Made by a program: the position numbers and the translations under genes. The notes under the pieces were generated by a model, which worked only from the letters and a program-made list of their open reading frames with translations, was not told the origin of the DNA and did no database searches. From the NCBI RefSeq assembly GCF_900111015.1, contig NZ_FOFS01000001.1, positions 248,001-312,000 of the forward strand: 64,000 bases of DNA, written 5' to 3'. The stretch's first letter is position 1. Every line of letters starts with the position of its first letter. Positions 1 through 64,000 of this stretch are shown here, in pieces. The stretch comes from Solimonas aquatica. Its GTDB lineage: Bacteria; Pseudomonadota; Gammaproteobacteria; Nevskiales; Nevskiaceae.

Positions 1-266
1 CCCTGCGTGGCCAGCCAGGCGTCGATCAGCGCGTTGCCGAACTTGTCCGGGAGGCTGTCTGCCAGCAGGCCCGGCAGACCATGGAAGCTGATGCGGGGCA
101 GGGCGGGGAACTCATACACCCGCGTATCCAGCGGCATGGTCAGGGGTGAAAGCTGGATGCCGCTTTCAACAAAGGCCGGGTCGTATTCAAAGGCGGCGTG
201 GTCACGACCGGCCACCATCGACACCGCGCCGATGCGGCGCCCCCAGAGCCGCACCTCGGCGATCAC
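1..266 (-). CDS. HipA-like kinase toxin, N-terminal part (cut by window)
   Basis: Only the first 88 or so codons are present; the gene runs off the left edge. The translation begins VIAEVRLWGRRIGAV and continues with LPGLLADSLPDKFGNALI, which is the N-terminal subdomain typical of HipA serine/threonine kinases; in the family these phosphorylate GltX and cause growth arrest. The GTG start at 266 overlaps the TGA of the upstream antitoxin gene by four bases (GTGA), the usual translational coupling of hipBA. The catalytic kinase core lies outside the window, so activity cannot be judged. Confidence 0.8.
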   Translation of the reverse strand, partial: MIAEVRLWGRRIGAVSMVAGRDHAAFEYDPAFVESGIQLSPLTMPLDTRVYEFPALPRISFHGLPGLLADSLPDKFGNALIDAWLATQ

Positions 267-625
267 GTCTCATCACCCCAGGCCCAGCCTGCGGCCTTGC
301 TGGTGCTGCGCGGCGGCGTCTTGGTCTTGCGCACGCGCTGGCGTTGCGGCCCCTGCTGCGCCAGCTGTGCCAGCGGCCCCGGCCTGACTTCCGGCAGCAG
401 CAGCTCAAGACGATCCAGCAGGCCCAGCACGCGGCACACGCGCAGGAAGCCGGAGAGTTGGGTGGCGGCTTCGCCCTGCTCCAGGCGCTGCACCGTGCGC
501 AGCCCCAGCCCGGCTTGCTCCGCGAGCTGCTGCTGCGTGAGATGGCGAGACAGACGCTGCTGCATCAGCCGCTGTCCCAGCAGCTTCAGCAGCGCTTCGT
601 CCGTGAGCTGGGCGTCGATCTTCAT
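263..625 (-). CDS. HipB-like XRE-family antitoxin/repressor
   Basis: Small DNA-binding protein of 120 residues with a Cro/C1 helix-turn-helix near the N terminus (LTQQQLAEQAGLGLRTVQRL, about residues 30-49). The C-terminal tail is basic and Pro/Ala-rich. By family knowledge it neutralises HipA and represses its own operon. I chose ATG 625 rather than the upstream in-frame GTG at 652 because a palindromic operator (626-645) lies directly upstream of this ATG and would be inside the coding region otherwise. It overlaps hipA by GTGA. The start is the main uncertainty. Confidence 0.8.
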   Translation of the reverse strand: MKIDAQLTDEALLKLLGQRLMQQRLSRHLTQQQLAEQAGLGLRTVQRLEQGEAATQLSGFLRVCRVLGLLDRLELLLPEVRPGPLAQLAQQGPQRQRVRKTKTPPRSTSKAAGWAWGDET

Positions 626-645
626 ATGCGCCAAAAATGGCGTAT
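626..645. promoter_or_regulatory. Palindromic operator O1 of the hipBA-like operon
   Basis: ATGCGCC-AAAAAT-GGCGTAT is a near-perfect inverted repeat (7-base arms, 6-base AT spacer, one mismatch) abutting the antitoxin ATG. Its half-site resembles the centre of the second palindrome at 660-693. A repressor bound here would block transcription or initiation, so autoregulation by the HipB-like protein is the natural reading; this is inference. Confidence 0.6.
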
Positions 646-659
646 AAAACACCTGGAGT

Positions 660-693
660 CAAGTTAATACGCCATTTATGACGTATTAACTTG
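660..693. promoter_or_regulatory. Palindromic operator O2 of the hipBA-like operon
   Basis: CAAGTTAATACG, a 10-base spacer, then CGTATTAACTTG: a perfect 12-base inverted repeat. The stretch is AT-rich against a GC-rich background and likely overlaps the promoter. Inside it ATACGCCA...TGACGTAT resembles the O1 half-sites. Two operators upstream of one antitoxin suit cooperative autorepression. Confidence 0.65.
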
Positions 694-725
694 AGCCGAA
701 ACAGGCGCCTTGTGCGGGCGTTCCG

Positions 726-1448
726 TCAGGCGCTTGCGCCCTGATAGCAGTGCTTCTCCGCCACAATCGCCTTGTAGAACTGCACGTAGGTGATGAGCAG
801 GAATGGCACGTAGGAGCCCACCGGCAGATAGAAGCCGATGGCGCCGTTCCAGGCGAAGGGGCCCGAGAAGAAGATCGCCAGGATGCCGGTGGAACCGAGC
901 AGGGCCATCCACAGGTTCAGGAACAGGAACCAGCGCGGAAACACCTTGGGCCCCTGACGCTGCGTCAGGCCGGCCATGCCCACGCAGATCAGCTGCATGC
1001 TGAAGGTGGGGAAGAACAGCAGGAACTCGATCCAGGTCATGTCATTGATCAGCTGCACGAGTTCGGGCGAGCGATCAGGACGGTAGAACGCGCCGGCCCA
1101 GAAGATGAAGGGCAGGATGAACGCCACGGCATTGACGATGCCGGCGCCGAAGCAAAACATCGTCCACAGCGGATAGCGCCGGCCCTGTTCCATGCGCGCC
1201 ACCTGCAGGGCCACCATCGCCGACCAGGGCACCAGCAGGCAGGCGCCCAGCAGTCCCATCACGATGCCAGCCTTCACGCCCGTCAGGTGCGGTCCGAACT
1301 TTGCCATCAGCTCCGCGCCGCTCAGCTGCGGCGAAGGCGGCGGGATGAAGCCTGACAGCGGCATCAGGCCGCCGAAGAACAACAGGCCAAAGCCGATGCC
1401 GCAGGCCCAGAGCTGCAGCCGCTCGTGGGCGATTTGTGAAGGCGTCAT
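726..1448 (-). CDS. Polytopic inner-membrane protein of unknown function
   Basis: 240 residues with about six hydrophobic segments, for example GFGLLFFGGLMPLSGFI near residue 20, VMGLLGACLLVPWSAMVAL near 65, a pair around 95-120, another near 145-160 and two at 175-220. No catalytic or binding motif is recognised and I cannot name a family. It stands alone between the hip operon and the LysR gene, with an 83-base gap to the latter. Codon use matches its neighbours, so the gene looks real. Confidence 0.75.
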   Translation of the reverse strand: MTPSQIAHERLQLWACGIGFGLLFFGGLMPLSGFIPPPSPQLSGAELMAKFGPHLTGVKAGIVMGLLGACLLVPWSAMVALQVARMEQGRRYPLWTMFCFGAGIVNAVAFILPFIFWAGAFYRPDRSPELVQLINDMTWIEFLLFFPTFSMQLICVGMAGLTQRQGPKVFPRWFLFLNLWMALLGSTGILAIFFSGPFAWNGAIGFYLPVGSYVPFLLITYVQFYKAIVAEKHCYQGASA

Positions 1449-1531
1449 CCAGATTCCCCTTAAGTATTGTCTGATGACTGTGTTCTAGCGTACCAATCGC
1501 GCAGGTGAACGATATTGGCCGGATTCGTCGA

Positions 1532-2419
1532 TCAGCGGCGCCCCGTGCGCTCGCGATGTTCGGGCAGCAGGGCAATCAGGGCCTGCGCCGCCGCCGAGAT
1601 CGCGCGCTTCTCGTGCCAGACCAGGCCCAGCTCGCGTTGCACGCTCAGCTCGGGAATCTTCAGCACGCAGAGACTGTCGTCGAGCATGGACGCCGGCAGC
1701 ACGCTCCAGCCCAGGCCGATGGCGGCGAGCATCTTCAGCGTCTCCAGATAATTGGTGGCCAGGCGCACGCGCGGCGTGGCGCCCAGGCGCTGCAGCTCGG
1801 CGGTGACGATGCGGTGGGTATAGGTGGCCTGATCGGGCAGCACGGCGGGATGTTCGGCCAGTTCACGCAGGCTCAGCTTGCGCCGGCCAGCCAGGGGATG
1901 GTGCCGGCCCACGACCACGGCCAGCGGGTCGGGCCAGACCATTTGCTGCTGCAGCTGCGGCAGCGGCTGCGTGGGCAGGGTGACGATGCCCAGTTCCAGC
2001 TTGCCGGCCAGCACCGCTTCACAGGCAACTTCCGAATCCATGAAGTGGATGTCCAGGTCCACACTCGGATAGTCCTGCGTGTACCGGCGCAGCACCGGCG
2101 GCAGGCGGTGCAGGCCGATGTGGTGACTGGTGCCGATGGACAGGCGCCCGCCGATCTCTTCGTGCAGGTGCGAGAGCGCGCGCTTGCCGTCCTCGATCTG
2201 CTGCAGCACCTGCCGCGCATAGGGCAGCAGCATGCGGCCGGCATCGGTGAGGCTGATGCGCCGGCCCACGCGGTCGAACAGGGCGTGGCCGATCTGCTCC
2301 TCCAGCGCCGTGACGCGCTTGCTGATCGCCGGCTGCGAAAGATGCAGGCGCTCGGCAGCCTGGGTGAAGGAGCCGCAGTCGGCGATTTCGACGAAGGCCT
2401 TGAGAAACTGGGTGTCCAT
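1532..2419 (-). CDS. LysR-family transcriptional regulator next to leuC
   Basis: 295 residues from the start [18 protein letters not shown], the classical LysR N terminus; an in-frame ATG at 2461 would add 14 unusual residues and was not used. Winged helix-turn-helix at about residues 5-65 ([19 protein letters not shown]), then a periplasmic-binding-protein-like effector domain. It is divergent from leuC with 148 bases between the starts, the arrangement also seen upstream of leuC in Pseudomonas. It may therefore control leuCDB or itself; the effector is unknown. A 17-base palindrome in the gap is a candidate binding site. Confidence 0.88.
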
Positions 2420-2458
2420 GGCTTGGTTGATTGGCGAGTGGCGAATGGTGGTCGCTTT

Positions 2459-2475
2459 CATTCCGAAGCGGAATG
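2459..2475. promoter_or_regulatory. Candidate LysR operator between regulator and leuC
   Basis: CATTCC-GAAGC-GGAATG is a perfect inverted repeat with 6-base arms in the divergent LysR/leuC intergenic region. It lies about 40 bases upstream of the regulator start and 93 upstream of leuC. LysR proteins bind such interrupted palindromes; assignment to this regulator is inference from position. Confidence 0.5.
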
Positions 2476-2567
2476 CTACACATAAAAACCATTCATTGGA
2501 GTTATCGAGCGCCGCTCCCTACAATCGCCGCCGTTTTCATGCTCAGCCATTGCTTCGGAGCCCGGCC

Positions 2568-3974
2568 ATGACCGCTCGCACGCTGTATCAGAAGATCTGG
2601 GATGCCCACGTCGTCGAGGATTTCGGCAATGACTCGGCGCTGATCTACATCGACCGCCATCTGGTGCACGAAGTCACCAGCCCGCAGGCCTTCGACGGTC
2701 TGCGTCTCAACAAGCGCCAGCCTTGGCGGCTGAGCGCCAATCTGGCGGTGGCGGATCACAATGTGCCGACCACGCCGGATCGCGCGCAGGGCATCAGCGA
2801 CCCGATCTCGCGCGCGCAGGTCGATGCCCTGGACGCCAACTGCGCCGAGTACGGCATCACCGAGTTCCGCATGAACGATCCGCGTCAGGGCATCGTGCAT
2901 GTGATCGGGCCGGAGCAGGGCGCCACGCTGCCGGGCATGACCGTGGTCTGCGGCGATTCGCACACCTCCACGCACGGCGCCTTCGGCGCGCTGGCCTTCG
3001 GCATCGGCACCTCGGAAGTCGAGCACACCCTGGCCACCCAGACCCTGGTGCTGAAGAAGGCCAAGACCATGCTGATCCGCATCAAGGGTCAGGTCGGTCC
3101 CGGCGTCACCGCCAAGGACATCACCCTGGCCGTCATCGGCCGCATCGGCACCGCCGGCGGCACCGGCCATGTCATCGAGTACGCGGGCGAGGCCATCGAG
3201 GCCCTGTCCATGGAAGGCCGCATGACCCTGTGCAACATGGCCATCGAAGGTGGCGCGCGCGCCGGCCTGGTGGCGGTGGACGACAAGACCATCGACTACG
3301 TGAAGGGCCGTCCCTACGCGCCCAGGCCCGAGCAGTGGGAGGGCGCGGTCGCGGCCTGGCGTCAGCTGCGCAGCGATGCCGGTGCCAGGTTCGACACCGT
3401 GGTGGAGATCGAGGCGGCCAGCATCGCGCCGCAGGTCACCTGGGGCACCTCGCCGGAAATGGTGGGCCCGGTCTCGGCGCGCACGCCCGATCCCGCGCAG
3501 GAAGCCGATCCGGTGAAACGCGGCAGCATCGAGAAGGCCCTGGCCTACATGGGCCTGTCCGCCAACCAGCCCATCGAGTCGATCCAGATCGACAAGGTGT
3601 TCATCGGCTCCTGCACCAACTCGCGCATCGAAGACATGCGCGCCGCCGCAGCGGTGGTGAAGGGTCGCCAGAAGGCCGCGAACGTGAAGCTGGCGATGGT
3701 GGTGCCGGGCTCGGGTCTGGTGAAGGCGCAGGCGGAAGCCGAAGGCCTGGACAAGATTTTCCGCGCGGCGGGTTTTGAGTGGCGCGAGCCGGGCTGCTCC
3801 ATGTGCCTGGCCATGAACGCCGACCGCCTGGAGCCGGGCGAGCGCTGCGCCTCCACCAGCAACCGCAATTTCGAAGGCCGTCAGGGCCAGGGTGGTCGCA
3901 CGCATCTGGTGTCGCCGGCCATGGCCGCCGCCGCCGGTGTGATGGGTCACTTCGTGGACGTGCGCAGCCTGTAA
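2568..3974 (+). CDS. leuC: 3-isopropylmalate dehydratase large subunit
   Basis: 468 residues, normal LeuC length, starting [16 protein letters not shown]. With LeuD it isomerises 2-isopropylmalate to 3-isopropylmalate in leucine synthesis. The [4Fe-4S] cluster cysteines are visible at about 349 (GSCTNS), 410 and 413 (CSMC), and the aconitase signature [13 protein letters not shown] is intact. An open frame extends upstream to 2232 but runs antisense through the LysR gene. It leads an operon with leuD (26-base gap) and leuB. Confidence 0.98.
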
Positions 3975-4000
3975 GCAGCCTGTAAGGGGACAACAAGCCA

Positions 4001-4639
4001 ATGAAAGCTTTCAATGTGGTGAGTTCGAAGGTCGCGCCGCTGGACCGCGCCAATGTCGACACCGATGCCATCATCGCCAAGCAGTATCTGAAGTCCATCT
4101 ACCGCACCGGCTTCGGACCTTTCCTGTTCGATGACTGGCGCTACCTGGACCCGGGCACCCTGGACATCGATCCGGCCACGCGCCGCGTCAATCCCGAGTT
4201 CGTGCTCAACCAGCCGCAGCACCAGAACGCGCAGATCCTGATCGCGCGCGACAACTTCGGCTGCGGCTCCTCGCGCGAGCACGCGGTCTGGGCGCTGGAC
4301 GACTACGGCTTTCGCGCGGTGATCGCGCCCAGCTACGCCGACATCTTCTTCTCCAACTGCTTCAAGAACGGCGTGCTGCCGGTGGTCCTGAAGACCGAGG
4401 AAGTGGACGCGATCTTCAAGGCCGTGGCCGCCGATGCCGCCGCGAGCTTCAGCATCGATCTGCCGGCGCAGGAAGTGCGCGGCCCGAACGGTCTGCTGTT
4501 CAAGTTCCAGATCGATCCGCTGCGCAAGGACAAGATGATCCGCGGCCTGGATGAGATCGGCGAGACGCTGCAGCACGCCGAGAAGATCAAGGCCTACGAG
4601 GCGTGCCGCCGCAGCGAAGCGCCCTGGCTGTTCAACTGA
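4001..4639 (+). CDS. leuD: 3-isopropylmalate dehydratase small subunit
   Basis: 212 residues, starting [22 protein letters not shown]. The swivel domain of the isopropylmalate isomerase is recognisable by [12 protein letters not shown] (about residues 83-94) and the [11 protein letters not shown] start region. It pairs with the LeuC subunit encoded just upstream and is followed after 14 bases by leuB. Confidence 0.98.
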
Positions 4640-4653
4640 CAAAGGTCGCAACG

Positions 4654-5733
4654 ATGAGCAACAAGAAGATCCTGATTCTGCCCGGCGATTACATCGGCCA
4701 GGAAATCATGGCCGAGGCCGTGAAGGTGCTGGAACTGTTCAAGGCCGAGGGCGTGGCCATCGAATGGTCCTTCGGTCATCTGGGCGGCGCGGCGTACGAC
4801 GCCGAAGGTCATCCCTATCCGCCGTCCACGCAGAAGGCCGCACGCGAGGCCGATGCGATCCTGATGGGCGCGGTCGGCGGCCCGAAGTACGACAGCCTGC
4901 CGCGCGCGGTGCGTCCGGAGCAGGGCATTCTCGGCATCCGCAAGGATCTGGGCCTGTTCGCCAACCTGCGTCCGGCCCTGGCTTATGAAGAACTGTCGGC
5001 GGCGTCCTCGTTCAAGCCGGAAGTGATCGCCGGCCTGGACATCCTGATTCTGCGTGAGCTGACCGGCGACATTTACTTCGGCCAGCCGCGTGGCCGTCGC
5101 CAGAACGCCGAAGGCTTCGAGGAAGGCTACGACACCATGCATTACAGCGTGCCGGAGATCGAGCGCATCGGCCATGTCGCCTTCCAGGCCGCGCGCAAGC
5201 GCAGCAAGCGCCTGTGCTCGGTGGACAAGGAGAACGTGCTGGAGACTTCGCGGCTGTGGCGCGAGGTGATGATCCGCGTCGGCAAGGAGTATCCGGACGT
5301 GGAGCTGACGCATATGTACGTGGACAACGCGGCGATGCAGCTGGTGAAGAAGCCCAAGCAGTTCGACGTGATCGTCACCGGCAATATCTTCGGCGACATC
5401 CTCTCGGACGAGGCCTCGATGCTGGCCGGCTCCATCGGCATGCTGCCTTCGGCCTCGCTGGACGCCAACAACAAGGGTCTGTACGAGCCGATCCACGGCA
5501 GCGCGCCGGACATCGCCGGCCAGAACAAGGCCAATCCGCTGGCCACGCTGCTGTCGGTGGGCATGATGTTCAAGTACAGCTTCGGCCGCGCGGATCTGGC
5601 CGGGCGCATCGACGCGGCGGTGAAGAAGGTGCTGAAGGCCGGACATCGCACCGGCGATATCGCGCAGCCCGGTGACAAGATCATCGGCACGCGCGAGATG
5701 GGCGATGCCTTCGTGGCGGCGCTGAAGCACTGA
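4654..5733 (+). CDS. leuB: 3-isopropylmalate dehydrogenase
   Basis: 359 residues, the usual LeuB length. It catalyses NAD-dependent oxidative decarboxylation of 3-isopropylmalate. Start ATG 4654 ([19 protein letters not shown]) was preferred over an upstream in-frame ATG at 4603 that would overlap leuD. Family motifs include [17 protein letters not shown] with the substrate arginines, [17 protein letters not shown] and the NAD-binding [15 protein letters not shown]. Last gene of the leuCDB run. The usual GDGIG of the N terminus reads GDYIG here. Confidence 0.97.
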
Positions 5734-5751
5734 GAACGGCATGGTCAAAAT

Positions 5752-5855
5752 TCCCTCTCCCCTGACAAGAGGAGAGGGCCAGGGTGAGGGGCTGTCAGCG
5801 GCAAGAGCGGAAGGCGCCCCTCACCCCATCCCTCTCCCCGCAAGCGGGGAGAGGG
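5752..5855. repeat. Paired REP-like palindromes between leuB and asd
   Basis: Two copies of a short palindromic unit in opposite orientation. The first at 5752-5791 reads CCCTCTCCCC, a short loop, GGAGAGGG and then AGGGTGAGGGG. The second at 5815-5855 reads CCCCTCACCCC then CCCTCTCCCC-GCAA-GCGGGGAGAGGG. The copies are inverted relative to each other, so a large cruciform or mRNA hairpin can form. This CCCTCACCC/CCCTCTCCCC class is a dispersed intergenic repeat in many proteobacterial genomes. It may buffer leuB from asd transcription. Confidence 0.75.
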
Positions 5856-5883
5856 AGCAACAGCAAATTGAAGAGGCACTGAC

Positions 5884-6993
5884 ATGAAGAAGCTGGGAAT
5901 GGTGGGTTGGCGCGGCATGGTCGGCTCGGTGCTGATGCAGCGCATGCAGGAAGAAAACGACTTCGCGCAGGTGGAGCCGCATTTCTTCAGCACGTCCAGC
6001 GCCGGCGGCGCCGGCCCGCAGCTCAATGGCAAGGCCACGCCCGCGCTCAAGGATGCCAACAGCATCGACGCGCTCAAGGGCATGGACGTGATCATCAGCT
6101 GCCAGGGCGGCGACTACACCAATGAGATCTTCCCCAAGCTGCGCGCCAGCGGCTGGGATGGTTACTGGATCGACGCGGCCTCGGCCCTGCGCATGAAGGA
6201 TGATGCGGTGATCATCCTCGACCCGGTGAACCGCAACGTCATCGACGCGGCCCTGGCCAGGGGCGTGAAGAACTACATCGGCGGCAACTGCACCAACTCC
6301 ATCCTGCTGATGGGCGTGGGCGGCCTGTTCCGCGAGGGCCTGGTGGAATGGGTCAGCTCCATGACCTATCAGGCGGCGTCCGGCGGCGGCGCCAATCACA
6401 TGCGCGAGCTGCTCAAGGGCATGGGCGTGATTCATTCCGCCGTGGCCTCGGAGCTGGCCACGCCGGCCTCGGCGATTCTCGACATCGACCGCAAGGTCGC
6501 GGCCAGCATCCGCGAGGACGTTCCCACGGAATTCTTCGGCGCGCCGCTGGCCGGCGGTCTGATTCCCTGGATCGACGCGCAGCTGGAAAACGGCCAGTCC
6601 AAGGAAGAATGGAAGGGTCAGGCCGAGGTCAACAAGATTCTCGGCAACACCACGCCGATCCCGGTGGACGGCCTGTGCGTGCGCATCGGCGCCATGCGCT
6701 GCCACAGCCTGGCGCTGACGCTCAAGCTCAAGCGCGATCTGCCGCTGGCCGAGATCGAGCAGATCATCAAGAGCGGCAATGACTGGGTGAAGTGGGTGCC
6801 CAACGAGCGCGCGATCAGCGTCAAGGAACTCACCCCGGCGTCCATCACCGGCGGCCTGCAGGTGGGCGTGGGCCGCGTGCGCAAGCTCAATCTGGGGCCG
6901 GAGTACCTCTCGGCCTTCGTGATCGGCGATCAGCTGCTGTGGGGCGCCGCCGAACCGCTGCGCCGCATGCTGCGCATCGTGCTCGAACGCTAA
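5884..6993 (+). CDS. asd: Aspartate-semialdehyde dehydrogenase
   Basis: 369 residues; NADP-dependent reduction of aspartyl phosphate to the semialdehyde, the branch point to Lys, Met and Thr. Rossmann motif [10 protein letters not shown] lies at residues 8-17, and the catalytic cysteine is C136 in GGNCTNSIL, matching the Gram-negative Asd class. Further signatures are [13 protein letters not shown]-like residues around 160 and RIGAMRCHS near 260. Followed by a strong intrinsic terminator, so it probably ends the leu/asd transcription unit. Confidence 0.98.
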
Positions 6994-7020
6994 AGCTTCC
7001 CGCTGATCTGTATCATCCCG

Positions 7021-7060
7021 CCCGTCCGCAGCCTTTTCGCTGCGGACGGGTTTTTCTTTT
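7021..7060 (+). terminator. Rho-independent terminator after asd
   Basis: CCCGTCCGCAGC (7021-7032), loop CTTTTC, GCTGCGGACGGG (7039-7050) gives a perfect 12-base-pair stem followed by TTTTTCTTTT. It lies 28 bases after the asd stop codon. Confidence 0.95.
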
Positions 7061-7182
7061 GCTGATCAGCTTCAGAATCTCGGCCGCCAGCTGTCATTCC
7101 CGCTCGCGCAGGAATCACTGGCAGCGCAGGTGCTGTTTGCCGAGACTCGTGCCTGATCGCATTTCTTCGAGGCGAAGCTTTC

Positions 7183-8190
7183 ATGTCCAAACGTGTGGAT
7201 GTCGCGCTGATTGGCGCCAGCGGACCGCTGGCCGAGGCGGTGCTGGAGCTGCTGGGCGAGCGGCGCTTTGCGATGAACGAGCTTTCGGCGCTGGCGCTGG
7301 ACCCGGAGGAAGACGCCACCATCGACTTTCTCGGCCGCCCGCTGCTGGTGGAAGACGCGCGACAGTTCGAGTTCTCGCAGGTGCAGCTGGCCTTTCTCTG
7401 CGACGGTGATGCGCAGCTCGCCGCCGCGGCCGAGCGTGCCGCCGATGCCGGCGTGGTGGTGATCGACGCCAGCGGCCAGGACTGGCAGGACAGCGCGATT
7501 CCGCGCGTGCTGGCCACGCTCAATCCGCAGGCCCTGGCGCAGTTCAACGAGCGCGGCATCATCGCCGCGCCGGATCGTCTCAATATCGCGCTGGCGCCGG
7601 TGCTGGCGGCCCTGGATCAGGCCTTCGGCTTGCGCGAGCTGGACCTCACCGCGCTGCTGCCGGCCTCCGATTTCGGCCGCGCGGCGCTGGAGGATCTGGC
7701 GCGCGAGACCACGGCGCTGCTCAATGTCCGCGCCTATGAGCGTCGCCACTACGCGCAGCAGATCGCCTTCAACCTGATTCCCCAGGATGCCGATGCCGGT
7801 GGCGACGGCCGCACCGAGCGTGAACGGCGCATCGCCGATGAGCTGGGCACGCTGCTGGGCAATCCGGCGCTGGCCAGCAACATCAGCCTGGTGGCGGCGC
7901 CGGTGTTCTACGGCTTCAGCGCCAGTATCAGTGCGCGCTTTGCCGGGGCGCCGACGCTGGAGGCCGCGCGCACCGCGCTGGCGGGTTTCGTGCTGGAAGA
8001 CAGCCTGCTGGCCGGCGAGCTGCCCTCGCCGGTACGCGATGCCGCGCTGGAGCCGGCGATCCGCATCGCGCGCCTGCGTCTGGGTGCTGATGGCCGCAGC
8101 CTGCAGTTCTGGCTCAGCAGCGACAATCTGCGCGGCGCCGCCGACAATGCCGTACGCTGCGGCGAAACCCTGCTGCGCGACTATCTATAA
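7183..8190 (+). CDS. usg: USG-1-like paralogue of aspartate-semialdehyde dehydrogenase
   Basis: 335 residues with the two-domain Asd fold: Rossmann start VALIGASGPLAEAVLELL and a C-terminal dimerisation domain. The site of the catalytic Cys reads APDRLNIALAPVL instead of an NCST/NCTN motif, so dehydrogenase activity should be lost. Proteins of this USG-1 type sit between asd and fimV/truA in Pseudomonas-like genomes, as here. Its role is unknown. It has its own leader after the asd terminator and is followed by fimV after 52 bases. Confidence 0.88.
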   Translation: MSKRVDVALIGASGPLAEAVLELLGERRFAMNELSALALDPEEDATIDFLGRPLLVEDARQFEFSQVQLAFLCDGDAQLAAAAERAADAGVVVIDASGQDWQDSAIPRVLATLNPQALAQFNERGIIAAPDRLNIALAPVLAALDQAFGLRELDLTALLPASDFGRAALEDLARETTALLNVRAYERRHYAQQIAFNLIPQDADAGGDGRTERERRIADELGTLLGNPALASNISLVAAPVFYGFSASISARFAGAPTLEAARTALAGFVLEDSLLAGELPSPVRDAALEPAIRIARLRLGADGRSLQFWLSSDNLRGAADNAVRCGETLLRDYL

Positions 8191-8242
8191 TCCCGCCATC
8201 GGCGCGGCAGCGCCGCCCAACCAAGGCCCAGGCTCTTCAGGC

Positions 8243-9451
8243 ATGACCGGACGATTCAGGCAGTCCCTGCTCGATGTGCGTTGCCACGCGCGCGGTGTCA
8301 CGGCCTTGCTGATGCTGCTGGCCGCGACGAACCTCGCGCAGGCCCAGGACGCGGCGCAGCCGGCGCCGGCAGAGCAGGACAGTGCCGCCGCAGCCAAGGC
8401 CGCCGCGCCGGAAGCGGCGAAGGCCGCGCCGGCGGCGCCCAGCAATCCGGTGGGCGAGTTCTATGGTCCGGTGAAGCCCGCCGAGACCCTGTGGAGCATC
8501 GCCAATCGCATGCGCCCGGACAGCAAGGTGGTGACCGAGCAGGTGCTGGTGGCGCTGTATCGCGCCAATCCGCGCGCCTTCGAAGGCACCATCAACAAGC
8601 TCACCAAGGGTGCGGTACTGCGCGTGCCCACGCGCGCGGAGATCACCGGGCTGAGCGCCAACGAGGCGCGCGCCGAGCTGCGGCGCCTGTGGAAAGGCGG
8701 CGAAGCCACCGAACCGAGCCGGCCGGTGATCGATCCCCTGCAGATCGCGCCGCCGCCGCCGGCCGGGCAGCCGGTGTCGGTGGCCCAGGTCGAGGCCGAC
8801 GCCAGCGATGTGCCCAGCGCGCCGCCCGCTGACAAGCCGGCCGAGCCGGCCGCCGAGCCGCCTGCGCAGACCGAGCCGGCGCCCAAGCCGCAAGCCAGCC
8901 AGCCGGTGCTTGCGCCGCCGCCTGCGGTCAAGCCGGCGGGCAGCGCGCTGCCGGGCTGGCAGACACTGCTGGCGCCGCTGCTGCTGGTGTTGTTCGTGGC
9001 CGTGCTGGCGCTGTCCCTGAGCCGCCGCCGGCGACGTGCACAGCAGGACGCAGAGCCCAGCTTCAAGGTGCCGCCGCCACCGGCGCCCGAGCCGCAAGCC
9101 AAGCCCGCCGAGGCACCGCCCGCGCCTGCGGCGGCGCCACCACCACCTCCGCCGCCCTCACCACCACCAGCGGCAGAAGCGCCGCCATCGGCACCGGCGC
9201 CCGTGCCGCCGCCCGTGGTCGAGCCGGCGCCTGCGCCGGTGCGGCACGCCGAATCGCTGACGCTGGCCAATCCGCCGCTGGCCACCGATCCGATCAGCAC
9301 CGACGAGATCGGCACCAAGCTGGATCTGGCGCGCGCCTATATCGAGATGGGCGAGCCGATGCTGGCGCGCGTGCTGCTGCGCGAGGTGCTGCAGCAGGGC
9401 GATCGCCAGCAGCAGAGCGATGCCGAGGCGCTGCTCGCGCGTCTGCCTTGA
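8243..9451 (+). CDS. fimV: FimV-like peptidoglycan-binding polar protein, short form
   Basis: 402 residues. Signal-like segment near residues 18-35 (VTALLMLLAATNLAQA); FimV N-terminal and LysM-like region at about 70-135 (ETLWSIANRMRPD, GAVLRVPT); a long Pro/Ala-rich stretch; one membrane span near 245-258 followed by RRRRR; a second Pro-rich cytoplasmic linker; and the conserved FimV C-terminal TPR-like motif (TKLDLARAYIEMGEP, about 355-370). Pseudomonas FimV is about twice as long, so this is a compact version. In the family FimV organises type IV pili and polar cAMP signalling. Confidence 0.85.
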   Translation: MTGRFRQSLLDVRCHARGVTALLMLLAATNLAQAQDAAQPAPAEQDSAAAAKAAAPEAAKAAPAAPSNPVGEFYGPVKPAETLWSIANRMRPDSKVVTEQVLVALYRANPRAFEGTINKLTKGAVLRVPTRAEITGLSANEARAELRRLWKGGEATEPSRPVIDPLQIAPPPPAGQPVSVAQVEADASDVPSAPPADKPAEPAAEPPAQTEPAPKPQASQPVLAPPPAVKPAGSALPGWQTLLAPLLLVLFVAVLALSLSRRRRRAQQDAEPSFKVPPPPAPEPQAKPAEAPPAPAAAPPPPPPPSPPPAAEAPPSAPAPVPPPVVEPAPAPVRHAESLTLANPPLATDPISTDEIGTKLDLARAYIEMGEPMLARVLLREVLQQGDRQQQSDAEALLARLP

Positions 9452-9489
9452 AGCCCGGCTCGGGCGGCTGAGGCGCCTGGATTCAGCAC

Positions 9490-10269
9490 ATGCGCTACGC
9501 GGTCGGTATCGAATACATCGGCACGGCTTATTCCGGCTGGCAGGCCCTGAGCGGTCGCCAGACCGTGCAGGGCGAGCTGGAGCGCGCCCTGGGCAAGGTG
9601 GCCGATCACCCGCTGGAAGTGGTGGCGGCCGGACGCACCGATGCCGGCGTGCATGCCCTGCAGCAGATCGCGCACTTCGACAGCCCGGCGCGGCGCAGCG
9701 ATTACGCCTGGCTGCTGGGCACCAACACCAATCTGCCACCCGACATCAGCCTGCGCTGGGTGCAGCCGGTGGCGGAGAACTTTCACGCGCGCTACGCCGC
9801 GGTGGCGCGGCGCTACCGCTATGTGATTCACAACCATCGCGCGCGCAGCGCGCTGTGCCGGGAGCGCGCCGCCTGGTGGCCGCAGCAGCTCGATGCGCAG
9901 GCCATGCACGAGGCCGCGCAATGCCTGCTGGGCGAGAACGACTTCTCGGCGTTTCGCGATTCGCAGTGCCAGTCGCCCACGCCGATGCGCAATCTGCATC
10001 GCCTGACGGTGCAGCGGCGCGGCGAGTTCGTGGTGATGGACGTGATCGGCAATGCCTTTCTGCACCACATGGTGCGCAACATCGCCGGCACGCTGTTGCC
10101 GGTGGGCATGGGCGAGCAGCCCGTGGCCTGGGTGGCGCAGGTGCTGGCCTCGCGTGACCGCAAATGCGCCGGCATGACCGCGCCGGCGGCGGGGCTCTAT
10201 TTCGTAGGGGCGGAATATCCGGCAGAATTCGCCCTCCCTGAACCGCCCGCGCCCTGGTTTCCAGGCTGA
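9490..10269 (+). CDS. truA: tRNA pseudouridine(38-40) synthase
   Basis: 259 residues. It isomerises uridines 38-40 in the anticodon arm of tRNAs. The catalytic aspartate is D51 in AAGRTDAGVHAL; FHARYAAVARRYRY and FLHHMVRNIAG are further TruA signatures. Start ATG 9490 lies 38 bases after fimV, and trpF follows after 25 bases. The truA-trpF adjacency is conserved in Pseudomonas. Confidence 0.97.
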   Translation: MRYAVGIEYIGTAYSGWQALSGRQTVQGELERALGKVADHPLEVVAAGRTDAGVHALQQIAHFDSPARRSDYAWLLGTNTNLPPDISLRWVQPVAENFHARYAAVARRYRYVIHNHRARSALCRERAAWWPQQLDAQAMHEAAQCLLGENDFSAFRDSQCQSPTPMRNLHRLTVQRRGEFVVMDVIGNAFLHHMVRNIAGTLLPVGMGEQPVAWVAQVLASRDRKCAGMTAPAAGLYFVGAEYPAEFALPEPPAPWFPG

Positions 10270-10294
10270 AGCCGGGCGCTGTCACGAGTAAAAA

Positions 10295-10929
10295 TTGCTA
10301 CGCACACGCATCAAGTTCTGCGGTCTGCGCCGCGCCGTCGATATCGCCAGCGCGGTCGATTGCGGTGTGGATGCCATCGGTTTCGTCCTGGTCCCGGCCA
10401 GCCCGCGCTTCATCCGCGCCGAGGACGCCGCCACGCTGCGCACGCGCCTGCCGCCCTTCGTCAGCGCGGTGGCGCTGTTCAAGGATCAGGACGCCGCCAG
10501 CGTGCAGGACGCCATCGATACCCTGCGTCCGGATCTGCTCCAGTTTCACGGCGGCGAGCCGGCCGGTTTCTGCGCGAGCTTCGGTCTGCCGTATCTCAAA
10601 TCCGTGGCGATGCGCGGCAAGGTTTCATTGAAAGCCGAGGCCCGCCGCCACGCCGGCGCCGCCGGCCTGCTGCTCGACGGTCACGCGCCGGGCGAGATGG
10701 GCGGGCAGGGCGAGACCTTCGACTGGGCGGCACTGCCGGCAGTGAACAAGCCGCTGATTCTCGCCGGCGGCCTGACTCCCCGTAACGTCGCCAAGGGCAT
10801 CGCGCTGATGCAGCCCTATGGCGTGGATGTTTCCAGTGGCATCGAGTCGCGGCCCGGCGTGAAGAACGCCACGGCCATGCGCGATTTCGTTGCCGCCGTG
10901 CGCCGCGCCGATGCGCGTCGCGCCAAACC

Positions 10930-10933
<4 letters not shown>
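10295..10933 (+). CDS. trpF: Phosphoribosylanthranilate isomerase
   Basis: 212 residues. It converts phosphoribosylanthranilate to CdRP in tryptophan synthesis. General base C9 ([11 protein letters not shown]) and general acid D128 ([13 protein letters not shown]) of the beta/alpha barrel are present, as are the phosphate-binding [11 protein letters not shown] and GVDVSSGIE. No ATG fits; the start is TTG at 10295. The last codons overlap trpB by ATGA, implying coupled translation. Confidence 0.96.
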
Positions 10934-12137
<1,204 letters not shown>

Positions 12138-12141
<4 letters not shown>

Positions 12142-12962
12142 GCGCCGCCAACACGCGTCTTTCGCAACGCCTGCAGCAGCTGCGCCAGGCTGGCCGCAAG
12201 GCCCTGATTCCCTACATCACCGCCGGTGATCCGGCGCCCGAGCACAGCGTGGGCCTGATGCACGCCCTGGTGCGCGGCGGCGCCGATGTCATCGAGCTGG
12301 GCGTGCCGTTTTCCGATCCGATGGCCGACGGCCCGGTGATCCAGCTCGCTTGCGAGCGCGCCCTGGCGCATCACACGGGCTTGTGGAAGGTGCTGGACAT
12401 GGTCGCCGAGTTCCGGCGCCAGGACAGCCAGACGCCGGTGGTGCTGATGGGCTATCTCAATCCGGTGGAAACGCGTGGCCTCAAGGCTTTCGCCGAGCGC
12501 GCGCAGGCCGCCGGCGTGGACGGCGTGCTGCTGGTGGACCTGGCGGTGGAAGAGGCCGATACCTATCTGCCGACGCTGCGCGCGCACGGCCTGGACTGCA
12601 TTTTCCTGATCGCGCCGACCAGTCCGGCGGAGCGCATCGCCGCCATCGCCCGCGAGGCCAGCGGCTATCTCTATTACGTCTCGCTCAAGGGTGTGACCGG
12701 CGCCGCCAGCCTGGACGTGGCCAGCGTCTCGGCCAAGCTCGCCGAGATCCGCCAGCACAGCAGCCTGCCGCTGGTGGTGGGCTTCGGCATCCGCGACGCG
12801 GCTTCGGCCAAGGCGGTGGGTGCGGTGTCCGACGGCGTGATCGTGGGCAGCGCCCTGGTTTCGGAAATCGAAAAAAACCAGCAGAACCCGTCGGCTTTGC
12901 CGGCGATCCTGCAGGAAAAACTCCATTCCCTGCGCCTGGCGCTTGACAGCCTGGCCGCTTAA
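12138..12962 (+). CDS. trpA: Tryptophan synthase alpha chain
   Basis: 274 residues; cleaves indole-3-glycerol phosphate and channels indole to TrpB. The catalytic pair E53 and D64 is visible in [17 protein letters not shown]. Phosphate-binding glycine residues appear in the GVTGAAS and [10 protein letters not shown] loops. Begins within the trpB stop (ATGA) and is followed by a 74-base gap to accD. Confidence 0.97.
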
Positions 12963-13036
12963 GCGGCACAAGAAGGTCTCAAGGTCCCGGCCGGCGCCGG
13001 ACGTCCTCCGGAACCGCTACACTGGGCAACCTCCAC

Positions 13037-13933
13037 ATGGCTTCCACCGACTCGATGAGCTGGCTCGACAAAATTCACGGTTCCAAGCTGCTGACCATGG
13101 GTGCGCGCAAGCGCAATGTGCCGGAGGGACTGTGGACCAAGTGCGACAGCTGCCAGTCCGTGCTGTACCGCGCCGAGCTGGAGCGCACTCTGGAGGTCTG
13201 CCCCAAGTGCGGCACGCACCGGCCCATCGGTGCGCGTGACCGTCTCAACCATTTCCTCGACCCGGAAGCGCGCGAGGAGATCGGTGCCGAGGTCGGCCCG
13301 ATCGATCCCTTGAAGTTCAAGGACAGCCGCAAGTACACCGACCGCATCAGGGAAGCGCAGACCGATACCGAGGAAAAGGACGCGCTGGTGGTGATGCGCG
13401 GCCGCGTGCAGGGTCTGCCTCTGGTGGCGGCGGCCTTCGAGTTCAGCTTCATGGGCGGCTCGATGGGCAGCGTGGTGGGTGAGAAATTCGTACGCGGCGT
13501 CAATGCCTGCCTGGAATACGGCACGCCCTTCGTGTGCTTCTCCGCCACCGGCGGCGCGCGCATGCAGGAATCGCTGTTCTCGCTGATGCAGATGGCCAAG
13601 ACCTCCGCGGCCCTGGCCAAGCTCGGCGAGCGCGGTCTGCCCTTCATTTCGGTGCTCACGCATCCGACCATGGGCGGCGTCTCGGCCAGCTTCGCGCAGC
13701 TGGGTGATATCCAGATCGCCGAACCGCGCGCCCTGATCGGCTTCGCCGGTCCGCGCGTGATCGAGCAGACCGTGCGCCAGAAGCTGCCGGAAGGCTTCCA
13801 GCGCGCCGAGTTCCTGCTCGAGAAGGGCGCCATCGACCTGATCGTCGACCGCCGCGAGATGCGCGAGAAGATCTTCAACATCCTGGCCATGCTCACGCAT
13901 TTCGGGCCCGCCGAGACCAAGTCCGGCGCCTGA
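13037..13933 (+). CDS. accD: Acetyl-CoA carboxylase carboxyltransferase subunit beta
   Basis: 298 residues. With AccA it transfers the carboxyl group from biotin to acetyl-CoA, the first step of fatty-acid synthesis. An N-terminal zinc ribbon is given by C36, C39, C55 and C58 (CDSC, CPKC), followed by the crotonase-like carboxyltransferase domain with [10 protein letters not shown] and [11 protein letters not shown]. Start ATG 13037 ([13 protein letters not shown]). folC follows after 28 bases, as in Pseudomonas and E. coli. Confidence 0.97.
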
Positions 13934-13961
13934 TCCGCAGCCGCCGTCATCGCCCCCTAGC

Positions 13962-15227
13962 TTGCAGGTGTCCGAACCCGCCGCACGCAGCCTCGACGAG
14001 TGGCTGCGTCTGCAGGAGCGTCTGCATCCGCGCAGCATCGAGCTGGGCCTGGGCCGCGTGCGCGCAGTGGCGCAGCGTCTGGCGCTGCCCGCCAAGAGCA
14101 TCTTCACCCTCGCCATCGCCGGCACCAACGGCAAGGGTTCCAGCGCGCATCTGGCCGCCGGCATCTACCGCGCCGCCGGCTACAGCACCGGGCTCTACAC
14201 CTCGCCGCATCTGCTGCATTACACCGAGCGCGTGCAGATCGATGGCGCGCCGGTGTCCGAGGTCGCGCTGTGCCGCGCCTTTGCCGCCATCGAAGCCGCG
14301 CGCGGCGAGATCTCGCTGACCTATTTCGAATACGGCACCCTGGCCGCGCTCTGGCTGTTCCGCGAGGCCGGCGTGCAGGTGCAGGTGCTGGAAGTGGGCC
14401 TGGGCGGACGCCTGGATGCGGTGAATCTGGTCGATGCCGATGTCGCGCTGATCACCAATGTGGGGCTGGATCATCAGGATTATCTCGGGCCGGATCGCGA
14501 GAGCATCGGCCGCGAGAAGGCCGGCATCCTGCGCAGCGCCCGTCCGGCGGTGCTGGTCGAGCGCGCGCCGCCGGACTCGGTGAGTGCCGCTGCGCAGACG
14601 GCCGCGCCCGCGCTGCGCCTGGGCCGCGATTTCGACTACGAGCGGCAGGCCGATGGCCGCTGGTGCTGGCAGCGCGGCGAGACCCGCCTGCGCGAGCTGC
14701 CGGCGCCGGGACTGCCCGGGGCGATCCAGTACCAGAATGCCGCCGGCGTGATCGCGGCCGTGCTGGCCGGTGCAGCCAGTCGCCCGGTGGCGGAAGAGGC
14801 CATCCGCAAGGCGCTGCCGCAGCTGCGTCTGCGCGGACGCTGCGAGATCTATCGAGGCCTGCTGCTGGACGTGGCGCACAATCTGGAATCCGCGCAGGTG
14901 CTCGCGCAGCAGCTCGCCGCACAGCCACGGCCGCGCGTGCTGCTGCTGGGCATGCTGTCCGACAAGCCGGTGGCGGCGGTGGCGCAGTGTCTGGCGCCGC
15001 ATCTGCAGCGCATCCTCACTGTGGGCCTGCCGGGTCCGCGCGGCCTGAGCGCGGCGGCGCTGGCGCAGCAGCTGCAGGCGGCGGGCATCGCCGCGCAGGG
15101 CTGCGAGAATATGGCCGAGGCTCTGCAGGCGGCGCGAGCGGCGCTGCCGGCCGAGGGACAAGTGCTGGTGGCCGGTTCCTTTCTGACCGTGGCTGCCGCG
15201 ATTGAAGAACTGGATCGCCATGGATGA
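13962..15227 (+). CDS. folC: Bifunctional folylpolyglutamate/dihydrofolate synthase
   Basis: About 421 residues. It adds glutamate to dihydropteroate and folates. ATP-binding P-loop IAGTNGKGSSAH is near residue 50, followed by YTSPHLLHYTERV and the ligase-type LEVGLGGRLDAVN motif. No ATG start is available; TTG 13962 or the in-frame GTG 13968 must serve. The 3' end overlaps dedD by eight bases. Confidence 0.95.
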   Translation: MQVSEPAARSLDEWLRLQERLHPRSIELGLGRVRAVAQRLALPAKSIFTLAIAGTNGKGSSAHLAAGIYRAAGYSTGLYTSPHLLHYTERVQIDGAPVSEVALCRAFAAIEAARGEISLTYFEYGTLAALWLFREAGVQVQVLEVGLGGRLDAVNLVDADVALITNVGLDHQDYLGPDRESIGREKAGILRSARPAVLVERAPPDSVSAAAQTAAPALRLGRDFDYERQADGRWCWQRGETRLRELPAPGLPGAIQYQNAAGVIAAVLAGAASRPVAEEAIRKALPQLRLRGRCEIYRGLLLDVAHNLESAQVLAQQLAAQPRPRVLLLGMLSDKPVAAVAQCLAPHLQRILTVGLPGPRGLSAAALAQQLQAAGIAAQGCENMAEALQAARAALPAEGQVLVAGSFLTVAAAIEELDRHG

Positions 15228-15999
15228 AAAGCTGAAGAAACGTCTGGCCGGGGCCGGCGTGGTGCTGCTGCTGGGCTTTGCGCTGGTGTCGCTGCTGCCG
15301 GGGCCGGGCGAGAAGACACCGCCCGACATCCAGCAGGTCACCATCCCCTTGCAGGCGGAGGCGGAGGCGGAGGCGCCGGTTGCGATACCGCCTTCGGATC
15401 AGACCACGCCGCCGACGCTGCAGGCTGCGCCGGAGCCGGCTGAGGCCGCGCTCTCGCCCGCCGAGATGGAGGCGGCTGCGGGCGGCGATGTCGATGCACC
15501 ACCGGAGCCGGCAGGCAAAGTGCCCGATCAGCACAAGCCCGAAGCGCCGCCGGCAGCGCCCGCGCCGCCAGCCGGCAGGCCCGTGCCGGCGAAAACGGTG
15601 GCGAGCAGCAAACCCGCTACCGCCGAGGAGCCGGCGCCTGCCGCCAAGGCGCCCGTCGACAAGCCCAGTGCCGACAGCAAGAGCAGCGCGGAGAAGCCTG
15701 CAGTCGCGAACAAGCCGGCGCTCGCGCCTGCACCGCCAGTGCTCAAGGCGCCGGCTGCGCCCACTGGCGGCAACTGGTTCGTGCAGCTGGGCGGCTATGC
15801 GGACATCGACAACGCGCGGCAGGTGCAGAAACAGGTGCAGGGCAGGAACCTGGGCTGCATCATCGCGCCGGTGGACACCAACAAGGGCACCATCTATCGC
15901 GTGCGCGCCGGTCCGTTCAAGGATCGTGAGCAGGCGCAGGCCGCGCAGACGCGCCTGAGCGCGGCGGGCTATGCCGCCGCGGCCCTGGTCGCGCCCTGA
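15220..15999 (+). CDS. dedD: DedD-like SPOR-domain cell-division protein
   Basis: 259 residues. Short cytoplasmic start MDEKLKKRL, one membrane span at about 10-28, a long Pro/Ala/Lys-rich periplasmic stretch, and a C-terminal SPOR domain from about 185 (NWFVQLGGYADIDNARQV to the end). SPOR domains bind denuded peptidoglycan at the septum, and DedD helps constriction. I chose ATG 15220 over the upstream ATG 15202. Position between folC and cvpA matches Pseudomonas. Confidence 0.9.
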   Translation: MDEKLKKRLAGAGVVLLLGFALVSLLPGPGEKTPPDIQQVTIPLQAEAEAEAPVAIPPSDQTTPPTLQAAPEPAEAALSPAEMEAAAGGDVDAPPEPAGKVPDQHKPEAPPAAPAPPAGRPVPAKTVASSKPATAEEPAPAAKAPVDKPSADSKSSAEKPAVANKPALAPAPPVLKAPAAPTGGNWFVQLGGYADIDNARQVQKQVQGRNLGCIIAPVDTNKGTIYRVRAGPFKDREQAQAAQTRLSAAGYAAAALVAP

Positions 16000-16078
16000 A
16001 GGGAAGTCCCGACCGCGTCGGCGGTCGCGCAGTGGTAAAATCGGCGTCGCCGTTTTTTGCCACCCCACGCACCGCGCA

Positions 16079-16597
16079 ATGACCTGGGTCGACTACTGCA
16101 TCGCTGCCGTTGCGCTTATCTCCGTCCTGATCGGACTGATGCGCGGTTTCACCCGCGAAATCCTGAGCCTGCTCACCTGGGTGGCCGCGTTTGTGTTCGC
16201 GGCCTGGCACGGCGGCAAGCTGGCCGTGCACCTGGAGCGCTACATCAGCGATCCGGCCCTGCGCGAGCTGGCCGGCTGCGCCCTGGTGTTTCTGGGGGTG
16301 CTGCTGGTGGGCTCGCTGCTCACGCATCTGGCGACCATGCTGGTGCGCGACAGCCTGTTCTCCACCTCCGACCGCATGCTCGGCGGTGGCGTGGGCGTGC
16401 TGCGCGCCGTGCTCTTGCTCTTGCTGTTCATGATCGTCGCCGGCCACTACGAGGCGCAGCGTCGCCCCTGGTGGAAGGACTCCATGATTTTTCCGCATTT
16501 CACGGCGGCGGCGCAGGGCCTGGAAGCCATGCTGCCGCAGCGCTGGCTGCAATGGCTGCACAGCGTGCCGCAACCGTCTTCACCTTCGGACTCGTAA
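16079..16597 (+). CDS. cvpA: CvpA-family inner-membrane protein
   Basis: 172 residues with four hydrophobic segments and the family start [17 protein letters not shown]; an upstream ATG in frame was rejected because MTWVDY is the family N terminus. CvpA proteins are needed for colicin V production in E. coli and for envelope tolerance to bile in others; the biochemical role is unclear. It ends four bases before purF, the usual cvpA-purF pair. Confidence 0.93.
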
Positions 16598-16601
16598 ACT
16601 C

Positions 16602-18113
16602 ATGTGTGGAATTGCAGGCATCGTTTCGCAGCAGACCGCCGTCAACTCCGAGCTTTTTGACGCGCTGACCATGCTGCAGCACCGTGGCCAGGACGCTGCG
16701 GGCATCATCACCAATGAAGGCCACCGCCTGTTCCTGCGCAAGGAAAACGGTCTGGTGCGCGACGTCTTCAACAACGACGATCAGATGCAGAAGCTCAAGG
16801 GCATGATGGGCGTGGCGCACGTGCGCTATCCCACCGCCGGCACCTCCACCTCCGCCGAGGCGCAGCCCTTCTACACCAACACGCCGTTTGGCATCTCGCT
16901 CTCGCACAACGGCAATCTCACCAACGCCGAGGAGCTCAAGCAGGAGCTGTTCCTCGAAGACCGCCGCCATCTCAACACCGAGTCCGACTCGGAAGTGCTG
17001 CTCAACATCTTCGCGCACGAGCTGCTGCAGCGCGGCGTGCTGCGCCTGACCCCGGAGGATGTGTTCGCGGCGGTGTCGGGCGTGCACCTGCGCTGTCGCG
17101 GCGCCTACGCCTGCGTGGCGATGATCACCGGCTTTGGCGTGGTGGGCTTCCGCGATCCCTTCGGCATCCGTCCCGCCGTCTACGGCGTGCGCGAGACCGC
17201 CAAGGGCAAGGACTACATGATCGCATCCGAATCCGTGGCCATGGACGCGCTGGGCTACGAGATGATCGACGACATCGCGCCGGGCGAGGCGGTGCTGATC
17301 ACGCTCGACGGCAAGCTGCACAAGCGCCAGTGCGCGGCCAATCCCATGTACTCGCCCTGCATCTTCGAGCACGTGTACCTGGCGCGCCCCGACTCGGTGA
17401 TGGACAACATCTACGTGTACAAGGCGCGTCTGCGCATGGGCGTGAAGCTCGCCGAGAAGATCCTGCGCGAGTGGCCCGAGCACGACATCGACGTGGTGAT
17501 TCCGATTCCCGACACCTCGCGCGTGGCCGGCGCCGAACTCGCCGCGCGCCTGGGTGTGCTGTACCGCGAAGGCTTCATCAAGAACCGCTACATCGGCCGT
17601 ACCTTCATCATGCCGGGCCAGGCGCAGCGCAAGAAATCGGTGCGCCAGAAGCTCAATCCGGTGGACATCGAGTTCCGTGGCAAGAACGTGCTGCTGGTGG
17701 ATGACTCCATCGTGCGCGGCACGACTTCCAAGGAGATCATCGAGATGGCGCGCGATGCCGGCGCCAAGAAGGTGTACTTCGCCTCGGCCTCGCCGCCGGT
17801 GCGTTATCCGAACGTGTACGGCATCGACATGCCCACCTCCAGCGAGCTGGTCGCCTACGGCCGCAGTGTGGAGGAACTGGAGAAGATGCTGGGCGCGGAC
17901 CGCCTGATCTACCAGGATCTGCCGGATCTGATCGAGGCCGTGCGCGCGGGCAATCCGGCGATCACGCGCTTCGACTGCTCGGTGTTCACCGGCGAGTACA
18001 TCACCCAGGACATCACCTCCGAGTACCTGAGCCAGCTCGAACTGTTCCGCTCCGACGCCGCGAGGGCCGCTCGCAGCAAGAGCCAGACCGCCATCGAGCT
18101 GCCGAATGCCTGA
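16602..18113 (+). CDS. purF: Amidophosphoribosyltransferase
   Basis: 503 residues; first step of purine synthesis, making phosphoribosylamine from PRPP and glutamine. Cys2 of MCGIAGIV is the glutaminase nucleophile after Met removal; the PRPP loop is [13 protein letters not shown], around residue 365. The PurF signature [11 protein letters not shown] is also present. Its last eight bases overlap the interrupted acyltransferase gene. Confidence 0.98.
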
Positions 18114-19530
18114 AGCCGGCGCCCCGGCGGCCTTCCGCAATCCGGGGCTCGATACGCTGCGCGCACTGGCGATCACCCTGGTGTTCGCCTATCACTACCG
18201 CGTCTTCGTCAGTCATGAAGCCACGTTCGGCTGGGCCAGCCAAATCGGCTGGACCGGGGTCGATCTGTTCTTCGTGCTCAGCGGCTATCTGATCGGGCAT
18301 CAGCTGCTGTCCGGCCTGCAGCGCGGCGAGGGTCTGTCGCTGCCGCGTTTCTACCGGCGTCGCGCGCTGCGCACCTGGCCGGCGTTCTGGGTGATGCTGG
18401 CCTTGTACTTTCTTCTGCCGGCCTACATGGACGGCCGGCCCGGCCCGGAGCTGTGGCGCTTTCTCAGCTTCATGCAGAACTTCCAGCTGCAGCCCGGCAC
18501 CGCTTTCTCGCATGCCTGGTCGCTAGGGCCTGTTAACAATTACTTTGCGCGCTGCGACGGAGGACGTTTTGCCGCAGGGCAAGGCGGCAGACGCGCCGCT
18601 TGGTGATTCCAAGCCAGCGGCTGCCAACGCCGCCCTGCGGCAAAACGGCCCCGTCCCTTCCGGGTTGCGCCGGAAATCGCGCCATGCGGCGTTGCGAAAC
18701 TTGGCCTTGGAACCACCAAGGCCTGCGTTTCGCGCCTTGCCTGGCGCGATTTCTGGCAGCAACGCAGCGGGCAAAGTAATTGTTAACAGGCCCTATGCAT
18801 CGAAGAGCAGTTCTATTTCGTGCTGCCGCTGCTGGTCTTGCTGGGCCTGCGCCTGCGCGCGCCGCGCTGGAGCGCCTGGCTGCTGATCGCGGCGCTGATG
18901 ACGCTGGCCATCGTCGCGCGCAGCCTGCTCTGGCAGCGCTACGGCCGCGAAGCCGATGCCGCCGGCTATTACCCGAACATCTACTACGCCACGCTGTGCC
19001 GCTTCGATGAGTTCCTGCCGGGCGTGGCGGTGGCCCTGCTGCGCAGCTTTCATCCCGCGCTCTGGCAGCGCCTGATGGCGCGGGGCAGAACGCTGCTGCT
19101 GGCCGGTGTACTGGGCAGCAGTGCGATGTTCTATGCCCTGGGCCGCTGGTATTACATCGACGGCCATGGCTACAGCTTTTTTCTCACCGCCTTCGGCTAC
19201 ACGCTGATGGCGCTGGCCTTCGCGCTGCTGCTCTGCGCCGCGCTCAGTCCGGTCTCGCCGCTGCGGCACTGGCGCATCCCCGGCGCCTATCCGCTGGCCC
19301 TGGCCTCGTATTCGATCTATCTGAGCCACAAGCCCATCGCCCACGCGCTGTCGCAGGCGCTGGCACCGTATGCACTACCGTCCTGGCTGCTGGCGGTGGC
19401 CATCACCGCGAGCTGCCTGGCCGGCGGCGCCCTGCTGTACTGGAGCGTGGAGCGGCCCTTCCTGCGTCTGCGCGAGCGTGACGCGCGCGCGGCCCCGGCT
19501 CAGGCCAGCGGCGTCGCCAGTCCCGCGTAG
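18106..19530 (+). pseudogene. Acyltransferase-3 (OafA-type) gene interrupted by a MITE
   Basis: The first part (18106-18525) starts [20 protein letters not shown] and reads through the AT3 motifs LFFVLSGYLIG and FYRRRALRTWP. It stops at 18604-18606 inside the inserted element. The second part resumes at about 18796 with EEQFYFVLP and multi-span membrane sequence to 19530. Removing the element and one TA copy joins ...HAWSL to CIEEQFYF, the family motif, giving a 384-residue integral-membrane O-acyltransferase that modifies surface polysaccharide or lipid. As sequenced, the product lacks most of its membrane domain. It follows purF with an eight-base overlap. Confidence 0.9.
18526..18793. mobile_element. 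268-bp MITE with TA target duplication
   Basis: The ends are about 31-base inverted repeats with one mismatch (GGGCCTGTTAACAATTACTT at the left end, its complement at the right). They are flanked by TA at 18524-18525 and 18794-18795. No transposase is encoded. The inside folds into two further imperfect hairpins: GTTTTGCCGCAGGGCAAGG with its complement near 18570-18645, and AAATCGCGCC with GGCGCGATTT around 18674-18750. TA duplication points to IS630/Tc1-mariner-type transposition in trans. Element plus duplicated TA is 270 bases, a multiple of three. Confidence 0.92.
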
Positions 19531-20195
19531 GCCTTGTTCAGCCAGAGCTTCACGCGCTGGCGTTCCAGCAGGCCCAGGCCGGAGAAGGCGCGTTCGCCGC
19601 CATGGGCGGCGGCCCAGAAGCTGGCGCTGTGCGCGTCGATCTTGCTCATCGCCTGTTCGTGCAGGCGCGGCAGATTGACCAGCTTGGCGCCGAGCCGCCA
19701 GGCGCGTTCGCGCAGGCCGGAGAGTTCGAACAGGCCGAAGTCGTCGCCGCGCAGCTGGTTGAGCACCAGCACGTAGTCCAGCTGCGACTCGAAGCGGTCG
19801 AACAGCTTCTGCAGCAGATCCACGGAGTCCTTGCCGGCATCCATCACATGCCAGTAGCGCACGGTGATGCCGAATTCGCGCGCCAGCTCCAGCATGCCGG
19901 ACTCTTCCATCCACTGGACCAGGGCCTGATGCGTCTGCGCGGCGAGATCCACCAGCACCGTGCGATCGGTCTGGTCGATGGCGGCTTCGACCACCTTGTC
20001 GAGCTGGTCATAGCGGTCGATGACCACCGGCGAGGCGTGGCCGGGATAGAAGCGCAGCAGCGCGCCATGCGAGCGGTCGGAGTCGAAGCCGAGGAAAGGG
20101 CGCTGATGGTCGATCAGGTATTGCGCCGCCAGGCGCGCGACCAGGGATTTGCCGACGCCGCCTTTTTCGCCGCCGATGAAGTGAATCGTGGACAT
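19500..20195 (-). CDS. ParA/MinD-superfamily ATPase, MobD-like
   Basis: 231 residues from ATG 20195 (MSTIHFIGGEKGGVGKS); 34 more residues are open upstream but look non-coding. The deviant Walker A motif GGEKGGVGKS sits at residues 8-17, with a FLGFDSDRSHG switch-like segment and VLVDLAAQTHQA as the Walker B region. No ParB partner or centromere-like repeats are visible, so plasmid partitioning is unlikely. Homologues of this type are sometimes called mobilisation protein MobD. It overlaps the 3' end of the acyltransferase gene tail to tail by 31 bases. Confidence 0.8.
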   Translation of the reverse strand: MSTIHFIGGEKGGVGKSLVARLAAQYLIDHQRPFLGFDSDRSHGALLRFYPGHASPVVIDRYDQLDKVVEAAIDQTDRTVLVDLAAQTHQALVQWMEESGMLELAREFGITVRYWHVMDAGKDSVDLLQKLFDRFESQLDYVLVLNQLRGDDFGLFELSGLRERAWRLGAKLVNLPRLHEQAMSKIDAHSASFWAAAHGGERAFSGLGLLERQRVKLWLNKAYAGLATPLA

Positions 20196-20460
20196 GCTGT
20201 TTACCGCTCCGGTTGAGCGGGACCCGAACGCAGGCCCCGGGGCGATGGCCTGAGGCCATCGGCAGATGAGTGAGAAAGCAGGGCAGGGCCGCGTCACGCG
20301 TGCAGAGGCGCAGGACGGCCAGAGGCGGGCAGGGCTTGCGTCCTTCGCAAGCGGCAGGGCCGCGCAGTCTACGCGAGCGTGGCCGTCGGCGCGCCGCTGG
20401 CGCCGCCATTAAACTCGCCGGGAACTTGCCGCAGCTGCGGATTCAGCGTAATTTTCGCGC

Positions 20461-20512
20461 CGCGCCGATTTGATCCCAGCTTGCGGGCGCTTAATAAATG
20501 CAGCTAAACGGT
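20461..20512 (+). promoter_or_regulatory. SAM-II riboswitch aptamer upstream of metZ
   Basis: The sequence carries the SAM-II core in order: P1 arm GCGCC (20462-20466), GATTTGATCC, a TTGC-containing loop, P1 closing arm GGCGC (20486-20490), then AATAAATGCAGCTAAA. It aligns by eye with the known SAM-II (metX leader) sequence, including GATTT, TTGC, ATAAATG and the invariant AGCTAAA tail that forms the pseudoknot with S-adenosylmethionine. It lies about 60 bases upstream of metZ, a standard SAM-II target. Confidence 0.88.
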
Positions 20513-20530
20513 CGATGAGCCCGTTTCAGC
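20503..20530 (+). promoter_or_regulatory. Candidate antiterminator hairpin of the metZ leader
   Basis: GCTAAACGG (20503-20511) can pair with CCGTTT-C-AGC (20521-20530) in nine base pairs with one bulged C. The 5' arm uses the GCTAAA that the SAM-bound aptamer needs, and the 3' arm uses the 5' half of the terminator, so the three structures exclude one another. This is read directly from complementarity; function is inference. Confidence 0.7.
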
Positions 20531-20554
20531 ATTTTCAAGCTGGCGGGCTTTTTT
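20518..20554 (+). terminator. Intrinsic terminator in the metZ leader
   Basis: AGCCCG-TTT-CAGC (20518-20530), loop ATTTTCAA, GCTG-G-CGGGCT (20539-20549), then TTTTT. The stem has ten base pairs around a small internal loop. It lies between the SAM-II aptamer and metZ and so fits premature termination when SAM is abundant. Confidence 0.88.
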
Positions 20555-20573
20555 GTTTGGGCAGGAGTGTGCT

Positions 20574-21761
20574 GTGAAGGAATTCTTCGATCCCGACTGG
20601 GGGCCGGCGACGCTGGGCGTGCGCGCGGCCGAGCCGCGCGGCGAGAACGGCGAGCATTCGGCTGCGATCTCGCTGACCTCCAGCTACGTGTTCCGCAATG
20701 CCGCCGAGGCCGCCGCCCGCTTTTCCGGCGCGCAGGATGGCTACATCTATTCGCGCTTCAGCAATCCCACGGTCGAGGCCTTCGAGCGACGTCTGGCGGC
20801 CATGGAAGGCGGTGCGAGTTGCGTGGCCACCGCCAGCGGCATGGCGGCGGTGCTGAGCCTGTGCCTTACCGTGCTCAAGGCCGGGGACCACATCCTGTCC
20901 TCGCGTGGGCTGTTCGGCTCCACCATCAATCTGTTCAACAACTATCTGACCAAGTTCGGCATCAGCGTGAGCTATGTCGATCAGACCGACCTTGCGGCCT
21001 GGGAAGCGGGCCTGCGGCCCAACACGCGCCTGCTGTTCGCCGAGACGCCGACCAATCCCCTGGTGGAGCTGGCCGACATCGCGGCGCTGGCCGACATCGC
21101 GCATCGTCATGGCGCGCTGCTGGCGGTGGACAACTGCTTCCTGACGCCGGTGCTGCAGCAGCCGCTGAAGCTGGGCGCCGACTTCGTGGTGCATTCGGCC
21201 ACCAAGTACATCGACGGCCAGGGTCGCTGCGTGGGCGGCGCCATCGTCGGCGACGCGCAGCGCGTGGGCAAGGACGTGTTCGGCTTCATGCGCACGGCCG
21301 GTCCTTGCCTGAGCCCCTTCAATGCCTGGGTGTTCCTCAAAGGCCTGGAGACGCTGTCGGTGCGCATGAAGGCGCATTGCGCCAATGCCCAGGGCCTGGC
21401 CGAATGGCTCAGCGAGCAGGTGGCGGTGCGTCGCGTGCATTACCCGGGCCTGCGCGAGCATCCGCAGCATGCACTGGCGCAGCGTCAGCAGGCGGGCTTC
21501 GGTGCGGTGCTGGCCTTCGAGGTCGAAGGCGGTCGCGAAGAGGCCTGGCGCGTGATCGACGCCACGCGCCTGCTGTCCATCACCGCGAATCTGGGCGATG
21601 CGCGCAGCACCATCACCCATCCGGCCACCACCACGCACGGCCGCATCAGCGCCGAGGCGCGCGCCCAGGCCGGCATCGGTGAAAACCTGCTGCGCATCGC
21701 GGTGGGCCTGGAGGATCTGAAAGACCTGCAGGCGGATCTGGCGCGCGGTCTTTCGGGATGA
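20574..21761 (+). CDS. metZ: O-succinylhomoserine sulfhydrylase
   Basis: 395 residues; PLP enzyme of the Cys/Met metabolism family making homocysteine from O-succinylhomoserine and sulfide. PLP lysine K211 lies in FVVHSATKYIDGQGR, and AETPTNPLVEL and SRFSNPTVEAFE are family signatures. The start is GTG 20574, set by GCAGGAG six bases upstream; an in-frame TTG at 20553 falls in the terminator T-run. Controlled by the SAM-II riboswitch upstream. The stop overlaps the next gene (ATGA). Confidence 0.95.
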   Translation: MKEFFDPDWGPATLGVRAAEPRGENGEHSAAISLTSSYVFRNAAEAAARFSGAQDGYIYSRFSNPTVEAFERRLAAMEGGASCVATASGMAAVLSLCLTVLKAGDHILSSRGLFGSTINLFNNYLTKFGISVSYVDQTDLAAWEAGLRPNTRLLFAETPTNPLVELADIAALADIAHRHGALLAVDNCFLTPVLQQPLKLGADFVVHSATKYIDGQGRCVGGAIVGDAQRVGKDVFGFMRTAGPCLSPFNAWVFLKGLETLSVRMKAHCANAQGLAEWLSEQVAVRRVHYPGLREHPQHALAQRQQAGFGAVLAFEVEGGREEAWRVIDATRLLSITANLGDARSTITHPATTTHGRISAEARAQAGIGENLLRIAVGLEDLKDLQADLARGLSG

Positions 21762-22528
21762 ACGCGCAGCAGCGCGCCGCCTGGCGTGCGGCGCTGGCGA
21801 TCTGCGATCCGCAGGCCAAGTGCGAGGCGGTGGCGGCGCTGGCGGCCGGGGATTTCGCTGCACCGGCCGATGCAGCGCAGGCGCCGCTGCCGGGACGGCC
21901 GGACAAGCCCGCGCTGGTGCATCCGCGCGAGGTCGCGCATCGCGGCCTGGGCACTGTGGCCGGTCGCATCGCGCTGCTGCACGCGGTGGCGCACATCGAG
22001 TTCAATGCCATCAATTTGGCGCTCGACGCCGGTTTTCGTTTCGCCGACATGCCGGAGGCCTTTCACGCCGACTGGTTGAGCGTGGCGGTGGACGAGGCGC
22101 GGCACTTCCAGCTGCTGCGCACGCGCCTGCGCGAACTGGGCGCCGACTACGGTGATCTGCCCGCGCACAACGGGCTCTGGGAAGCCGCCGAGAAGACCGC
22201 GCACGATCCGCTGCTGCGCATGGCCCTGGTGCCGCGCGTGCTGGAAGCGCGTGGCCTGGACGTGACGCCGGGCATGATCCGGCGCCTGCTCGACGTGGGT
22301 GATACGGCGACGGTGGCGGCGCTGGAGGTGATTCTGCGCGAGGAGGTGCGGCATGTGGCCATCGGCACGCACTGGTTCCGCACGCTCTGCGCACAGCGTG
22401 GCCTGGAGCCGGAGGCGGCCTTCGCGCAGCTGCTGGCCGAGCATCGCGTGCGCCTGCAGCCGCCGCTGAATCTGGATGCGCGTCGCGCCGCGGGTTTCAC
22501 CGAACCCGAGTTGTCCCTGGCAGGCTAA
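21758..22528 (+). CDS. DUF455 ferritin-like protein
   Basis: 256 residues. Two ExxH-type helices supply probable di-metal ligands: E in HIEFNAINLA with DEARHFQLL, and E in VLEARGLD with EEVRHVAIG. This ferritin-like arrangement defines the DUF455 family, whose reaction is not established. Translationally coupled to metZ through ATGA, so it may share the SAM-responsive leader; a link to sulfur or iron chemistry is possible but unproven. Confidence 0.87.
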   Translation: MNAQQRAAWRAALAICDPQAKCEAVAALAAGDFAAPADAAQAPLPGRPDKPALVHPREVAHRGLGTVAGRIALLHAVAHIEFNAINLALDAGFRFADMPEAFHADWLSVAVDEARHFQLLRTRLRELGADYGDLPAHNGLWEAAEKTAHDPLLRMALVPRVLEARGLDVTPGMIRRLLDVGDTATVAALEVILREEVRHVAIGTHWFRTLCAQRGLEPEAAFAQLLAEHRVRLQPPLNLDARRAAGFTEPELSLAG

Positions 22529-22537
22529 ACTTGCGCC

Positions 22538-23557
22538 ATGGCCCACTCCGCCCACGACCACGCGCACGACCACGATCATGCTCACGAGCACGAGCACGAG
22601 CACGAGCATGACCACGACCACGACCATGGACACGGTCATCCGCACAGCCATGGCCACGGCGGCCATGGCCATCACGGTCATCACCACGGCCCGCCGGCCT
22701 CCGAGCGCAAGCTGTTCTGGACCCTGCTGCTGACCGGCGGCTTCATGATCGCCGAGGCCATCGGCGGCGTGATGGCGGGTTCACTGGCGCTGCTGGCCGA
22801 TGCCGGGCACATGCTCACCGATGCCGCCGCCTTGCTGATGGCCTTCACGGCGGTGCGCGCCGCGCGCCGTCCGGCGACGCCGCACCTGAGCTACGGCCAT
22901 CATCGCTGGCAGGTGCTCGCCGCCTTCGTCAACGGTCTGGCGCTGCTGCTGCTCTCGGCGGTGATCGTCGCCGAATCGCTGCAGCGTCTGCTCAGTCCCG
23001 TGCCGGTGCAGGGCGCTGCGGTGATGCTGATTGCCGCCATCGGTCTGCTGGTGAATCTGGCCGCGTTCGGCATCCTTTCCGGCGGCGAACAGAACCTCAA
23101 TGTGCGCGCGGCGCTGGCGCATGTGCTGGGCGATCTGCTGGGCAGCGTCGCGGCGCTTGCTGCCGGCGCCCTGATCTGGGCCTTCGGCTGGATGGCGGCC
23201 GATCCGCTGCTGTCGATTCTGGTGGCGCTGCTGATGGTGCGCACCGGCTGGAGCGTGGCGCGGCAGTCTGCGCATGTGCTGCTGGAGGGCGCGCCGGAGG
23301 GCCTGCATGAAGAAGCCATCGCCAGCACGCTCAGCGCCGAGCTGCCGATTCTGCACAGCGTGCACCATGTGCACGTATGGTCGCTGAGCGACGACAAGCC
23401 GGTGGTGACCCTGCACGCCGTCCTGAAAGACCATCGCGATCACGATGCCAGCCTGCGCCAGATCGAAGCCGTGCTGCGCCAGCGCTTCGGCATCACGCAC
23501 AGCACCATCCAGCTCGAAGAACGCGACTGCACGCCGCAGGCGGCCTGTCGTACCTAG
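22538..23557 (+). CDS. Cation diffusion facilitator with histidine-rich N terminus
   Basis: 339 residues. The first 50 are almost entirely His with Asp, Glu and Gly (for example HEHEHEHEHDHDHDHGHG), followed by six membrane spans and a cytoplasmic metal-binding domain. The intramembrane zinc site residues are visible as LLADAGHMLTD (span 2) and AHVLGDLLGS (span 5), both HxxxD, which marks a Zn/Cd/Co-type CzcD/ZitB exporter. It starts nine bases after DUF455 and may be cotranscribed. Confidence 0.93.
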   Translation: MAHSAHDHAHDHDHAHEHEHEHEHDHDHDHGHGHPHSHGHGGHGHHGHHHGPPASERKLFWTLLLTGGFMIAEAIGGVMAGSLALLADAGHMLTDAAALLMAFTAVRAARRPATPHLSYGHHRWQVLAAFVNGLALLLLSAVIVAESLQRLLSPVPVQGAAVMLIAAIGLLVNLAAFGILSGGEQNLNVRAALAHVLGDLLGSVAALAAGALIWAFGWMAADPLLSILVALLMVRTGWSVARQSAHVLLEGAPEGLHEEAIASTLSAELPILHSVHHVHVWSLSDDKPVVTLHAVLKDHRDHDASLRQIEAVLRQRFGITHSTIQLEERDCTPQAACRT

Positions 23558-23650
23558 CCTCCGCTCACGCATTGCCTGCGGCGTGGGCTGTCCCGTAAAG
23601 TTCTGGGCATTCCGCGCCGGGGGCGCGGCCCTGTGCCCAAGCGCGTATTG

Positions 23651-24034
23651 ATGATCCGCCGTCGCCTGCAAATCTGGCTGTGGTGTTTGCTGCCCTTCCT
23701 GGCGGCACACATGCTGGTGCCGGCCGGTTTCATGCCGCAGTTCGCCAATGGTCATGCGCAGTTGGTGCTGTGCAGCCTGCACGCCGATCTGCAGATGCAG
23801 ACGACGGCCACGCCCGCGAGCCTGCGGGCGCTGCTCAGCAAGCAGCAGGGCGGGGCGCCCGGGTCGCACTGCCTGTTCTCGCAGGCCGCCGCACCGGCCT
23901 TGGCTTGGCTGCCGCCGCCGGCAGCACCGTTGCAGCTACTGTTGTGTGGCGTGCAGCCCATGCTGGTTGCTGCGCTGCCACGCGACTGCACACCCACTAG
24001 CCATCGCGCTCGCGGTCCTCCCTCCACGCTCTGA
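23651..24034 (+). CDS. DUF2946-like small membrane protein
   Basis: About 127 residues starting MIRRRLQIWLWCLLPFLAAH, with a signal/anchor helix and the LVPAGFMPQF segment typical of DUF2946 proteins; an in-frame GTG at 23633 would add six residues. Cysteines occur near residues 41, 74 and 100. Such proteins commonly precede TonB-dependent receptors, as here (174-base gap). Function unknown; a metal-related role is suggested only by the neighbours. Confidence 0.65.
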   Translation: MIRRRLQIWLWCLLPFLAAHMLVPAGFMPQFANGHAQLVLCSLHADLQMQTTATPASLRALLSKQQGGAPGSHCLFSQAAAPALAWLPPPAAPLQLLLCGVQPMLVAALPRDCTPTSHRARGPPSTL

Positions 24035-24207
24035 GCTGTGACATACAGCGGGCAGGCCGCCGAGCGGCGTGCCCAGGGCTCGATCGTGCTTCTGAACAAC
24101 GCTGCGCAGTCCTCATGGCTGCTGCGTGCAGCGTGCGCCGGCCACAGGCCGGACCGCGACCGAGCGCCTCTCTGGCAACTTCAGCAGCAGCCGGATCGGA
24201 TGGATTC

Positions 24208-26271
24208 ATGAACACTCGTTTTCACATCAGGCTGGGCCTGCTGCTGGCCGGCCTCTACGGCGCGCAGGCGCAGGCGCAGACCACGGCGACCAGTACTGCG
24301 GAACATGACAGCAGTCCTGCCGCTGGCGTCGGCGACGCCAGCTTCGTGGTGGAGGAAGTGCTGGTCAGCGCGCGGCGCCAGGGCCTGGCTCAGGCTTCGG
24401 ACATGCTCACCTCTGTCGATGTCGCCGGGCCGGGCCTCGTTGAGCACGCCAATGCCGGCTACGCCTGGGAACTCTTCGGGCGCATGCCCGGCGTAATGCT
24501 CACGCAGTTCAACCAGGGCACCACCTCCGGCAAGCTTTCGCTGCGCGGCTTCAACGGCGAGGGCGAGGTCAATGCCGTGAAGCTGTTGATCGATGGCGTG
24601 CCGTCCAATAGCAATGACGGCAACATGCCGTATATCGACAGCGTGATGCCCTTGGAAATCGCTGCGCTGGAAGTGGTGCGCGGTACCAACGACCCTCGGT
24701 ACGGCCTGTACAACATTGCGGGCGATGCCAACATCGTGACGCGCAGCGGTGGCAGCTATCAGCAGGTGCGCGGTGGCTACGGCGGCTGGGGACGCTACGA
24801 CCTGCAGGCGGTTTCCGGCTACGAGCGTGGCGGCTTCACGCAGAACTACGTGCTGGGTTATGTCGACGGAGACGGCTACCGGCATCACTCACATTCCCGC
24901 AAGCACAGTATCAGCGGCCAATGGGCCTATGACTTCGGCGGCGGCCAGCGTCTGGCCTTCCACGCTCGCCGGTATCGCGCCGAGGCGCAGGAGCCGGGTT
25001 ATCTCACCGATGCCGATGCCTATGCCAATCGTCGCGAGTCCTATGCGTTTTCCGCATCCGACGGCGGCGAACGTGGCATTGCTCAGCTGAGCCTGCATCT
25101 GGACTTGCAGCCCAGCACGCAGCTGTCCTGGAGCAGCCTTCTGTATCGCAACCAGCTGGATGATCAGCGCTTCGTGCGTTTCTCTGCCGGGGTCTCGCAG
25201 CAGGAGCGCGACACCGACGAAACCCACTACGGCGCACGCAGCGGCATGACTTGGCGTCCGGACTGGGGGCTGCTGCCGCAGACACTCGTCGAGTGGGGCG
25301 TGGATGCCGAATGGCAGCGCAACGAGAGCGAACGCTACAGCACGGCCCAGCGTCAACGCCAGACGCAGACCCGCGACCAACACTTCGCCTTCAATGTCTA
25401 CGGCGCCTACGCGCAGGCCAGCTTGCGGCCGCTGGACTGGCTGAAGCTGGTGCCAGCCTGGCGCGTGGATCGCGTCACCGGCAATTTCCACAATCAGCTC
25501 AACGACAGCCGCTATCCGGTCAATGACTACGGCCTGATCCAGCAACCGAAGATCAGCGCGGTGGCCTCGCTGGGCCAGCGCGCGAACCTCTACGCCAACT
25601 ACGGCCGCAGCTATCAGGTGGGCATTGGGTCCGCCAGCTACAAGATTCCGCCGCGCACCACCGACCTCAAGCCTTCGATCAACAATGGCGTGGAACTGGG
25701 CAGCAAGTTCGTTCCCGCCAGCTGGCTCAATGGCCGCATCGCGATCTGGCGCCAGACCGCCAGCGACGAGGTACGCCGCAAGCTCAATGATCCCTTGGGC
25801 GACTCCGAGAATGTCGGCAAGACCCGGCGTCAGGGCCTGGACCTGCAGGCCAACGTCAAAGCCCTGGAGCAGCTAAGCGTCTGGCTGGCCTATGCCTATC
25901 AGGATTCGGAGATTCTGGTGCCGGATCCGGCGGCGCCTGCCACGCGCGGCAAGCAGATTGATCACGTGCCGCATCAGCTGATCACCGGTGGCGTCGACTA
26001 TATGCCGATGCCCGCGCTGAGCCTGTCGCTGGAACTCAACACGCAGAGCAACTACTACCTGGAGAGGACCAACAACACCGGTCAATACGGTGAGCTGTTC
26101 AATCTCAATCTCGGTGCCACATATCGGCCTTGGCCGCAGCTGCAGCTGGAAGCGCAGGTGGCCAATCTCACCAACGAGCATCACGAATACGTCTGGTGGG
26201 ACGGCACGCAGGCCTTGCATGCGCCGGCCGCGACGCGTGCGTACTACGGTGCCGTGAAACTGAGCTTCTGA
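24208..26271 (+). CDS. TonB-dependent outer-membrane receptor
   Basis: 687 residues. Signal peptide about 1-24 (GLYGAQAQAQ), TonB-box-like FVVEEVLVSARR near 47-58, plug domain with LRGFNGEGEVNAVKLLIDG and VVRGTNDPRYG, then a 22-strand-type barrel ending in AYYGAVKLSF with terminal Phe. Closest in style to siderophore/metal receptors of the FecA type. It ends one base into the PepSY gene (TGATG), so the pair is translationally coupled. The substrate cannot be read from sequence. Confidence 0.92.
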   Translation: MNTRFHIRLGLLLAGLYGAQAQAQTTATSTAEHDSSPAAGVGDASFVVEEVLVSARRQGLAQASDMLTSVDVAGPGLVEHANAGYAWELFGRMPGVMLTQFNQGTTSGKLSLRGFNGEGEVNAVKLLIDGVPSNSNDGNMPYIDSVMPLEIAALEVVRGTNDPRYGLYNIAGDANIVTRSGGSYQQVRGGYGGWGRYDLQAVSGYERGGFTQNYVLGYVDGDGYRHHSHSRKHSISGQWAYDFGGGQRLAFHARRYRAEAQEPGYLTDADAYANRRESYAFSASDGGERGIAQLSLHLDLQPSTQLSWSSLLYRNQLDDQRFVRFSAGVSQQERDTDETHYGARSGMTWRPDWGLLPQTLVEWGVDAEWQRNESERYSTAQRQRQTQTRDQHFAFNVYGAYAQASLRPLDWLKLVPAWRVDRVTGNFHNQLNDSRYPVNDYGLIQQPKISAVASLGQRANLYANYGRSYQVGIGSASYKIPPRTTDLKPSINNGVELGSKFVPASWLNGRIAIWRQTASDEVRRKLNDPLGDSENVGKTRRQGLDLQANVKALEQLSVWLAYAYQDSEILVPDPAAPATRGKQIDHVPHQLITGGVDYMPMPALSLSLELNTQSNYYLERTNNTGQYGELFNLNLGATYRPWPQLQLEAQVANLTNEHHEYVWWDGTQALHAPAATRAYYGAVKLSF

Positions 26272-27428
26272 TGGACCTGCAGCACCGCACCCGGGCGACA
26301 TCCAGCTCGCGCCTGACGGCGCGCCGCGTCTGGTGGCGGCTGCATCGCGATCTGGGTTTGAGCGTGGGTCTGGTGTTCGTGCTTCTGGGCCTGAGCGGCA
26401 GCCTGCTGGTGTTTTATCCGCGCCTGGATCTCTGGCTCAATCCGCAGCTCCAGGTTGCGCCACAGCCAGGGCCGGAGCAGAGCTATCAGCAAATGCTGGA
26501 AACGGTGCAAAAGGCTTATCCGCAGTGCGGCGGCAGCTGGCAGCTGGAGCTGCCGCTGCGCGCGGAGGATCGTGCCTACACCGCGCGCTGCCGGCGCACG
26601 GCTGCTGCCATGAGTGGCGAGTTCGCGCCGCAAATGGTGACGGTGAATCCCTACACCTTGCAGGTGCTGGGCAATCGGCAGTGGGGACAGACCGTGATGA
26701 GCTGGATCTACGATCTGCATCTGACCCTGCTGCTGGGAACGACAGGTACCTTGCTGCTCGGCGGCATCGGCCTGCTGCTCTGCCTCTCCCTGGTCAGCGG
26801 CTTCTATCTGTGGTGGCCGCGGCAGCTGGCTTTCGCCAAGGCCTTGCACTTCAAGCGCGGCGCGGCGGCGGCGCGACGCAACTATGATCTGCACAAGCTG
26901 GCTGGCGTGTGCGGACTGGCATTCACGCTGATGTTGACGGTAACGGGCGCGCTGCTGGCGACACCACAATGGTTCAAGCCGACGATTGACGCGCTCTCCC
27001 CGCTGGCAAGGATGCCGATGCTGCATTCGGCTCCGGCCGCCGGCCGGGCGATGCTGGATGCCGATACCGTCGCCGGGTTGGCGCGTGCTGCGTTTCCTGA
27101 TGCCGAATTGCGCTGGCTCGACACCCCCGAGGACGCGCAAGGCGTGTACAGCCTGAGACTCTGGCAGCGCGGCGAGCCCAGCCGCCGTTTCCCGAAGACT
27201 TTCGTCTGGCTGGACGCCTACAGCGGTGCGTTGCTGGCCACTCGCGACGCGCGCCAGCGATCGGCAGGCGATGCCTTGTTCGCCTGGCTGCATCCACTGC
27301 ACAACGGTGAGGTGCTGGGCCTGGCTGGACGCTGGCTGATTCTGCTGGCCGGTGTCCTGCCGCTACCGATGTACGTCACGGGATTCATCCGCTGGCGTCA
27401 GAAGTGCAGGGCGGCACGCGGCCGATAG
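26271..27428 (+). CDS. PepSY-domain inner-membrane protein (siderophore-reductase type)
   Basis: 385 residues from ATG 26271. Four membrane spans: about residues 29-50 (LGLSVGLVFVLLGLSGSLL), 160-190, 215-235 and 350-370. Histidines within or beside the spans (WWRLHRDLG, IYDLHLTLL, YDLHKLAG, FAWLHPLH) suit haem or metal coordination. PepSY proteins of this type pair with TonB receptors and are thought to reduce ferric chelates. Start overlaps the receptor stop. Confidence 0.88.
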   Translation: MDLQHRTRATSSSRLTARRVWWRLHRDLGLSVGLVFVLLGLSGSLLVFYPRLDLWLNPQLQVAPQPGPEQSYQQMLETVQKAYPQCGGSWQLELPLRAEDRAYTARCRRTAAAMSGEFAPQMVTVNPYTLQVLGNRQWGQTVMSWIYDLHLTLLLGTTGTLLLGGIGLLLCLSLVSGFYLWWPRQLAFAKALHFKRGAAAARRNYDLHKLAGVCGLAFTLMLTVTGALLATPQWFKPTIDALSPLARMPMLHSAPAAGRAMLDADTVAGLARAAFPDAELRWLDTPEDAQGVYSLRLWQRGEPSRRFPKTFVWLDAYSGALLATRDARQRSAGDALFAWLHPLHNGEVLGLAGRWLILLAGVLPLPMYVTGFIRWRQKCRAARGR

Positions 27429-27498
27429 CCTGCACCTCGTTACCGAGCAGATTCGCGATCCGGGCTGCGCTGGCTGCAGCGGCGGCGCGATACGCGGC

Positions 27499-28197
27499 TC
27501 AGACTCGGCCCAGGATCGGAATGCAGGCGCCGCTGATGGCCTCGGCCTGGGGTGAGAGCAGGAATACGATCAGATCCGCAATGGCTTGCGGACTGACCCA
27601 GCGGCTGAAATCCGCATCCGGCATATCGGCGCGATTCACCGCTGTATCGATGATGCTCGGCAGTATCGCGTTGACGGTCACGCCGCGATCCTTGAGTTCT
27701 TCGGCCAGCGCCTCGGTGAGCTTGGCGACGCCGGCCTTGGAGGCGGTGTAGGCGCCCATGCCGGCGGCGGCCTTGGCCGCAGCGGCGGCGCCGATGTTGA
27801 CGATGCGCTTGCCCTGGCCGGGCGCGCCGACCAGATGCGGCAGTGCGGCCTTGCTGGTCAGCAGCGCAGTGCGCAGGTTGACGCGATACAGCAGATCCCA
27901 GCTGTCCACACTGCCGCCTTCCACGGTTTCCCAGCGGAAGGTGCCGGCGATGTTGATCAGGCCGTCGATGCGGCCGAAGCGGGCGAGCACGCGCTGCAGT
28001 GCGGCTTCGGCGGCACCGGCTTGGTTCAAGTCCAGTCCACCCAGACGCAGGAGCTTGTCATCGGCGCTGGCGGCTTCCTTGTCCGGCGCCTGGTCCAGCA
28101 GCGCGACGCGACCGCCCGCCGCCAGCACCGCCGCGCCGACCGCGCGACCCAGGCTGCCGAAACCGCCGGTGATCACATAGCTCTTGGCATCCAGCAT
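27499..28197 (-). CDS. Short-chain dehydrogenase/reductase with atypical active site
   Basis: 232 residues. NAD(P)-binding TGGFGSLGRAVG at 10-21, LINIAG at 80-85, active-site YTASK with Y150 and K154. The position of the catalytic Ser, 13 residues before Tyr, reads Ala (VNIGAAAAAK, A137), so catalysis may be weak or altered. Substrate unknown. Same strand as the DapB-like gene 109 bases upstream; convergent with the PepSY gene. Confidence 0.87.
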   Translation of the reverse strand: MLDAKSYVITGGFGSLGRAVGAAVLAAGGRVALLDQAPDKEAASADDKLLRLGGLDLNQAGAAEAALQRVLARFGRIDGLINIAGTFRWETVEGGSVDSWDLLYRVNLRTALLTSKAALPHLVGAPGQGKRIVNIGAAAAAKAAAGMGAYTASKAGVAKLTEALAEELKDRGVTVNAILPSIIDTAVNRADMPDADFSRWVSPQAIADLIVFLLSPQAEAISGACIPILGRV

Positions 28198-28306
28198 GAA
28201 ACACTCCTGAAAGATTTTGTCTGCGCCACGCAGGCGCGGACCGAGGATCGATTATTGAAAATGCCTTGTACGCCGGTAAACCGCAGGCTTGTCCTGTCGC
28301 GCAGTG

Positions 28307-29389
28307 TCAAACATTGCCTGCGCGCAGATCGGGAATGATGTTGGGCAGATCGAGCACGGTCCGGATGCCCGGCGCCGCGGCGCAGACGTAGGGCACGGCG
28401 TTGACGGCGCGATGCGCGGTATAGCCCGGCGTCACCGCCGCCTTGTCCGCCGCCGCCGTGGTGAAGCGCAGGCTCAGCTCGAAGGGCGCATCGCCCTGCA
28501 CCTGGATTTTCCAGCCGTCGGGCAACAGCTCCCAGTCGGCCGCGAGGTCCTGGCCGCAATACCAGGTGGCGGTGAAGCTCAGCAAGGGTCTGCCCGCGTG
28601 CAGCGCCTGGACCACGGTGCGCTGCGCGGCCACGGTGCCGGCCTTGATCACGCCGGCGGCGATGTGCAGATCATGGCGCGCCAGCGCCACCTCAGCGTGC
28701 ACCTCGAGGCGCTCGAAGCTCAGGCCCAGGGCATCGGCGAGGAGTTGCAGCGAAGGTCCGAAGGCGTGACGCAGATGCTGCGCGCGGCCCTCATTGGCCT
28801 GCGCAAGCGAAGGCCCCCCGAAGCCCATCAGCGTGAACAGCATCTCCGGCGAATTGCGCGTGGACAGGTCGGCGAATTCGGCGATGTGCAGCGCATCGAG
28901 CCGGCGCTGCAGGGAACTGAGCACCAGGGGCAGGGCCTCGGTGGCGAAACCCGGGCTGCTGCCGGTGGCGTGAATCGAAGACTGTCCCTGCGCACAGGCG
29001 GCTTCGATGCGCGCGCGCTGCGCGGCCGGCATGGCGGCGGGATGCTGCAGCTCGTTGCGGGTGGTGACGATATTGATGCCGGCGGAGAGCAGCGTGCACA
29101 GCTCGTCGAAATCGCAGCCCTGCGGCATGTACAGCACGCAGTCGGGCTTGAGCGCGACGATGTCCTCGATGCGTCGCGTGGCCGCCACGCCCAGCGGCGC
29201 GATGCCGCAAAGCTCACCGGCATCGCGTCCGGCCTTGGCGGCGGAGTGCACATGCAGACCCACCAGCTGCATGCGCGGGTGCCGCACCACGGCGCGCAGG
29301 GCATGGCTGCCGACATTGCCGCTGGCCCATTGCGCAACGCGCCAGGGACGCAGGGACAAGAGGGGACGGGCAGGCAAGGTTTCGATCAT
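28307..29389 (-). CDS. DapB-N-like NAD(P)-dependent dehydrogenase
   Basis: 360 residues from ATG 29389 (MIETLPARPLLSLRPWRV); an in-frame ATG at 29479 was rejected because the added 30 residues are low-quality. N-terminal Rossmann domain VAQWASGNVGSHALRAV, then CVLYMPQG and the HATGSSPGFATEALP segment. These match the family of dihydrodipicolinate-reductase-like dehydrogenases that includes 2,4-diaminopentanoate dehydrogenase and actinobacterial homologues; the true substrate is unknown. Adjacent SDR downstream may act in the same pathway. Confidence 0.8.
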   Translation of the reverse strand: MIETLPARPLLSLRPWRVAQWASGNVGSHALRAVVRHPRMQLVGLHVHSAAKAGRDAGELCGIAPLGVAATRRIEDIVALKPDCVLYMPQGCDFDELCTLLSAGINIVTTRNELQHPAAMPAAQRARIEAACAQGQSSIHATGSSPGFATEALPLVLSSLQRRLDALHIAEFADLSTRNSPEMLFTLMGFGGPSLAQANEGRAQHLRHAFGPSLQLLADALGLSFERLEVHAEVALARHDLHIAAGVIKAGTVAAQRTVVQALHAGRPLLSFTATWYCGQDLAADWELLPDGWKIQVQGDAPFELSLRFTTAAADKAAVTPGYTAHRAVNAVPYVCAAAPGIRTVLDLPNIIPDLRAGNV

Positions 29390-29588
29390 GGCGATGGCTC
29401 CTGAAAAGCTCTCACGAATCCTGACGAAGCCGCCTCGTCTGCTCGGATGTGGTGGCGGCAGCAGCCGGCATGCTGACATGCGCTAGCGCAATCGTCAGAT
29501 GGTTTCAATGGCTTGAACGTCCGGCGCGCGGCCATTGTTTCGATGCGGTACCGCCGCCATGCTGAGATTCCCGGGGAGGAGAGAGACC

Positions 29589-31148
29589 ATGTCGAAACCA
29601 GCGTTCATTGCACACAGCCTGTGCCTGGGCAGCGTGCTGCTGCTTGGCGCCTGCAACAGCAGCAGCGAAGTGACGCAGGCGCTGCCGGCTTCCTCGGTGG
29701 CGCTGGCCGATTGTGGCGCCGGCTCGCAGCCGGAAACCGGGCTGCAGGGGCAGGTGCCGCTGGCGGACCGCCAGAGCGGACGCAATCTGTCCGCCTACAG
29801 CTGCAATCTGAAGCTCGTCGGCCAGTACCAGGGCCACGGCGCCAGCGTGGTCAGTCCCTCGCAGAGCCACTGCGCCTATCTGTCCACCAGCGGCGCGCTG
29901 CTCGATCCGCTGCAACTGCTGGAGAGCAATCCCGGCGTGTATGCGGTGGATGTCAGCGATGCCACGCAGCCGCGCTTCAGCGCCAATCTCCCCGGACCGG
30001 CGATGAACATCGGCACCTGGGAATCGCTGAAGACCAATGCCCCGCGGCAGCTGCTCGGCGGCGCGGCGGTGGGCCCGCTCACCGGCGTCGGATTCTTCGA
30101 TGTCTATGACATCTCGCAGTGCGAAAGCCCGGTGCATCTCAACGGCATCGGCGACAGCTCGCTGGAAGTGCCGGACAATCTCTTCGGCCATGAGGGCAAC
30201 TGGTCGCCGGACGGCATGACCTACTGGTCCACCGGCAACGCCCTGGGCACCATCACCGCCATCGATGCCAGCCAGCCCGCATCGCCGCGCATCGTCTACG
30301 CCGGCATCGCGGGCTTTCCGGTCAACCATGGCCTGGAATTCAGCGCCGACGGCAACACCATGTATCTGGCCACCTGCTTCCCCGGCGGCGTGGCGATTTA
30401 CGATGTCAGCGAAATCCAGAGCCGGCAGAGCACGCCCAGCATCCATCCGATCGGTTCCGTGCACTGGAACGCCTTCAGCTGCGGCCAGCATGCGCTGCCG
30501 GTGAGCTGGAACGGCAAGCCTTATCTGATTGCGCCGGATGAGTTCGATTCCGAAGGCATCCATATCCTGGACATCAGCGATCCCGGCGCGCCGAAGATCG
30601 TCAAGCAGATCCAGCTGGAGATCCAGCGCAAGGAAAACGCCGCGATCCGCAGCGCCGACACCGCCGGCAGCGGCCTGTTCGGTTACGAATCGCACTACTG
30701 CACGGTGGACCGCACGGACAATCCGCGCGCGCTGGCCTGCGGTTACTTCCAGTCCGGCATCCGCGTCTTCGATGTGCGTGATCCGCTGCAGCCGCGCGAG
30801 ATCGCCTACTACAACCCGGCCGCGCAGACCGGCAAGGGTCTGAGCCTGCAGCACTCGCTGCACGCCTGGATCGGCGGCCTGCTGCCCACCATTTCCGATC
30901 TCTACACCTCGGACTCCGGCATCAGCGTCGGCACGCTCAGCATCGATGCGCGCTACGTGGGCAATTACGTCGCGCAGCTGCCCAGCCTGCTCACCAATCT
31001 CGGTGACGGTGGTCCGGTGTCCGGCAATCTCAGCGCCGACTGGTGCAGCTCGCCGCCGCGCTTCGTCGGCAATCAGCTCTGGGTGAGCTGCATGGACAAC
31101 GGCTTGCTGGTGCTGGAGTTCACCAACGGCGTGTACTCGCCTTCGTGA
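29589..31148 (+). CDS. LVIVD-repeat lipoprotein
   Basis: About 519 residues from ATG 29589 with GGGGAGGAGAGAG upstream as ribosome site. Lipobox LLLGAC lies near residue 17-22, predicting a lipid-anchored, exported protein. The rest is a beta-propeller-like repeat protein: VYAVDVSDATQPRF, FDVYDISQCESPV, IHILDISDPGAPK and IRVFDVRDPLQPRE are LVIVD-type blades. Function unknown. Its stop overlaps the DUF305 start (GTGA), so the two are probably one unit. Confidence 0.82.
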   Translation: MSKPAFIAHSLCLGSVLLLGACNSSSEVTQALPASSVALADCGAGSQPETGLQGQVPLADRQSGRNLSAYSCNLKLVGQYQGHGASVVSPSQSHCAYLSTSGALLDPLQLLESNPGVYAVDVSDATQPRFSANLPGPAMNIGTWESLKTNAPRQLLGGAAVGPLTGVGFFDVYDISQCESPVHLNGIGDSSLEVPDNLFGHEGNWSPDGMTYWSTGNALGTITAIDASQPASPRIVYAGIAGFPVNHGLEFSADGNTMYLATCFPGGVAIYDVSEIQSRQSTPSIHPIGSVHWNAFSCGQHALPVSWNGKPYLIAPDEFDSEGIHILDISDPGAPKIVKQIQLEIQRKENAAIRSADTAGSGLFGYESHYCTVDRTDNPRALACGYFQSGIRVFDVRDPLQPREIAYYNPAAQTGKGLSLQHSLHAWIGGLLPTISDLYTSDSGISVGTLSIDARYVGNYVAQLPSLLTNLGDGGPVSGNLSADWCSSPPRFVGNQLWVSCMDNGLLVLEFTNGVYSPS

Positions 31149-31792
31149 AGTCGCGTCTGGTCTGGCTGCTGAGCCTGGTGCTGGCCTTCGCGGCGGGCGC
31201 GAGCCTGCATTGGGTCTGGCAGCGGCATCCGGCGCAGCCTGCGCTCGCCGCGCCGAATGCGGTGGACCTGGGGTTCACGCAAGCCATGCTGGTGCATCAC
31301 CAGCAGGCAGTGCTGATGACGCAGCTGCTGCTGGCGCGCGGCGAGACGCGTTTTCCGGGGCTGGCCCGTTCCATCCAGACCGCGCAGCTGGTGGAACTGG
31401 GGCAGATGAAAGGCTGGCTGCAGCTCTGGCAGGCACCGCTGCTGCCCTCGCGTCACGGCATGGACTGGATGCGCCTTGGCCGTAGCCCGCCCGATGAGGC
31501 GCTGCAGCGCTATCTGCTCGACTGCCAGCGCGCGCCCGGCGGCATGCCGGGTCTGGCCAGTTCCGATGAGATCGATCAGCTGCGTCGCCTCGACGGCGCG
31601 GCGCGCGATGCGCTGTTTCTGGAGCTGATGATCCGTCACCATCAGGGCGCGCTGCCGATGGCACGCTTCGCCGCCATCAATGCCGACACCCCGGCACTGC
31701 GCGGTCTGGCCACGCAGATTCTCGCGCAGCAGGCCGAAGAGCTGGCGCAGATGAGCCTGCTGCAGCGTGCACTGGGCGCGGCTCCGCGCTAG
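31145..31792 (+). CDS. DUF305 secreted or membrane-anchored protein
   Basis: 215 residues from GTG 31145 (overlap GTGA with the lipoprotein). An N-terminal hydrophobic segment (LVWLLSLVLAFAAGASLHWV) is followed by the DUF305 four-helix domain with paired histidines MLVHHQQAVLM and LMIRHHQGALPM, which are likely metal ligands. DUF305 proteins are often associated with copper stress, but no metal can be assigned here. Confidence 0.87.
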   Translation: MKSRLVWLLSLVLAFAAGASLHWVWQRHPAQPALAAPNAVDLGFTQAMLVHHQQAVLMTQLLLARGETRFPGLARSIQTAQLVELGQMKGWLQLWQAPLLPSRHGMDWMRLGRSPPDEALQRYLLDCQRAPGGMPGLASSDEIDQLRRLDGAARDALFLELMIRHHQGALPMARFAAINADTPALRGLATQILAQQAEELAQMSLLQRALGAAPR

Positions 31793-31854
31793 GCGCGTTT
31801 TTACCTTCCGCCGCTGCCCGCGCGTTTCCGCTGATGCGTGTCCGGGTGTTACGC

Positions 31855-31884
31855 GAAAGTCTCGGCGCGCCGGTCTCGACTTTC
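31855..31884. promoter_or_regulatory. Inverted repeat upstream of the HSD10-like SDR
   Basis: GAAAGTC (31855-31861) and GACTTTC (31878-31884) form a 7-base inverted repeat with a 16-base spacer, 133 bases upstream of the SDR start. Possible operator; no regulator is encoded next to it. Confidence 0.3.
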
Positions 31885-32016
31885 ATCGATGGCGATCACC
31901 TTCTGCCGATGCGCTTTGCCTGGGCCTGAAGGTCCAAACCAAAGACGGGTGCGGATAGCTCCGGCCTGTGGCATAAGCCTGGACTCCATTCGGATCAGCA
32001 CAAGGAGCAATCTGTC

Positions 32017-32778
32017 GTGAACATTCAAGGAGTGGCCGCCATCGTCACCGGTGGCGCCTCGGGTCTGGGCGGCGCCACCGCCGAGCGTCTGGCGCGCGCC
32101 GGTGCCAAAGTCACCATCTTCGATCTCAATGCCGAGCTGGCCGCTGCCAAGGCGCGCGAAATCGGCGCGCATCATGCCGCACTGGATGTCTGCGACGAGG
32201 CCGCCGTGGCCAAGGCCATCGCCGATGCCGAGGGCGTGAACGGCAAGGCACGCATTCTGGTCAACTGCGCCGGCATCGGCCCGCCGGCCAAGGTCATCGA
32301 CCGCAATGGCCAGGCGCTGCCGCTGGCGGCCTTCGCCAGGATCGTGCAGATCAACCTCATGGGCACCTTCAATGTGCTCTCGAAGTTCGCCGCACGCCTG
32401 CACGATGCCGAGCCCATCGGCGAAGAGCGCGGCGTGATCATCAACACCGCGAGCGTCGCCGCCTATGACGGCCAGATCGGTCAGGCCGCCTATGCCGCCT
32501 CCAAGTCCGGTGTGGTGGGCATGACCCTGCCCATCGCCCGCGAGCTGGCGCGCTACGGCATCCGCGTGATGACCATCGCCCCCGGCATCTTCTGGACGCC
32601 GCTGCTGGCCTCGCTGCCCAAGGACGCGCAGGACTCGCTGGGCAAGCAGGTGCCGTTCCCCAGCCGTCTGGGGCAGCCCGACGAATACGCGCAGCTGGTG
32701 GAAGCCATCGTGAGCAATCCCATGCTCAACGGCGAAACGATCCGCCTGGACGGCGCGATCCGCATGGCGCCGAAGTGA
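32017..32778 (+). CDS. 3-hydroxyacyl-CoA dehydrogenase-like SDR (HSD10 type)
   Basis: 253 residues. GTG start at 32017 with AAGGAG ten bases upstream. NAD site TGGASGLGGATAE, NCAGIG, catalytic S146, Y159 and K163 (NTASVAAYDGQIGQAAYAASK region) and the C-terminal APGIFWTPLLASLP typical of HSD17B10-like enzymes. These oxidise short branched 3-hydroxyacyl-CoAs or hydroxysteroids. It stands alone with no downstream partner on its strand. Confidence 0.92.
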   Translation: MNIQGVAAIVTGGASGLGGATAERLARAGAKVTIFDLNAELAAAKAREIGAHHAALDVCDEAAVAKAIADAEGVNGKARILVNCAGIGPPAKVIDRNGQALPLAAFARIVQINLMGTFNVLSKFAARLHDAEPIGEERGVIINTASVAAYDGQIGQAAYAASKSGVVGMTLPIARELARYGIRVMTIAPGIFWTPLLASLPKDAQDSLGKQVPFPSRLGQPDEYAQLVEAIVSNPMLNGETIRLDGAIRMAPK

Positions 32779-33400
32779 AGCAAGCCGTCCGCGAGCGTTC
32801 GCAGTAGGGCGCGGCGCGTGTCGAAGAGGCCGTGCGCCGCGAGGCGCACGGACCCGGCGACGCGATGGCGTGTGCATTGCGCGTGCGGCCAGTGCGCTCA
32901 GACCGCGCATCCATCGCTGATGGCAACCATCAGATGCAGCGGTAGATGGCGTGCGCACAGATCTGCAGCGGCCTCCCGCCGCCGGGAATGCCGGTGGTCC
33001 CATGATGCCGATCGGCCGTCCGGTATCCAGCGTCCGGCGCCGCCACGCGCGGCAAGCAAGCGTAGCCCGGATGCAGCGCAGCGGAATCCGGGACCCAATC
33101 CCGGAATCCAGAATCGGGATCGACCCCACTACCAGCCCAGTCATTCGGCAGCAGGCGATGCAAGACTTCGCAATGAAACGACGGATGCAGCCCGTCGCAA
33201 ACCCGTCGTACTCAGCCGTGCTCCACGGGGTTGAAGTCCATGCTAGTCACATGCCTTTGTAGGTCGACTTGGTTACGGATGCGGCGCGCTGCGAGCCAGG
33301 CCCGCGACGGCTTTGCCGCCATCCGCGAGATTCTGGAGCGCACCACTGAAGACGGCCTCGCAGACCCGTGACCGCAGCTGATTTCAGGGGGCGAGCCCCC
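32779..33400. other. Intergenic stretch without a convincing gene
   Basis: 622 bases between convergent genes. It holds a REP-like hairpin (33066-33092) with a further related CCGGAAT segment to about 33107. The open frames here have arginine-rich, low-quality translations. A short GGGGGCGAGCCCCC palindrome at about 33387-33400 abuts the stop of the molybdoenzyme gene but lacks a T-run on the minus strand. Confidence 0.6.
33066..33092. repeat. REP-like hairpin (GTAGCCCGGATG...GGAATCCGGG type)
   Basis: CCCGGAT (33066-33072) pairs with ATCCGGG (33086-33092), within the run GTAGCCCGGATGCAGCGCAG. This GTAGCCCGGATG...AATCCGGGA unit is a common dispersed palindrome in proteobacterial genomes. A second partial copy (CCCAATCCCGGAAT) follows directly. 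Confidence 0.65.
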
Positions 33401-36118
33401 TCACCCCCGCTCCCCCGTCAACTTCGCATTCCCGAAAATCCCCATCTTCACCTTGCCGCTCAGCTTGTCGCCTTCAATCAGCACGTCGTACTTGAGCGTC
33501 ACGGACACCGGCTTGGTGACTTTCAGATCCCAGCGCAGGCGGTTGCCTTCGACCACGCCGCTGAAGGCTTGTGAGCCCATGTCGCTGTCGAGCGTACCGC
33601 TGACTTTGTCGCCGTCGGTGACGAAGTTGCCGTTGAATTTCTGCGGGCCGATGGGCGTGGCGAGCACCAGCTTCCAGATGCCGTCGATGCGGGTTTGCGT
33701 CGCGATCACCGGCGGCGCTTCGAGCACGGGCGCAGGTGCTGCGCTGGGGACGGGCGCGCTGGGCACTGGCACGGGCGCGCTTTCCGCAGGGCGGGGCGCC
33801 ATGGAGCGGCCTTCGATCACTTCCAGCAGCTTGCTCGGCGTCAGCGGCAGGTCCAGCGGGATCGCGCCGAAGGGCGAGAGCGCATCGGCAATGGCATTGA
33901 CCAGCGTGGGCGGGCCGACGATGCAGCCGCCTTCACCCACGCCGCGGAATCCGCCCACGGATTGCGAGGGCGTGCAGAGGTGGTGGTATTCGAAGTCCGG
34001 CACGTCGCTGATCGCCGGCAGCATGTAGTCCTTGTAGGTCACGGCGGTGGGATTGCCACGCGCATCGAAGCTGACGTGTTCCAGCAGCACGGTGCCGATG
34101 GCCTGCGCCAGACCGCCGGCGATCTGGCCTTCGACCACGGCGGGATTGATCATCACGCCGCAGTCCTCGCTGGAGATCCAGCGCAGGATTTTCACGAAGC
34201 CGGTGTCGGCGCTCACGTCCACCACGCACAGATGCGCGGCGCTGCTCAGGGTGAGCGGCGGCGGACGATAGCGGTACTGCGCTTCAAGGCCCGCTTCCAT
34301 GCCTTCCGGCAGTCGCTCGGGTTCGCCGTAAGCCACTTCGGCAATCTCGCGCAGGCTGCGGCTTTTCTCCGGCTCGCCATCGACCAGGATGCGGCCGTTT
34401 TCGATCCGCACGCGCTGTGCATCCGTCTCCAGCAGGTGCGCGGCCACGCGCCTGAGCTTGTCGCGCAGCAGCTCGGCGGCCTTGATGGACGCACCGCCGC
34501 CGGCCACGGCCTGGCGGCTGCCGGAGGCGCCGGCCCCGAAGCCGCCGCGTGAGCTGTCGTCCTCGTGCACGGAGACATCCGCCAGCGGCACGCCCAGGGT
34601 TTCGGCAATCACCTGCGCCATGGTGGTCTGCGTACCATGGCCTTGCGAGTGGGTGCTGAGCACGGCGCTGACCTTGCCGGTGGGCTCGATGCGGATCTGC
34701 GCCACATCGCTGGCCAGCACGCTGATGCCGGCGCTGCCGGCGGTGGGTTCGATGTAGGCGGCAAAGCCCAGGCCCAGGTAACGGCCCTGCTTGCGCGCCT
34801 GCGCCTGCTCGGCGCGGAAGGCGGCGACATCGAACTTCTGCAGCAGCAGCTCAAGGCATTCGGCCGGCGTGATGTCTTCCAGCGGAATGCCGAAGGGCGT
34901 GGTGCGCGGCTGATCGGCCTTGTAGACCAGATTGCGGCGGCGGATTTCGATGGGGTCGATGCCGATCTGCCGCGCTGCGATGTCGAGCAGGGTTTCGCGC
35001 GCCAGCGATTCCATGGCCCAGGGGCCGCGATACGCGGCCAGACCCACGGTGTTGGTGAACCAGCCCTTGGTGTAGAAGTTGAACTGCGGCATCTTGTACG
35101 CCGCCCACAGGAACATCGACACCGCGATATTGCAGTCGGCGCCGTGCGGATAGGCGCCGTTGTCCAGGTCGTAATCGGAATGCGCGGCGAGCATACGGCC
35201 TTCGTTGTCGAAGGCGGCGCGGATGCGCATCTGCTGATCGCGGGCCTGATTGGACGCGGTGAGATTTTCCAGGCGGTCTTCGATCCACTTCAACGGCCGG
35301 CCGAAGATCAAACCGGCGGCGATCACCGCGATTTCCTCACGCCAGGGCTGCACCTTCAAACCAAAAGAGCCGCCCACGTCCTTTGAGATCACCCGGATGC
35401 CGGTCGGCGGCAGGCCGAAAGCCTGGGCGATATAGCGCGCCGCCATCTGCGGACTCTGGCAGGCGAGGTACACCGTCAGCTCGCCCTCACCATGCTTGGC
35501 CACCACCACGCCGCGCGTCTCGATGGGCGACTGCGCGACGCGCTGGTGATGCACCGTGGTGCTGACCACATGCGGCGCCTGCGCCAGCAGCGCTTCGATG
35601 GCTTCGTCGTGCTCCTCGCCCATGGCCACGGCGATATTGCTGTCGCTGTCGGGATGCACCAGCGCGCCTTCGCGCGCGGCGTCGATGCCGACCACCGGGG
35701 TTTCTTCTTCGTAATCCACCTGCACCAGACCGGCGGCGTCTTCGGCGATGTAGCGGTTCTGCGCAATCACCAGCGCCACCGGATCGCCCACGTAGGCCAC
35801 GCGGCCGCTGGCCAGCGGCGTGATCTGCACGGCGGGCGCGGCGAGAAAGAAGCTGAGCATGTCGATCTTGAAGCGCGCCAGATCCTGCGCGGTGTAGACC
35901 GCATACACGCCGGGCAGGGCGAGGGCCGGGCTGGCATCGAGACTGCGGATGCGGCCGCGTGCGATGGGGCTGCGCACGAAGGCCACGTGCAGCATGCCGG
36001 GCAGCGAGACGTCGTCCACGTACACGCCGCGTCCGGTGAGCAGGCGCGCGTCTTCCTTGCGCTCGACGCGCTGGCCGATGTAACGGCCGGCTTGCGGCGG
36101 ATGCTGAGCGTCATTCAT
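33401..36118 (-). CDS. Molybdopterin-binding large subunit, xanthine/CO-dehydrogenase family, with extra C-terminal domain
   Basis: 905 residues. The Mo-cofactor core spans about 10-775: GRGVYVDDVSLPGMLH, SKDVGGSFGLK, SQGHGTQTTMAQV and GVGEGGCIVGPP with the conserved active-site Glu. The loop that in aerobic CO dehydrogenase reads AYRCSFR is AYRGPWAMES, so a different substrate, probably organic, is likely. After a Pro/Ala linker (PAESAPVPVPSAPVPS region) comes about 100 residues of beta-rich sequence (GIWKLVLATPIGPQKFNG ... KVKMGIFGNAKL). It overlaps the small subunit by eight bases. Confidence 0.9.
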   Translation of the reverse strand: MNDAQHPPQAGRYIGQRVERKEDARLLTGRGVYVDDVSLPGMLHVAFVRSPIARGRIRSLDASPALALPGVYAVYTAQDLARFKIDMLSFFLAAPAVQITPLASGRVAYVGDPVALVIAQNRYIAEDAAGLVQVDYEEETPVVGIDAAREGALVHPDSDSNIAVAMGEEHDEAIEALLAQAPHVVSTTVHHQRVAQSPIETRGVVVAKHGEGELTVYLACQSPQMAARYIAQAFGLPPTGIRVISKDVGGSFGLKVQPWREEIAVIAAGLIFGRPLKWIEDRLENLTASNQARDQQMRIRAAFDNEGRMLAAHSDYDLDNGAYPHGADCNIAVSMFLWAAYKMPQFNFYTKGWFTNTVGLAAYRGPWAMESLARETLLDIAARQIGIDPIEIRRRNLVYKADQPRTTPFGIPLEDITPAECLELLLQKFDVAAFRAEQAQARKQGRYLGLGFAAYIEPTAGSAGISVLASDVAQIRIEPTGKVSAVLSTHSQGHGTQTTMAQVIAETLGVPLADVSVHEDDSSRGGFGAGASGSRQAVAGGGASIKAAELLRDKLRRVAAHLLETDAQRVRIENGRILVDGEPEKSRSLREIAEVAYGEPERLPEGMEAGLEAQYRYRPPPLTLSSAAHLCVVDVSADTGFVKILRWISSEDCGVMINPAVVEGQIAGGLAQAIGTVLLEHVSFDARGNPTAVTYKDYMLPAISDVPDFEYHHLCTPSQSVGGFRGVGEGGCIVGPPTLVNAIADALSPFGAIPLDLPLTPSKLLEVIEGRSMAPRPAESAPVPVPSAPVPSAAPAPVLEAPPVIATQTRIDGIWKLVLATPIGPQKFNGNFVTDGDKVSGTLDSDMGSQAFSGVVEGNRLRWDLKVTKPVSVTLKYDVLIEGDKLSGKVKMGIFGNAKLTGERG

Positions 36119-36599
36119 GGGCGGACTCCGCCGGCGTGCCGGCGAGCTGCCGCACCGCGCGGCGTATGCCCTGATAACCCGTGCAGCGGCACAGATGCCC
36201 GGACAGCGCGGCCAGCATGCGCTCTTCGCTGGGCGCGGCTTGCGCTTCGCGCAGCGCGGCCAGCGTCATGACGATGCCGGGCGTGCAGAAACCGCACTGC
36301 AGGCCATGCGTATCGCGCAGCGCCTGCTGCACCGGATGCAGGGTGCCGTCGGCGGCGGCCAGGCCTTCCACTGTGGTGATACTGCAGCCGTCGGCCTGCA
36401 CCGCGAGCATCAGGCAGGAACGCACGGCCTGACCGTCGACGATCACCGTGCAGGCGCCGCAGACGCCGTGCTCGCAGCCGACATGCACGCCGGTGTAGCC
36501 GGCTTCGTCGCGCAAAAAATCGCTGAGCAGCAGACGGCTTTCGACCGTGGCCTGATGCACGCGGCCGTTGATGCGGATCTGGATGGAATGGCTGCTCAC
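36111..36599 (-). CDS. [2Fe-2S] small subunit of the molybdoenzyme
   Basis: 162 residues from GTG 36599, which overlaps the medium-subunit stop (GTGA); an ATG at 36644 lies inside that gene. Plant-type ferredoxin domain with CEHGVCGACTV and a distal C, then the alpha-helical domain with CGFCTPGIV and CRCTGYQ holding the second cluster. It passes electrons from the Mo site to FAD. Confidence 0.95.
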   Translation of the reverse strand: MSSHSIQIRINGRVHQATVESRLLLSDFLRDEAGYTGVHVGCEHGVCGACTVIVDGQAVRSCLMLAVQADGCSITTVEGLAAADGTLHPVQQALRDTHGLQCGFCTPGIVMTLAALREAQAAPSEERMLAALSGHLCRCTGYQGIRRAVRQLAGTPAESAHE

Positions 36600-37465
36600 G
36601 CGGCTTGTCTCGCTGGCAAGGTTTCGGACAGCAGCTTCGCGCACAGACGCCGGCCGACGGTGCGGCGGTATTCGGCGCTGGCGTGATGGTCGTCGAAAGG
36701 TGCGGTGTCGGCGATGGCAAGCTGCGCAATCGCCTGCGCGTCGATCTGCTCGGGATTCTGGTTCAGCAGCGCGGCCTCGGCCTGACGGGCGCGGATCGGC
36801 GTGGGGCCCATGCCGAACCAGGCCAGGCCGGCGCGGCTGATGCGGCCGTCCTGCACGGTGACGGCGCCGCTGAAACCCACCAGCGCAAAATCGCCCGGGC
36901 GCTGTGCAATCTCGCGGAACAGCCAGCTGGTGCCGGCCGGCCAGTCGGGGAATTCGATGCCGACCAGCAGCTCATCGGGTTCCAGCGCGGTGGCATAAGG
37001 CCCGAAGTAAAAGTCCTGCAGCGGCACGCGGCGCGTGCCGCGCAGCGAGCGCAGCTCCACGCTCGCCCCCAAGGCCAGCGCGGTGGCCGGCAGTTCCGCG
37101 GCGGGTTCGCCCAGCGCAATCGAGCCGCCCACGGTGCCGCGATTGCGCGTCTGATGATGGCCGACATGACGCGCGGCAGTGACCAGCGAGGGCAGGGCGC
37201 GGCCGATTTCAGCGTGCGCGATGAGCTCGTTCTGGCGCAGCGTGGGGCCGATGCGCGTGCAGCCGTCACCACGCGTCACCGTCTTGAGCGCCGCGATGCG
37301 CGTGATGTCCACCACGATGAAGGGCTGGCTCATGCGCAGCGCCAGCAACGGCATCAGGGTCTGGCCGCCGGCCAGCACGGTGGCGCCGCCGCCGGCTTCG
37401 CTGAGCAGGCGGCAAGCCTCCTCGATGCTGCTCGGCGCGTAGTAGTCGAAGGCCGCCGGCTTCAC
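36596..37465 (-). CDS. FAD-binding medium subunit of the molybdoenzyme
   Basis: 289 residues. FAD motifs LAGGQTLMPLLALR (about 31-44) and RGTVGGSIALGEPAAEL (about 109-125) mark the CoxM/FAD subunit of xanthine-dehydrogenase-family enzymes. Its ATG overlaps the stop of the upstream CoxG-like gene, and its own stop overlaps the small subunit start, so all four genes are coupled. Confidence 0.95.
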   Translation of the reverse strand: MKPAAFDYYAPSSIEEACRLLSEAGGGATVLAGGQTLMPLLALRMSQPFIVVDITRIAALKTVTRGDGCTRIGPTLRQNELIAHAEIGRALPSLVTAARHVGHHQTRNRGTVGGSIALGEPAAELPATALALGASVELRSLRGTRRVPLQDFYFGPYATALEPDELLVGIEFPDWPAGTSWLFREIAQRPGDFALVGFSGAVTVQDGRISRAGLAWFGMGPTPIRARQAEAALLNQNPEQIDAQAIAQLAIADTAPFDDHHASAEYRRTVGRRLCAKLLSETLPARQAA

Positions 37466-38208
37466 CGCGGCTTCTCCCCGGTGAGGCGTGACAGCAGTTC
37501 GGCATCGAGCATCAGTACCGGTGCGGCGGCGCGGCGGCCGAATTCAAAGCCGGCGGCACCGACGATGAGCAGCAGCAGGCCGATGGCAAGGCCCATCCAC
37601 TCGGAGGCCGCGCCGGCCGGCTGCGCCTGCCCGATGAGATAACCGGTGAGCGTTGCGAGCACCAGCGCCAGCAGCCAGGCCATGGGCAGGCCGCGCGGCG
37701 CGCTCGGTGCGGCGGCGGGACGCGCGATGCCCTTGGCGGCAGCGCCTGGTACAGCAGCGGCCTCCGGCGGCGCCACCAGCACATTGCCGAACTGCTGGAA
37801 GAAGCGTCCCGCCAGCTGCTTGGCGGTGGCGTCGATGATGGGTCCGCCCAGCTGCGCGAGACGGCCGCCGACCTGCGCGTCCACTTCATAAGTGAGCAGC
37901 GTGGCGTCGCCGTCGTCGCTCAGGCGCACCTTGGCGCCGCTCTTCACGAAGCCCACCGTGCCGCCCTGACCTTCGATGGTGAGGGTGTAGCTCTGCTGCG
38001 GCACGATGTCGGACAAGGTCACCGAGCCGTTGAAGCGCGCGCCGATGGGGCCGATCTTGATCTCGGCGGTGGCCAGCATGCGCTCGGCGGATTCACGCGT
38101 GACCGACTGGCAACCCGGGATGCTGCGACGAAGCACCTCCGGATCGTTCAGTCCTTCCCAGACCTGTGGTCGGGTCGCGGCAATCCGTTGCTGTCCGGTC
38201 ATCTGCAT
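37462..38208 (-). CDS. CoxG-like SRPBCC protein with C-terminal membrane spans
   Basis: 248 residues from ATG 38208 (MQMTGQQRIAATRPQVW). The first 145 residues form the CoxG/SRPBCC fold (CQSVTRES, IGPIGARFNGSVTL, AQVGGRLAQLGGPIID). Pro/Ala linker follows, then two hydrophobic helices (MAWLLALVLATLTGYLIG and GLAIGLLLLIVGAAGF) that should anchor it in the membrane. In carboxydotrophs CoxG recruits CO dehydrogenase to the membrane; a similar role for this enzyme is inferred. First gene of the operon. Confidence 0.88.
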   Translation of the reverse strand: MQMTGQQRIAATRPQVWEGLNDPEVLRRSIPGCQSVTRESAERMLATAEIKIGPIGARFNGSVTLSDIVPQQSYTLTIEGQGGTVGFVKSGAKVRLSDDGDATLLTYEVDAQVGGRLAQLGGPIIDATAKQLAGRFFQQFGNVLVAPPEAAAVPGAAAKGIARPAAAPSAPRGLPMAWLLALVLATLTGYLIGQAQPAGAASEWMGLAIGLLLLIVGAAGFEFGRRAAAPVLMLDAELLSRLTGEKPR

Positions 38209-38300
38209 GGCTTGTGTTCTCTGCTGCGTGATGGAAATAAACAAGCGCCACGATCTTGCATCGCAGCTTCATCGTTGATCTTGATGATTGGTGACAGAAT

Positions 38301-38318
38301 GCTGACGCGAACGTCAGC
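38301..38318. promoter_or_regulatory. Candidate operator between the molybdoenzyme operon and the serine hydrolase
   Basis: GCTGACG-CGAA-CGTCAGC is a perfect 7-base inverted repeat in the 242-base divergent gap (38209-38450). It is placed to affect either direction. No regulator gene sits in the gap; the AraC gene downstream is one candidate. Confidence 0.45.
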
Positions 38319-38450
38319 CCCCGTCAACAAGCCTCTGCAGCCTGTAAGCGCAAAAATTTGTCCCTTCGCGCAGCGGCAAAATGCCGGTCCGCGCTTGCGC
38401 CACCCGCGTCGAGCCGCTAGCGTCAAAGAACAAATACAAGGGGAGACACG

Positions 38451-39623
38451 ATGTCACTGCAGAATGCGCTGGATGCGCTGCTCAAATCCGCCACCGACAA
38501 GGGCGAGGTGCCCGGCGTGGTGGCCATGCTCACGGATCGCGAGCAGACGCTTTATGAAGGGGCTTTCGGCCTGCGCCGCCTGGGTTCGTCGGCGGCCATG
38601 AGTGTCGACACTGTGGTGCTGATTGCCTCGATGACCAAGGCCCTGACCTCAACCGCCGCCCTGCAACTGGTGGAGCGCGGCCTGCTGGACCTGGAAAGCC
38701 CGGCTTCGCGCTGGTTGCCGGATCTGGGCGCGGTGCAGGTGCTGGAAGGTTTTGATGCACAGGGCCAGCCGCGCCTGCGCGCGCCCAAGCGTGCCATCAC
38801 GCTCAAGCATCTGCTCACGCACACGGCCGGCTTCGGCTACGAATTCTTGAGTCAGGACATCAAGACCTGGCAGGCGGTCACCGGCACGCCGGGCTTCAGC
38901 AGCAGCAGTTACGCCAGCATCAAGACGCCGCTGCTGTTTGATCCCGGCGAACGCTGGGAATACGGCGTCAGCACCGACTGGGTGGGCATGCTGGTGCAGA
39001 AGCTCAGCGGCATGAAGCTCAGCGATTACTTCGCCGAGCATCTGTTCGCGCCGCTGGGCATGCGCGACACCGCCATCAGCATGCGCCCGGACATGCGGGC
39101 ACGCCTGGCCAGCATTCATGCGCGTCTGCCGGACGGCAATCTGGTGCCCATGGAGCTGGAGTTGCCGCAGCAGCCGGAAACCGAGATGGGCGGGCAGGCG
39201 CTTTACGGCACCGCCGGCGACTATCTGAAATTCATCCGCATGATTCTCAGGCAAGGGCAGGGCGAGCATGGCCGCGTGCTCAAGCCCGAGACCGTGGCGG
39301 CGATGAGCCGTGATCAGCTGGGCGGTCTGCAGGTGCCGTCGATCCACAGTATCGATCCGCAGTTCTCCAATGACCTGCCGATGCCCGAGGGCAATCCGCA
39401 GCTGTGGAGCCTGGCCTTCATGATCAACAGCAAGCCGCTGCCCACGGGCCGCAAGGCTGGCAGCCTGAGCTGGGCGGGTCTGAGCAATTGCTATTACTGG
39501 ATCGACCCGGCCAGCGGCATCGGCGGCGTGTATCTCACGCAGATTCTGCCGTTTGCCGATGTGAAGTCCTTGCCCCTGAACTTTGCTTTCGAAGCGACGG
39601 CGTATCAGCAGCTGAGCCGCTGA
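38451..39623 (+). CDS. Class C beta-lactamase-family serine hydrolase (EstB-like)
   Basis: 390 residues, no signal peptide, so probably cytoplasmic. Active-site S60-x-x-K63 in LIASMTKALTS, Y171 in WEYGVSTDW, and a late LSWAGLSNCYYW segment in place of the KTG box. Absence of a signal peptide and the WAG pattern favour an esterase/amidase over a true beta-lactamase. Preceded by a good ribosome site (AAGGGGAGA). Divergent from the molybdoenzyme operon, so its substrate may be related. Confidence 0.9.
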   Translation: MSLQNALDALLKSATDKGEVPGVVAMLTDREQTLYEGAFGLRRLGSSAAMSVDTVVLIASMTKALTSTAALQLVERGLLDLESPASRWLPDLGAVQVLEGFDAQGQPRLRAPKRAITLKHLLTHTAGFGYEFLSQDIKTWQAVTGTPGFSSSSYASIKTPLLFDPGERWEYGVSTDWVGMLVQKLSGMKLSDYFAEHLFAPLGMRDTAISMRPDMRARLASIHARLPDGNLVPMELELPQQPETEMGGQALYGTAGDYLKFIRMILRQGQGEHGRVLKPETVAAMSRDQLGGLQVPSIHSIDPQFSNDLPMPEGNPQLWSLAFMINSKPLPTGRKAGSLSWAGLSNCYYWIDPASGIGGVYLTQILPFADVKSLPLNFAFEATAYQQLSR

Positions 39624-39668
39624 GACCCGCAGCGCCAGCGGAAGACATGGCGCGCGAGTTCCCGGGAT

Positions 39669-40427
39669 TTAAGCGCCCCGTTCAAAGCGCTGCAGGCTGC
39701 GGAATACCCATGAGGGGCTGGCGCCGAAGCAGGCTTTGTAGCAGTGGCTGAAATGCGCTGCGTCGGCGAAGCCGGCGTCCAGCGCCGAGCGCGTCATATT
39801 GTCGCTGCCGTGCAGCTCGCCGGCGGCCAGCAGCAGTCTTTTCCAGGTGCGGTAGCGCCGATACGCCACGCCGGTTTCCGCCTTGAACAGATGCAGCAGA
39901 CGCGAAGGCGAGAGGTTCACCAGCTGCGCCAGATCTTCCTGCGAGGGATTTTCGCGGCAGCGTGAGCCGATGGTGGCCAGCACCTGCTGCAGCCGGTTTG
40001 CGCCATCCGTCGCCGGAGCCGTGGTGGCGGGCAGCAAGTTCTCGACTTCGTGTCTCATCGCCTGCTTGTCCAGACCGCTTTCGTACATGTGCACGAAGGC
40101 TTCACGCAGCCTGGGCTGTTGAATCCTGGCGAAGCGATGCTGCGCCACCGGCGGAAACTGCTGAACCAGCGCGGGATGCAGCGAGCCGTCGCGTTCCACG
40201 AACAGCTTGCCCAGCACCGAGCCGCAGGCATCGATCTCATGCGAGACGCCTGCTGGCACCACGGCGGCCTCGCAGCTCTGCCAGGGCCCGTTGCGCAGAC
40301 GGATCAGAAAGGGGCGGTACAGGCCCACCAGCAAGGCCGGTGCGGCGTGCAGACGCGGCTCCAGATGCTGCAGCGGCCCAAAGTAAAGAACGCTATCCGG
40401 CCACAGGAACAAATGCGAAGGCAACAT
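39669..40427 (-). CDS. AraC-family transcriptional regulator
   Basis: 252 residues. N-terminal cupin-like sensor and C-terminal double helix-turn-helix of about 100 residues (NPSQEDLAQLVNLSPSRLLHLF, then MTRSALDAGFADAAHFSHCY). Tail-to-tail with the serine hydrolase (45-base gap) and divergent from the DUF3047 gene. Likely regulates one of these; ligand unknown. Confidence 0.9.
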   Translation of the reverse strand: MLPSHLFLWPDSVLYFGPLQHLEPRLHAAPALLVGLYRPFLIRLRNGPWQSCEAAVVPAGVSHEIDACGSVLGKLFVERDGSLHPALVQQFPPVAQHRFARIQQPRLREAFVHMYESGLDKQAMRHEVENLLPATTAPATDGANRLQQVLATIGSRCRENPSQEDLAQLVNLSPSRLLHLFKAETGVAYRRYRTWKRLLLAAGELHGSDNMTRSALDAGFADAAHFSHCYKACFGASPSWVFRSLQRFERGA

Positions 40428-40565
40428 TCGCGCTCCATGTACTCGTGCACGGCTGAAGGCTTTGATGATGACAGCTCAGCCGGAATGTACAAGCAAGACA
40501 AGGCCGCCGGACTGTAAAGTCCTGCGGCACAGAACCGGCTCATCCGGGCCAGCGGGGAGATCCAG

Positions 40566-41732
40566 ATGCAGATGGAAAAAGACAGCCTGGCGGCGGCGTC
40601 GGGTGAAGTGTTCTCGGGCCTGCTTTCGTTTGATCAGTTCGAGCAGACGCTCTGCGCCGACATCGCCGCGCTGGTGCCCGACAGCGTGCAAGGCTTTCTC
40701 AGTCTGTTCCTGTCGTGGCGACAAGGCCCGTGGGTGGACACCGGCTGGTCGGTGCAGGAAGGCGAAGAGTTCACGCTGCTTCTCAACGGCAAGGCCTGGC
40801 TGTCCCGCACCTACAACCTGAGTTACCCGGCAGCGCTTGCCACCTGGCTGCGCATCGGTGAGCAGGGCCCGATCTTCCGCAGCGGACAGGACAGCCTGAG
40901 CTTTCGGGCGCAGCACAGCGGCCGCCTGTACGCCAAGCTGTATCCGCGCGAACGCTGGCTGGACCGCAGCGGGGCTTATCTGGGCGATCCGCCGCCGGTG
41001 AATCCCGACGAAGGCGGCGGTGTGAATCTGGCGCTGCTGCGCTGGGCGCCCGGCGTGTCAGCGCGGCAAGGTCTTGCGCGGATACTCGAACGCAATCCCG
41101 AGTCGCGCTGGGCACAAGCCGAACAGCAGCGCATCCGTGATCCAGGCCCCGGACTGCCGGCGGGCTGGCAGGACCTATGGGAGCTGGCGCCGTCGCGGAT
41201 GTTCACCGAAGTGGCGCCGGAAAAAGCGCCGCTGGCACCAGCGCGTGCCATCCGCGTGCAGATGCACGATGAGGTGGCGATTCTGCAGAAGGCGGCGAAC
41301 TTTGCCTTGCGTCCGGGCACCACGCTGCAATGGGCCTGGCGGATCGACGCGCTGCCTTCGCTGGTGGCGGAAAACAGTCTTCCGACGCATGACTATCTGA
41401 GTGTTGCGGTGGAGTTCGACAACGGCCGGGACCTCAGTTATTTCTGGAGTCGCGATCTGCCGGTGGGCACACATTTCCATTGTCCCTTGCCCGGATGGAG
41501 TCACCGCGAAACGCATCTGGTGGCGCGCAAGGGCACCGAGCAACTGGGCCAATGGCTGCAGGAATCGCGCGACGTATACGCGGACTACGCGGAAGCCATC
41601 GGCGGCCCGGCGCCGCAACGGATCGTGCGGATCTGGCTGATCGGCGTGAGCCTGTTCCAGCACGGCAAAGGCAGCGGTGAGTTCGGCGCGTTCAGCTTGG
41701 CCTGCGGCCAGGAACGGCTTGAATTGGGGTGA
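40566..41732 (+). CDS. DUF3047-domain protein of unknown function
   Basis: 388 residues. N-terminal half is unrecognised. From about residue 190 the sequence matches DUF3047: LQWAWRIDALPS, DYLSVAVEFDNGRDLSYFWS, HLVARKGTEQLGQWLQESRDVYADYAEA and IGVSLFQHGKGSGEFG. DUF3047 alone is often secreted, but no signal peptide is visible here. Alternative start ATG 40572. Head-to-head with the AraC gene 138 bases away. Confidence 0.75.
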   Translation: MQMEKDSLAAASGEVFSGLLSFDQFEQTLCADIAALVPDSVQGFLSLFLSWRQGPWVDTGWSVQEGEEFTLLLNGKAWLSRTYNLSYPAALATWLRIGEQGPIFRSGQDSLSFRAQHSGRLYAKLYPRERWLDRSGAYLGDPPPVNPDEGGGVNLALLRWAPGVSARQGLARILERNPESRWAQAEQQRIRDPGPGLPAGWQDLWELAPSRMFTEVAPEKAPLAPARAIRVQMHDEVAILQKAANFALRPGTTLQWAWRIDALPSLVAENSLPTHDYLSVAVEFDNGRDLSYFWSRDLPVGTHFHCPLPGWSHRETHLVARKGTEQLGQWLQESRDVYADYAEAIGGPAPQRIVRIWLIGVSLFQHGKGSGEFGAFSLACGQERLELG

Positions 41733-42084
41733 CGGCGGGCATGGTGATATTGTTCATAATGTATATTATGTAAAGTAACATCATAAGTGATATTGCGGCT
41801 CTAATCGACGCGTTGGTTCTAGGACTGCTACGGGCTCGGTTGTCGCCCTCTAAGGGTGGATTGCCTTCGGGCACGAAATTGCTGCCCAGTCTTCATCGTG
41901 GCACCGAGCTCTTGCCCTCGACATCGCCTTACAGGCAACGGCTTAGCTGAACTCGCTTCAAAGATGAAAAGACCTGTACGACGTATGCGGCCAGTCTCAG
42001 AAGTGCGTCAGCTGGATTTCCTCGCCCAAGCGAAGGACGGAATTGTTCACTCACCTGCTTTCTCGCAATGCTCGCCGGACTAGC
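41733..42084. other. AT-richer stretch without a convincing gene
   Basis: About 350 bases. Around 41750-41800 the sequence is notably AT-rich and includes CATAAT-GTAT-ATTATG, a perfect inverted repeat. Open frames give no recognisable protein. It marks the edge of a less GC-rich segment running to about 44700. Confidence 0.5.
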
Positions 42085-42315
42085 TCAGGCCTCTCGAGCA
42101 GGATCGAAGTGGGCTCCACCGAGGACCTCTAAATCATGCGCGAAATCAGCAAACAGTGTCCCATGACCCCACACGTTGTTGTTGTTCAGCCGGGACTTCA
42201 AAAGGACCGCGACAGCGATGCGCAACTTCTCTTGCTCGGTGTTGCACAGAACTATCTGCATGAAACCTATCAGGCGTCCTTCGGTGTGATCGCGAGCGCC
42301 TAACGACCGGCGCAT
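42085..42315 (-). CDS. Hypothetical small protein
   Basis: Up to 76 residues (start 42315, or an internal ATG giving MQIVLCNTEQEKLRIAVAV). Composition is protein-like, with NNNNVWGHGTLFADFAHDLE in the second half, and codons look plausible. I do not recognise a family. A competing 55-codon frame lies on the plus strand (42136-42304), so the real gene, if any, is uncertain. It is encoded on the same strand as the ABC-F gene 119 bases upstream. Confidence 0.35.
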   Translation of the reverse strand: MRRSLGARDHTEGRLIGFMQIVLCNTEQEKLRIAVAVLLKSRLNNNNVWGHGTLFADFAHDLEVLGGAHFDPAREA

Positions 42316-42434
42316 ACGCCGGATCAGGCTTCCACTTTAGAGATCGTCTGCAACGTCTGCGTCGAACTCCCTCTGCGTGGCACAGTGTTGGGGCCTAGCG
42401 CCTCCAACCATCCCGGTTAGAGCGTAGAAACTCC

Positions 42435-44063
42435 TCACTGGCCAGGGTGGAGGCCCGGCGCTTCGTGGCCCGTGCGTGCCACGTATTCCGTATAGCCCCC
42501 GCTGTACTGATGGACACCGTCTGGGGTCAGTTCCAGGACGCGGTTCGAGAGCGCGGCCAGGAAGTGGCGATCATGCGAGACAAACAGCATGGCGCCCTCG
42601 AATTTAACCAGAGATGCGACCAGCATTTCTTTTGTGGCCATGTCGAGATGGTTCGTCGGCTCGTCGAGCACCAGGAAGTTCGGTGGGTCGAACAGCATCT
42701 TGGCCATGACCAAACGGGCCTTCTCACCGCCCGACAGCACGCGGCAAGGCTTGTCGACGTCGTCACCGGAGAACCCGAAGCACCCGGCCAGCGAGCGAAG
42801 CGAACCCTGCCCGGCCGCAGGGAATGAACCACTCAGCGATTCGAGGACCGTGTCGTCGCCGTGGAGCAGGTCCATGGCGTGCTGGGAGAAGTAACCCATG
42901 CGGACGCTGGCGCCCAACGTCACGCTGCCCTGGTCCGGCTCGGTAGCGCCTGCCACCAGCTTGAGCAGCGTGGATTTGCCCGCGCCGTTGGCGCCCAGGA
43001 CGCACCAGCGTTCCTTCCGCCGCAGCTGGAAATCGAACGCCGCATAGATGGCTTGGCTGCCATAGCTCTTGTGGACGTTCTTGAGGTTCGCCACCTCATC
43101 GCCCGAGCGCGGCGGGCTGCGGAATTCGAACTGGACCGACTCGCGCCGCCGCGGTGGCTCCACCCGCTCAATCTTGTCCAGCTTTTTCACCCGGCTCTGG
43201 ACCTGGGCGGCGTGTGAGGCGCGCGCCTTGAAACGCTCGATGAACTTGATCTCCTTGGCAAGCCTCGCCTGCTGCCGATCGAACTGGGCTTGGCGCTGCC
43301 GCTCGCTCACCGCGCGCTGTTGCTCATAGAAATCGAAGTTGCCCGAGTAAGTGATGAGTTCGCCGCCATCGATCTCCACGACCTTGCCGATGATGCGGTT
43401 CATGAACTCGCGGTCGTGCGAGGTCATCAGCAACGCGCCCTCGTAGGCCTTGAGGAAGTCCTCCAGCCAGATCAGGCTCTCGAGGTCGAGATGGTTGCTC
43501 GGCTCGTCGAGCAGCATGGCGTCGGGGCGCATCAGCAGGATGCGGGCGAGGGCCACGCGCATCTTCCATCCGCCGGAGAGCAAGCCGACGTCCCCGTCCA
43601 TGCGTTCCTGGCTGAAGCTCAGGCCAGCCAGCACCTCACGCGCCCGGGCATCTAGTGCGTAGCCGTCCAGCTCCTGGAAGCGGCCCTGCACGTCGCCATA
43701 GCGTTCGACGATGGCATCCATGTCGGCCGCTTGCGCTGGATCGACCATCGCCGCCTCGAGCCTGGCCATCTCGGTGGCCAGCGTACTCAGAGGCCCGATG
43801 CCATCCATCACCGCCGCCACCGCGCTCACACCCGACATCTCGCCGACATCCTGGCTGAAATAGCCGATGGTCATGCCGGGCTCGATCGTCACCCTGCCGT
43901 CGCCGGGCTCCTCCTCGCCGGTAATCATCCTAAACAGCGTCGTCTTGCCGGCACCGTTAGGCCCGACGAGGCCGACCTTCTCTCCCTTCTGGACACTCAT
44001 CGACGCGTCGATGAACAGGATCTGATGGCCGTTCTGCTTGCTGATGTTATCCAGTCGAATCAT
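42435..44063 (-). CDS. ABC-F family ATPase
   Basis: 542 residues with two ABC domains and no membrane spans. First domain: GPNGAGKTTLF (34-44), LSGGWKMRVALAR, LLDEPSNHLD. Second: GANGAGKSTLLK, LSGGEKARLVMAK, LDEPTNHLD. Between them is a charged linker (RLAKEIKFIERFKARASHAA) typical of ABC-F, which acts on the ribosome in translation or antibiotic protection rather than transport. The signature LSGGW in domain one is slightly unusual. It sits alone in a low-density segment, suggesting acquisition; the exact subfamily cannot be set. Confidence 0.92.
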   Translation of the reverse strand: MIRLDNISKQNGHQILFIDASMSVQKGEKVGLVGPNGAGKTTLFRMITGEEEPGDGRVTIEPGMTIGYFSQDVGEMSGVSAVAAVMDGIGPLSTLATEMARLEAAMVDPAQAADMDAIVERYGDVQGRFQELDGYALDARAREVLAGLSFSQERMDGDVGLLSGGWKMRVALARILLMRPDAMLLDEPSNHLDLESLIWLEDFLKAYEGALLMTSHDREFMNRIIGKVVEIDGGELITYSGNFDFYEQQRAVSERQRQAQFDRQQARLAKEIKFIERFKARASHAAQVQSRVKKLDKIERVEPPRRRESVQFEFRSPPRSGDEVANLKNVHKSYGSQAIYAAFDFQLRRKERWCVLGANGAGKSTLLKLVAGATEPDQGSVTLGASVRMGYFSQHAMDLLHGDDTVLESLSGSFPAAGQGSLRSLAGCFGFSGDDVDKPCRVLSGGEKARLVMAKMLFDPPNFLVLDEPTNHLDMATKEMLVASLVKFEGAMLFVSHDRHFLAALSNRVLELTPDGVHQYSGGYTEYVARTGHEAPGLHPGQ

Positions 44064-44706
44064 GAGTTTCGCACTGACTGGAGGACGCGGTGGCGCACGT
44101 CGTGCACGACGCGACCGTGCTGCCTGGCCTCGGGGGGCTGCCTGAATGCTGGTGTGTAAGGCGCTCTATCACTCATTGGTCTTCCGAAAGGGCGGCGCGA
44201 GTGCCTGCCCAAGCCTATTTTCGGGCATACACAACTTTTTTGGATTGAAAATGAATTCGTTGTGCTTTCCATACCTGATCACGAAAGTCATCCAGATTGA
44301 TGGCGCCCCGGGCCGTATCCGGCGCGCATACGGAAAGCACGATTGAAGGTGGATGGATCGGCAAAGCCCGGCGAGTACGCCACTTCGCTGGCGCTCATGT
44401 CGCTGCCCAGTCGTTCTCAGGCAACATCGATGTTGGCACAAAAGAGCCGGTCATCTCGCCTGCTCTACCGCTGATAAAGGCCGGGTTATCGCTATGGCTA
44501 ATACAGCCTATTGAGCTGCCACAGCCAGCCACCACGTCCTCGCCACATCCATCTGTTCGGTAGCAGACCGACCACGCGCACCGCATGCGGAAGGATGTTC
44601 TTGTCCTCATCGAGCCGGACGTGCGCCTTCGACCTCTCTGGGCATTGGCCCGCCATCCGGGTGCCGGCGGCGTCGCGCCGGCGGTATCACCATCGGAGCG
44701 CGCCTC
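44064..44706. other. Intergenic stretch without a recognised gene
   Basis: About 640 bases between the ABC-F start and DUF3309. Frames on both strands are short and unrecognised. A minus-strand frame ending near 44169 (MTFVIRYGKHNEFIFNPKK) has protein-like composition and could be a remnant, but there is no start signal or family match I can support. Base composition is lower in GC than the flanking genes. Confidence 0.5.
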
Positions 44707-44862
44707 ATGCTCGGCACCATTTTGTTGATCGTCCTGGTCCTGTTCCTCATCGGCGCCCTGCCCTCGTGGCCGCACAGCAGGAGCTGGGGCTACTACCCCA
44801 GCAGCGGTCTGGGCATCGTCATCATCATAGTCGTGATCCTGCTGCTGACCGGACGCATCTAG
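44707..44862 (+). CDS. DUF3309 small membrane protein
   Basis: 51 residues: a hydrophobic start MLGTILLIVLVLFLIGALP, the middle SWPHSRSWGYYPSSGLG and a second hydrophobic helix IVIIIVVILLLTGRI. The W/GYYPSGG-like centre between two helices is the DUF3309 pattern. Function unknown; such proteins often sit near stress genes, and a BON-domain protein follows after 103 bases. Confidence 0.85.
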   Translation: MLGTILLIVLVLFLIGALPSWPHSRSWGYYPSSGLGIVIIIVVILLLTGRI

Positions 44863-44965
44863 CTCAAGCCGGCAGGCACCCGACGCAAGATCCGCAGAGC
44901 GGCGCTGTTCCCGCACTGCGGCTGATTTCATCATCTGGCCGTTGATCCGGCCAACGGAGTAAACC

Positions 44966-45574
44966 ATGCACACCTCACCGTCTGGCAATTTCCTCTGGCG
45001 CAGGACCCTCATCGCCGCCAGCCTCGCGCTGGGCCTCAACGCCGCCGCACAGGCCGGCGACACCGCACCGCCGGAGCCGCATAGCGACAGCGTCGGCGCC
45101 GCCATCACCGACACCGCCATCACCGCGAATGTCAAAGCCAAGCTCCTCGGCGTGGAAGGCCTGAAGCACTCCAACATCAGCGTCACCACGACCAACGGTG
45201 TGGTCACGCTCAGCGGAACGGCGTCGAGCGCCAAGGCCAAGGCCACCGCGGAGCAGATCGCCAGCCGCATCAACGGCGTCAAGAGCGTGGATGACCAGCT
45301 GCAGGCCGGCACGCAGAGCGGCATGGACAAGATGGCGCACAAGACCGAGCGGGTCGCCTCGGACAGCTGGATCACCACCAAGGTGAAGTCCGAGCTGATG
45401 GCCGACAGCGTCAGCAAGGGCTTCGAAGTGAGCGTCAGCACCTCGCACGGCGTGGTGATGCTCAAGGGCGATCTGCTGAGCCAGGACGCGATCGATCACG
45501 TCAAGGCCCTGGCCGGCAAGGTCAAGGGTGTGAAAAGCGTGGATACCTCGCTGCTGAGAATCGCCGGCAACTGA
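44966..45574 (+). CDS. BON-domain periplasmic protein, OsmY-like
   Basis: 202 residues. Signal peptide about 1-30 (LIAASLALGLNAAAQAG), then two BON domains at about 45-113 and 128-200, each with the ITxxVKxxL start, VTTTNGVVTLSG or VSTSHGVVMLKG core, and VKGVKSVD end. BON proteins bind phospholipid and are induced by osmotic or envelope stress. A hairpin follows the stop. Confidence 0.92.
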   Translation: MHTSPSGNFLWRRTLIAASLALGLNAAAQAGDTAPPEPHSDSVGAAITDTAITANVKAKLLGVEGLKHSNISVTTTNGVVTLSGTASSAKAKATAEQIASRINGVKSVDDQLQAGTQSGMDKMAHKTERVASDSWITTKVKSELMADSVSKGFEVSVSTSHGVVMLKGDLLSQDAIDHVKALAGKVKGVKSVDTSLLRIAGN

Positions 45575-45592
45575 GGTGCTCTGCTGCCAAAG

Positions 45593-45618
45593 GCGCTCGC
45601 ATCGTAAGATGCGGGCGC
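45593..45618 (+). terminator. Hairpin after the BON gene, possible terminator
   Basis: GCGCTCGCATC-GTAA-GATGCGGGCGC, an 11-base-pair stem with one mismatch, 18 bases after the stop. There is no T-run, so it may be a processing or mRNA-protecting stem rather than an intrinsic terminator. Confidence 0.4.
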
Positions 45619-45661
45619 ATCGCTGCGTCTGCGAGATGTTGGGCACTGCCAAGGAGGCGTC

Positions 45662-46990
45662 ATGTCGCTCAAGCACTGCGTCCTGCCATTGTTGCTGACC
45701 GTCTCCGCCGTGGCCGGCGCGGGCGATGCGCAATTCACGATCGCCGACGGCACCGGCCCCCACCCGATTCTGCCGCCGCCGGAAAAATCCTGGCTGCCCA
45801 CCTTGAACATCGCTCCGGCCAAGGGCTGGTTGCAGGGCGCCAAGCCGCAGGCGGCGGCCGGAATGGCGGTGAAGGCTTTCGCCACCAATCTGGATCATCC
45901 GCGCTGGCTGTATGTGCTGCCCAATGGCGATGTGCTGGTCGCCGAAACCGACGCGCCCGCCAAACCGCAGGACAGCAAAGGCCTCAGGGGCTGGATCCAG
46001 AAGAAGGTGATGAAGCACGCCGGCAGCGGCGCAAGCCCGAGCGCCGATCGCATCAGCCTGCTGCGCGACCGTGACGGCGACGGCATCGCCGAGACGCGCA
46101 GCGTGTTCCTGCAGGGCCTGCACTCGCCCTTGGGCATGGCGCTGATCGGCAAGGAACTGTTCGTCGCCAACACCGATGCGGTGCTGCGCTTTCACTATGA
46201 GACCGGACAGACGCAGATCCAGACGCCGGGCAGCCGGCTCACCGAACTGCCGGCGGGCGCGATCAACCATCACTGGACCAAGAGCCTGATCGCCAGCGCC
46301 GACGGCAGCAAGCTCTACGTCGGCGTCGGCTCCAACAGCAATGTGGCGGAAAACGGTCTCGCCGCCGAACAGGAACGTGCGGCGGTGTGGGAAATCGATG
46401 TCGGCAGCGGCCGTCATCGCCTCTTCGCCTCCGGCCTGCGCAATCCGGTGGGCCTGGCCTGGGAGCCGCAGAGCGGCGCGCTGTGGGTGGCCGTGAACGA
46501 GCGCGACGAACTCGGCGGCGATCTGGTGCCGGACTACATGACCGCGCTTCGCGAGGGCGCGTTTTACGGCTGGCCCTACAGCTATTACGGACCGCATCTG
46601 GACGAACGGGTGCAGCCGCAAAATCCGGCGCTGGTCGCGCAGGCCCAGGTGCCCGACTATGCGCTGGGCCCGCATACCGCCTCACTGGGCCTGTGCTCCG
46701 CCCAGGGTGCGCGGCTGCCGCCGGCATTCGGCGATGGCATGTTCGTCGCGCAACACGGCTCCTGGAACCGCAAGCCGCGCAGCGGTTACAAGGTCATCTT
46801 CGTGCCCTTCGCTGACGGCGTGCCGGTCGCGCCGCCGCTCGATGTGCTGAGCGGTTTTCTGGATGCCGAGGGCCGGGCGCAGGGACGTCCGGTGGGCCTG
46901 GCCATCGACGGCCGGGGCGGCCTGCTGGTCGCCGACGATGTCGGCAACACGATCTGGCGCCTCAGCACCAGCCCGCAGCCGGCGCCCTAG
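45662..46990 (+). CDS. Sorbosone dehydrogenase-like beta-propeller protein
   Basis: 442 residues. N-terminal signal ([18 protein letters not shown]), then a six-blade propeller of the PQQ-dependent soluble glucose/sorbosone dehydrogenase type: [55 protein letters not shown]-like [18 protein letters not shown]. The family binds PQQ or is orphan; PQQ genes are not in this window. Likely periplasmic. Gap of 87 bases from BON. Confidence 0.88.
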
Positions 46991-47111
46991 GCCCGCGGGT
47001 ACCGTTGGTTAAGTAACGCACCGACAAGCGCTGCGGCGGCTCTTAGGGTCCCGTCTCCTGCCATCTTTCGCCGACCGCACGGCCTGCGAAAAACTCTGAG
47101 GAGACGGATGG

Positions 47112-48116
47112 ATGAAAACGAAACACGAGACCTCCAGCGCTTCGCCACCGATCAGGAAGCGCTCACGCAATGAACTCGATGCCCTGGACGCGGCGGTCGC
47201 GATCAGCCAAGGCCAGGCCGTGGCCTCATTGGGGCCGGGCGGACTGGCGGTGCGTCCCGACGGCTCGCCCTATCAGCCGACCCGCCAGCCCGGCGAGGCG
47301 CAGCGTCTGATCGACCATTACGTGCAGCGCCTGGTCAAGCTGCCCCATGCCTGGATCGCGGTCGGCGCCAACGGTCGCGCCGAGTTCGGTGCCCCTGCGC
47401 TTACGCGGCTGATGTTCGAGATCCAGGAGCGGGAGCGCCGCGATCTGGCGCTGAACCTGCACGACGACATGGGCCAATGGCTGACCGCGATCCAGGCCGA
47501 GGCCGAAGCCATCGGCGCCAGCGCCCTGGCCCGTCACGATGCCTCGGCGCGGCTCGGTGCGCAGGCCATCGCACGCAGCGCCACCCAGGTGCAGCAGGTG
47601 ATCGCGCGCATGCTGCACCGCCTGCATCCCGACTCGCTGACGCAGCCCAACCTCAAGGACAGCCTGCGCGAGCTGGTGGCGCAGTGGCGCAGCCACTATC
47701 CGGCCATCCGCTGCACGCTCAGGCTGAGCGGACGATATGAAGACCTCAGCCAATCGCTGCGCCTGGTGCTGTATCGCGTCACGCAGGAGGCCCTGACCAA
47801 TGTCGCGCGCCACTCGCATGCGCGCGCGGTGAGCGTGAGCATGACGCGCGGCAAGTCTGGCGAGGCCGGCGATTCCGTGTTGCTGACGGTGCTGGACGAT
47901 GGCATCGGCATCAGCGCGCAACCGCCCTCCAGTGGCGGGCGGCACGCCGGGCTGGGTCTGATCGGCATGCGTGAACGGGTGATCGCCGTCGACGGCGAGT
48001 TCAGCCTGAAGAATGCCAGTCCTTGCGGATTGCAGCTGCAGGTGCGTGTGCCGGCCAAGCCACCGCCGATGTCATGCGCGGAGCAGTACGATGAACGCAA
48101 CCGCTTCGTCCGCTGA
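47112..48116 (+). CDS. Soluble histidine kinase, NarX/UhpB-type (HisKA_3)
   Basis: 334 residues with no membrane span. Dimerisation/phosphoacceptor region ERRDLALNLHDDMGQWL with H117, then HATPase with the N-box TQEALTNVARHSHA, DDGIGI and GLGLIGMRERV. The first 100 residues carry no recognised sensor domain. It forms a coupled pair with the response regulator (26-base overlap). ATG 47108 in another frame is not used. Confidence 0.92.
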   Translation: MKTKHETSSASPPIRKRSRNELDALDAAVAISQGQAVASLGPGGLAVRPDGSPYQPTRQPGEAQRLIDHYVQRLVKLPHAWIAVGANGRAEFGAPALTRLMFEIQERERRDLALNLHDDMGQWLTAIQAEAEAIGASALARHDASARLGAQAIARSATQVQQVIARMLHRLHPDSLTQPNLKDSLRELVAQWRSHYPAIRCTLRLSGRYEDLSQSLRLVLYRVTQEALTNVARHSHARAVSVSMTRGKSGEAGDSVLLTVLDDGIGISAQPPSSGGRHAGLGLIGMRERVIAVDGEFSLKNASPCGLQLQVRVPAKPPPMSCAEQYDERNRFVR

Positions 48117-48753
48117 ACCGATCACGGTGATGCTGGTCGATGACCATCCGGTGGTCCGCGACGGCTACCGGCGCCTGCTCGACAGCACCGACGACATCCG
48201 CGTGATCGCCGAGGCTGGCGATGGCGAGAGCGCCTGCGCGCTGTATGCAAAGCGCGCGCCCCGGGTGGTGATTCTGGACTTGAGCATGCCCGGCATCGGC
48301 GGTCTGGAAACCATCCGCCGCCTCAGGGCCAAAGACCCGGCCGCACGCATCCTGGTGTTCACCATGCATGACAGTCAGGCCATGGTTCAGCGCACGCTGC
48401 TGGCCGGAGCCGCCGGTCATCTGAGCAAGTCACGCTGCATCCAGCAGATGGTCGCGGCGGTGCGCGCGGTGGCGGCCGGCAAGCGCTATGTCGAGACCGT
48501 GGAACCGCCGGTCTCCGAACCGGCCCCGGACGGTGACGGCGAACCCGCTGCGCTGAGTGCCTTGAGCAAACGCGAATTCCAGCTCTTCTGCCTGCTCGCC
48601 GAGGGCCGTTCGGTACAGGACATCGCCAGGCAGCTGTCGATCAGCATCAAGACCGTGGGCACCCACCATGCCGCCATCATGCGCAAGCTCGTTCTGCACA
48701 ATCGCACCGAACTGGTTCGTCTGGCGATCAGCTGCGGCGTGATTCCGGTCTGA
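48091..48753 (+). CDS. NarL/FixJ-type response regulator
   Basis: 220 residues from ATG 48091, inside the kinase gene. Receiver with acidic pair D17/D18 (LVDDHPVVRDGY), phosphoacceptor D63 (VVILDLSMPGIGG) and a conserved Lys near 105 (GHLSKSR). LuxR-type HTH at about 150-215 (LSKREFQLFCLLAEGRSVQD, ISIKTVGTHHAAIMRKL). Target genes are not evident. Confidence 0.95.
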   Translation: MNATASSAEPITVMLVDDHPVVRDGYRRLLDSTDDIRVIAEAGDGESACALYAKRAPRVVILDLSMPGIGGLETIRRLRAKDPAARILVFTMHDSQAMVQRTLLAGAAGHLSKSRCIQQMVAAVRAVAAGKRYVETVEPPVSEPAPDGDGEPAALSALSKREFQLFCLLAEGRSVQDIARQLSISIKTVGTHHAAIMRKLVLHNRTELVRLAISCGVIPV

Positions 48754-48925
48754 GTGAACAGGCGGCCGGCATCGGCCGTTCTCCCTGGCGGGGGACGGCG
48801 TAACGGCGCCATAAAAATTAAGGTTTTTTCCGATTGTTCTTGCGGCCCGCTTGATTGATGCTGCGAGACATGGACGCCCCGACCTCACGACATCTTGTCG
48901 TGCCGGCGTGTGCCAAGAGCAAGCG

Positions 48926-49117
48926 ATGGACGAGATGACGAAGGCCTTCACCGAGCGGATACAAGCACAGCTTCGCAAGATCGAAGCGGCCCATACGGCG
49001 ATCAATGGGCAGGATGCCGATGCAGATGCATTGGACAGCGCCCGACTCGCCACCGAGAAGGCACTGGCGGAGATTGAATTGTTTGTTCGCGATTCTTTAC
49101 CCGGCGCGGCGCAGTAA
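48926..49117 (+). CDS. Hypothetical small helical protein
   Basis: 63 residues, MDEMTKAFTERIQAQLRKIE then AAHTAINGQDADADALDSAR to the end. Rich in Ala, Glu and Lys, and predicted to be helical or coiled. No family recognised. In-frame upstream residues to 48851 look non-coding. An orphan between the response regulator and the convergent epoxide hydrolase. Confidence 0.5.
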   Translation: MDEMTKAFTERIQAQLRKIEAAHTAINGQDADADALDSARLATEKALAEIELFVRDSLPGAAQ

Positions 49118-49185
49118 GCGCCTGCAGTCCTTAATCCGCTGTGCAGTAACCGAGGGGCCGCCTTTGCCGGCCCACCGCGCCGCCC

Positions 49186-50328
49186 TCAGACCGCGATGCA
49201 GCGTGCCCAGGCGCGGAGTTCCTGCACGAACAGCCCGGGCTGTTCGAACGCGGCGAAGTGGCCGCCCTTGTCCAGCTCGTTCCAGTACACCAGTTTGCTC
49301 ATGCAGCGCTCCGCCCAGCTGCGGGGCGCCCGGTACAGCTCCTTGGGAAAGATGCTGCAGCCCACCGGCAGATCCAGCTGCTGCGCGAAGAACACGTTCT
49401 TGTAGCTCTCCCAGTAGATGCGCGCGGAGGATGCGGCGCTGTTGCTGAACCAGTAAGCGCTGATGATGTCGAGCAGCGCGTCATGGCCGAAGGCTGCGGC
49501 GGGATCACCACCGGCATCGGTCCAGCGGTGGAACTTCTCGTAGATCCACATCGCCTGCCCCACCGGCGAGTCGGCCAGTGCATAGCCCAGGGTCTGCGGC
49601 CGCGTCGATTGCTGATGCGAGTAACCGGAGTCCCACTCGGCGTAGTAATGCACCTGCTCCAGCATTGCCTTTTCCGCCGCGCTCAGCTCGCCACCCGGAT
49701 CGCGGGGCAGCACCAGCGGCAGGTTGAGGTGTATGCCTTTCAGGCCGGCCGGCTTCTGTACCCCCAGCATGGTGGTGACCACCGCGCCCCAGTCGCCGCC
49801 CTGCGCCAGATAACGCTCGTAGCCCAGGCGGTTCATCAGCGCGGCCCAGGCCGAGGCGATCTTGTTGACGCCCCAGCCTGGCTGCGCGGGCTTGTCGGAA
49901 AATCCGAATCCCGGCAGCGTCGGCAGCACCAGATGAAACGCGTCCTGCGCGCGGCCGCCAAACTTCGTCGGCTCGGTGAGCGGCGCCATCACCTTCATGA
50001 ACTCCAGCACCGAACCCGGCCAGCCATGCGTGATCAGCAGCGGCCGCGCCTCGGCATGTGGCGAACGCAGGTGGATGAAATGGAAGCGCAGCCCTTCGAT
50101 TTGGGTGGTGAACTGCGGCAGGCGGTTCAGCGCCGCCTCACAGCGTCGCCAGTCATAACGGTGCAGCCAGTACTCGACGAGTTCCCGGGCCTTCGCCAGC
50201 GGGACGCCCTGCTCCCAGGCGTCCGCTGTCTCGCGATCCGGCCAGCGCGTGCGCCGCAGGCGCTGCTGAAGATCCTCGATGTCCGACTGCGGAATTTCAA
50301 GGTGAAACGGCGTCACGCTCGTGGACAC
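49186..50328 (-). CDS. Epoxide hydrolase (alpha/beta hydrolase with EHN domain)
   Basis: 380 residues. EHN domain about 1-110 (MSTSVTPFHLEIPQSDIEDL); alpha/beta core with oxyanion HGWPGS (101-106), nucleophile D179 in GGDWGAVV, and base H357 in KGGHFAAFEQP. These are microsomal-type epoxide hydrolase features; the enzyme opens epoxides to diols. No signal peptide, so cytoplasmic. It is the last gene of the minus-strand RND/DUF1302 cluster (64-base gap), hinting at a substrate such as a terpenoid, steroid or alkene epoxide. Confidence 0.93.
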   Translation of the reverse strand: MSTSVTPFHLEIPQSDIEDLQQRLRRTRWPDRETADAWEQGVPLAKARELVEYWLHRYDWRRCEAALNRLPQFTTQIEGLRFHFIHLRSPHAEARPLLITHGWPGSVLEFMKVMAPLTEPTKFGGRAQDAFHLVLPTLPGFGFSDKPAQPGWGVNKIASAWAALMNRLGYERYLAQGGDWGAVVTTMLGVQKPAGLKGIHLNLPLVLPRDPGGELSAAEKAMLEQVHYYAEWDSGYSHQQSTRPQTLGYALADSPVGQAMWIYEKFHRWTDAGGDPAAAFGHDALLDIISAYWFSNSAASSARIYWESYKNVFFAQQLDLPVGCSIFPKELYRAPRSWAERCMSKLVYWNELDKGGHFAAFEQPGLFVQELRAWARCIAV

Positions 50329-50392
50329 TTTCCCTGTCTCCTCTCATCGTCATCAGACCCGGCCGCAGCGGTCCGCCGCCACGCCTCGTTTC

Positions 50393-51247
50393 CTATTTGA
50401 GACCGACCAGCACCGGACCGCCAAACTCTCCGACCACCGTGCTGCCATCCATCGAAGCCAGCTTCGGGCCTACCTTCACCAGATAACGTCCTTCCGGAAC
50501 CTTGGCGGTGAGCATCTTCTTGTTGCCGCTCGATACCACCCACTGGCTCTTCACCTGATTTCCGGAGCCGTCGATCACCTTGATCTGCGCATTGGACAAG
50601 TCCGCCGTCTCAAAGGATTTGTCGAACAGCAGCACGATGGCGCTGTCGAAGGCCGCAGGTCCGGCATAGGCGAGATTGAGCTTGCCTTCCGCAGCCTTCG
50701 GCCACCAGGGCTTGAAGGCCTCGCTGATCTTGCCGGCCTTGGCGACAGCAACCGGCTTGCTCTTCTTGCGCGCGACGGGCGCTGCAGCGGCCGGGCTTGC
50801 CGCCACCGCAACCGTCTTCTTCTCCTTGGCCACGGCCGGCGCAGCGGGCTGCTCCCGCACCGCCACCGAGGCTGGCGCCGCCGCCGGGCTTTCTTCACCG
50901 GCAAGCGGCGTTTCGTTCAGATCGCCGGCCAGTGCGGTGCCCGCGCTCAGTGCCGCGTCCATGCGCACGCCGCGCAGGCATTCGCCGCCGCTTGAGGAAG
51001 CCATCGCGACGTGCGGTGCTTCAGACTGTGTCTGGGTCTGCGCTGGCGCGGCCTGCGCCAGGGCTTGCGCCTCGCCCTCTTCGCCGGTGCCACCCAGCGG
51101 CGAGCTGAAAGCCTCCGCTCTGGCGAGTGCGGTTCCCACCAGGCAGCTCGCGCCTTCCGCCACGCCATCAGCAGCCACTGCAGAAAACGCCGTGGAGGAC
51201 ATGGCGCCACCGATCACCGTCATCGCAATAATGCCTGCCAGCCTCAT
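50393..51247 (-). CDS. Secreted protein with C-terminal Ig-like (Big_5-type) domain
   Basis: 284 residues from ATG 51247, with CGAGGAGG-like GGAGGAACGAGGC as ribosome site. Signal peptide about 1-25 (IIAMTVIGGAMSSTAFSAVA). Middle is Ala/Pro/Lys-rich and disordered, with basic KKSKPVAVAK. C-terminal 95 residues (ILAYAGPAAFDSAIVLLFDK-like LAYAGPAAFDSAIVLLFDK ... LVKVGPKLASMDGS) have the strand pattern of SbsA/Big_5 Ig-like domains. Probably periplasmic or surface-bound. Function unknown; placed after the OmpA gene. Confidence 0.72.
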   Translation of the reverse strand: MRLAGIIAMTVIGGAMSSTAFSAVAADGVAEGASCLVGTALARAEAFSSPLGGTGEEGEAQALAQAAPAQTQTQSEAPHVAMASSSGGECLRGVRMDAALSAGTALAGDLNETPLAGEESPAAAPASVAVREQPAAPAVAKEKKTVAVAASPAAAAPVARKKSKPVAVAKAGKISEAFKPWWPKAAEGKLNLAYAGPAAFDSAIVLLFDKSFETADLSNAQIKVIDGSGNQVKSQWVVSSGNKKMLTAKVPEGRYLVKVGPKLASMDGSTVVGEFGGPVLVGLK

Positions 51248-51329
51248 GCCTCGTTCCTCCTGCTGTTTCTTGCCGCGTTCCGGTGAACCTCTGGTGCAGC
51301 CGCCGGCGCGGACTGCCTTGGCTTCACCG

Positions 51330-52496
51330 TCATGGCAGCACCTTGATCTCGACCCGGCTGCCCATGTCCGCCACTGCGCCCAGACCGATGGCCGATATCC
51401 GCCCCGCGTCCACGCCGCGGCCGACCAGATAGTCCGACACCGCCTTGGCCCTTTGCTCGGACAGCTGCTTGTCCTGCGCCTCGTCGGCGCTCGACTGCGC
51501 ATAGCCATCGACTTCGATGCGGATCTTCGGCGAGGCCTGCAGACCTTCCGCCAGCTCATCGAGAATCTTCTTTGCCTTCTCGGTCAGCTCGGCCTTGTCC
51601 TGATCGAAGCTGACGCCGGACAGGCTCAAGGTGTTGGGCGCTGCACAACCCTGCTCGGTCACCGCCTGCCCCGGCTCGGGCAGCTTGCATTCGCTGCTGC
51701 CGTCCGCCGCGGCGCCCGGTGCTTCAGCGGTGCCGCTGTCCTGAGCCGCCGCCGCGCAACCGTTGGCCGCCACGGCGCTGCCGGCCTCAGAGCCCGGACA
51801 TTGATCCGCTTCGTCCGCCACGCCGTCACCGTCGCTGTCCGCGGTCCCGGCAACCGGCACCACGGCCACCGTTTCCTCCGGCGCAGCCACTTCCTTGGCT
51901 GCCGCGCCGATCGGGATGAGCAGGCCGACATTGAACGAAGCTTCCCTGAACGAGTTGTTCGTGGTTTCGCCAACCTGCTTCTCAGCGTGCGAGTCAGCCC
52001 GGAACAAAGCCTCCACGCGCAGCGAGATGCCCTGCGCGCCCAGGTTGAAAGGCCCGATCAGATAGCCCATTCCCGCGTTCCACAGGCTGTTGGAATATTT
52101 TTCGGTTGCGCCCGGCTGCGAGCGCACCTCACCGAAGCCCATGCCGAGCAGTCCGTAGAAATTCATCTGCCCCGGAAAGAACAGCACATTGGCCTGGCCT
52201 GCCGTCAGCTTCGCGCTGCTGCCGCCCTGCTTGGCGCCATAGGCCGTGTAGACACCGGAAAGCTCCAGTGCAAAGCCGTTGGACAGCTGCTTGCCCAGGG
52301 ACAGCGCGCCGCCGATGCCGTCATCCGTGCCGCGCTTGCTGTCCGCGATCGTGTAGGACGCCATCGGCGACAGGTAAAACCTTCCCCCGATCGCGCCGGC
52401 GGCCTTGCCCGATTCGGAGCCATCGTCCGCGATGCTGGCTGCGCTCGACATCGTCATCAGCGCCGCCGCGGCCACTCTGGAAAAAGAAATTTTCAT
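51330..52496 (-). CDS. OmpA-family outer-membrane protein with TSP3 repeat
   Basis: 388 residues from ATG 52496 (MKISFSRVAAAALMTMSSAA). Signal peptide, N-terminal beta-barrel of about 170 residues, a thrombospondin-type-3 calcium repeat DSDGDGVADEADQCPGS near 235, then a Cys-containing linker and a C-terminal OmpA peptidoglycan-binding domain (LSGVSFDQDKAELTEKAKK, VDGYAQSSADEAQDKQLSEQ). Lies in the cluster after DUF1302, 98 bases away, behind a stem-loop. Confidence 0.93.
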   Translation of the reverse strand: MKISFSRVAAAALMTMSSAASIADDGSESGKAAGAIGGRFYLSPMASYTIADSKRGTDDGIGGALSLGKQLSNGFALELSGVYTAYGAKQGGSSAKLTAGQANVLFFPGQMNFYGLLGMGFGEVRSQPGATEKYSNSLWNAGMGYLIGPFNLGAQGISLRVEALFRADSHAEKQVGETTNNSFREASFNVGLLIPIGAAAKEVAAPEETVAVVPVAGTADSDGDGVADEADQCPGSEAGSAVAANGCAAAAQDSGTAEAPGAAADGSSECKLPEPGQAVTEQGCAAPNTLSLSGVSFDQDKAELTEKAKKILDELAEGLQASPKIRIEVDGYAQSSADEAQDKQLSEQRAKAVSDYLVGRGVDAGRISAIGLGAVADMGSRVEIKVLP

Positions 52497-52552
52497 TGTT
52501 GAATCTCGTGGGCGCAACGCAGTCACCCTCCTGCGCCGACATTATTTTTGAA

Positions 52553-52580
52553 GCCGCTGCGGACCTGCGTCCGCAGCGGC
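52553..52580. other. Perfect stem-loop between DUF1302 and ompA
   Basis: GCCGCTGCGGAC-CTGC-GTCCGCAGCGGC, a perfect 12-base-pair stem 14 bases after the DUF1302 stop. On the minus strand it is followed by TTCAAAAATAAT, not a T-run, so it is more likely an mRNA stabiliser or partial attenuator than a terminator. Confidence 0.7.
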
Positions 52581-52594
52581 TCTCTCGCCTGATC

Positions 52595-54685
52595 TCAGAA
52601 CTCCTTGCCGATGCGCAGCGTGAATTCGTCGATGAAGTCCACCGAGCCGATCAGGTTCTTGTTGGGGTTGTCGCCCCACATCTTGCCGGAGGTGCCGTTG
52701 TAGAAGCCCTCGACGTGCCAGCCGTCACCCGGATTCCAGCGCAGGCCCAGCTGTGCGAAGGCACCGCCGCGCACGTCGATCAGCGTCGCGAACTCCGCCT
52801 CGAAGATGCGGTTCGGGAAAGGCTGCTGGCCGCCCAGCACCACGTAGGTGACGCCGTTGACGCCACCCGGGGTCTTCTGCTGCGTGCCGCCATAACCGTC
52901 GAGCAGACGGCCGACCAGATCGCTGGTGGTTCGATACATGATCTGACCGATGATCAGCGCCGCCGGGAAGGCATCCGTGTAGCGGTACCACTTGTCGGCG
53001 ACCAGCGAGGTCACCCACTCGTCGCGACGATCGAAGGAGCTGGCCAGACCCACGTCGGTGAAGGTCCTGTTGGGCGTGTAGCTGGTTTCCAGATTCAGGA
53101 TCATGCCGTCGAAGAACGGAATCTCGCTGGCGGTCACGTAGGAAGCGCCCAGGCCGAACACGTTCTCCTGGAAGTACTCGCGTGCGATGTGTCCGCGCAG
53201 GCTGTCGCCGGCGGCGATCATGAAGGTATCCACCTCATGATAGGCAGCGACGTAGTCGCCCTTGTCCACCGGCGAGGCGCCCAGGGAGTTGGCGCAGGAG
53301 CTGACATCGGTCAGCAGATGATTCAGCGCCTCGACACCATCCAGACGTGCATCCGCTGCGTAGTAGAAATACTCCGCCGCGCTGTACACGCCGCCCGGCT
53401 CGTTGGACAGGCCGATGTGCGTGAACGCCGTCGCCGCGTTGTTCTCGCCCGCCGCATTCGCACAGGTTGGATCCGGGGTCACGGCATAGAGCGTGTTGAC
53501 CAGCTGGCCGATGCCCTGGCCATAGAACGGCCGCTCGACCTTGGACTCGGTCCAGCGGAACACACCGTCCGGATTCCAGCGACGTGCCGCCATCGCCTGC
53601 CAGCCCCAGTCGCCGTAGTCCGCCTTCAGGCGCACGCCGTAGCTGTACTTCTGGTCGAAGCCACCCTCGAAGAACATATCGTGAATGGTGAACTGCGCCG
53701 GCACCACGTTGTAGACCGAATTGGTGGCCGGCAGGATGCTGGGCTGGAACTTCGCGATATAGGAGTCCAGCAGGATGTCGCCGGGCAGCTGATAGCTCAG
53801 ACGCACCGCCAGGCTGGAATTTCGCTCGTCGCCGAACTCTTCGAGCGCGCGGTCCACGAACAGATGGCGGCGAAGATCCAGGCCTTCCGGAGTATCGAAG
53901 GTTCTGAAGAACAGCGCCTGCCCCCAGGCGATGGACTGGTTGCCCACGCGCAGATTCAGCGGGCCTTTCGAATATCCGAGCGTGAAGGTCGGAATATCCA
54001 CGAAGTAATTTCTGCCGCTCCACTCCAGCGGATTGGGGTTGCGGCCGCCGGGGACGGGATTGCCCAGATTGTAGGGCTTGCCGTGGTAGGCCTTCGGCTC
54101 CGCCGGATCCATGCCGCCATGAATGCCGTTGAGCGAGTCGTAGTCAAAGTCCTTGTAAAGGTCGGCGTCGTACAGGGCTCTGACGCGCGCGTTCAAGGTC
54201 AGGTTCTCGCTGAACTCGTAGCGGGTTTCCGCTTCGAGGCGCAAGACATCGTAGTTGATCAGGGTGTGGGAGCTGCGCACCTCGTCGCCGCGCCGCACCT
54301 CATTGTTCTGGAAGCCCGGAAACGGAACATCGCGCCAGGTGATCAGCTCGGGCAGATTGGCGCCCGGGATCAGAATGGTCGTCGTCAGCGCCGGCGGCAG
54401 ATAGGCGTCGCGTGAAATCGTCTGCTTGTTGAAGACGTTTCCGTTCTGATTGTTCGGGTTGCCATTGTCCGTCAGATTGAACGCGGTCTCGGCTCTGATG
54501 AAGCCCTGAATCTCCAGACCGAAGAGATCGAATCCAGCATGCGCGATCTGCGGCGCCACGGCCGCCATCGACGAGACCAGTGCCAGCGCCGCGTATCTGC
54601 CCCGCTCGGCCGACACCGTCCTTCCCCGGCCGGTCTCGCGGACATCTGCAAGCCCCCCCACACCGCGCAACGACTTTTCGTTCAT
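52595..54685 (-). CDS. DUF1302 outer-membrane protein
   Basis: 696 residues from ATG 54685 with GAGAGGAGCGGC upstream. N-terminal extension and export signal ending near PQIAHA (about residue 50), then FDLFGLEIQGFIRAETAF and a long beta-rich barrel, ending in FIDEFTLRIGKEF with a terminal Phe. DUF1302 members form outer-membrane channels or receptors and regularly occur with DUF1329 proteins and RND transporters. Probably passes hydrophobic substrate across the outer membrane; substrate unknown. Confidence 0.9.
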   Translation of the reverse strand: MNEKSLRGVGGLADVRETGRGRTVSAERGRYAALALVSSMAAVAPQIAHAGFDLFGLEIQGFIRAETAFNLTDNGNPNNQNGNVFNKQTISRDAYLPPALTTTILIPGANLPELITWRDVPFPGFQNNEVRRGDEVRSSHTLINYDVLRLEAETRYEFSENLTLNARVRALYDADLYKDFDYDSLNGIHGGMDPAEPKAYHGKPYNLGNPVPGGRNPNPLEWSGRNYFVDIPTFTLGYSKGPLNLRVGNQSIAWGQALFFRTFDTPEGLDLRRHLFVDRALEEFGDERNSSLAVRLSYQLPGDILLDSYIAKFQPSILPATNSVYNVVPAQFTIHDMFFEGGFDQKYSYGVRLKADYGDWGWQAMAARRWNPDGVFRWTESKVERPFYGQGIGQLVNTLYAVTPDPTCANAAGENNAATAFTHIGLSNEPGGVYSAAEYFYYAADARLDGVEALNHLLTDVSSCANSLGASPVDKGDYVAAYHEVDTFMIAAGDSLRGHIAREYFQENVFGLGASYVTASEIPFFDGMILNLETSYTPNRTFTDVGLASSFDRRDEWVTSLVADKWYRYTDAFPAALIIGQIMYRTTSDLVGRLLDGYGGTQQKTPGGVNGVTYVVLGGQQPFPNRIFEAEFATLIDVRGGAFAQLGLRWNPGDGWHVEGFYNGTSGKMWGDNPNKNLIGSVDFIDEFTLRIGKEF

Positions 54686-54778
54686 TTGCCGCTCCTCTCT
54701 GCTAGCAATTTTTAAGACTGATATGCCGGGCATCCCAACAATGCTTGCCGGTGCCGCGCCCTGTGTCCGAGCGATCCC

Positions 54779-55774
54779 TTAAGGCTCCACCCGGAGAATG
54801 TTTCCGCTCTGGCCAACCGCTATGATGTTTCCGGAACTGGTGCTGGCCACGCCGCTGTACCACGCAACCGCGATGTCCTCGCCCTTGAGCCTCTCCCACT
54901 CGGCGTCGTTGCTGCTGAACAGCATCTCGCGCATGCCCGACACCACGGTCTTGCCGCCGGGCAGGCTCGCGACGCCGAACAGGTTCGCGTCCGTGCCGGA
55001 GGGGATCGAGCACCAGGTGAGTCCCTTGTCGGCGCTCTTGTAGATGGTTCCCGACTGCCCCACTGCGAACACCGAGCCGTCTTCGCGCTGCGAGACAGCG
55101 AACAGCGTCGGCGGACGCGTCTCGCCGTGCACATTGCCGCCGAGCACCGGGAACCAGGTTCTGCCGGCGTCGGAGGAACGGATCACGGTGCCGAGTTCGC
55201 CCACCGCGATGGCCAGGCCCGTGTCATCCACATTCACCGCATAAAGCTGCGGCTGAAAACCGTCACCCAGCAGCTCGGAACTGGCGAACAGCGGATCCCA
55301 GTTCAGGTTTGCCGCCTTCCAGGTCTTGCCACCGTCCGTGGAACGTTCCAGCATGCCGAAGGCACCGACCACGATCGCAACGCCGTTGGAATTGATCGCA
55401 ACGCCCATCGCTCTTTCCTTGAGCTCGTTGTCGGCCTTCTGCCACTTGCCGCTGCCGTCGTCGTAATAGATCTCGCCCACCTGACCGGCCATGACGCGGC
55501 GCGAGCCCTTGATCGCCACGGCGGTAATCGCAAGTCCGGTCGGGCCGGCTTCCGCCGCCCAGGTCTTGCCGGCGTCGTTGCTGACCATCAGCTTTCCGCC
55601 CGCGCCCACGGCGACACCCTTGCTGCCGTCGAAACTGACCGAGAACAAGGCATCGTGGGGAATCCCGCCGACAATCTTGGCTACCGATGCCGCGTGACTC
55701 TGGCCTGCCGCTGCCAGCGTCATCAGCAGCATCGCGGCCTTGATCAGGCGCTTGGACAAACAGGTCTGCCTCAT
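54779..55774 (-). CDS. YCF48/BNR-type beta-propeller protein
   Basis: 331 residues from ATG 55774. Signal peptide about 1-28 (AAMLLMTLAAAGQSHA). Repeats such as KLMVSNDAGKTWAAEA, MLERSTDGGKTWKAAN, VIRSSDAGRTWFPV and TIYKSADKGLTWCS are BNR/Asp-box blades as in YCF48/HCF136. Periplasmic assembly or scaffolding factor is plausible. An intrinsic terminator precedes it in the operon. Confidence 0.9.
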   Translation of the reverse strand: MRQTCLSKRLIKAAMLLMTLAAAGQSHAASVAKIVGGIPHDALFSVSFDGSKGVAVGAGGKLMVSNDAGKTWAAEAGPTGLAITAVAIKGSRRVMAGQVGEIYYDDGSGKWQKADNELKERAMGVAINSNGVAIVVGAFGMLERSTDGGKTWKAANLNWDPLFASSELLGDGFQPQLYAVNVDDTGLAIAVGELGTVIRSSDAGRTWFPVLGGNVHGETRPPTLFAVSQREDGSVFAVGQSGTIYKSADKGLTWCSIPSGTDANLFGVASLPGGKTVVSGMREMLFSSNDAEWERLKGEDIAVAWYSGVASTSSGNIIAVGQSGNILRVEP

Positions 55775-55808
55775 CACATTTCTCCCTCTTGCTGGCTCTC
55801 GCATGTAC

Positions 55809-55854
55809 AAAAAAGTCCCCTCCGACGCATTGGATGACGGCGCGTGGGAGGGGA
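55809..55854 (-). terminator. Intrinsic terminator between DUF1329 and YCF48 genes (minus strand)
   Basis: Read on the minus strand: TCCCCTCC, an inner part able to extend by ACGC/GCGT, GGAGGGGA, then CTTTTTTG (plus coordinates 55847-55854 and 55816-55823 for the arms, 55809-55814 for the T-run). It lies ten bases beyond the DUF1329 stop, inside the apparent operon. Confidence 0.85.
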
Positions 55855-55863
55855 ATGGAGGCC

Positions 55864-57258
55864 TTAGATTTTTCCGAAGCTTGCAACCGCTTTCTGCGTG
55901 AAGTACTTGTCGTAGACTTCCTCCGCAGGCACGTTCCAGCGGTTCTTGATGCCGCCTGCCACCTTCTCGGCGTGCTCGATCTGCGTCATACGACCGGTCT
56001 GGATATCGGCGCTGAGCACGTAGTTCCAGGACCAGATCGGATCCTTGGTGCCTTCGTAGTACAGCGTCAGATCACCGTCTGTGAGCTGGCCGGAACCGGT
56101 TTCGAAGTTCACCCACTCCTTGCCGTTGCGGTCGTAGCGGATGTCGGCGCAGTACATGCTGTTGCGCAGATCGATCCACATACGCTTGAAGCCGGCCGGA
56201 GCACGGGGGAAGCCGGTCGGCTTGGCCTCAACGACCATCACCTCAGGCGCAAGCTCGAATTCGGTGTCGAAGAAGGTGTTGCCCTTGGGTCCGCCGTGGC
56301 GACCCTTTTCCCAGTTCGGACGCTTGCCCTTCCAGTTGCCGCCGGCCGCCATCAGCGCCGGGCGGATTTCCACCACCTTGTAATCACCCCAGGTCAGCAT
56401 CGGATCGCCGGCTGCCCAGGCATCGGTGAGGAACCAGGTCGCACCGGGAACCAGCGGCTCGAAACGCTGGTTGGCCGGGAACTGTCTGACGCGGCGGAAC
56501 TGCGGCAGGTAGCCGTACAGATCCGGCATCTTGCGCTGGTCGTAGTACCAGGTGCTGAGGAACGAGGTGCCCGCCACGTCTTCCGTCGAGGTGAACCAGA
56601 CCACCTGCTGACGCAGCAGATCGTTCTGATTGCGCAGCACCTGGCCGTCGGTACGCGACTGCACCATCAACTCCATCCAGCTGAAGTCGTAGCGATAGTC
56701 GATATCACCGGCCGCGTTGATTTCGGTCTCGCGCACGGCGTACTGGGTCATGTCGGCGCGACCCCAGGCGAGCGTCAGATTGATCGTCGCTTCCAGCGCG
56801 GTCTTCGGGTCCGGGAACGGCGAACCACCCGTCCACTTCTTGCCGCCGACCGTGATCAGGTTGCCGTCGGCATCGAACTTGGCGCCGCCGGCGGCCTGGC
56901 CGCGCATTGTGGCTTCCCAGAACGGACGCGAGTACATCTTTTCCGTGACGTCCAGCGTCGTGGCGCGGATCTTGATCTTGCGCCCCTGCTCGGTGATCTG
57001 CCGATACAGGAAAGGATCGCAAAGATGCTTGACGTACTGGACATTGTCCTTGCTGATGATATCGCCGACCTTGACCTTGCCCTTGGTCTGCATCTCGATC
57101 GAGATCAGCTCGTCGGGATACGCCTTCTTGATGCTGGCGCCTTGAGCAATCAGAGGCCATGAAGAGCAAAGCACCCCGGCTCCCGCGGTACCTTTTGCCG
57201 CCTTCTCCATGAACACGCGCCGACTGTAGTTAAAGTCGTACTTTCCAATCCTAAACAT
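55864..57258 (-). CDS. DUF1329 protein with twin-arginine-like leader
   Basis: 464 residues. The leader YSRRVFMEKAAKGTAGAG at 11-28 resembles a Tat signal (SRRxFxxK), then ASIKKAYPDELISIEMQTKG. DUF1329 body with GLAEW-type FTGGSPFPDPKTALEA, RVRQFPANQRFEPLVPGATWF, WAAGDPMLTWGDYKVV and AKPTGFPRAP. DUF1329 proteins have a LolA/LppX-like lipid-binding fold according to family models, so a periplasmic carrier is plausible. Follows the RND gene (147-base gap). Confidence 0.9.
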   Translation of the reverse strand: MFRIGKYDFNYSRRVFMEKAAKGTAGAGVLCSSWPLIAQGASIKKAYPDELISIEMQTKGKVKVGDIISKDNVQYVKHLCDPFLYRQITEQGRKIKIRATTLDVTEKMYSRPFWEATMRGQAAGGAKFDADGNLITVGGKKWTGGSPFPDPKTALEATINLTLAWGRADMTQYAVRETEINAAGDIDYRYDFSWMELMVQSRTDGQVLRNQNDLLRQQVVWFTSTEDVAGTSFLSTWYYDQRKMPDLYGYLPQFRRVRQFPANQRFEPLVPGATWFLTDAWAAGDPMLTWGDYKVVEIRPALMAAGGNWKGKRPNWEKGRHGGPKGNTFFDTEFELAPEVMVVEAKPTGFPRAPAGFKRMWIDLRNSMYCADIRYDRNGKEWVNFETGSGQLTDGDLTLYYEGTKDPIWSWNYVLSADIQTGRMTQIEHAEKVAGGIKNRWNVPAEEVYDKYFTQKAVASFGKI

Positions 57259-57405
57259 TTCTGCCCCTCCTACGTGGATAAACGCAACATCGCCTCTTAC
57301 TTATTGCAGGCGCCTCAGCACATCGCCTGTGTCGGACGCAGCACCTTCAGCAACGTTCAAGCACAACACCACAAGACATCCACAGCCTGGTCTTCCTTGC
57401 GTCTA

Positions 57406-59844
57406 TCAGACCTTGGCCATCATCGAATCGATCTCGCTGCCCTTGGCCGTGAAGTCGGACAGGTCATAGCTCTCGCCGACGATCAGGTCGGTGCGCGTCG
57501 CGAACTTCGGCTTGATGAACCACACCAGAAGCGGCAGCACCACCAGTGCCATGATCATGTTGATGGTCACCAGGATCAGCAGCAGGATGCTCATGTCCGA
57601 CATGAACTTCAGATCCGACATGAAGTACCAGGGCGTCAGACCGACCAGCACCACTGTGGCGGTGAACAGAATCGCCTTTCCGGTCGTCGACAGGCTCGCG
57701 GCAATGGTCCGCTTCCAGTCGCCGTCATGCGCGTGATATTCCTCGCAGATTCGCGACAGCAGATAGATGTCGTAGTCGATGCCGACGCCGACTGCCACCG
57801 CGGCCACCATCAGCGAATTGATGTCCAGCCCGACACCCACGATGTTCATCGCCGCGAACAGCAGGAAGTTCGACAGCAGCACCGGAATGATCAGCAGCAG
57901 TCCGCCGATGACCGAGCGGTACACCAGCGAAGCCAGGATCACGATCACCAGACTCAGCGCGCCCAGGATCCGGTAGTGGAAACGCTCGGTGACGTTGTTC
58001 ATCGACTGCTGCAGCGCAATCAGTCCCGTGCCCAGGCGCACCGTGAAGTCCTTGTGATCGACGCCAACTGCGTCAACCGCCTTCTTCGCCGTCGCCAGTG
58101 CGTTATCCACGGTTTCCTGCTTGTTGTCGGCATACCACAGCGACACCGTGGAGTTCTGGAAGGCGTAATCCGAGACGTTCGCGAAGTTCTTCGGGTTGCT
58201 GCCCATGGTCACCGAGGTGCCCGCCGCGTTGACCGCCTGCGGATCGGGGTCCAGAGGCAGCCACTTCGGGCTGCCGCCCGAGAACAGGCGGTTGCCTTCC
58301 ATCATGTAGTCGGTGAAGGACAGCGTCGCGCGCGGCGGATGCTCGGAACTCTCGATCAGCGCCTGCAGCTTGGTGCGAACGAACGAGGCTTCCTCGGACC
58401 TGGCGACGCGCCACTTCTGGCCGGCACCGGGCTTGGCTTCGATCACGATCTCCAGGGTGTTGACGCCCGGGAAGTTGCGGTTGATCGCCTTGACCGCCAT
58501 GTTGTACTCGGAGTCGGGGAACAGCACGTTGCTGCCCTCGACCGGGTTGCCGATCTTGATCTGGATCGCCAGATAAGTGGCGGCGACGGCCAGCACAGCG
58601 AAGAAGCCCGCGGTGAGAAAGGCCGGCTTGCCGTAGGTGATCTTGGCCAGCGCCAGCAGCCAGTTGCGGATCGCGCCGTGCAGACCCGTGTCCTGGCCGA
58701 CCAGCTTGTCGATGTTCTTCGGCGTCGGCAGTGCCAGCAGCAGCAGCGAGATCAGGATCACACCGTTGGGAATGATCGCAATCGCCCACCAGCCTGCAAA
58801 CAGCGCGAAGCGTTCCATCGCCGGAATCGGCGCCATGGCGATCAGCGTGATGCCGAGAAAGTCGGTGATGATTCCGAACACGCTCGGCACCATCATCACG
58901 CTCATGCAGATTTCAACGGCCTTCTTCTTGTTTCGGACGTGGGCAAGAATTTCGTAATAGCGTTCTGAATACTGAACGCAGTGTGAGAAGGTTCTTGCGA
59001 CCAGCAGCACCGGCACCACGAGCAGCAGAGGTTCGATCGGCGAGCGGATCCAGCCGGCCAGACCAAAGCCCCAGATACCCGCGACCACGCTGCAGATCAC
59101 CGGCGTGACCGTGCCGCCGAAGTTCCTCATGTAGAGCGCCAGCACCACCGTCAGCGCGCAGAACGTGGCGATGAAGATCCAGCCGATCTGGGCGCGCAGC
59201 TTGTACACCCAGCCGATCAGCGCCGGCTGGCCTGCGAGATAGACCTCGTGATCCTTGTCACGCGCCTTTTCGACGAGGTTCTGCACGAAGGCAAAAGCCT
59301 TGCCCCAGTCCACCTTGGATTCGAGGAAGGTGGCCTGGATGACGGCCGCGCTTTCGTCGCGGGAGACCAGGAAGGTCTTTGCGTTCGGCGACTGTTCGAT
59401 GCGACGACGCAGGTCTTCCAGTTCCTCAGGCGTGGTGGGAACCCGATCGCCCATCACCGGCTGCATGTTCACACCCAGCGGCGTTGCTTCCGCGTAGCGG
59501 GCTTTTTCCGTGGTGATGGAAATGATGGTGTCGTGATCGACGCCCGGCGCGAGGTCGATGTCACGAGTCAGGTTCCAGATCTTCTTGAGGGTTTCGGAGT
59601 TATAGATCTTGCCGTCCTTTCGCTTGACCATCACCGTCATGGTCAGCGGATTGCCGAAGTTGGGATGATCCGAAAACACCTTCACATACGGATCGTCCTT
59701 GGGCAGCAGATCAGAAAAGACGGTTCTGATATCGACAGTGCGCAGTCCTATCGCGAAGAACAGGGTAAACGCAGCCATGATGACCCACATGATCATGGCG
59801 TGATTGACGACCCAGGCGGAAAAACGATTAATCGCAGCTTTCAT
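57406..59844 (-). CDS. RND/MMPL-superfamily transporter
   Basis: 812 residues, two halves each with one N-terminal span, a large periplasmic loop and five spans. Intramembrane signature VGVGIDYDIYLLSRICEE in the second half. The first periplasmic loop has PKDDPYVKVFSDHPNFGNP typical of HpnN/MMPL-like exporters. No adaptor protein gene of the AcrA type is present; DUF1329 may act as the periplasmic partner. First gene of the cluster, with its promoter likely in the 309-base region upstream. Confidence 0.93.
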   Translation of the reverse strand: MKAAINRFSAWVVNHAMIMWVIMAAFTLFFAIGLRTVDIRTVFSDLLPKDDPYVKVFSDHPNFGNPLTMTVMVKRKDGKIYNSETLKKIWNLTRDIDLAPGVDHDTIISITTEKARYAEATPLGVNMQPVMGDRVPTTPEELEDLRRRIEQSPNAKTFLVSRDESAAVIQATFLESKVDWGKAFAFVQNLVEKARDKDHEVYLAGQPALIGWVYKLRAQIGWIFIATFCALTVVLALYMRNFGGTVTPVICSVVAGIWGFGLAGWIRSPIEPLLLVVPVLLVARTFSHCVQYSERYYEILAHVRNKKKAVEICMSVMMVPSVFGIITDFLGITLIAMAPIPAMERFALFAGWWAIAIIPNGVILISLLLLALPTPKNIDKLVGQDTGLHGAIRNWLLALAKITYGKPAFLTAGFFAVLAVAATYLAIQIKIGNPVEGSNVLFPDSEYNMAVKAINRNFPGVNTLEIVIEAKPGAGQKWRVARSEEASFVRTKLQALIESSEHPPRATLSFTDYMMEGNRLFSGGSPKWLPLDPDPQAVNAAGTSVTMGSNPKNFANVSDYAFQNSTVSLWYADNKQETVDNALATAKKAVDAVGVDHKDFTVRLGTGLIALQQSMNNVTERFHYRILGALSLVIVILASLVYRSVIGGLLLIIPVLLSNFLLFAAMNIVGVGLDINSLMVAAVAVGVGIDYDIYLLSRICEEYHAHDGDWKRTIAASLSTTGKAILFTATVVLVGLTPWYFMSDLKFMSDMSILLLILVTINMIMALVVLPLLVWFIKPKFATRTDLIVGESYDLSDFTAKGSEIDSMMAKV

Positions 59845-60153
59845 ATCAACAAGCTCCCCTCGTCTGACAGCGTCTGTCGGACATGTTTTGTGCGCTCTCT
59901 ACGATGCGGCTCTTTTATTCCTGTACTGGCTCGCCGGCGTGGAGTTGCTCTCCATTCACCTGGCGGCCTTCTAGCCGCGATCTGAATCCGACATTACCAA
60001 ACAAACGTTAGGCCTGCAAGCAATGCGGGGTCCGAATGTCGAAAACAAACCCCGCTTGTGAATCAGGCCTGCCCGCTTGTTCGAAACGGTGGATCGGCCC
60101 TGGCAGGCAGCGCTGCATCAGCGCCACAAGGCAGGGCTATGGCGGGCCTGCAC
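59845..60153. promoter_or_regulatory. Upstream region of the RND operon
   Basis: 309 bases between regulator stop and transporter start. Contains GCGGGGT (60025-60031) and ACCCCGC (60049-60055), a perfect inverted repeat with a 17-base spacer. It could be the end of the regulator transcript or an operator for it. No gene seen. Promoter position is inferred, not matched to a consensus. Confidence 0.45.
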
Positions 60154-62835
60154 TCAGGCCAGAAGGCCGGCACTTTTTGCCGCATGCAACGCCGAGGTAC
60201 GGCTCTTCACATGCAGCTTCGAATACAGATTGTGCAGATGCCATTTGACCGTGCCTTCGGTCAGGAACAGCTTCCTGGAAATATCCTTGTTGGAAAGACC
60301 TTCATCGACCAGCACCAGGATTTCCATTTCACGATCCGAAAGCACGTCCACTGCCGGATTGCCGGATGAGTTGTCTTCCGTTGCCTTGGCCTGAAGAATT
60401 CCGGCGACCAGCGCCGCGACGGGTTCGGCCAGAGCATTGCCTTTGCCCAGAAGCCGCAGCAGCCCGAGTATGGATTCCCCTTCATCCACGTAGAGCCGGA
60501 AGTAGCCTTCGGACACGGCAATCTCCAGGCTTTCCGTCAAAGCGCCCAGGGCTTGCGTGGTGCGCCCCATCGCGTGCAGGCGCAGGGCGTCGAAGACCAG
60601 CAACTCTGCCAGCTTGTAACGCTGGCCGGTCTGTCTGGCCCGCACCACGGCGGCCTTCAATGCCTCGCCTTCGGCTCCGGCGCAGCCATTGGCAATCGCG
60701 AGGCGTATCGACAGGCGGGTGTTCTTGTCGCGCAGCAGTCCCGGCATGGGACGGCCGCCGCTGTTGACCGAGGCGAGCGCTTCGAGACTGTGGGTCTGTG
60801 AAGCGCCATGCTTGAGCAGCAGCATCTCCCGTTCGAAGTCCAGGGTGATGCAGAGCCGCGCCAGACCCCGGTCCCTGCCGACACGCTGCCCTTCCGCCAG
60901 CACGTCCAGGGCCGCCGACATCTGGCCTCTGGCGGCCTGCAGACGGGCGGCCGCCACGTAGCCGGCAATCATGGCGTCGACGATGCCTTGCCTGTGCAGA
61001 CAGGGCATGGCCACTTCCAGTGCCGCCAGGCAGTTTTCAAAGTCACCGCGTTCATAGCTGGCCAGAGCGCTGGTCGCCTTCATCAGGGCCAGCAGATCCG
61101 CGACGCCGGCGCGGGCGTCGCCGAACTCGGCCTCGGCCGCTGCGGTTTCCGCCAGCACCTCCCGGAAACGGCCTTCCTTGAGCAGCGCGGCAACGCCGAC
61201 GACCCGCGCCCAGGCGATGGCATATGCGGAGCCTGCCGTTCTCGCCAGCAGCCTGGCATTGTTGAGCGAGGCCCTGACCGCCGAGAACTCGCACTGGCAC
61301 TTCTGCGAAAAGGCAACGGCGATCCAGGCCATTCCCTGATAGAACAGTTCACCGCCGCCGAGATCTATCCAGTTCTTCGCAAACTTTCCGGCGGCGATGT
61401 AGTCATCGCATAGTCCGGCGATGACCGCTCTCTGCAGATCGGCGGGATCGTACTGTTGCGCGCCGCCGGTTTCGCCGTCCTCGTCCTGGCTGCCCCCGGC
61501 TTCGGACAGCTCGACCAGCAGCCGCTCCGCCTCCGGGTAGCGGCGCAGGAACATCAGCGCCGAGACCGACCACGAACTCAGCCTGCGCTCGCGTCTGCCC
61601 CACAAGGCCTCGGCCGCGCCGAGCAATTCCAGAAACGTTTCATGCCGGCCTTCCCGGTGGATGAGGATGGGCGCGTAATGCAGCAGCCAGTCCCGCGAGT
61701 TCTTTTCCAGGCCGGCGGAAATGGCGAGCCGGATGGCGCGCTCCTGCTCACCGTGCGACCACCACCAGACGGCGGCGTGTTCCTGGACACTCTTGCGATA
61801 CGCCATATCGCAGGGATCGCGGCTGATCACTTCCTCGCGGATCATGGGATGCATCACGAACAGCGCGCTGCGTTCGCGCCGGAAATGGCGACGGATGGTG
61901 CCGATCCTTTCGAATCTCGCCAGCGCCTCCTTGGCGGACGCCTGGGTGAGGCTCTCGACCAGATCGAGCGTGGCCTCCGCCAGTATGGCCATGACCGTGG
62001 CGACCTTGCGCTCCGTGTCGGTCAGCGCCGCCAGGAACTGATCGTGGATATACGCCGAGACCGGAATCCCCATCTGGTTGTTGCTGGCGATTTCCTTGCG
62101 GCTTCTGGCGGTCATCCCGCACAGCGCCAGCTGGGTCAGTACCGGCCAGCCCTCGGTGAGATCGGAGATGGTGTCGATTTCGTCCGGGTCCAGATCCTGG
62201 CCGTTTCTCAAGGCCAGCGCGGCGATCTCGGCCTGACTCAAGGCCAGTTGTGAAGCGGTGATCCAGCGGATCTCCCCGCGCAGCGTGCCGGCGGCCAGGC
62301 CGAGCCCTTCGGCGTTGCGGCTGGTGATCACCAGGCCCAGATTCCGGGGCGAGCCCTGAATCAGGAGGTGCAGACAGCGCATTGCACTGGAGCCTTCCAG
62401 CAGATGCGCATCATCGACGAACAGCAGTTGCGGGCTGCGCCGCGCGCGCAGCTCCGCGCCCCAGGTGTCGATGGCGGCTTCCATGTCATCGACCCCACAG
62501 AATGCATTGCCGTCGCGTCGGCGGCAGATGTTCATCGCCTCTTCGAGCTTGGCGATGAAAACCGCCGAGTCGCGGCAGTCGGCATCGATCTGCAGCCAGC
62601 CGGCGGTGGTATCGCGCTCCACTTGCTGGAACCACTGCAAGGCCAGCGTGGTCTTGCCGTAGCCGGAAGGGGCTATGATGGCGACGATCCTGTCGCTGGC
62701 CGACGGCGGCGGCAGCTTGTCGCGGGGCAAGGTGTTCGCCGTGACTCTGCCCAGTCTTCTTTCTTCGGCCGTCGCGCTGTCCGGCCTGCTTTTGCCGCCG
62801 GCGCCGGTCGGCGGCCTCTTGAGCTGTGCGTTCAT
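60154..62835 (-). CDS. MalT-type large ATP-binding LuxR-family regulator
   Basis: About 893 residues from ATG 62835; ATGs at 62859 and 62883 would extend it. Walker A APSGYGKTTLALQWF near residue 56, Walker B QLLFVDDAHLL near 130, a long TPR-like helical middle, and a C-terminal LuxR HTH (LSDREMEILVLVDEGLSN ... TVKWHLHNLYSKLHVKSRT). This LAL class activates genes when it binds an inducer and ATP. Directly upstream of the RND operon on the same strand, so the most likely target is that operon. Confidence 0.92.
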   Translation of the reverse strand: MNAQLKRPPTGAGGKSRPDSATAEERRLGRVTANTLPRDKLPPPSASDRIVAIIAPSGYGKTTLALQWFQQVERDTTAGWLQIDADCRDSAVFIAKLEEAMNICRRRDGNAFCGVDDMEAAIDTWGAELRARRSPQLLFVDDAHLLEGSSAMRCLHLLIQGSPRNLGLVITSRNAEGLGLAAGTLRGEIRWITASQLALSQAEIAALALRNGQDLDPDEIDTISDLTEGWPVLTQLALCGMTARSRKEIASNNQMGIPVSAYIHDQFLAALTDTERKVATVMAILAEATLDLVESLTQASAKEALARFERIGTIRRHFRRERSALFVMHPMIREEVISRDPCDMAYRKSVQEHAAVWWWSHGEQERAIRLAISAGLEKNSRDWLLHYAPILIHREGRHETFLELLGAAEALWGRRERRLSSWSVSALMFLRRYPEAERLLVELSEAGGSQDEDGETGGAQQYDPADLQRAVIAGLCDDYIAAGKFAKNWIDLGGGELFYQGMAWIAVAFSQKCQCEFSAVRASLNNARLLARTAGSAYAIAWARVVGVAALLKEGRFREVLAETAAAEAEFGDARAGVADLLALMKATSALASYERGDFENCLAALEVAMPCLHRQGIVDAMIAGYVAAARLQAARGQMSAALDVLAEGQRVGRDRGLARLCITLDFEREMLLLKHGASQTHSLEALASVNSGGRPMPGLLRDKNTRLSIRLAIANGCAGAEGEALKAAVVRARQTGQRYKLAELLVFDALRLHAMGRTTQALGALTESLEIAVSEGYFRLYVDEGESILGLLRLLGKGNALAEPVAALVAGILQAKATEDNSSGNPAVDVLSDREMEILVLVDEGLSNKDISRKLFLTEGTVKWHLHNLYSKLHVKSRTSALHAAKSAGLLA

Positions 62836-62906
62836 GTCAGGCTTCGGGTGGATTGTTCGCATCGCGAGGGCGGCACGCGCCATGCCTTGCTGTTTTTTTC
62901 GAACAC

Positions 62907-64000
62907 TCAGATCTTGCCCAGCCGCATCAGGGCGGTCTGGGTGAGATAGCGTTCAAAAATGGCGGGATTGTTGACGCTGGTCTCGTGCCCGCCTTCAACG
63001 GCGCGGACCTGTTCGAGACGCGTCAGCCGGCCGGTTTGCACATCCGCCGCCGTGACATGCGACCAGCTCCAGTAGGGATGCTGGCCATCCATGAATTTCT
63101 TGCCGCCGGATTCGTAGAGGCTGTAGCAGCCGTCGAAGGAGCGGTAAGGCTGGCCGCGCCGGTCGTAGGTCACCATGCCGACCGGCACCTGGTTTCTGGC
63201 GTCGAACCACACCCGCTTTTTTGAAATCGGCGCCCTGGGAAAACCGGTGGGCTCGGCCTCCACGATGATGACCTCGGGAACCATTTCCACCGTGGTATCC
63301 CAGAACGTGGTGCCGTAGCGGCCGCCGTGGGTCTTGTGTTCCCAGTTGGGATGCTCGGCGTTCCAGCCGCCGGAATACGAGGCCAGAAAGGGGCCGCGAC
63401 CCACGATCCTGAAATTTCCCCAGGTGTGCAGCGGATCGCCGGCCGCCCAGGCATCCGAGAGATAGAGCGAGGTGCCGGGCAGCATCGGCTCGAAACGCTG
63501 ATCGGTCGGAAACTGGCGGATGCGCCGGAACTCCGGAACGTAACCGTAGAGCTGCGGAAAGGTTTTCTGGTCGTAGCTCCAGACATTCAGAAACGAGGTG
63601 CCGCGACCGACAGCGGCGAGACAAAGAACACCGACTGGAAGCGCAGCTTGTCCTTGTGCTCCGGCCAATAAGGCTTGGGATCCATGGTCAGCCTGGCGAC
63701 CGTCATCAGCTCCGCCCAGCCGCCGGTATATTGGTACTGGACCTTGCCGGCGGGATCCACCTCGTACGTCTTGATCGCGTAGAACGAAGCGTCGTGGCGA
63801 CCCCAGCTGAGCGTCTGCGTCGCCATCAGCTCCAGTCCGGATTTGGCATCGGGGAACGGATTGCCGCCGAGCCAGGGCTGGCCATCGGCGGTCACCACAT
63901 TGCCGCGCGGGTCGAAGCGGGCCTTGCCCTGATTGGCCAGTGTCGCCTCCACGTACTGCCATGGCGACAGGCGCATGATGTCGGTCGTGGTCGGCGCAAC
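62907..64000 (-). pseudogene. Second DUF1329 gene, frameshifted and cut by window
   Basis: Two frames give one DUF1329 protein: MRLSPWQYVEATLANQGKAR to RFQSVFFVSPLSV (from the right edge to about 63603), then GTSFLNVWSYDQKTFPQLYG through to LMRLGKI (stop 62907). The paralogue at 55864-57258 reads DVAGTSFLS at the junction. Here GTCGCGGCACC would need one more C (GTCGCCGGCACC) to stay in frame, so a one-base deletion near 63603 is the simplest explanation. It may be a true pseudogene or a sequencing error. Reading frame remains open to the window edge, so the true start is outside. Same strand as the regulator, 71 bases before it. Confidence 0.85.

Follow-up and report, generated by a model that had tools for sequence, protein, structure and literature searches.

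In the window, the 64,000-nucleotide stretch of DNA analysed here, a metZ gene for an O-succinylhomoserine sulfhydrylase lies behind a leader that combines the motifs of a SAM-II aptamer with an intrinsic terminator (Table 1). An earlier note, made from the sequence alone, had named the gene, the terminator and the motifs. The protein matches two MetZ families above their cut-offs, the hairpin behind the aptamer runs into a U-tract, and P1, GATTTG, GCTTGC and GCTAAA are all where the note had placed them. Its view that the host is gammaproteobacterial is borne out by the nearest relatives of MetZ, which come from four Solimonas species (82-84% identity), followed by Sinimarinibacterium and Nevskia. 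A gene for a DUF455 protein begins 4 bases before metZ ends and is likely to share its transcript. Upstream of the aptamer is a promoter-like pair of hexamers. The corresponding pattern, TTG-N3 / TA-N3-T with a spacer of 17-18, is present in 22 of the 23 non-redundant Nevskiales leaders, where it ends inside one 3-base range (6-8) before P1; a stricter consensus promoter scan of the leader found no promoter. Because of this fixed distance to P1, the transcript probably begins at or near the first P1 base (~20461-20462). A terminator scan picked up the inner stem of the hairpin (1 site, with 0.6 expected in shuffles), and the stability of the leader as a whole is unexceptional (z -1.05).

Table 1. 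Features of the metZ leader and adjoining genes (positions in the window)
Feature	Position	Strand	Evidence
-35-like hexamer TTGCCG	20426-20431	+	promoter-like pair kept in Nevskiales leaders
-10-like hexamer TAATTT	20449-20454	+	promoter-like pair kept in Nevskiales leaders
P1 5' arm GCGCC	20462-20466	+	covariance models, folding, P1 covariation
Conserved GATTTG	20467-20472	+	alignment
P2 pseudoknot, 5' side (weak)	20476-20477	+	alignment
Conserved GCTTGC	20479-20484	+	alignment
P1 3' arm GGCGC	20486-20490	+	covariation over 62 aptamers
GCTAAA	20503-20508	+	conserved block
Presumed ligand-contacting strand, GCTAAA plus CGG; predicted antiterminator 5' arm	20503-20511	+	pairing energies, folding, alignment
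Predicted antiterminator 3' arm, overlapping the terminator 5' arm	20521-20530	+	pairing energies, folding, alignment
Intrinsic terminator hairpin	20518-20549	+	-16.0 kcal/mol for 20515-20556
Outer terminator stem, AGCCCG with CGGGCT	20518-20523 with 20544-20549	+	folding
Inner terminator stem, CAGC with GCTG	20527-20530 with 20539-20542	+	folding
Terminator U-tract	20549-20554	+	sequence, folding
Shine-Dalgarno-like AGGAG, beyond aptamer and terminator	20563-20567	+	sequence, folding
metZ, O-succinylhomoserine sulfhydrylase, GTG start	20574-21761	+	NF006003 668 bits, TIGR01325 568 bits, both above cut-off
DUF455 protein	21758-22528	+	PF04305, 311 bits

Covariance searches confirmed positions 20459-20518, ahead of metZ, as a SAM-II aptamer; the genome is Solimonas-like (Nevskiales). 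The Rfam model of SAM-II (RF00521, SAM_alpha) was matched at 35.8 bits over its full length (model positions 1-79 of 79). The match has an E-value of 3.4e-6 across the whole 4.43 Mb genome and is the sole one there at E ≤ 0.001; the identical search of 14 control genomes returned zero matches. The check with this model that the earlier note had proposed was thus borne out in significance and length; the leader falls 0.2 bits short of the curated cut-off of 36 bits, and for this reason SAM-II is absent from the output of a default Rfam scan of the window. The assignment to SAM-II does not hang on that model. Another covariance model (R2), trained on 49 class aptamers with no Nevskiales sequence among them, scored the same positions at 62.9 bits (E 4.8e-15), the runner-up in the 64 kb having E 5.1. 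The class is meant here in the sense of GTDB, whose Gammaproteobacteria take in the former Betaproteobacteria. A second model, R1, was trained partly on the window's family and class and gave 69.3 bits, a score that is not independent because the window sits inside R1. SAM-V (RF01826) is set apart from the window by zero matches to its model at E ≤ 5 in positions 20350-20650. Its SAM-binding pseudoknot is described as somewhat like that of SAM-II (Meyer et al. 2009, PMC2704228). With SAM-II as represented by RF00521 (Corbino et al. 2005, PMC1273637, for the element as described there) the window shares P1, the GATTTG, GCTTGC and GCTAAA blocks, a methionine gene behind, the terminator and a predicted OFF logic; it differs in a short and irregular P2 and in a score just under the Rfam cut-off.

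The earlier note had further claimed that the strand containing GCTAAA can pair with the 5' arm of the terminator. In our folds nine pairs join GCTAAACGG (20503-20511) to CCGTTTCAGC (20521-20530), C20527 being bulged, at -8.8 kcal/mol. Against the stretch before the U-tract, GCTAAACGG reached -10.6 kcal/mol, compared to a mean of -5.1 in 200 dinucleotide shuffles (p ~0.01). That this helix and the terminator exclude each other, as the note had it, gains comparative support from pairing energies and alignments. Transcripts of increasing length were folded from 20455, a few bases ahead of the expected start. The six loop-proximal pairs of the antiterminator had probabilities of 0.74-1.00 with the transcript ending at 20532, 20536, 20540 or 20544, and its three outer pairs (GCU) had 0.9 at 20532, 0.28 at 20536 and 0.12 at 20544; the terminator pairs reached 0.70-0.73 at 20548 and 0.95-0.99 at 20552. 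In the fold from 20455 a second GCGCC (20457-20461) captures the P1 3' arm; the expected transcript lacks most of this element. Since the terminator greatly exceeds the antiterminator in stability (-16.0 against -8.8), the full leader is predicted to terminate at equilibrium with or without SAM, and a switch must therefore be kinetic. In such a kinetic switch the antiterminator would act solely until the 3' arm of the terminator emerges.

These folds suggest how the leader may work. GCUAAACGG (20503-20511) includes bases that touch SAM in the solved structure of SAM-II. When SAM is scarce, GCUAAACGG would pair with CCGUUUCAGC (20521-20530) and block the 5' arm of the terminator as RNA polymerase crosses ~20531-20544, and metZ would be read. 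Bound SAM would let the folded aptamer keep GCUAAA; no antiterminator would form, and the terminator would fold once its 3' arm is out, stopping transcription at the U-tract. SAM would thus tilt the kinetic switch by removing GCUAAA. With an aptamer identity, a conservation, a gene and a pair of mutually exclusive helices established by computation, we read the locus as a SAM-II riboswitch that shuts metZ off via transcription termination; we put the probability of this reading at about 0.87, with SAM as the presumed ligand and with the direction and size of the effect, as well as the kinetic control, predicted from sequence. The nearest described counterpart is the SAM-II of Sinorhizobium meliloti metZ, which shares the aptamer class, the gene name and a predicted SAM-dependent terminator and is reported in that account to yield a ~100 nt sRNA, more abundant in rich medium (Scheuer et al. 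2022, PMC9373788). Unlike the window it is alphaproteobacterial, and the likeness is one of description rather than of antiterminators aligned base by base.

To compare the pairing across leaders, duplex energies were computed with the U-tract cut off. GCUAAA and the three bases behind it, set against the stretch before the U-tract, gave -10.1 in 19 Nevskiales leaders compared to -5.3 in shuffles (Wilcoxon 3.8e-6) and -9.3 compared to -5.9 in 96 other class leaders (5e-14), p-values that are optimistic because the leaders, non-redundant at 90%, are still related. Taken singly, 15/19 and 57/96 leaders had p ≤ 0.05. This test replaced an earlier score that allowed G-U pairs and in which AAA could match the U-tract (p ≤ 0.05 in 7/23 Nevskiales and 44/114 other leaders). 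Leaders without TTTT fared worse (p ≤ 0.05 in 1/4 Nevskiales and 6/18 others); TTTT is missing from the examined stretch in four of the 23 Nevskiales leaders, and nine of the 23 fail a stricter U-tract rule. The complement of GCUAAA, TTT[AG]GC, stands ahead of the U-tract in 61 of the 101 class leaders that have one (~8 expected), namely in 11/14 Nevskiales and 50/87 other leaders; the window, with TTTCAGC, is outside the 61. The 5' neighbour of the word is the outer terminator stem in 49 of these 61 leaders, and the GCUAAA helix extends into the outer terminator arm in 52. The six core bases alone modestly beat shuffles (-5.43 compared to -4.04 in the 14 Nevskiales leaders, -4.55 compared to -3.77 in the 87 others). 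The strand after them was no better than shuffles in Nevskiales (-8.04 compared to -8.75) and worse in the others (-7.68 compared to -8.29, p 0.0012). The 12-base strand clearly beat shuffles in both groups, yet singly reached p ≤ 0.05 in only 49/101.

The position of this complement bears on the strongest alternative, namely that a real SAM-II aptamer exerts its effect chiefly through translation or RNA stability, with a terminator that is a constitutive attenuator or gives rise to a small RNA. That the terminator wins at equilibrium anyway would suit such a leader, and the SAM-II of S. meliloti metA is described as acting on translation, with a terminator not predicted to be SAM-driven (PMC9373788). 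However, the Shine-Dalgarno-like element of the window lies beyond both aptamer and terminator, and a constitutive terminator would have no need of a GCUAAA complement at more than its expected frequency, mostly inside the terminator arm. We regard this alternative as unlikely and retain transcription termination as the preferred mode of control.

The wiring of GCUAAA to the terminator appears to be lineage-specific. The contrast set consisted of 70 loci from other classes of the same phylum, 30 of them best-scoring and 40 hand-picked for family spread, and mostly alphaproteobacterial as far as could be inferred. A strict form of the aptamer pattern lost 29 of these loci; a wider form recovered 67/70 and gives the contrast count, and the class set kept the strict form. 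The 67 yielded 51 non-redundant leaders, 38 of them with a U-tract. In the window the presumed ligand-contacting strand doubles as predicted antiterminator; in contrast, TTT[AG]GC occurs in 0 of these 38 leaders of other classes (1.0 expected), and a first small set of 28 other-class leaders likewise held none. The difference between 61/101 and 0/38 has a Fisher p of 1.8e-12 with relatedness ignored. Pairing in the 38 leaders was no better than in shuffles, be it of the core (-3.11 compared to -3.21) or of the nine bases (-4.67 compared to -4.43, p 0.36). An antiterminator formed by the P2 strand in the other classes was not significant (-12.26 compared to -11.74, p 0.49); one other-class leader (L286) suggests that the P2 strand may be used instead. 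Because the word is found in the class leaders and in none of those from elsewhere, we read the class platform as a variant in which the strand of the binding pocket would serve as antiterminator, and, since 40 of the 101 class leaders are without the exact word, as the majority form and not a rule. In the titles and abstract openings of the open-access SAM-II and metXZ literature, no description of a platform with GCUAAA as antiterminator was found.

P1 has five pairs in the window. Over 62 aptamers, 97.6% of its cells are paired and both sides change in 6/6 pairs; values as high were reached in 0/500 shuffles on four of five measures and in 13/500 on the number of pair types, and every measure drops when the partner is slid. 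P2 too is supported over the 62 aptamers taken together, if less fully: 69.9% of its cells are paired and two of five pairs show both-side changes; column pair 23-60 is C-G in 58/62, pair 22-61 shows five pair types, and the outermost pair is unpaired in 33/61. In the usual register the P2 of the window consists of the single pair C20477-G20511, and slipped by one it has two, C20477-G20510 and C20476-G20511. At the positions of two additional pairs that lengthen P2 in most class aptamers (36 and 46 of 62), the window has mismatches. This short P2 of one to two pairs is the weakest point of the window's membership in SAM-II.

In the window's family, RF00521 matched 16 of 58 genomes (10 above cut-off), and R1 matched 26 of 58, with 10/11 in the window's genus, and found no SAM-II in the other 32. 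Nine of the 26 R1 matches score 29.5-34.5 bits, several being long-hairpin variants or partial. Among 80 listed of 338 MetZ loci, 13 carry the core pattern and one more (L028) carries it with a longer spacer; these loci are titled Nevskiales-type except for one titled Verrucomicrobia (L025), whose leader is identical to one from the window's family. Among the same 80, the core pattern is missing in all 55 Pseudomonas loci and in seven titled Nevskia, Panacagrimonas or Lysobacteraceae (L030-L036). An extra hairpin stands between P1 and the AAAU block in five members of the window's genus (L277, L278, L279, L281 and L284) and in the Nevskia leader L028, and the Nevskiales variants L017, L018, L020 and again L028 have a hairpin inserted there; such an insertion lowers the model score. 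A decayed-looking SAM-II lies before metZ of Panacagrimonas perspica (L031 2372-2418; 10.8 bits, E 0.83). It reads GATTTC and GCTAAG and still has a U-tract behind it.

The weak P2, together with AAACGG where AAAGCG would be usual, might mark a decayed or off-specificity relative of SAM-II that binds SAM poorly or recognises another ligand. The score under the Rfam cut-off would fit such a relative, as would the probably decayed copy of P. perspica and the GCTAAC of another Nevskiales leader, L276. In contrast, GATTTG, GCTTGC, GCTAAA, GGCGC and the terminator CGGGC are invariant in 19 aligned Nevskiales leaders, in an alignment that spans aptamer and terminator and excludes L011, L276, L280, L283 and L284. 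The antiterminator is also retained, and metZ is downstream in 23/23 non-redundant Nevskiales leaders. Decay or altered specificity is therefore quite improbable in our view, and a SAM-responsive aptamer remains the preferred reading.

SAM-II is common in the class. At E ≤ 0.001, RF00521 matched 118 of 369 sampled class genomes, with only 30 above cut-off, and R1 matched 181 of the 369, spread over 132 of 272 genera. Of 398 genomes sampled from the phylum, 84 matched RF00521, 69 of them above cut-off. These counts are lower bounds, because large sets were scored with strict filters. The curated cut-off hides most SAM-II copies in the class. The notion of the earlier note that SAM-II is mainly alphaproteobacterial could not be upheld. 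Gammaproteobacteria already figure in published accounts, one of which places SAM-II in alpha- and gamma-Proteobacteria and Bacteroidetes, with associated terminators mostly in alpha and beta (Barrick and Breaker 2007, PMC2258182), and another of which has it commonest in Alpha-, Beta- and Gammaproteobacteria (Meyer et al. 2009, PMC2704228). The results given by Leyn et al. (2014, PMC4239095) for Rfam models place SAM-II in just Rhizobiales and Rhodobacterales. With SAM-II this frequent among class genomes, we rejected the explanation that the window had imported a rare alphaproteobacterial element.

The 114 non-redundant class leaders outside Nevskiales precede metZ (82), metK (5), metF (3), metY-like genes (3), metN (2), a LysR-type regulator (1) or none of these reference genes (18). 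The aptamers before metK, for SAM synthetase, were found by family scan (L106) and by similarity to L106 (L125, L157, L211 and L225). Two before MetN-like genes, for methionine uptake, are below the family cut-off (L259 2500-2562 and L136); one of them is carried by a Legionella adelaidensis plasmid of 15 kb, where the record end cuts the MetN-like gene. One genome (G304) has 10 SAM-II model matches. Eight tandem SAM-II pairs were also seen (L108, L117, L127, L131, L133, L205, L221 and L223, three being near-copies of others), in which the first aptamer is followed by a U-tract and the second stands shortly before an ORF not evidently related to methionine. These ORFs mostly have no Pfam match, that of L117 being a MoxR-like ATPase; further downstream, L133 encodes an HD-domain protein and L127 a resolvase. 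Such pairs are not a novelty, as 44 tandem SAM-II pairs are reported in PMC9481103.

On the minus strand, the window at 20427-20553 resembles RF02424 (Burkholderia sRNA Bp2_287; 26.3 bits, E 0.00033), below the cut-off of that family (70 bits). At E ≤ 0.001, RF02424 is found at 42 places in 41/369 class genomes, none above its cut-off. All 30 loci examined of the 42 places (L227-L256) carry a SAM-II match on the opposite strand, and the RF02424 consensus, reverse-complemented, reads GATTTGAT, GCTTGC and GCTAAAGC. RF02424 probably represents a SAM-II leader read in antisense. That the locus holds no riboswitch, and is an ordinary terminator/promoter region or encodes a minus-strand antisense small RNA like RF02424, is hardly credible with this opposite-strand pairing and with a promoter-like pair, aptamer core and U-tract that all point to the plus strand.

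A related case is the metXZ element of Betaproteobacteria, presented as new, with no ligand given in its description (Leyn et al. 2014, PMC4239095). As described there, it lies before metX or metZ and shares with the window conserved blocks in a pseudoknot (1-4 / 2-6) and a poly-U terminator. Both Burkholderia arboris and Caballeronia sp. SBC2 have a SAM-II-like aptamer ahead of metZ (L257 2498-2564 and L258 2500-2530), and another stands ahead of a metX (L140 1677-1735, minus strand). All three leaders match R1 and R2, the Caballeronia match being partial, and the metXZ element is therefore probably SAM-II, the comparison being with its description rather than its alignment.

Together, these results point to a true SAM-II riboswitch whose platform would turn transcription OFF. 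Its class and gene are ordinary, and its wiring is apparently lineage-specific. We lean, with some reserve, towards a broader reading in which SAM-II is wired in two ways: in Gammaproteobacteria GCUAAA would be the antiterminator, ligand and terminator arm competing for the same six bases, a pairing absent elsewhere in the phylum. SAM-II would then rank with the methionine controls found most widely in the class, having escaped notice as many copies score just under the Rfam cut-off, and would absorb the metXZ element as well as, in the form of its antisense strand, RF02424. Although SAM-II serves as a structural model among riboswitches, how it affects gene expression is, according to one recent account, little tested (Scheuer et al. 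2022, PMC9373788). The use of the binding-pocket strand as antiterminator would be a minimal design for such control, and the survey suggests a ligand for the orphan metXZ element.
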